Below are positions 1-22,859 of a stretch of 22,859 nucleotides of DNA, piece by piece; position 1 is the first letter of the stretch; the number at the start of each line of letters is the position of its first letter. Below the pieces are notes generated by a model. The model had not been told where the DNA came from. It was given only the letters and a program-made list of their open reading frames with translations, and did not search any database. Made by a program: the position numbers and the translations under genes. The stretch comes from Gemmatimonadota bacterium (lineage in GTDB: Bacteria > Latescibacterota > UBA2968 > UBA8231), in assembly GCA_002712305.1 (NCBI GenBank), contig PATE01000020.1:22217-45075 (forward strand), given 5' to 3'.

Positions 1-185
1 CCGGCAAGCACCAGGATTCGGGGACGCTTGAGCGGGTTGATCTCCACGTGCACCACAGGGGCATCATCGATGGTACCCAGAATGTGCAACTGGGTCCTAC
101 GACGAGCGTGGTCTTCGCTGTTGGCCGCCCTCTGAAGGCGCAGCAGCAGCTGGTCAGGATCACGAGGTTCAGAGGTGGAGTGCAT
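1..185 (-). CDS. Partial M14-like zinc carboxypeptidase/deacylase N-terminus
   Basis: The minus-strand frame from an ATG at 185 runs off the window edge, giving about 61 residues. It begins MHSTSEPRDPDQLLLRLQ and ends in ...KRPRILVLAG. The segment LGTIDDAPVVHVEINPLKRPRILVLAG has the layout of the first strand-turn-strand of M14-type peptidases and succinylglutamate-desuccinylase-like proteins. In those families a short 'G-x-P-hydrophobic' hairpin is followed by 'k-P-rilvlaGiHGnE', and the zinc-binding His would come just beyond the cut. No Shine-Dalgarno is obvious before the ATG. The gene diverges from the sulfatase at 293, with a perfect dyad between them. The family call is inferred from this short N-terminus alone, because the catalytic part lies outside the window. 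Confidence 0.5.
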   Translation of the reverse strand, partial: MHSTSEPRDPDQLLLRLQRAANSEDHARRRTQLHILGTIDDAPVVHVEINPLKRPRILVLA

Positions 186-214
186 CGATTCGTTTTCGCG
201 GCCGAGGGTCGAGT

Positions 215-232
215 GCAGGCAATATAGCCTGC
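215..232. promoter_or_regulatory. Perfect dyad in divergent intergenic region (candidate operator)
   Basis: GCAGGC at 215-220 and GCCTGC at 227-232 are exact inverted repeats flanking a 6-nt AT-rich spacer. Read on the minus strand, the spacer is TATATT, which resembles a -10 element for the gene starting at 185. No good -35 hexamer sits 16-18 nt upstream. The dyad lies 30 nt from one start and 61 nt from the other, a suitable place for a repressor or activator that controls both divergent genes. Regulator binding is an inference. Confidence 0.4.
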
Positions 233-292
233 CCTCTCAACACCCACCTGGCACCTTGCCGACGTCGGCACGCGTTGATAGGTTGCCGCCCC

Positions 293-1777
293 ATGTCTGG
301 CCCCAATCTTCTCTACATCCACTCCGATCAGCACAGTCCCTTCGTGATGGGATGTGCCGGCGATCCCGTCGTGGAGACGCCCCACCTGGATCGACTCGCC
401 AGCGAGGGCGTGGTCCTCGATGCCTGTTACTGCCCGTCGCCTCTGTGTGTTCCGTCGCGCATGGCGACCCTGGCCGGACGGTATCCTTCAGACAATCGCG
501 TGTGGACCAACAGCCATATGCTCGCCTCGTCCACACCCACTCTCGCCCACGCCATGGGCGCCGGGGGCTATCGACCGGCTCTGGTGGGCCGCATGCATTC
601 GGTTGGACCCGACCAGTTGCACGGGTATGTAGAGCGCCTGGTGGGAGACCACGGACCCAATCACATCGGCGGTCGCGGCGCCGACCACGGCGACCTGTCC
701 GGTACAGCCGGACCCTCACGGGTGAGTCTGACCAAATCGGGACCCGGCCAGAGTGCCTATCAGGTGCATGACGAGGATGTGACGGCAGCGTCCGTTGATT
801 GGCTGAATCGGTATGGCGTGCGTCGACGTGCGGGACAGACTGAGAATCCCTTTTCGCTCTCCGTCGGTTACATGCTCCCGCACCAACCCTTCGTGGCTCG
901 TGCCGAAGACTACGAGCGATATGCGGGCCGTGTGGGTCCACCACGCACGCCCGTTGCCTTCTCCGACGCCCTCCACCCGCACCTGCGCGACTGGCGTTCA
1001 AGATGCGGCATCGAAGAGGTCACCGAGGAGGAGATCGCACGAGCGCGTACCGCCTACTGGGGTCTGGTGGATCGTATGGACCGCATGATCGGTCAGCTCC
1101 TTGCAGCCCTGGAACAGAATGACCTGCTCCACAATACCCTCATCGTCTACACCTCCGATCACGGCGAACAGGTGGGCGAACACGGTCTGTGGTGGAAACA
1201 GACCTTCTACGAAGATTCGGCTCGAATTCCCGCCATCCTGTGGTGGCCGTCCCAACTGCCCTCCGGGATCCACTGTGATCGCGTGTGCAGCAGTCTCGAT
1301 CTGAATGCGACCATGCTCGACGCCTTGAATTGTCCGTCGCTACCCGAGTCCCGCGGACGATCGATGCTGCCCCTACTCCGGAATGAATCGCAGACCTGGG
1401 AAGACGTCGCCTTCTGCGAATTCTGTCTCGATCCGGCAGGCGCTGCAGGGCCGGTGGGCGAGGAAGGTGTATTCCAGCGCATGATTCGCTGCGGAGAGTG
1501 GAAACTCAACTACTACCACCAGCAGCCATCGCAACTGTTCAACCTGCAGGAAGATCCGCGTGAGACCAACGACAGGATCGCCGACCCTGACTGCGCCGAC
1601 GTCGTCTCGGAGTTGACAGAGCGTGTGCTGGACGGCTGGAACCCGGACGACATCGCAGAACACATGGCGCATCAGCGTCTGGATCGGGAGATTCTGGCCC
1701 GGTGGGCCAGGCAGACCGAACCAGAGGACGAGTTTCGATGGGACCTGCGTCCCGAGATGGACTATCTAGACCCTTGA
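293..1777 (+). CDS. Type I sulfatase (formylglycine-dependent arylsulfatase family)
   Basis: Hydrolyses a sulfate ester, probably on a sugar or glycan. The sulfatase signature C-V-P-S-R lies at residues 52-56 and is followed by MATLAGR. Cys52 is the residue that formylglycine-generating enzyme would convert to the catalytic aldehyde. The N-terminal metal site has the S-D12-Q form seen in choline-sulfatase-like members, and a second metal motif S-D289-H290-G is followed by the GEHGLWWKQTFYE lysine segment. The start is taken at ATG 293 (MSGPNLLYIHSDQ, 494 aa), where the conserved first strand begins. An in-frame TTG at 275 would add only six residues unlike the family. No signal peptide is visible, so the enzyme is probably cytoplasmic and acts on imported, partly degraded substrate. 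It is first in a + cassette with a cupin and a dehydrogenase. The exact substrate cannot be told. Confidence 0.93.
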   Translation: MSGPNLLYIHSDQHSPFVMGCAGDPVVETPHLDRLASEGVVLDACYCPSPLCVPSRMATLAGRYPSDNRVWTNSHMLASSTPTLAHAMGAGGYRPALVGRMHSVGPDQLHGYVERLVGDHGPNHIGGRGADHGDLSGTAGPSRVSLTKSGPGQSAYQVHDEDVTAASVDWLNRYGVRRRAGQTENPFSLSVGYMLPHQPFVARAEDYERYAGRVGPPRTPVAFSDALHPHLRDWRSRCGIEEVTEEEIARARTAYWGLVDRMDRMIGQLLAALEQNDLLHNTLIVYTSDHGEQVGEHGLWWKQTFYEDSARIPAILWWPSQLPSGIHCDRVCSSLDLNATMLDALNCPSLPESRGRSMLPLLRNESQTWEDVAFCEFCLDPAGAAGPVGEEGVFQRMIRCGEWKLNYYHQQPSQLFNLQEDPRETNDRIADPDCADVVSELTERVLDGWNPDDIAEHMAHQRLDREILARWARQTEPEDEFRWDLRPEMDYLDP

Positions 1778-1799
1778 ATCAGATCCACGAGCCAATGTT

Positions 1800-2438
1800 A
1801 TGAGCATCGAAGTCTTTGACGTACGTCACGACATCAAGAATCTGTTCGTCTCGCCGCAGATCCGCGCACGCTTCCTGCAGATGCAGCCGGGTGAGGTGTC
1901 TCAGATCCACAGCCACGACGTGGGCCACGAAGTGTTTCTCGTGCTAAAGGGTCGTGCCTTGTTCGAAATCGGGGAAGACGAGGCCGAACTGGGTCCTGGG
2001 CAATTGTGCATCGCCAAGGTCGACGAGCCGCACAAGGTCACCGTCGTCGGTGACGACCCCATGACGATGTATCTGTCGGTAACCCCTCACGTGCAGCCGA
2101 CACACACAATGCTCGATCGCAATGGAGAGCGACTACCGACGCACTTCATGCCGTCGGCGGCGTATGACATCGATACGGACACACGCACGCCCATGGAGGA
2201 GTTGGTCAACCGATTTGTCGATCTGTTCGACGAGTTCGCCAAGATCACACAGACCGCTTCAGAAGAACAGCGCATGGCCGGTGCTCGACTGACCCGAGCC
2301 ATCTCCTCCGGTAACTGGGATGCTGCCGACAGTCAGCGCGACGCCATGTGGTTCGGACTCTACCGGGTCTATCACAAACTCGACGAGCTCACCGAGTTGT
2401 GGAATGCGGTGGCACCTCGCGCAGGTCGAGTGAAGTAA
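1800..2438 (+). CDS. Cupin-domain protein with helical C-terminal extension
   Basis: A small metal-binding beta-barrel protein of 212 aa. Cupin motif 1 is exact: G31-x5-H37-x-H39-x4-E44-x6-G51. Motif 2 follows as GPGQL...DEPH78, so the usual three-His/one-Glu metal site is present. Residues from about 105 to 212 are rich in charged amphipathic helix (for example MEELVNRFVDLFDEF) and contain no cupin repeat, so this is a single cupin with an extra helical tail. Proteins of this kind act as sugar isomerases or epimerases, dioxygenases or ligand sensors. The gene starts 22 nt after the sulfatase stop and ends 6 nt before the next gene, so it is cotranscribed. That position suggests a role in handling the sugar released by the sulfatase, which is an inference. 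Confidence 0.85.
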   Translation: MSIEVFDVRHDIKNLFVSPQIRARFLQMQPGEVSQIHSHDVGHEVFLVLKGRALFEIGEDEAELGPGQLCIAKVDEPHKVTVVGDDPMTMYLSVTPHVQPTHTMLDRNGERLPTHFMPSAAYDIDTDTRTPMEELVNRFVDLFDEFAKITQTASEEQRMAGARLTRAISSGNWDAADSQRDAMWFGLYRVYHKLDELTELWNAVAPRAGRVK

Positions 2439-2444
2439 CAGGCC

Positions 2445-3524
2445 ATGGCCAGCCCCCTGCGGATCGGTGTGGTCGGCTGCGGCGCCATCGCACAGATCCA
2501 ACACCTGCCAAATCTGGCAGCTCTCCCCGAGGCCTTTCAGATCAGCGCCGTGTGTGATGTGTCGGCGACGTTGAGCCAGCACATGGCTCGCACGTACCAG
2601 GTAGAGGCAGCCTACACCGACCTGGCGTCTATGCTGAATCAGGCAACCCTAGACGCAGTGTTGTTGTGCCAGACGGACCCGAAGATCGAGGCCGCCCGGG
2701 CGGTGTTGTCAGCAGGAAAACACCTGTTCATCGAAAAACCCGTCGCCTTCGTACCTGAAGACGTCGACGAGCTGGCCGCATCTGCACAGGCAGCAGGATT
2801 GGTCGCCCAGGCGGGGTACATGAAGATCTTCGATCCCGCCTTCGAGCAGCTGGTCACCGAAGTCGATGCATTGGGCGACACGATCCGATTTGTGCAGATC
2901 AATCATCTGCACACGAACAATGCCCATCATCTTGCCGCATATGATCTGGTGCGCGCCGACGACCTGACCAAGGAAGGGGCGCAGCAGCTGGGGCAGGCTC
3001 GTGACGCGCACGTGCTGCGGGCGCTGGGTCCGGTGGAAGGGGGTGCGAGGAGGGCCTTTTTCCATCTGGCGGGCAGCATGATCCACGACCTGTATGGATT
3101 ACGCCGTTTGTTCGGGCCCGTGCGCGGCGTGGTCAGTGCCGAGTTCTGGAATGAGGGGGATGGCATCTCGACCATTCTCGATTGTGGCGAAGGCATCCGT
3201 TGCACAGCCACATGGGTCGAGTTGCTCGACATCCGGTATTTCCACGAAACCCTCGAAGTCTACGGTGATGGCCGGGGGTTGATCCTGACCTATCCCACGG
3301 GATTCGCACGCGAGGTAGCCACACTCACCGTACGCGGCCCTGACGCCGAGGGCACAGGCGCTCAGTGGCAACCGGTCATCGAGGGCGAGATCGCCTTTGT
3401 TCGCGAACTGCGCCACTTCCACGACTGTGTAGCTGCACAAACACCCTGTCGCGCCTCTCTCGCCGAGGCACGACACGACGTGCAGCTCGTGATCGACATC
3501 GTGCGGGCCGCAACTCAGCGGTAG
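2445..3524 (+). CDS. Gfo/Idh/MocA family NAD(P)-dependent oxidoreductase
   Basis: This 359-aa protein has the two-domain layout of the family. A Rossmann fold opens with RIGVVGCGAIAQ (nucleotide-binding glycines near residues 8-13), and the family hallmark E97-K98-P99 lies in LFIEKPV. A C-terminal alpha/beta domain runs from about residue 125, with a region rich in His and Asp (HLAGSMIHDLYGLRRLFGP). Family members oxidise or dehydrogenate sugars, inositols or sugar acids using NAD(P). It is third in the sulfatase-cupin cassette, consistent with oxidising the desulfated sugar. Its TAG stop lies inside the end of the convergent amidohydrolase gene (10-nt overlap). The substrate is unknown. A second family member at 5922-6917 is clearly different in sequence. 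Confidence 0.92.
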   Translation: MASPLRIGVVGCGAIAQIQHLPNLAALPEAFQISAVCDVSATLSQHMARTYQVEAAYTDLASMLNQATLDAVLLCQTDPKIEAARAVLSAGKHLFIEKPVAFVPEDVDELAASAQAAGLVAQAGYMKIFDPAFEQLVTEVDALGDTIRFVQINHLHTNNAHHLAAYDLVRADDLTKEGAQQLGQARDAHVLRALGPVEGGARRAFFHLAGSMIHDLYGLRRLFGPVRGVVSAEFWNEGDGISTILDCGEGIRCTATWVELLDIRYFHETLEVYGDGRGLILTYPTGFAREVATLTVRGPDAEGTGAQWQPVIEGEIAFVRELRHFHDCVAAQTPCRASLAEARHDVQLVIDIVRAATQR

Positions 3525-4345
3525 AAGAAATCCCGCGCCGTGTTGCCGAGAATCTGGTCGCGATCTTCGGCGGAGAGAAAGTCGAGCCCTTCCGAGATCA
3601 ATTCGACACTAGGTCGATATTCGTGGGGTGGCTGTACTTGATATGGTGCGTCGCTGGCCCACATCAGTCGCTGTGGGCCAAAGGCATCGACCACACGGTG
3701 GATCAGGTCCCGCAGGTCGTGGTATGGCGCCGTCTCCCCCAGTGCATAGAAGGCCGATACCTTCACCATCACGTTATCGCAGGCGGCCATCTCGCACAGG
3801 GCCACCACCTCTGACTCCTTGATCGGCCCGCCCTCTCCGATAAGGCACAGATGATCGATGATAACGGGTGTCTCCGGAAACTGATCACATCGTCTTCGCA
3901 GCGCCGGCAGTGCAACTGGCGTGATGAGTGGACACAGGGCCAATCGATCTTCGGCTCCCGCCCTGAACATGCGCTCAAACCCATCGCTGTCGCACCAGCT
4001 GTCGATGGGCCGTTGCCTGGGTGCAACGCGGAAACCGTAAACCCCCTGCGCGGCGAGGTCGCGCATCTTCTGATCGGGGTCGGGTTTGTCTGGATTCACC
4101 ACACCGATCCCCCCAAAGACACCGGGGTGGTCGGCCATCACCTTGAGCATGTAACGATTGTCTTCACCGTAGTGGCTCATCTGCACGAGCACGACTTTGT
4201 CGACGCCACACGCATGGGCGTGCCCGAGGATATCCTCGGCGTGAAAGGTCGTCGGTTTGGCGATGGCCGGATCGACGCCGCTGGCAAAGGGAAACTGGTC
4301 GAAGTTATCGGTCCACACGTGCACGTGTGCGTCGACATATCCCAT
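3515..4345 (-). CDS. Amidohydrolase 2 family (COG3618-like) metal hydrolase/lactonase
   Basis: A TIM-barrel metal-dependent hydrolase of about 276 aa. The first strand carries VDAHVHVW (H7 and H9 as metal ligands). Further likely ligands lie in VLVQMSHYG and VIIDHLCLIG, and the catalytic Asp is in LMWASDAPY near the C-terminus. Relatives include 2-pyrone-4,6-dicarboxylate lactonase and L-fuconolactone or rhamnonolactone hydrolases, so opening a sugar lactone made by a neighbouring dehydrogenase is a sensible guess. Two in-frame ATGs exist, at 4351 and 4345. The AGGAG ribosome site abuts the first but sits 6 nt before the second, so 4345 is the better start. It is last of a three-gene - cassette after a Gfo/Idh/MocA gene and a sulfatase, about 100 nt after the sulfatase stop. 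Confidence 0.88.
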   Translation of the reverse strand: MGYVDAHVHVWTDNFDQFPFASGVDPAIAKPTTFHAEDILGHAHACGVDKVVLVQMSHYGEDNRYMLKVMADHPGVFGGIGVVNPDKPDPDQKMRDLAAQGVYGFRVAPRQRPIDSWCDSDGFERMFRAGAEDRLALCPLITPVALPALRRRCDQFPETPVIIDHLCLIGEGGPIKESEVVALCEMAACDNVMVKVSAFYALGETAPYHDLRDLIHRVVDAFGPQRLMWASDAPYQVQPPHEYRPSVELISEGLDFLSAEDRDQILGNTARDFFYR

Positions 4346-4346
4346 C

Positions 4347-4356
4347 TTCATCTCCT
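4347..4356 (-). promoter_or_regulatory. Shine-Dalgarno that selects the downstream ATG of the amidohydrolase
   Basis: On the minus strand the sequence reads CCAGGAGATGAAGATGGG. AGGAG touches the first ATG with no spacing but lies 6 nt from the second, which is the normal distance. Translation therefore most likely starts at 4345. Confidence 0.6.
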
Positions 4357-4451
4357 GGTTCGTTCGTTCGGTTCATGGGAGCTCTCCAAGACGTGTCTCC
4401 CAAAAGCAGCCCCCAAAAAGAGCCTCAGTGTGCACGGCGGTCTCCTGCCGG

Positions 4452-5918
4452 CTAGCGACCCGCAAACGCCTCGTTTGGGTCGGCGCCGGGTCGCGTGCGA
4501 ACCGGCTGCAGTTGCCCACCACCACTGATCGGGTATTGATGGCCATCGACGGTTGAGTTGCGCATGCGAGTGGCGAACCAATCGTGCAGCACGCCACGTA
4601 ACTCGTTGCCCACCGCCGTATATCCGCCATCTTCAGCGAGATTGGTCCGCTCGTCAGGGTCCTCGGTCAGGTCATAGAGTTCGGCCGGTAACTCCGCTCC
4701 CCGATCGACATACTTCCACCGTCGGGTGCGCACCATCCGCGATGCCCCGTATTCGGCGTATTCGGGCCGTCCTGGCTCCCCCCCATCCACAACAACGGCA
4801 TCGTGTCCTTGGGAGGCGGTCGTCGTCGCCCGTCCCGATCCGTCGAGGGTGGAAACGAAAGACCGACCCGGCCGGTCCATTCCGTCGTCAGGCATGTCCA
4901 CGTGGAGATAGTCGAGCAACGTGGGGAACACATCATAGGCGTTGTGCAGATCGTCAACGACCGTGCCCGCTTCGATGCGTCCTGGTTGACTGATGAGGAA
5001 GGGGACGGTCACCGAATTCTCATACATATTCAGAGGAAACGTGCCATTGCCCTTGCCCCAGAATCCATGATGGCCACAACTGAAGCCGTTGTCGCTGACG
5101 AAGACGACGAGCGTATCATCTCGCAGATTCCGCTTCTCGAGTTTGTCGAGCAGGCGGCCGACATCGGCATCCATGGCCGTCACGGCGGCGAAATACCCTT
5201 TCAGGTGCTCTCGATTGCCCAACGATCCTTCCGTCAACCCGTGTCCGATCGCCCACGGATGGATCGGTTCCTGCGGGCAACTGTCAAAGGAACATCCCTC
5301 GTATGAATCGACGATGTCCTGAGGATGTCCTGTCCAGGGGCTGTGGGGAGCGGTGTAGTGGACACTCAGATAGAACGGCGGCGGCGGATCACCAGCTGGG
5401 GCCGAGTCGATGGCGTCGGCACGACGGTCGAGATAGGCCAGCGCGTCGTCCGTGATCAGGTGGGTGACATATCCCTGTTCGGTCAGCAGTTCTCCATCAC
5501 GGATCATCTCCGGGAGATTGTAGTCTCCGCCGCCTCGCTGGTGGGTGTACCAGTGGCTGAATCCGTGCTGCACGAGTTGGCTGTGGCCAAGGTGCCATTT
5601 GCCGGACAGGGCGCAGTCCCAGCCCCGCCCAGCCAGCACATCCGTGTAGGCGATCTCCCCTTCGAGGTAGGCCGCCGTATCATCGCCCACATTTCCTTCA
5701 CGAATCCAGTCATGAACGCCGTGTTGTGAAGGTATCCTACCCGTGAGAAAACTGGCACGGGACGGCGAACAGACGGGAGAGGAGCAGAAGAAGTGGCTGA
5801 AGCGGGCGCCACTGGCGGCGAGTCGATCGAGATGCGGCGTGCGGATCTCGTCGTTGCCCGCACACCCCATGGCCCACGGGCCCTGATCGTCGGTGAGAAT
5901 GAAGAGGACATTCGTCAT
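4452..5918 (-). CDS. Type I sulfatase (formylglycine-dependent)
   Basis: A 488-aa sulfatase that differs from the one at 293. The N-terminal metal motif is T-D10-D11-Q-G. The formylglycine motif C50-S-P-S-R54 is followed by ASFLTGR, the 'C/S-x-P-x-R-x(4)-TGR' form of the larger sulfatase groups. KWHLG (the usual substrate or sulfate-binding Lys/His segment) and a D276-N277-G second metal motif are both present. It has no signal peptide. The start codon lies 3 nt after the stop of the upstream dehydrogenase gene, so the two are translated as a pair. The C-terminal part has the family's typical 'RRWKYVDRG...ELYDLTEDPDERTNLA' feature split over several strands. It presumably removes sulfate from a sugar processed by the adjacent dehydrogenase and lactonase-type hydrolase. 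Substrate is unknown. Confidence 0.94.
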   Translation of the reverse strand: MTNVLFILTDDQGPWAMGCAGNDEIRTPHLDRLAASGARFSHFFCSSPVCSPSRASFLTGRIPSQHGVHDWIREGNVGDDTAAYLEGEIAYTDVLAGRGWDCALSGKWHLGHSQLVQHGFSHWYTHQRGGGDYNLPEMIRDGELLTEQGYVTHLITDDALAYLDRRADAIDSAPAGDPPPPFYLSVHYTAPHSPWTGHPQDIVDSYEGCSFDSCPQEPIHPWAIGHGLTEGSLGNREHLKGYFAAVTAMDADVGRLLDKLEKRNLRDDTLVVFVSDNGFSCGHHGFWGKGNGTFPLNMYENSVTVPFLISQPGRIEAGTVVDDLHNAYDVFPTLLDYLHVDMPDDGMDRPGRSFVSTLDGSGRATTTASQGHDAVVVDGGEPGRPEYAEYGASRMVRTRRWKYVDRGAELPAELYDLTEDPDERTNLAEDGGYTAVGNELRGVLHDWFATRMRNSTVDGHQYPISGGGQLQPVRTRPGADPNEAFAGR

Positions 5919-5921
5919 CGC

Positions 5922-6917
5922 TCAGGCGAATCGTTCGACGTCGACCTGTTGACCGCTTGCGGATGAAGCGCGGGCGGCATCGCAGACCGCCTGCACCCTG
6001 AATCCCATGTGACCATCGCAGACCGGTTGGCGAGCGCTACCGGCAGACTCGGCGAGGTCTTCGATCATCGGCTGGTCGAAGAAGGGCTTCTCCAATGGGG
6101 TCACCGCGACGCGTTCCACGCCGGCGTCTGTCTCCAATTCGATGTGGTCAGAACCAAATTCCAGACTCTGAATGAGAATCCGACCATCGGCACCGTCGAC
6201 CTGGGCGAAATCGCGGCGAGGTTTAGAGGTCATAATCGTCGAGTGTACACCGATCCGACCATCGGCGAAGCGGATCAGAATGGCATCTGTATCGTCCACT
6301 TCCCAATCGTGGTGGACGGTGTCGATCATGGCACTGACGGCAACCGGCTCGGCGTCGGCCAGGTTCAGCAACACCTCCAGGCGATGAACCGCCATCTCCA
6401 TGAGAGCACCGCCAATCCCTGGCTCCTTCTGCCAGGCACCGGATCGCAGGTCGCCCCATCCGCTGTAGTGGGTTCGGGCGCACACGGGAGTGCCTATCGC
6501 TCCGGCGGCGATGAGCCGTTTGGCCTCCACCACCTGCGGGAACGTGCGCCGACGGTAAGCGACAGCAAGCTTCACACCCGCACGATCACACGCGTCGATC
6601 ATTTCACGGCACTCGTCGCGGTTCCGTGCCATCGGTTTCTCGCACAACACGTGCTTGCCCGCTGCCGCTGCAGCCACCGTGTAGTCACGATGGGTGTCGG
6701 TGGGCGTCGACACGATGACCGCTTCTACTTCGGGATCTTCAAGCAGCCTCTGCCCAGAGTCGTAGGCCGAACACCCTCCGAAATCCGCGGCAAAACTCTG
6801 GGCAGCAGCCAGATCTCGGCGACAAACCGCGGCCAGTTCCACCTTCGATGAGTTCACGAGACTCGGTGCGAAGGAACTGCGTGCAATCGAACCACAACCG
6901 ATGATGCCAAATTTCAT
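5922..6917 (-). CDS. Gfo/Idh/MocA family NAD(P)-dependent oxidoreductase
   Basis: 331 aa, opening with the Rossmann motif FGIIGCGSIAR. The hallmark E93-K94-P95 is in VLCEKPMARN, followed by VAYRRRTFP. The region GGALMEMAVHRLEVLLNL corresponds to the family's usual 'DxGxHxxD' active-site helix, but with E and V in place of two of the acidic or Gly residues. It oxidises a sugar or polyol with NAD(P), by family analogy. It is first of the - cassette with the sulfatase and amidohydrolase, and its stop is 3 nt before the sulfatase start. The region upstream is shared with the divergent ThuA-like gene and carries a small dyad. The substrate cannot be read from sequence. Confidence 0.93.
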   Translation of the reverse strand: MKFGIIGCGSIARSSFAPSLVNSSKVELAAVCRRDLAAAQSFAADFGGCSAYDSGQRLLEDPEVEAVIVSTPTDTHRDYTVAAAAAGKHVLCEKPMARNRDECREMIDACDRAGVKLAVAYRRRTFPQVVEAKRLIAAGAIGTPVCARTHYSGWGDLRSGAWQKEPGIGGALMEMAVHRLEVLLNLADAEPVAVSAMIDTVHHDWEVDDTDAILIRFADGRIGVHSTIMTSKPRRDFAQVDGADGRILIQSLEFGSDHIELETDAGVERVAVTPLEKPFFDQPMIEDLAESAGSARQPVCDGHMGFRVQAVCDAARASSASGQQVDVERFA

Positions 6918-6975
6918 CCTGGCCCCTTTGCCTGGAAACAGCCTCCACCCGTGGCTTAAGTTGGCGGAAGCTGAA

Positions 6976-6988
6976 ATGGATTGTCCAT
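6976..6988. promoter_or_regulatory. Short dyad between divergent oxidoreductase and ThuA-like genes
   Basis: ATGGA-TTG-TCCAT is a perfect 5-nt inverted repeat in the 125-nt region between the two divergent starts. It could be a regulator half-site pair, but it is short and could be chance. No clear sigma-70 promoter was recognised in this gap. Confidence 0.25.
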
Positions 6989-7030
6989 GGCGATGACGTT
7001 ACCTCGTCCGCCGTGGAACCCCTGCGCCTG

Positions 7031-7045
7031 AGGAGGCACGGTTTG
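7031..7045 (+). promoter_or_regulatory. Consensus Shine-Dalgarno fixing a TTG start
   Basis: AGGAGG at 7031-7036 is the full anti-16S complement. It lies 6 nt before an in-frame TTG at 7043 and would fall inside the coding region if the upstream GTG at 7013 were used. This decides the start of the ThuA-like gene. Confidence 0.7.
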
Positions 7046-7714
7046 CCCAAGTCTATTCTGATGCTGCGACACTCCGCTGGATATGAGCACAGCTACCTGC
7101 CAGATGCAGAGGTAGCCATCAAACAAATCGGCCTCGCGGAGGGTTGGAAGGTTACGACGACGCACCTATTGCAGAAAGTGACCGCCGAAAGTTTGGCAGA
7201 CACAGACCTGCTCATTTTCGCCACGACAGGCAATCTGGCCTTCGACGAAGGGCAGAAGCGAGCCATCATTTCCTATGTGGAAAAGGGCGGCGCGTTCTTG
7301 GGTATTCACAATGCCACCGATACCGGTTATGACTGGCCAGAATACGGTGAGATGATGGGTGGCTATTTCGACGGGCACCCGTGGCATCAGCAGGTGGGTA
7401 TCCTCGTTGAGGACACGGACCATCCGGCGACGCGCATGCTGGGTGACCGTTTCGAGGTGGTCGACGAGATCTACACGTTCAAGCAATGGGACCGGGGCAA
7501 AACCCATGTGCTGATGCGGATCGACAATGACACGGTGGACACCACAAAGGCCCAGCGGGAAGATGACGACTACGCCATGGGTTGGTGCCATGACTTCGGC
7601 GCGGGACGGGTCATCTACACCGCTCTGGGGCATCCCGACGATCTTTGGGCGCAGTCCTGGTTCCGACAGCACATCCGGGGGTGCATGGTGTGGGCTTTGA
7701 ACGAGGAGAGCTGA
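7043..7714 (+). CDS. ThuA-like glutamine-amidotransferase-fold protein
   Basis: A 223-aa protein of the ThuA family (trehalose-utilisation-like, class I amidotransferase fold). It opens with PKSILMLRHSAGYEHS, matching the family's 'hxhhhxGxxxHd' first strand. Then come LLIFATTGNLAFDEGQKRAIISYVEKGGAFLGIHNATDT (the 'f..yv..GgglvgiH' block), GGYFDGHPWHQQV, and a C-terminal DFGAGRVIYTALGH, all standard ThuA landmarks. Members are common beside Gfo/Idh/MocA genes in marine bacteria and are thought to bind or modify sugars, but no biochemical role is settled. The start is a TTG preceded by perfect AGGAGG. It diverges from the Gfo/Idh/MocA-sulfatase cassette and converges with the PAS-receiver gene, with a small hairpin between the two stops. 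Confidence 0.88.
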   Translation: MPKSILMLRHSAGYEHSYLPDAEVAIKQIGLAEGWKVTTTHLLQKVTAESLADTDLLIFATTGNLAFDEGQKRAIISYVEKGGAFLGIHNATDTGYDWPEYGEMMGGYFDGHPWHQQVGILVEDTDHPATRMLGDRFEVVDEIYTFKQWDRGKTHVLMRIDNDTVDTTKAQREDDDYAMGWCHDFGAGRVIYTALGHPDDLWAQSWFRQHIRGCMVWALNEES

Positions 7715-7718
7715 TCAA

Positions 7719-7733
7719 CAAATCCTCGATTTG
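7719..7733. terminator. Small hairpin between convergent genes
   Basis: CAAATC-CTC-GATTTG forms a perfect 6-bp stem with a 3-nt loop, between the stops of the ThuA-like gene (7714) and the PAS-receiver gene (7737). It has no T-tract, so a terminator role is only possible, not shown. Confidence 0.3.
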
Positions 7734-7736
7734 GCC

Positions 7737-8654
7737 TCAGTTCAGCGCCATCACCAACGCTTCGGCCATCTGATCGATGACGTACGGTTTGCGCACGACA
7801 CCGCGAAAACCGTGTTCCTCGAAACGCGCCATCACCGGATCGTTGGAGTATCCACTGGAGACCACGGCGCGCACCTCGAGGTCGAGTTCTCGCAGGGCAT
7901 TGAGGGTTTGGGCGCCCCCCATGCCGCCGGGCACGGTGAGGTCGAGTACAACCACGTCGAAAGGGTCTTCCGCCAGCGCCGACTGATAACCTTACGGCCT
8001 CGTCCCCAGACTGGGCGAAGGCGGATCGATAGCCGAGATGGGCGAGCATACGTTCCAGAAGTCGACAGATCTCTTCCTCGTCATCCATCACCAGCACACG
8101 GCCCTGGCCCCCTTCGGGTGCCGCTGTCGTCGGCGCCGGGCTCTGTTCAGAGCTCTCGGTGGAGACGGGTAGGTGCAGGGTAAACGTTGACTGCACCGCC
8201 ACCATGACCCGTCCCATGTCATCGGCATCGCGCATGCGCCAGATCTCGTCCCGCAGTCGTTGTGACAACTGCTGACGCCGTTCGCGGATCACTTCCTGGG
8301 TGACATCCTCACGAAGAATAATGGCCCCCACCAGTGTGCCATCCTGATCGTGGATCACCTGTCCCCGGATATCTCCCCAGACGAGGTGGCCGTCTTCCGG
8401 CCTGCCCTCCCATCGCAGCTGCTGGCTGCGCTGTTCTCCGAGGAGCTTGTCGATGAAATCGACGAATTGCTCACGTTCTTCGAAGACACCGGAGAATTCT
8501 GCCACATGGTGACCGATGCGGTCTTCCTTGCGCAGGTCACGCCCCATGCTTCTTGCCCACTCGAGGAAGATCTCGTTCACATCGACGATCAGACCCTCGG
8601 TATCAATGAGTGTTGCTGGCATGGGATGGCGGCGAAGACGGTGGCGTCGTCCAT
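7737..8654 (-). pseudogene. PAS-receiver signalling protein, broken by two frameshifts
   Basis: Three frames together encode one coherent protein of about 305 aa. Frame A (ATG 8654, after a GAGGGG ribosome site) gives MDDATVFAAIP. Frame B continues PATLIDTEGLIVDVNEIFLEWA, a PAS sensor domain running through GAIILREDVTQEV, and then starts a receiver domain: RVLVMDDEEEICRLLE. Frame C finishes the receiver with DPFDVVVLDLTVPGG (phosphoacceptor Asp), VVSSGYS and VRKPY (conserved Lys). The first shift fits loss of one C in the run at 8623-8625. The second, within 7977-7995, is a net +1. The receiver active site is complete if the frames are restored. The start is 1 nt after the epimerase stop. There is no histidine-kinase core, so it would be a sensor-receiver adaptor or the end of a phosphorelay. 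The cause may be decay or sequencing error. Confidence 0.8.
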
Positions 8655-8655
8655 G

Positions 8656-9498
8656 TCAGTCCCCCTCTGAATGGAGGCGACGAGGTGACCACAGGTATCT
8701 CGGTTCGAAACCGAAAGCCGAACGCGCTCTCGCACAGGTCATGGGCGACGTCTGTCCCGCAAGGCCGCAGCGAACAGCGACCCCCGGGAAATAGCGGGAG
8801 ATCAGGTCTTGTGTCGGTATGTCAACGACCGCGTCGGTGGCCGTGATATTGTAGATCCCTGCTTCGGCATCCGACTCCAGGGCGAGACGGACGGCGGTGG
8901 CCGCATCGCGCGCATCGGTGCGAGTCCACAGCAGGCCCGTATCACGGGCGGGATTGGCTTGCAGTTGTTCGATCTGCGCCGGCATCTCATCAGGTGTCCG
9001 CACACCCATGATGCGGAAACTGAGAATGGGCAGACCGTACCGGTCGGTGATATAGGCGGCAGCTGACTCACCCGCCGTCTTGGAGAGGGCGTAACTGTTG
9101 ACCGGTCGAAGGGGGTGATCTTCGTCGACGGGCAGATACTGCGGCGGATGGCTGAAGAGACCGTACACCTGTGCGCTGGAAGCGGACACGACGCGCTGAA
9201 TACCCACCTCTGCTGCCGCCTGAAGAACGTGGAAGGTGCCACGCACGTTGTCACCATAGGTCCCTGGATCGGGGACGACGCCGGCATTCGCCCAGGCACC
9301 CAGGTGAGCGACGGCATCGATGCCGGCTAGACTGGCATAGACCTGACCAGCATCGGTGAGATCAATCTGGAGATGCCGTGCACCAGACTCGACGCCGGGC
9401 CTCACGTCGGCACCGACGACGTCGTGGCCTGCTGCAACCAGATCGCGCACCACATAACGCCCGATGCGTCCGGCACTACCGGTCACCAGAATCCTCAT
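8656..9498 (-). CDS. NAD-dependent epimerase/dehydratase (extended SDR)
   Basis: A 280-aa extended short-chain dehydrogenase. The N-terminal NAD-binding motif is G7-S-A-G10-R-I-G13 after MRILVT. The catalytic set is a Ser in VVSASSAQVYG and Y136-A-L-S-K140. Family members epimerise, dehydrate or oxidise nucleotide sugars, and some are uronate dehydrogenases. The short length and DVRPG acidic cofactor segment would suit an NAD(H) uronate dehydrogenase or UDP-glucose-4-epimerase-like enzyme, but the substrate is not determined. The protein ends 1 nt before the PAS-receiver start. The upstream 149 nt to the ferritin stop contain only a short CCCG/CGGG hairpin and no other gene. Confidence 0.87.
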   Translation of the reverse strand: MRILVTGSAGRIGRYVVRDLVAAGHDVVGADVRPGVESGARHLQIDLTDAGQVYASLAGIDAVAHLGAWANAGVVPDPGTYGDNVRGTFHVLQAAAEVGIQRVVSASSAQVYGLFSHPPQYLPVDEDHPLRPVNSYALSKTAGESAAAYITDRYGLPILSFRIMGVRTPDEMPAQIEQLQANPARDTGLLWTRTDARDAATAVRLALESDAEAGIYNITATDAVVDIPTQDLISRYFPGVAVRCGLAGQTSPMTCARARSAFGFEPRYLWSPRRLHSEGD

Positions 9499-9647
9499 GG
9501 CGACACCCGATCGCGGGCGAAGGCGGGACAGGACGCTATGGCTTCGAACATGGCCAAGATCCTGGACTGGGGTCTGCTGCGTCGGACAGAATGTAGATCA
9601 GGGACCAGACCGTAACGAACGGCCCCCGGCACCGGGTGAAGCGAATA

Positions 9648-10166
9648 TCAGTCTTGCTCGGCCTGTGTCTCCGGCGGAGGCACTCTCTGAGCCAACTCCT
9701 GATCGATCATGAACTGGCCTGTCCGGTCATCGCCCACAAAGGTGAGCTTATCGATGATGTCCTGCGCCGTCGCTTCCTCCTCGATCTGCTCGTTCACGAA
9801 CCATTGAAGGAACGCGTGGGTCGAGTGGTCCTTCTCAGATGTAGCCAATTCGACAAGATCACCGATCTGCTTGCTGTTTTGTCGTTCACCGTCCAGGGCC
9901 GCCTGAAACCCCTCCTGTGGAGTTCCCCAGTTGGTATCGGGGGCCTCGACGGTGCCGATGGTCACCTCGCCGTCTCGATCATGGATGTAGTCGAGGATCT
10001 TCATCCCATGGGCGAGCTCTTCCTCATGCTGGATTCGCATCCAGTGAGCACAGCCCTTCATGTTGATCCGTTCAAAGAACGCCGACAGGGCCAGGTATTG
10101 ATTCGCCGAGGCGAATTCGACGTTAATCTGGCAATTGAGTGCATCCTGCATCGGCTTACTAAGCAT
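9648..10166 (-). CDS. Prokaryotic ferritin
   Basis: A 172-aa iron-storage protein of the bacterial non-haem ferritin type, forming a four-helix bundle assembled into a 24-mer shell in the cytoplasm. It starts MLSKPMQDALNCQINVEFAS and carries the ferroxidase Glu in INVEF, the E-x-x-H pair in RIQHEEELAHGMK, and the C-terminal helix with QWFVNEQIEEE, all matching FtnA-like proteins. Two in-frame ATGs exist. GGGAAG abuts the one at 10172 but lies 6 nt before the one at 10166, so 10166 is preferred (the upstream one would add two residues). It follows a frameshifted unknown gene whose stop is 15 nt upstream of 10166, so the two are probably cotranscribed. It oxidises Fe(II) with O2 or H2O2, giving iron storage and oxidative protection. 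Confidence 0.92.
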   Translation of the reverse strand: MLSKPMQDALNCQINVEFASANQYLALSAFFERINMKGCAHWMRIQHEEELAHGMKILDYIHDRDGEVTIGTVEAPDTNWGTPQEGFQAALDGERQNSKQIGDLVELATSEKDHSTHAFLQWFVNEQIEEEATAQDIIDKLTFVGDDRTGQFMIDQELAQRVPPPETQAEQD

Positions 10167-10180
10167 TGGCATCTTCCCGT

Positions 10181-10524
10181 TTATGCGTTCTCGGCGGCCT
10201 GGCGCAGCTGACGGCTGCGTTGATGAAACTCATCCAATTCGAGCTCTCGCAGAAAAACCAGACCACGCGTTCCTCGAATCAGAGCGCTCGGATGATTGTA
10301 GAACCACTCGCGTCCCAGACACGTCTTCACACGCTGATACTGTTCCACCTGTACTTGCTGGCCAGTTCGGAGAATGGACCGTCGTGTTCCGAACTCGGGA
10401 ACGAAGCCTCGGCCTGGGAAATGAACGTGTTGATGAACGCGTTATGCATTATAGCGAACATATTGAGCGAGACCGGTACAAAAATGTTGGCCTCGGTCTG
10501 TTCGACAGGGGTCAAAAGGACCAT
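10181..10524 (-). pseudogene. Unrecognised small protein gene, apparently frameshifted once
   Basis: No ORF spans this region, but two frames read as one coherent ~114-aa protein. The first (ATG 10524) gives MVLLTPVEQTEANIFV, then SLNMFAIMHNAFINTFIS and FSELASKY, and ends at a TGA at 10327. The second, one base out, continues VEQYQRVKTCLGREWFYNHP, LVFLRELELDEFHQRSRQL and ends at TAA 10181-10183. Restoring one base near 10350 (TACAG to TACCAG) would join SELASKY-Q-VEQYQ cleanly. I recognise no family. The middle is hydrophobic and helical, the end strongly charged. It lies directly before ferritin on the same strand and just after the terminator of the upstream operon. No convincing ribosome site precedes the ATG. 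It may be a ferritin-linked small protein. Confidence 0.5.
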
Positions 10525-10552
10525 CGGAACTCGGGGGGAATGGGTCTTGGTG

Positions 10553-10598
10553 AAAATGCAACGGCGCCGGCCCCCTCATGCAGGGAGACCGGCGCCGT
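10553..10598 (-). terminator. Rho-independent terminator of the nagB-acp-citrate-synthase-like group
   Basis: ACGGCGCCGG (10561-10570) and CCGGCGCCGT (10589-10598) form a perfect 10-bp GC-rich stem. On the minus strand it is followed at once by TGCATTTTC. It begins 20 nt after the stop of the 10619-12001 gene, the correct side for that transcript. The tail is only four Ts, so it is a modest T-tract after a very strong hairpin. Confidence 0.75.
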
Positions 10599-10618
10599 GA
10601 ATCGAGTAGTGCGGCGGG

Positions 10619-12001
10619 TCAGCCGGCCTTGCGTGCGTAGTAGTCAGGGAGATTGATCTTCACCTGTTCGGCCAATTCATCATCGGTGATGGCACTCATC
10701 CGCGAATGTACCTCGTACTGATCCATCACCCAACGCGCCACCTTGTGGACCTTAATCTTCGACAGTTTGTCGTCTCCCTCAAGCCCGAGAAAATTGTTCA
10801 CCCACAACGCCACACCGTCGACACCGGACTTGTCGGTAATCGACACTCGGGGCGGACGACCGAAGAGGGTCGTCGTGTCGAAGATGTTGTAGATGCGCTC
10901 ATCCGAACGAAGACCGCCCGCATGGATTCCCGCTCGTGTCGTGTTGAAATCTCGACCGATGAACGGATAGTTCGGCGCAATGTCGACGCCGATGGACCGC
11001 ATATAGTCGGCCATCTCCTGAATCATCATCGTGTCGATACCACACAGGTCACCGTGCAGAGAGATGTACTCGATCAGGGCGCCTTCCAACGGTGGATTGC
11101 CGGTGCGCTCTCCGAACCCGAAGAGGGTGGTGTTGACCGCATTGCAGCCATACATCCAAGCCGTGGCGCCATTGATATGCACCTTGTGGAAATCGTTGTG
11201 CCCATGCCATTCGAGACACTCGTGGGGCAGACCCAGTTCGTGCGTCATGGTGTGCACGAGTTTCGGAATCGACCGGGGCAGAGCCACACCTGGGCTCGGC
11301 ACACCAAATCCCATCGTATCACAGAGGCGAATCTTCACGTGCATGTCAGGTGCCACCTGCTCCGAGCGTCGCACCAGTTCGCCTACATAGGGCTTGACGA
11401 ATCCGTCGATATCGGCGCGAGTGACATCTTCCAGGTGTACGCGAGGACGGATTCCCGCCTCCCAGGCAGCATCGACGATCTCGATATAGTCGTCGAAGGC
11501 CTTCTTCCGATCCTTCTTCAGCTTGTAGAAGATGTGGTAGTCGGATGAAGGCGTGAGCAGACCGGTTTCGTGCACCTCCGCTTCCTTGACCAGGCGAAAG
11601 TCACCCTTGTCGGCCCGGATCCAGGACGTGACCTCCGGAAACTTGTGGCCCAGGGCACGGCAGTCGTCCAGCGCACGACGATCATTGGCCGTGTACAGGA
11701 AGAATTCGGTCTGTCGAATCACTCCGTTGGGGCCACCGAGCTTGGCCATCATGTCGAAGAGCTTGACCTGCTGCTCTACGGTGTAGGGCGGACGCGCCTG
11801 CTGGCCATCACGAAAGGTGGTATCTGTGACGACCAGATCACGCTTGAGCGCTTCCTGCGGGTCGAATTTCACGACTTCGCCGTTGATCTCTTCGTAGATC
11901 GTTGCATCATACACGACCTTCGGCGGGCGGCTGTAATCGAACATGTCATCGAGCGTGTTGGGCTCGTCGACTTCTACCAATGGTTTGACCTCGGTGGCCA
12001 T
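10619..12001 (-). CDS. DRE-TIM metallolyase, Re-citrate synthase/homocitrate synthase-like
   Basis: 460 aa, of the isopropylmalate/homocitrate synthase group that condenses acetyl-CoA with a 2-oxo acid. The DRE motif is present as DTTFRDGQQARPPYTVEQ (D60, R64, D65). The metal-binding H-x-H is in LEWHGHNDFHKV, and GFGERTGNPPLE is the C-terminal strand of the barrel. The 'GVIRQTEFFLYTANDR', 'SSDYHIFYKL' and 'LPRSIPKLVHTM' segments recall Re-citrate synthase homologues from anaerobes rather than classic LeuA, and there is no LeuA-type regulatory domain. Re-citrate synthase would make citrate from oxaloacetate and acetyl-CoA. Homocitrate synthase (2-oxoglutarate) remains possible. It is last of a group with nagB and an acyl carrier protein, and a strong terminator follows. 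Product assignment is an inference; the enzyme family is firm. Confidence 0.75.
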   Translation of the reverse strand: MATEVKPLVEVDEPNTLDDMFDYSRPPKVVYDATIYEEINGEVVKFDPQEALKRDLVVTDTTFRDGQQARPPYTVEQQVKLFDMMAKLGGPNGVIRQTEFFLYTANDRRALDDCRALGHKFPEVTSWIRADKGDFRLVKEAEVHETGLLTPSSDYHIFYKLKKDRKKAFDDYIEIVDAAWEAGIRPRVHLEDVTRADIDGFVKPYVGELVRRSEQVAPDMHVKIRLCDTMGFGVPSPGVALPRSIPKLVHTMTHELGLPHECLEWHGHNDFHKVHINGATAWMYGCNAVNTTLFGFGERTGNPPLEGALIEYISLHGDLCGIDTMMIQEMADYMRSIGVDIAPNYPFIGRDFNTTRAGIHAGGLRSDERIYNIFDTTTLFGRPPRVSITDKSGVDGVALWVNNFLGLEGDDKLSKIKVHKVARWVMDQYEVHSRMSAITDDELAEQVKINLPDYYARKAG

Positions 12002-12105
12002 TACTTGCTCCTATGCTCGCGTTGGATCGGCTCTTGGGGATCGTTTCGGTCGCGACAGGATCGCCTCAGAGAGCGGATCAATTCCAAATGGACGGCTGCT
12101 AGTGT

Positions 12106-12348
12106 CTAGTCCAAGTACCTACCGATGAAGTCAATAGCACCCCCGACATTCTGCACCTCGAGGGCCTCGTCCTCATCCATTTCGATATCGAATTCCTCCT
12201 CAAATCCCGCCATCAATTCAACGGACTGAACCGACTCAGCTCCGAGATCGGCAGTGAAGGAATTCGCCTCATCGATCTGGCTCTCCTCGATTTTGAGAAC
12301 CTGGGCGATGACTTTGTAGACGCGTGCTTTGACGTCGTCACGATTCAT
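12106..12348 (-). CDS. acpP: Acyl carrier protein
   Basis: An 80-aa acidic four-helix protein that carries acyl chains on 4'-phosphopantetheine during fatty-acid or related synthesis. The start is ATG 12348 (MNRDDVKARVYKVIAQVLKI). The phosphopantetheine site lies in ADLGAESVQSVELMAGFEEE, where Ser in A-E-S-V takes the place of the usual D-S-L. This is an atypical variant. Otherwise the sequence ends as expected in IEMDEDEALEVQNVGGAIDF. The longer ORF upstream to 12621 has no homologous start and overlaps nagB, so it is rejected. It stands 31 nt after the nagB stop with a GAGAGG ribosome site upstream, outside any fatty-acid synthesis cluster. The symbol is used loosely, since a specialised ACP rather than the housekeeping one is possible. 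Confidence 0.85.
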   Translation of the reverse strand: MNRDDVKARVYKVIAQVLKIEESQIDEANSFTADLGAESVQSVELMAGFEEEFDIEMDEDEALEVQNVGGAIDFIGRYLD

Positions 12349-12379
12349 GATAGAAACATCCTCTCTTCGCGCGCTGTGT

Positions 12380-13129
12380 TTAGTTGGACAGCTTCGACGC
12401 GGCATCGCGGTCGACGATGAATGTGCAGTCGGGGTGGTCCTGCAAAAGACTTGCGGGGCAATCCTCGCTGAAGGGGCCATCGACGGCGGCGGCGATGGCA
12501 TCTGCCTTCTTGGCACCCGTCGCCAGCAACACGAGGCGGCGGGACTCGCGAATCGTACCGATACCGGCAGACAGTGCGCACCGGGGAACCTCGGAAGCGT
12601 CGGAGAAGAAGCGTCCATCACTGTTGGCGTCGATGGTCTCCTGGGTCAGACTAACCAGGCGCGTTCGGCTGTCGACACCCGAGCCGGGTTCATTAAAGGC
12701 GATGTGACCATTGCCCCCGATACCCAGCAGCCACATGTCGATGCCACCAGCGGCCAGAATGCGATTTTCGAATCCCTCACACTCCAGCTGAGGAAAACGA
12801 GCCTTGCCATTCAGGACGTGGGTGTTGAAGGGCAGAATATCGACGTGCCTGAACAGATTGTCTTGCATGAAATACCGGTAGCTCTGGTCGTGATCCCCAC
12901 CAAGCCCCCAATACTCATCGAGATTGAAGGAACTGACCCCGGCAAGACTCAGGCCGTCTTCTTTGTGCCGGCGGGCGATCTCGGCATAGGTCGCCTCGGG
13001 CGTCGAGCCGGTGGCCAGACCGATGACGCTGTCTGGGTTGGCACGGATCAGTTCGTCGAACATGGCGGCCGCTTCGATGGCCACCTGAGCTGCGTCGTCA
13101 CAGATCTTGAGTCGTATATTGCCAGCCAT
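12380..13129 (-). CDS. nagB: Glucosamine-6-phosphate deaminase
   Basis: Converts glucosamine-6-phosphate to fructose-6-phosphate plus ammonia, the last step of amino-sugar catabolism. The 249-aa sequence (E. coli NagB is 266 aa) has the substrate-binding GLATGSTPEATY at 37-48, the L-D71-E-Y active-site motif, and the signature GIGGNGHIAFNEPGS at 136-150 including the catalytic His142. The C-terminal allosteric tail of E. coli NagB appears shortened. The start ATG at 13129 lacks a strong ribosome site. It is first of a - group with acyl carrier protein and a Re-citrate-synthase-like gene. Upstream, the 239-nt gap to the divergent DUF4954 gene holds a strong promoter for the other strand; I see no equally good promoter for nagB. 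Confidence 0.92.
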   Translation of the reverse strand: MAGNIRLKICDDAAQVAIEAAAMFDELIRANPDSVIGLATGSTPEATYAEIARRHKEDGLSLAGVSSFNLDEYWGLGGDHDQSYRYFMQDNLFRHVDILPFNTHVLNGKARFPQLECEGFENRILAAGGIDMWLLGIGGNGHIAFNEPGSGVDSRTRLVSLTQETIDANSDGRFFSDASEVPRCALSAGIGTIRESRRLVLLATGAKKADAIAAAVDGPFSEDCPASLLQDHPDCTFIVDRDAASKLSN

Positions 13130-13274
13130 TTACTCGTATCGCGGAAAAGCTCGCCTGGGAATCGCCCCTGCGAGTCGTGGTTTGAATCGTGATGAGTCGA
13201 ACCGATGAAGTTAGGGGAATGGCACAGGAGTGTAAAGGTGAGCGCAACCCTGTACGTGACCCATCGCGCGACGG

Positions 13275-13304
13275 TTGACGCTTTCGACGACCGGCGGCTA
13301 TACT
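13275..13304 (+). promoter_or_regulatory. Sigma-70 promoter of the DUF4954 gene
   Basis: TTGACG (13275-13280) and TATACT (13299-13304) are 18 bp apart, a near-consensus pair. Transcription would begin about 13311, leaving a leader of about 58 nt before ATG 13369. Confidence 0.65.
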
Positions 13305-13368
13305 ACCTGCTTGGCTCATCCTTTAACCACAACGTTTTCAGTAAGATAGACGAATCGGGATCCCCTCT

Positions 13369-15315
13369 ATGACCGCCTTTTCCCCGCTGAGTGACAAGCA
13401 GATCGCCACCCTCGAGCAGCAGGGCTGCTCGGCCGCTGACTGGTCCACCGTTCATGTCGCCGAAGGCTTTGACCCTCTGCGCGTTCGTAACACCCGTTTC
13501 GACGGCAGCGTAACACTGGGATCCCTGTCTAGCACCATCGCCCTCGAAGGCGACGTGCAGATCGAAACCGGAATCCGCGACGCCCATCTGATCGATTGCG
13601 AGATCGGTGATGAGGTTCTGATCTCCCGCATCGGCGGTCATATTGCCCGTATGAAGATCGAAGCCGGTGCCCGCATCACAGACGTAGGAACCATCGCCAC
13701 GGGGCCGGGCGCCGTCTTCGGCAATGGCGTAGAGGCAGAGACGATCAACGAAGGGGGTGGGCGGGAGATCGGCCTGTTCGCTGAACTGTCGAGTCAGTTC
13801 GCCTATCTGATGGCCATGCACCGACATCGGGGTGACGTGGTGGAGAAACTGCAGGCCATGGTCTCTGACTACACCGACGCTACTCGGAGTGACCGTGGCG
13901 TCATCGGCGCCGGTGCGCGCGTGTCTCACGTGGGAGAGATGATCGACGTGCAGGTGGGCCCCGCGGCGCAGATCGTGGGCGCTCAACGACTTCACAACGG
14001 CACGATCCTCTCTGAGGCAGACGCCGTCACCGAGGTGGGCGCTGCCGTCGTGGCCGAGGACTTCATCATCGCCGAAGGCGCCCAGGTCGTGGATGGTGTG
14101 GTCCTCCACAGCTGCTTTGTGGGCCAGGGTTCGAAGATGGGCAAGCAATTCTCCGCCGAGAATTCGCTGTTCTTCGCCAACTGTGAGGGTTTTCACGGTG
14201 AGGCGTGTTCGATCTTTGCAGGACCGTATACGGTCACCCATCACAAGAGCACGTTGCTGATTGCCGGCATCTACTCCTTCTACAACGCGGGCTCTGGGAC
14301 CAACCAGAGCAACCACATGTACAAACTCGGCCCGGTTCATCAGGGCGTGATTCAGCGAGGCACGAAAAGCGGGTCTTTCTCGTATATGCGCTGGCCCACC
14401 GTGGTGGGGCCCTTCTGCGTCATCATCGGCAAACATCTCAACAACTTCGATATCGGAGACCTGCCATTCTCCTACGTCACCGAAGAGGAAGGGGACTCCC
14501 TCCTCACGCCGGCCATGAACATGTTCACCGTAGGCACCGTACGGGACGGAGAAAAGTGGCCCACCCGGGACCGCCGAACGGCGACGAACAAGAGAGATCA
14601 GATCTGTTTCGAGGTCTACAGCCCTTACACGGTGGGCAAGATGGTGCGTGCCGAAGAGGCGCTCACGAGCCTCTATGAAGAGACCGATCGTGACGTTGAG
14701 CAGGTCCGCTACAAAGGCGTGCTCGTCAAACGGCTGATGTTGCGCAAGGGAGCTCGTAACTATCGCGACGGAATCGATGTGTATCTGCAGGGCAAGATCC
14801 TCGAACGACTCGCCGAAGCACGAGCTGATGGCGATCAGGAGGTGCGTGAGGCCCTGGCCGTTGGGGACGGCATCGGTGACGGCGATTGGAGCGATGTGGG
14901 CGGACAGTTGGTTCCCCTCGCCCGTCTGGCTCAGATCGAGGAAGGAATCGCCTCGGGTGCACTCGCCACACCGTCTCAGGTAGATGCGGCCTTTGCCGGT
15001 GCCGCCGAAGCGTATGCCGCAGATGAATGGGCGTGGATCTGCCGGGTTTGGGCGCAGCGAACCGGCGCTCTTCCCGAAACGTTGGGCACCGACGATCTCG
15101 ACAAGATCGACGCAAGTCACCGAAAGATGTCCAACTCCACGATCAAGAAGATCCTCGCCGACGCAGAGAAGGAGTTCGATTCCATCGCCCAGTATGGTTA
15201 TGGAGCCGAGGAGGGCGACGAGGCCCGTGACACAGACTTCAGCTCCGTACGTGGCACCTTCGTGGACAATTCGTTCGTGCAGCAGATGCAAGGTAGACTG
15301 CGTGATGACGGATGA
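13369..15315 (+). CDS. DUF4954 hexapeptide-repeat (beta-helix) protein
   Basis: 648 aa. Residues about 40-290 read as a left-handed parallel beta-helix with short imperfect hexapeptide turns (VTLGSL, IGDEVLISRI, VGQGSKM). They are followed by the strongly conserved SIFAGPYTVTHHKSTLLIAG, GTNQSNHMYKLGPVHQG and RGTKSGSFSYMRWPTVVGPF blocks. A helical C-terminal half follows. This matches DUF4954 proteins of Bacteroidetes and Spirochaetes, sometimes called acyltransferase-like or nucleotidyl-sugar binding, with no proven function. The ATG is preceded by a good promoter. It is long and unbroken. An antisense frame of 662 codons overlaps it, but that frame has no family features. It overlaps the following broken receiver gene by 11 nt. 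It has no signal peptide or membrane segment, so it is probably cytoplasmic. Confidence 0.88.
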   Translation: MTAFSPLSDKQIATLEQQGCSAADWSTVHVAEGFDPLRVRNTRFDGSVTLGSLSSTIALEGDVQIETGIRDAHLIDCEIGDEVLISRIGGHIARMKIEAGARITDVGTIATGPGAVFGNGVEAETINEGGGREIGLFAELSSQFAYLMAMHRHRGDVVEKLQAMVSDYTDATRSDRGVIGAGARVSHVGEMIDVQVGPAAQIVGAQRLHNGTILSEADAVTEVGAAVVAEDFIIAEGAQVVDGVVLHSCFVGQGSKMGKQFSAENSLFFANCEGFHGEACSIFAGPYTVTHHKSTLLIAGIYSFYNAGSGTNQSNHMYKLGPVHQGVIQRGTKSGSFSYMRWPTVVGPFCVIIGKHLNNFDIGDLPFSYVTEEEGDSLLTPAMNMFTVGTVRDGEKWPTRDRRTATNKRDQICFEVYSPYTVGKMVRAEEALTSLYEETDRDVEQVRYKGVLVKRLMLRKGARNYRDGIDVYLQGKILERLAEARADGDQEVREALAVGDGIGDGDWSDVGGQLVPLARLAQIEEGIASGALATPSQVDAAFAGAAEAYAADEWAWICRVWAQRTGALPETLGTDDLDKIDASHRKMSNSTIKKILADAEKEFDSIAQYGYGAEEGDEARDTDFSSVRGTFVDNSFVQQMQGRLRDDG

Positions 15316-15600
15316 GAACGGACGTCAGCCCGAAGATGTGACCGACGTCCTCGTCGTCGAGGATAGCCGAGTTCAGTCTGAGGCACTGCGTCTGAGTCTC
15401 GAACACCGTGGATTCGCCGTGGATATCGAGTACGTGGCGCCGTAGATGGCGTGGAGGGCCTGGCTGCGGTGCGTGAACAGGCCCCGTCCCTCATCATCAG
15501 CGATGTGGACATTCCAAACATGGATGGGTACGCGCTGTGTGAAGCGATCAAAGACGACCCCCAGTTGCGATCGATTCCCGTCATCTTGCTGACGTCCCTG
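15305..15600 (+). pseudogene. Truncated, frameshifted response-regulator receiver domain
   Basis: ATG 15305 begins MTDENGRQPEDVTDVLVVED, with the acidic pair of a receiver domain (VLVVEDSRVQ). Translation stops at TAG 15443. A second frame carries on in coherent receiver sequence: GVEGLAAVREQAPSLIISDV (phosphoacceptor Asp), DIPNMDGYALCEAI and VILLTS. A net one-base loss near 15434-15442 explains the break. The domain is cut off at 'VILLTSL', before the conserved Lys strand, where the sequence switches directly to a histidine-kinase C-terminus. It overlaps the end of the DUF4954 gene by 11 nt, as expected if it was once translationally coupled to it. It cannot make a working receiver as written. 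Confidence 0.75.
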
Positions 15601-15601
15601 C

Positions 15602-15742
15602 GGCACGGGTCTCGGGCTGGCCATTTCCCGTCAGTTGTCACAGATGATGGGTGGACGAATGTGGCTGGAGAGTGAGGGAATGGGGCACGGAAGCACCTTC
15701 TATTTCACGATCCAATTTGCTCTGCAGCAGGGCCCGAAAGAA
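15602..15742 (+). pseudogene. C-terminal fragment of a histidine kinase (HATPase G2 region)
   Basis: The frame [12 protein letters not shown], then [20 protein letters not shown], ends about QFALQQGP and is the classic end of a histidine-kinase ATP-binding domain (G2 box and last strands). It is out of frame with the receiver fragment before it and lacks the H, N and G1 boxes. The original gene was probably a receiver-(PAS)-kinase hybrid that lost about 250 or more codons at 15600/15602. The downstream tail in this frame has no kinase features and runs antisense into the next gene piece. Confidence 0.75.
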
Positions 15743-16010
15743 TGGCTGTCGAGAATCCGAGCCCCGTCGAGGAAGGTTCCAGATCGAATTCATGACAGCG
15801 GGCGACGATGCGATTCAGTTCAGCGGCGTCGGGCAGTGCCGCCCGGGGCGACCGATCACCGGTGGCTGCGGCGGGCACAAGTAGCTTGGGCGATTTCGCC
15901 ACGAATTCGGTTCGCAGTCGCCGGGGCACCGTGAGCGCCTCGACACCCATACGCCGATAGGCCTCCAGTCGTTGCCGCGAGAGGTCAGGTGCCGGCAGAC
16001 TGAGTCTCAC
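15735..16010 (-). pseudogene. Truncated N-terminus of a sugar isomerase/dehydratase-like TIM barrel
   Basis: A minus-strand frame from GTG 16010 reads MRLSLPAPDLSRQRLEAYRR and [20 protein letters not shown]. This layout (conserved first strand with aromatic or charged helix, then 'el.ri..rc.e.gl.p') is typical of UxuA-like or xylose-isomerase-like barrels. Family placement is tentative. The start overlaps the stop of the P-loop kinase gene as GTGA, so the start is almost certainly genuine. The protein breaks off after about 90 residues where the histidine-kinase fragment begins (near 15732-15742). It would lack its metal and catalytic residues. Only the first quarter of the gene is left. Confidence 0.5.
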
Positions 16011-16579
16011 GCGAAGCGTTCCACCTCATTCAACGCGGCCGTGAGTGCCGCCTTTCCCAGGGAAGTCTCGAGGCGAACTCGCTGGATGAATCGCCGGATC
16101 TGTCGGGGAGAGGAAAGAACGTGGACACCCGTCGTCGATGGCAGCTGATCCAGCAGCTGTTTGATGTGAGGACGCTGGCGTCGACGATAGGTGGCGATCC
16201 AGGTGAGAAAGTCCCAACCTGGCAGACGCTCGGGGCAGCCGGGTGCCATATCGGAACGCGTTCTACCTCGCCAGCGCAGACCTCGCATGATGACACGCCA
16301 GAGACACCGGACCGGGTGCAGATCGAGAAACAGAACCGTATCGGCCGCCGCAAGCCTTACGTCCATTGTGCTGCCATAGTTACCGTCGATGAGCCAGCGC
16401 TCAGCGGCGATCATCTGTGCCTCGAGTCGAACACGGGCTTCGCGTTCCGTCATCACCCACCCAGGCTGCCAGTATTCTCGATCGAGGTGGATGGTCGGCA
16501 GTTGGAGGATGACCCCCAACTGCCGCGCCAGCGTCGACTTTCCGGCCCCGCCTGAACCTATGATCGCAACCCGATTCAC
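16007..16579 (-). CDS. Small P-loop kinase (FlaR/adenylate-kinase-like)
   Basis: 190 aa from GTG 16579. The P-loop G8-S-G-G-A-G-K14-S15-T lies right at the N-terminus. It is followed by LGVILQLPTIHLDREYWQPG, the usual 'DxxxWxPG' substrate segment of the topology-modulation (FlaR)/adenylate-kinase-like family, and by WLIDGNYGSTMDVRLAAADT. The GTG start overlaps the stop of the upstream fragment (GTGA), and its own stop overlaps the next start in the same way, so this is a middle gene of a translationally coupled operon. In-frame upstream sequence to 16906 looks non-coding for this protein and is excluded. It phosphorylates an unknown small molecule, perhaps a nucleoside or sugar. This is the only intact gene between 15305 and 17018. 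Confidence 0.75.
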   Translation of the reverse strand: MNRVAIIGSGGAGKSTLARQLGVILQLPTIHLDREYWQPGWVMTEREARVRLEAQMIAAERWLIDGNYGSTMDVRLAAADTVLFLDLHPVRCLWRVIMRGLRWRGRTRSDMAPGCPERLPGWDFLTWIATYRRRQRPHIKQLLDQLPSTTGVHVLSSPRQIRRFIQRVRLETSLGKAALTAALNEVERFA

Positions 16580-16704
16580 GTAGCCGGCGGTTCGATATAG
16601 GGCTTGGGCAACTGATAGCCGCGTTTTTTCACCTGAATACGGGCTAACACCGCACCCCCTTCGGTGGTGGCATCGCCGTAGGCGAGATACAACGTGCGAG
16701 CTCG
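16576..16704 (-). pseudogene. Orphan C-terminal ~42 codons of an unknown protein
   Basis: A minus-strand frame bounded by stops reads RARTLYLAYGDATTEGGAVL and then ARIQVKKRGYQLPKPYIEPP. It ends at TGA 16576-16578, overlapping the P-loop gene's GTG as GTGA. Its composition and coupling indicate real former coding sequence. Its 5' side is cut at about 16704, where the Reg_prop fragment begins in another frame. No start codon fits. The family is not recognised, though the 'TLYLAYGDA' strand would suit a beta-rich sugar-acting enzyme's last strands. Confidence 0.45.
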
Positions 16705-17018
16705 TCAACACCGTAGTTGTGAAATCGATCGCCGTCCCACATAGACACACCATCGGTGGCGGCAAACCAGATGTGGCCGTCAGCGTCTTGTGTGATTCCC
16801 CAAACCGTGTCACCGGACAAGCCGTCCGCCACGCCATAGGAGGACAGTGTGTCCCCGTCATGACGGACGGCGCCACATCCCCACAAACCCATGCACAGAA
16901 AACCACGCAGGTCTTGAAAGAGACTGATCACCGGACCGGGAAGCCCGTTTGTGCCGTCGAGATTCCGCCACGTGCCGCGACAGCGGATGCGGCGCTGGTC
17001 ACACAGCGTCTTGTTCAT
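16705..17018 (-). pseudogene. Truncated Reg_prop beta-propeller sensor N-terminus
   Basis: From ATG 17018 the frame includes WRNLDGTNGLPGPVISLFQD, then two Reg_prop blades: LRGFLCMGLWGCGAVRHDGD and then TVWGITQDADGHIWFAATDG followed by VSMWDGDRFHNYG. These ~40-residue repeats form the periplasmic propeller of hybrid two-component sensors. Only about one hundred residues are left of a sensor that normally has 600-700 residues of propeller, followed by a kinase. Cys replaces the expected Trp and Gly in 'FLCMGLWGCG', consistent with decay. Non-homologous residues begin about 16704-16710, exactly where the unrelated C-terminal fragment starts. No signal peptide is visible, so even the N-terminus may be damaged. 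It lies 15 nt after the TIM-barrel stop. Confidence 0.65.
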
Positions 17019-17033
17019 GGGTGTTGAGTGGTC

Positions 17034-17855
17034 CTAGCCAGCCAGCCGGTCCAGCAGCTTACGCAGTTCCGTCACCGCGATGGCAAATCGTTCGGCACCG
17101 GTGCCCCCATACTCCGGATCGTCCGCCTTCAGGTGGGGCTCTACCGAGACGAATCCAGAAATCCCACGCTCATCCGCCCACTTGAGGATCTGTTCCACAT
17201 CACCATCGCCATGCCCTGCGGGCACTACGCGCCCCGTGTCAGCCACGGCATCTTTGATGTGGAAGTAGGCGACGTGATCGGCGAGCAGGTCGAAAGCGGG
17301 GCCGGGACGAAACCCGCACTGCACGAAATTGGCCGGGTCAAAGGCCGCCTTGAAGTGATCTGACTTGGCGTGCGTCAGCAGATCGAGACAACGCTCGGGG
17401 CTGTCTCCGTAGATGCCCTTTTCGTTTTCGTGAAGCAGCACGATGCCCGCCGTCTCGGCGGCGCGTGCCATGCGCGAGATTTGCTCCAGAACGACGTCGC
17501 GGACGTCCTCGGGATTCTGATCCTTGTGGTAGAAGGAGAAGATCCGGACGAAGTCACAACCCAACTGGGAGGCCCGCTGCAGGGCAATACCGAATCGGCG
17601 GAAGTGATCCTCGAGATCGTCGCCGACATCGACCTTGCCAATGGGCGAGCCAATGGACGACACACGGATGTCGGTGTCGTCGAGTCTGCTTCGCAGCTTC
17701 TCGGCCTGGCTGTCGGTTAGATCCAGGACATTCACACCGTCCACTCCACGAACCTCTACCCAGGAGACCCCCGTGGCCTGCAGGCCGGCGATCTGCTCGT
17801 CCATGGCCGGCGCGATCTCGTCGGCGAAACCGGTAATTTCAAAGCCGGGTGCCAT
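17034..17855 (-). CDS. Sugar phosphate isomerase/epimerase (AP-endonuclease-2 TIM barrel)
   Basis: A 273-aa TIM barrel. The metal-binding set expected for xylose-isomerase-like proteins is present: E143 in LLHENEKG, D173 in AAFDPANF, H199 in YFHIKD, and E239 in FVSVEPHL. MAPGFEITGFADEIAP starts at the first strand. Members isomerise or epimerise keto-sugars such as tagatose, erythrulose or inosose. Its ATG overlaps the stop of the 401-aa gene by one base (TGATG), so it is translated together with that gene. It is last in the UxuA-like operon and probably acts on a derivative of the same sugar acid. Exact substrate is unknown. Confidence 0.9.
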   Translation of the reverse strand: MAPGFEITGFADEIAPAMDEQIAGLQATGVSWVEVRGVDGVNVLDLTDSQAEKLRSRLDDTDIRVSSIGSPIGKVDVGDDLEDHFRRFGIALQRASQLGCDFVRIFSFYHKDQNPEDVRDVVLEQISRMARAAETAGIVLLHENEKGIYGDSPERCLDLLTHAKSDHFKAAFDPANFVQCGFRPGPAFDLLADHVAYFHIKDAVADTGRVVPAGHGDGDVEQILKWADERGISGFVSVEPHLKADDPEYGGTGAERFAIAVTELRKLLDRLAG

Positions 17856-19060
17856 CAGCCCTTCTCAGGTGGAAATGGATCGAGACTGACCCCGGTGGGC
17901 GAAGGGGCCGTCGGCCGCCATCGCAGTTTCTCGAAAGAGCGGTACCTCACGTCGAGCCAGGGCGTCTCGAGACGCACATATCCCTCGTGCCTGGAGGTCA
18001 GGGCCGCCTCCAGTGCGCCCGATGTCAGCAGCGTTCTCTCCAGTGGATACTGCGCCTGTCCCGTGAGGAACATCTCCTCCACATTGAGACCGAGATAGCT
18101 GAAGTGGGCATAGGCCCCGATAGGGCCCCCGTGGCCCTGACACTTGAACCACGTCGCGTCGACCTGTCCGGCCGAGCCTCGAGATGCATACCCCAATTCG
18201 GTGATGTAGCCATTGAGCATCAGCACTGCTCCTTTGAAACCGTCACGGTATTCAAGCAGGAAGAGCGCGGGATTGTCGCAGTGCTCTTCCATCGAGCCCA
18301 CCTGGCGACCCGTCTCGTCGATCGTCTCGCAGGCCGCTTCGGCCAACTCCTTCCACCACTTCCCCTCGCCACGGCCGTGTGCCCACGCCGCCTCTCCCTC
18401 CAGACAGGTGACGGCAGCAATGCCCGTCTCACCGCCTGCGCGACGTTCGACCATGCACTGCAGAACCTCGAGAGTGTGGAAGCCGTAGATATCTAGCCCC
18501 GAGAAACCGATGGCCACCGCCTCGGTCAGGGGTGTATCGAGATCGTGCTCGAGGAACGGATCCCGCCAGCAGACGGGAAGGGACGAACCCGCCATAAAAG
18601 GAGCCCCGAGTTCGACGGCACGGTCTGCCATCCATTTGGCATCCTCCCAGCGCCAGGAGAGATGTTTGTCGTTGTAGATGGGCACGCCTCGCCCGGAGGT
18701 GGCCATAACACCGGTGATCTGTTCCATGAAATGGCGGCGTGGATACAGGTGTTGCTCTTTTTCATTCCACGCGTAGTCGCCATGTTCCCCGATAAGCAGA
18801 ACCCCGTCGACAGCCAGTTGCTTGCCACCCAGGGTTAGAGCACCGACGATGCTGGGGTAGATGGGAATGCCGAAACGCTCGGACAGATCTCGGCTCATGT
18901 CGTCTTCAAACATCTGGTCGATGTAGAAAGAGACGATCTCGACACGCGGATCGTTGAAGGCTTCGTCTGTGGGGAACCCCTGCAGATACTTACCGACCAA
19001 TACGTCCGCGTGAGAGCCGGGGCGATAGACGGTGATGAGGGCAGCGATCTTTTTCTTCAT
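17855..19060 (-). CDS. Unrecognised 401-aa protein, possible Rossmann-like sugar-pathway protein
   Basis: I do not recognise a named family. The start MKKKIAALITVYRPGSHADV, with FNDPRVEIVSFYIDQMFED and then DGVLLIGEHGDY, suggests alternating beta-alpha units in the first ~150 residues. These lack the GxGxxG motif of Gfo/Idh/MocA enzymes but resemble that domain in layout. The rest includes HLSWRWEDAKWMADRAVELG, GLDIYGFHTLEVLQCMVERR and RGSAGQVDATWFKCQGHGGP, rich in conserved-looking aromatic, His and Gly residues. There is no signal peptide. It overlaps the UxuA-like gene by 4 nt (ATGA) and the isomerase by 1 nt, so the three act together. Similar proteins seem common in marine Planctomycetota-type genomes next to sugar enzymes, by memory only. 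Confidence 0.6.
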   Translation of the reverse strand: MKKKIAALITVYRPGSHADVLVGKYLQGFPTDEAFNDPRVEIVSFYIDQMFEDDMSRDLSERFGIPIYPSIVGALTLGGKQLAVDGVLLIGEHGDYAWNEKEQHLYPRRHFMEQITGVMATSGRGVPIYNDKHLSWRWEDAKWMADRAVELGAPFMAGSSLPVCWRDPFLEHDLDTPLTEAVAIGFSGLDIYGFHTLEVLQCMVERRAGGETGIAAVTCLEGEAAWAHGRGEGKWWKELAEAACETIDETGRQVGSMEEHCDNPALFLLEYRDGFKGAVLMLNGYITELGYASRGSAGQVDATWFKCQGHGGPIGAYAHFSYLGLNVEEMFLTGQAQYPLERTLLTSGALEAALTSRHEGYVRLETPWLDVRYRSFEKLRWRPTAPSPTGVSLDPFPPEKG

Positions 19061-20028
19061 CGGGAGGCAGTCTCGGCGGCCAACAGCGCCTTCAGATATC
19101 CGATCGAGTAGGACAGGCCCTGGTAGACCCCCTCGCCATCCCCCTCGACGGCGGGGATATGATCTGGATTGATGCAGCCGTCGAAGCCCACGCGCCTCAA
19201 CTCTTGCAAAACCTTGAACATGTTGATGTCACCATCGTCGAGAAGTGTTTCTTCGAAGGCACCGGCCGTGGCCAGTGATCCGCGCACGTTGCGCATGTGC
19301 AGGGTAAAGAGTCGCCCCTTGCGTCCGTAGTTATGGATCTCGTCCAGGATCAGCGCACTGCCACCGGCCTCGGCGCGTGTACCACAGCAATACAGATATC
19401 CCACATGCCGCGACGGGAAGGCGTCGATGATGCGGTGATATCCCAGGGCCCCGAAGGGCGTGTCCACGTGGGGCGAATCCGACGGATGCATGGCCAGCCG
19501 GATGTCTGCCTCTTCGGCGATGGGGACCAGTGCTCCGTAGATGTCCAGGAATCGCTCCCACCACGCGTCCAGTTCTTCCTGGGTCGGTGTGGGCGGCGGC
19601 TCCTTGGCCATCCCCATCGATTCGCCGCGTGATCGATACCCTCCTCGATGCACGGCGCGATAACGAACGACCTGGCCTGGAAAGGTGTCTCCCGAAAAGC
19701 GCTGTCGCGCAATGGTCACACCTGCTTCGGCAAAGGCTTCAAGAGCACGGCAACTGTTGTCCTTGGCGACCTGCGTGTCCACCTCGCCATCCATCACGGG
19801 CTGTATGATATCCGGCAACGTGACCCGGTTGATATCCAAACCGAAATCTCGGATTCTGCGCCGAATCTCTTTCACCTTTGCGACATCAGGATAACCCTGC
19901 TCCTTCACACCTGGCCAGAACTCCCCTCTGCCAAAGTCGATGCAGTCGGCCCCCAGCTGCGTCACCAGTCGTAGGTATTGGTCGGATAAGTCGCCGTGCC
20001 AGACAGAGATTCGTATCATCGAAGCCAT
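19057..20028 (-). CDS. Mannonate dehydratase-like (UxuA family) TIM barrel
   Basis: A shortened member of the UxuA family (323 aa against about 394 in E. coli UxuA), which dehydrates D-mannonate to 2-keto-3-deoxygluconate using Mn(II). It has LAMHPSDSPH and YLYCCGTRAE (a His and Cys of the metal site), LFTLHMRNVRG (H-x-R), and CINPDHIP (D-H), the ordered landmarks of UxuA. A glycine-rich segment GDTFPGQ replaces the longer middle part. The start is taken at ATG 20028 (MASMIRISVWHGDL). The ATG at 20109 adds 27 residues that fit no family and sit in the promoter gap. It shares a 4-nt ATGA overlap with the 401-aa gene. Because the barrel is divergent, the sugar acid may differ from mannonate. 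Confidence 0.8.
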   Translation of the reverse strand: MASMIRISVWHGDLSDQYLRLVTQLGADCIDFGRGEFWPGVKEQGYPDVAKVKEIRRRIRDFGLDINRVTLPDIIQPVMDGEVDTQVAKDNSCRALEAFAEAGVTIARQRFSGDTFPGQVVRYRAVHRGGYRSRGESMGMAKEPPPTPTQEELDAWWERFLDIYGALVPIAEEADIRLAMHPSDSPHVDTPFGALGYHRIIDAFPSRHVGYLYCCGTRAEAGGSALILDEIHNYGRKGRLFTLHMRNVRGSLATAGAFEETLLDDGDINMFKVLQELRRVGFDGCINPDHIPAVEGDGEGVYQGLSYSIGYLKALLAAETASR

Positions 20029-20073
20029 TCGTCCCGGATGTGTGTCGCGCCTGAGTCTGCGGTCTCGGCGGCG

Positions 20074-20102
20074 AACATAGCCGTCCTCCAGAGCATGAAC
20101 AA
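20074..20102 (-). promoter_or_regulatory. Possible sigma-70 promoter of the UxuA-like operon
   Basis: On the minus strand TTGTTC (20097-20102) and TATGTT (20074-20079) lie 17 bp apart. The spacing is ideal but the hexamers are only partial matches. The start would be near 20067, giving about 39 nt of leader before ATG 20028. Confidence 0.35.
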
Positions 20103-20126
20103 GATACAAGGCATCCAGAACAGCCT

Positions 20127-20570
20127 ATGAACGAGGCGACGACATGGCCCTTTGAGGTGGGACCCCTCGACGTGCGCGACTATGAGTGCGACCTGCAGGG
20201 TGTCGTCAACAATGCCGTGTATCTGAACTATCTCGAACACGCCCGGCATCGATGTCTGATCGATTTGGGACTCGACTTTGCCGACCTGCACGAGTCGGGA
20301 TGCGATCTGGTGGTGACGCGGGCCGAGGTCGACTATCGACAGCCTCTGCGATCGGGCGATCAATTCCTCGTGCGAACGCGGGTCGGCCGCTCTGGAAAAA
20401 TCCGTTTCGCCTTCGATCAGATCATTCTCAGGGCTGCCGACGAGCGGCTCATGGTGGAGGCTCGCATCGTCGGCACGGGAATCCTCGACACCGACAAGGG
20501 GCGGCGACCCGGTCTGCCTCAACAGCTGCAGGACAAACTCGATGAGGCCGACCAGACTTCAGGTGGGTGA
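20127..20570 (+). CDS. Hotdog-fold acyl-CoA thioesterase (YbgC/4HBT-like)
   Basis: 147 aa with the core motif VRDYECDLQGVVNNAVYLNY, where the catalytic Asp22 and the GVV-NNAVYLNYLEHAR helix match YbgC-type 4-hydroxybenzoyl-CoA thioesterases. Such enzymes cleave short acyl-CoA or acyl-ACP thioesters in the cytoplasm. The C-terminus has the usual antiparallel strands (LRSGDQFLVRTRVGRSGKIR). It starts 99 nt from the divergent UxuA-like gene. Its stop overlaps the DUF402 start region (GTGA or TGATG), so the two are cotranslated. No particular substrate can be assigned. Confidence 0.86.
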   Translation: MNEATTWPFEVGPLDVRDYECDLQGVVNNAVYLNYLEHARHRCLIDLGLDFADLHESGCDLVVTRAEVDYRQPLRSGDQFLVRTRVGRSGKIRFAFDQIILRAADERLMVEARIVGTGILDTDKGRRPGLPQQLQDKLDEADQTSGG

Positions 20571-21163
20571 TGGAGATGCGCGAAACGCTCATCGTCTGGC
20601 GGCGAACTGGCAAAGAGCACCGGGAAAACGCGGGATTTCAGCGCAATTCACCCGATGTCGTTGAGGCGAGTCTGCGGGCGAAGGTCGAAGATTTTCGCAG
20701 CGTCGCCGCTGACACATGGTCATGGTGGCAGATCGACGACCAACTGCTGATCGAGAAGAATCGCCCCGGCGTCGACTGGCCACGAGCCGACGAAGTCCTC
20801 TGCTACCACCTGCCCGATCAACACCTGCTGATCGTCGAGAATGCTCACCATCCACAGATGGGGCCCGAGTGGAGTTGGTATGTCCACATCGGTGATCATC
20901 AGTGGCGTCCAGATCTTGGCGCCTGGGTCTTCACCGATCTGTTCGTCGACATCCTGGTTCATCAGGATCGGCGACAACACACGATCGTCGATCTCGACGA
21001 TCTCGCAGAGGCGGTCAACCTGGGGATCATCACCCCGGCACAGGCGTCCCATACGCTGCGTCAGATGTAGAGACTGGTCGACACCATTGTAGCAGGAGAA
21101 TTTCCACCGGCCAGAATCCGCCCCTGGCGGGAGCGTCTGCGCGAAGAGGGACTGATCGCGTGA
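20567..21163 (+). CDS. DUF402 (FomD-like) protein, interrupted by an in-frame TAG
   Basis: A DUF402 protein, the family of FomD-like and Ntdp-like nucleoside phosphohydrolases. WYVHIGDHQWRPDLGAWVFT and DLFVDILVHQDRR lead to IVDLDDLAEAVNLGIITP. The core block 'y.v.i...........D...D..v..dg...v.D.de' fits. Translation stops at TAG 21068 after HTLRQM, giving 167 aa, but the same frame continues RLVDTIVAGEFPPARIRPWR to TGA 21161-21163. That continuation looks like the normal C-terminal helix of the family, so the intact form would be 198 aa. A CAG-to-TAG change would explain it. TAG is used as an ordinary stop in several genes here, so recoding is unlikely. The start is GTG 20567, ATG 20570 or ATG 20576. 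It is coupled to the thioesterase. Confidence 0.8.
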
Positions 21164-21252
21164 ATTCTCACGGTGAACGTCGGAACAGCGCGGCAGACCC
21201 AAATCACCAGTACGCGGGCTGAACAGACACACGCTTGACGGGCCAGGGCTCG
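21164..21252. other. Short convergent intergenic region
   Basis: The 89 nt between the restored DUF402 end and the PhyH stop carry no gene. Only the weak hairpin noted separately is visible. Confidence 0.5.
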
Positions 21253-21254
21253 TC
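21237..21254. terminator. Weak hairpin at the convergent gene ends
   Basis: GACGGGCC and GGCTCGTC form an 8-bp stem with one G-T pair and a 2-nt loop. It overlaps the PhyH stop (21253-21255) and follows the DUF402 gene. There is no T-tract, so its role is unsure. Confidence 0.25.
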
Positions 21255-22839
21255 AGATGAATCCGACGATCGCCTGCGCCTCTTCGAGTGCCGCCGGCGT
21301 ACTCAATTCTTCGAGCGTCGGCGTCGGATCGCTCCAGTCGATGAACCCCCAGAACAGTCGCCGCTGGCCTGCCGAAGCTGTGCGCAGGTAGGTCACGAGC
21401 CAGTAGTTGCGCGACCGATTGACAATGCGCAGCCGACTCGGTGTTGTCGGCGTCGAAAAGGGCAGGGGTTGGAGTGACTCCATGGCGACAGCCACGTCCA
21501 CAGGCTGCACGTAGTACGGCGAAGATTCGCCTCCGTGAAGCAGATCGACGACGAAGGTGCACGTCGAGTCACCTACGTGGGCGGCGATCGTCACGTCCTC
21601 GATGGTCGCCTGATCCTCCGCAAAAAGCGCCTCGGAATCCGTCTCCCATTCTGCCACATCCTGCCAGCGGTCTCCCCATCGGCAAACAAGCCGACTGGGC
21701 TGCTGCGTCTTCACTTCAAACAGGGCACGGCCGCCGGCGACCTTGCTTGGATAGTTCGCGTAGACGAACCACGGCGTCATCACCAGATTCTCGGATCGAC
21801 GTGCGAAAACCAGCCACCTCTGCAGATCGTTGCAACTCGACAACTGCGTCGATCCCGCTTCGTCGGTGACGGCGAGGATCACGTCCAGATCGTATTGATG
21901 GAACTGGATCCCCTTGATTGGGTCTTCGGTGGTTCGCACGTGTTCGAGCTCTGACCAGTCGAGCCCCGCTTCACTGACCCAGTGACGCAGGCGAGTCGTG
22001 TCGCTTTCGCTGGTCGCCAGCAGATGAAAACGCCCACCGTGGTGGAGGATGGCATGGGCACGGATGTCAGCTCCCAGATCGAGACCGTCCGCCAGGGTCG
22101 TCGACGCCGTCGCTTGCGGAGTCACCGGCGATGGCAGATCGAAACGATCGGCCAGATAGCGAGCTGAGTTCACCTTCTCGATCGTGGTCATGTGGTCGAA
22201 CGGCTTGGCCCCTGGCACGATGCGCTGCTCGGGATACCAGCGGCTCAGTAGGGCGTGACGCGTCACCGGATCGGCGAGATTGTCCGACCCCGTGTGGCCG
22301 GTCAGATGGTGGAAGAGGAGCACATCTCCCGGTTCGGCCAGAAAGGGCTGTCCTTCACCTGAGTTCTCGACCATCGCTGCGGCACCCTTGATGCAGTGGC
22401 AGCTTGCCGCCAGCTGCTGCCGGTAGCGCAGATAGGAACCGGGAAACACGACGAAGGCGCCACCGCGTGGTCTCACTTTTGTCAGAAAGATGAACGACCC
22501 GACGGCCCAACCGTTGGGCATCGTCGTGGGATAGCTGTCGTCCACGTGGGCCACGGGTTCGACCCACTCTCCGTCCGGTTGGTAGGGGCGTGGCATGTTG
22601 TTGCCACCACGACGACGCGCCAGGGTGTAGGTTGGCGCGCCGAACAGCTCGGCGATCCCGTCCAGCATCCTTTCCGTCGTACAGGCGGACACGACGTCGG
22701 TCTGACGCCCCCGATCGTCGGGATGGGCCTCCAGATACTCGACGGCCACTTCGATCGTGTCGTGTGGCACGGCGGCGCGTAATACGACATAACCGTGCTC
22801 GATGAAGTGTTCATGATCCGCCGCAGACAGGGTCGGCAT
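21253..22839 (-). CDS. Phytanoyl-CoA dioxygenase (PhyH) fused to a beta-rich C-terminal half
   Basis: 528 aa. Residues 1 to about 240 are a PhyH-type Fe(II)/2-oxoglutarate dioxygenase: H98-V-D100 gives the iron facial triad's first two ligands, H182 in HHLTGHTGSDN the third, and R194 in TRHALLSRW the 2-oxoglutarate-binding Arg. Family members hydroxylate diverse small molecules using O2. Residues about 245-528 are not part of PhyH. Segments ILHHGGRFHLLATSES, RLRHWVSEAGLDWSELEHV, TPWFVYANYPSKVAGGRALF and YWLVTYLRTASAGQRRLFWG look like repeated beta strands with Trp/Asp turns, as in a propeller of sialidase-like glycosidases. That second assignment is tentative. No signal peptide is seen. It is alone on its strand and converges with the DUF402 gene; a weak hairpin (21237-21254) spans its stop. 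Confidence 0.8.
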   Translation of the reverse strand: MPTLSAADHEHFIEHGYVVLRAAVPHDTIEVAVEYLEAHPDDRGRQTDVVSACTTERMLDGIAELFGAPTYTLARRRGGNNMPRPYQPDGEWVEPVAHVDDSYPTTMPNGWAVGSFIFLTKVRPRGGAFVVFPGSYLRYRQQLAASCHCIKGAAAMVENSGEGQPFLAEPGDVLLFHHLTGHTGSDNLADPVTRHALLSRWYPEQRIVPGAKPFDHMTTIEKVNSARYLADRFDLPSPVTPQATASTTLADGLDLGADIRAHAILHHGGRFHLLATSESDTTRLRHWVSEAGLDWSELEHVRTTEDPIKGIQFHQYDLDVILAVTDEAGSTQLSSCNDLQRWLVFARRSENLVMTPWFVYANYPSKVAGGRALFEVKTQQPSRLVCRWGDRWQDVAEWETDSEALFAEDQATIEDVTIAAHVGDSTCTFVVDLLHGGESSPYYVQPVDVAVAMESLQPLPFSTPTTPSRLRIVNRSRNYWLVTYLRTASAGQRRLFWGFIDWSDPTPTLEELSTPAALEEAQAIVGFI

Positions 22840-22859
22840 CAGACGAGATCTCGATTCCG

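Follow-up and report, generated by a model that had tools for sequence, protein, structure and literature searches.

The fragmented locus and its flanking genes

The window, that is, the whole analysed stretch of 22,859 nt (GCA_002712305.1, contig PATE01000020.1, positions 22,217-45,075 of the forward strand; G000:C41:22217-45075 in our numbering), belongs to a member of Latescibacterota (UBA2968; UBA8231) whose genome, G000, is a 4.77 Mb draft in 146 contigs with 90.9% completeness. At positions 15305-17018, a single intact gene, for a P-loop kinase, is surrounded by truncated pieces of other genes (Table 1). The original prediction had described truncated pieces joined around an intact P-loop gene, with homology switches at about 15600, 15737 and 16704; the arrangement was confirmed by reading frames, Pfam matches and intact homologues, and the switches, found at about 15600, 15733 and 16701, had been placed to within a few bases.

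The left boundary of the block is formed by an intact DUF4954/DUF6819 gene, which adjoins nagB in nearly all relatives examined and whose stop overlaps the start of the first stub. The closest named relatives of this gene are from Candidatus Handelsmanbacteria and a marine 'Gemmatimonadetes' metagenome-assembled genome. The cut pieces are (i) a receiver stub, in whose N-terminal part the frame is disrupted by a net gain of 11 nt near 15400-15440; (ii) a kinase stub of 44 uninterrupted codons, which represents the GTGLGLAI...FTIQF end of the HATPase_c domain and is devoid of the phosphoacceptor and most of the ATP site; (iii) the N-terminus of a sugar-isomerase-like barrel; (iv) a C-terminal piece, correctly recognized earlier as such but labelled unknown, which is the end of an SMP-30/gluconolactonase (SGL) gene; and (v) the first 106 codons, also uninterrupted, of a Reg_prop histidine kinase. 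The frame break in the receiver stub had gone unremarked in the original prediction. The P-loop gene has the curated model PRK08118 as its best match (203 bits, just under the cut-off of 215), and its differences from the homologue in genome G001 show the codon-position bias typical of a selected gene. Reading frames are open in the flanking genes for DUF4954, an oxidoreductase, an isomerase and a thioesterase.

Table 1. Coordinates of genes, stubs, junctions and losses in the window, with matching positions on contig C46 of G001.
Feature	Position	Strand	Basis or remark	Window positions matched to G001:C46
Second decayed kinase, PAS stub joined to receiver	7618..8622	-	From a 1071-aa PAS-GAF-kinase-receiver protein in G001	
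C-terminal stub of a 780-aa gene intact in G001	10180..10494	-	2.05 kb deletion at 10494/10546	
DUF4954/DUF6819 gene, intact	13369..15315	+	Pfam; 80% (amino acid) to G001; conserved on the left side of the lost block	
Receiver-domain stub, residues ~1-98 of a 210-aa response regulator	15305..15600	+	Pfam; intact homologue L135:1123-1755	15305-15599 to ...-141406
Junction 1	15600..15601		3.6 kb lost; two bases between homologous flanks	
HATPase_c stub, 44 codons, from a 982-aa hybrid histidine kinase	15601..15733	+	Pfam; G001 homologue	15602-15732 to 145032-145162
Junction 2	15733..15735		About 2 kb lost (inferred size)	
Sugar-isomerase-like barrel stub, N-terminal ~93 residues	15735..16010	-	Comparison with relatives	
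P-loop kinase, intact	16007..16579	-	PRK08118-like 'DNA topology modulation protein'; 67% (amino acid) to G001	16088-16578 to 146515-147005
SMP-30/gluconolactonase (SGL) stub, C-terminal ~34 codons	16576..16701	-	Comparison with intact homologue	16612-16685 to 147104-147177
Junction 3	16701..16702		3.67 kb lost, comprising 92% of the SMP-30 gene and 89% of the Reg_prop kinase	
Reg_prop histidine kinase stub, first 106 of 1002 codons	16702..17018	-	Pfam; G001 homologue	16702-17013 to 150848-151159
Sugar-isomerase TIM-barrel gene, intact	17034..17855	-	Pfam; conserved on the right side of the block	
Clean 3.1 kb loss of two genes	20105..20107	.	Genes present in G001	

Intact counterparts in relatives and the three junctions

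The main comparison genome, G001 (7.1 Mb), is from the same genus (g1) as G000, and the window matches one of its contigs, C46, over its length. A search of related genomes for intact versions of the fragments, as proposed in the original prediction, found all of them except the sugar barrel on this contig, collinear and on the same strand, at 70-81% DNA identity and within larger intact genes. This agreement is far beyond chance. The order in G001 is DUF4954, receiver (210 aa), receiver-glutamate dehydrogenase (550 aa), hybrid kinase (982 aa, with two receivers and an Hpt domain), P-loop kinase (190 aa), SMP-30 lactonase (354 aa) and Reg_prop kinase (1002 aa).

Three deletions suffice to derive the window from this layout, with neither insertion nor shuffling at the locus. 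At junction 1, the remainder of the receiver, the whole receiver-glutamate dehydrogenase gene and the N-terminal 53% of the hybrid kinase are missing. Junction 2 removes the last 1.3 kb of the kinase (C-terminal receivers and Hpt) plus the C-terminal two thirds of the barrel; because the sugar barrel is missing in G001, this junction was reconstructed from genomes G005 and G009 and more distant homologues, and the share of the barrel in the loss would be roughly 0.7 kb. At junctions 1 and 3, 0-2 extra bases lie between the homologous flanks. Shared words longer than 7-9 bp were not found between the break regions of G001. Microhomology-mediated deletion was considered and set aside, as shared words of 7-9 bp are at about the level of chance and the divergence of ~25% hides the true ancestral break sequence. 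In the G000 assembly, the deleted parts are absent from elsewhere beyond short or paralogous matches, the only full-length relative of the glutamate dehydrogenase being a 48% paralogue that carries no receiver.

Genomes G005, G009, G012 and G015 belong to a different genus (g5), and G005 served as outgroup for the mosaic. At the same place, DUF4954, the receiver-glutamate dehydrogenase (74%), the hybrid kinase (60%), the Reg_prop kinase (full, 1009 aa, 55%) and the TIM barrel are all present, the sugar barrel being truncated; the layout of G009 agrees. Because these two genomes carry intact versions, the large intact genes are ancestral and the stubs of the window derived. The 210-aa receiver, P-loop and SMP-30 genes were not found in G005; an ancestral state of the latter two would rest on G001, and that of the receiver on G001 together with a stub in G012. 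Full-length sugar barrels were not found at the locus among the relatives, where only decayed versions occur: it is truncated in G005 and carries an internal frame-breaking gap in G009. Since these stubs differ in length, the barrel too is ancestral and has decayed in several genomes by separate events. The TIM barrel at the right boundary, present in G005, G009, G012, G002 and G003 and missing in G001, is ancestral and was lost by the latter. The receiver-glutamate dehydrogenase gene occurs in nine genomes of two families, mostly beside the hybrid kinase among those genomes whose flanks were examined; this adjacency was not seen in G003.

Two further states of the locus were found. In G012, the piece next to DUF4954 is a receiver stub interrupted by a frameshift and a stop codon; this stub runs straight into a Reg_prop stub (~95 residues), beyond which lies the TIM barrel. 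The break positions differ from those of G000, and G012, being of another genus and another assembly, records an independent collapse of the same locus. In G002 and G003, DUF4954 adjoins the TIM barrel, with nothing recognisable and no stubs between them.

Extent and age of the gene losses

Elsewhere in the window, the second decayed kinase has a 2.4 kb internal deletion at 8110-8190 and its receiver is frame-shifted, so that both receiver stubs of the window carry frame-breaking indels. The two genes missing at 20105..20107 encode a 372-aa protein without Pfam match and a receiver-HDOD protein. Over 131 kb of synteny with C46 of G001, covering contigs C46, C41 and C44 of G000, at least 12 gaps of 0.8-3.8 kb were found in G000 (29 kb in total), most of which cut genes; the direction of loss was set by the outgroup for the mosaic only, and whole-gene gaps elsewhere may be gains in G001. 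The sole G000-specific stretch above 0.8 kb in the same synteny is the TIM barrel. Of the earlier description as a decayed rearrangement hotspot, the decay therefore stands, but the hotspot does not, as the losses are spread over 131 kb and three contigs, though six of them lie in the window. Lost or cut genes include kinases, receivers, the receiver-HDOD protein, a sulfatase, a FIST-domain sensor, a heparinase-like protein and unknowns.

Beyond the window, the view of the losses comprises these three contigs plus domain-family counts, which are approximate for G000 because it is a fragmented draft. There are 41 receiver domains (PF00072) in G000 versus at least 120 in G001, and five Reg_prop repeats versus at least 74, both ratios being far below the genome size ratio of 0.67. 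Within genus g5, receiver matches number 96 (G005), 71 (G009), 25 (G012) and 24 (G015).

The age of the decay was approached via substitutions relative to G001. At codon positions 1, 2 and 3, respectively, these were 0.10, 0.11 and 0.55 in the Reg_prop stub, 0.15, 0.13 and 0.46 in the receiver stub and 0.11, 0.11 and 0.36 in the kinase stub, as compared with 0.13, 0.12 and 0.52 in the intact DUF4954 gene. Relaxed selection was thus not seen in the stub substitutions versus G001, where the third-position bias is kept; such relaxation is expected of old pseudogenes yet not required of recent ones. As their profile equals that of living genes, selection likely acted on the stubs during most of the period since G000 and G001 diverged. 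Coding-type substitution persists in the stubs although the frame of the receiver stub is broken, so the loss is likely recent relative to that divergence.

Probable decay of a two-component gene cluster

The mosaic is best explained, at a probability of about 0.92, as the remnant of a two-component gene cluster after three deletions, in the course of reductive pseudogenisation in a Latescibacterota/Handelsmanbacteria-like lineage. The ancestor would have carried DUF4954, receiver, receiver-glutamate dehydrogenase and hybrid kinase on the plus strand and, facing them on the minus strand, the sugar barrel, P-loop kinase, SMP-30 lactonase, Reg_prop kinase and TIM barrel. At least three separate deletions with ends inside genes would then have taken about 9 kb and fused the leftovers, with the P-loop gene alone left whole between them. 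Selection on environmental sensing may have relaxed in the G000 lineage, allowing fixation of random kilobase deletions where these spared the neighbouring metabolic genes; the stubs would be scars without function. Judged from the sequences compared, the fragments appear to be ordinary, fairly recent gene decay, neither an assembly error nor a new genetic structure.

An assembly chimera, raised in the original prediction, would mean that pieces of one or more genomes were wrongly joined during assembly, the cluster being intact in the cell. Short and open stubs with coding-type substitution are indeed what misjoined living genes would give, yet all pieces derive from one locus in the correct order and strand, and de Bruijn misjoins require longer shared words than the 7-9 bp that link the break regions. 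In addition, the missing parts are absent from the assembly, the receiver stub bears a frame-breaking insertion, and many similar losses occur on three contigs. Because a separate assembly, that of G012, shows its own collapse of the block, biology rather than artefact is strongly favoured, and a misassembly is very improbable.

Still less credible is retention of the stubs as short functional proteins or as antisense or regulatory RNA instead of scars. The uninterrupted Reg_prop and kinase stubs with their third-position bias, and the stubs of the same two gene ends kept in G012, are consistent with such a role. However, the receiver stub is frame-broken, neither the phosphoacceptor nor the greater part of the ATP site is left in the kinase stub, and that of SMP-30 amounts to 34 codons; furthermore, the breaks fall at different positions in G000 and G012, the receiver of the latter has both frameshift and stop, and G002 and G003 carry no stubs at all. 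Insertion of an operon piece between two-component remnants, another earlier proposal, was suggested by the intact P-loop gene between cut genes and can practically be dismissed, as that gene has the same place and strand between hybrid kinase and SMP-30 in G001, the order and strand of the pieces are ancestral, judging by G001 and, for DUF4954, kinase, sugar barrel (between kinase and Reg_prop gene), Reg_prop and TIM barrel, by G005, and mobile-element genes were not recognised among the products examined here.

Decay of the cluster by deletion resembles known cases of reductive evolution in host-adapted bacteria, for which the reports on Burkholderia mallei (PMC2877748) and Xenorhabdus poinarii (PMC4079199) describe pseudogenes and kilobase deletions. 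Shared with these are deletion losses versus a relative of larger genome and recent pseudogenes beside intact flanking genes; on the other hand, G000 still measures 4.8 Mb, insertion sequences were not recognised at its junctions, and it is not linked to any known host or lifestyle. Streamlining of two-component systems has been described in symbionts such as Wolbachia (PMC4426382). Two-component genes are likewise strongly reduced in G000 versus its relatives, yet in this case the loss is still under way: stubs are present at the locus, and the genome retains 41 receiver matches. For Latescibacterota, the literature found on pseudogenes or genome reduction was limited to one unrelated review.

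On this reading, a suspected assembly problem becomes a well-resolved case of early gene-cluster decay, each deletion being placed between two sister genomes. The decay also reveals what was lost, namely a glutamate dehydrogenase apparently under receiver control and the hybrid kinase paired with it. Its architecture is that of the receiver-glutamate dehydrogenase fusions for which P2CS lists EC 1.4.1.3 as the 'probable' enzyme (PMC2716373), and the deleted gene is known here from relatives only.

Repeated shedding of two-component genes in the family is suggested by the parallel collapse in G012 and by low receiver counts, which occur in some genomes of each of the two genera. Across the genomes compared, G000 and G012 retain stubs of the two outer genes, and G002 and G003 lack the block altogether, stubs included. 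It is conceivable, albeit unlikely, that the kinase/receiver-glutamate dehydrogenase cluster was dismantled repeatedly and independently in several genera of the family under selection against the phosphorelay itself. If so, the locus would mark a repeated switch of lifestyle that abolishes two-component control of glutamate dehydrogenase.

Decay of the sugar-barrel and kinase genes

Between the two kinases, the pattern of sugar-barrel decay differs from genome to genome among those examined, and the gene is wholly gone from the same-genus relative G001. The same locus collapsed independently in G012, of another genus than the window's genome, where a receiver stub with a frameshift and a stop is fused to a Reg_prop stub. 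Within the window, another sensor kinase has decayed into a PAS stub and a frame-shifted receiver, joined via a 2.4 kb internal deletion. On a further contig of this genome (L171), past position 194459 of G001:C46, only short syntenic blocks were found, with gaps of 12-18 kb.

Coordinates of the features (L numbers, sequence stretches)
Feature	Position	Genome	Further copies
Receiver-glutamate dehydrogenase fusion	L135:1767-3419	G001	L142, L141, L143-L147, L185
Decayed sugar-barrel gene	L180:1349-2135	G009
Decayed sugar-barrel gene	L024:6125-6270	G005
Collapsed locus	L179:9529-10061	G012:C207
Decayed sensor kinase	window 7618-8622 (-)	G000
Stretch of limited synteny	L171:3790-14331	G000:C44

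Receiver complement and the glutamate dehydrogenase fusion

Across the whole genomes of 25 family members, receiver domains number from 9 to at least 120 per genome, with receiver-rich and receiver-poor species occurring within one genus. Nine genomes, drawn from two families, carry the receiver-glutamate dehydrogenase fusion at full length; in those with examined flanks, it mostly adjoins a hybrid kinase with Hpt. Three of the fusion sequences were aligned (G001, G009 and G005), and in each the receiver has the acidic pocket, the phospho-Asp, the Ser/Thr and the Lys. The fusion suggests that a nitrogen-metabolism enzyme, glutamate dehydrogenase, is under direct two-component control.
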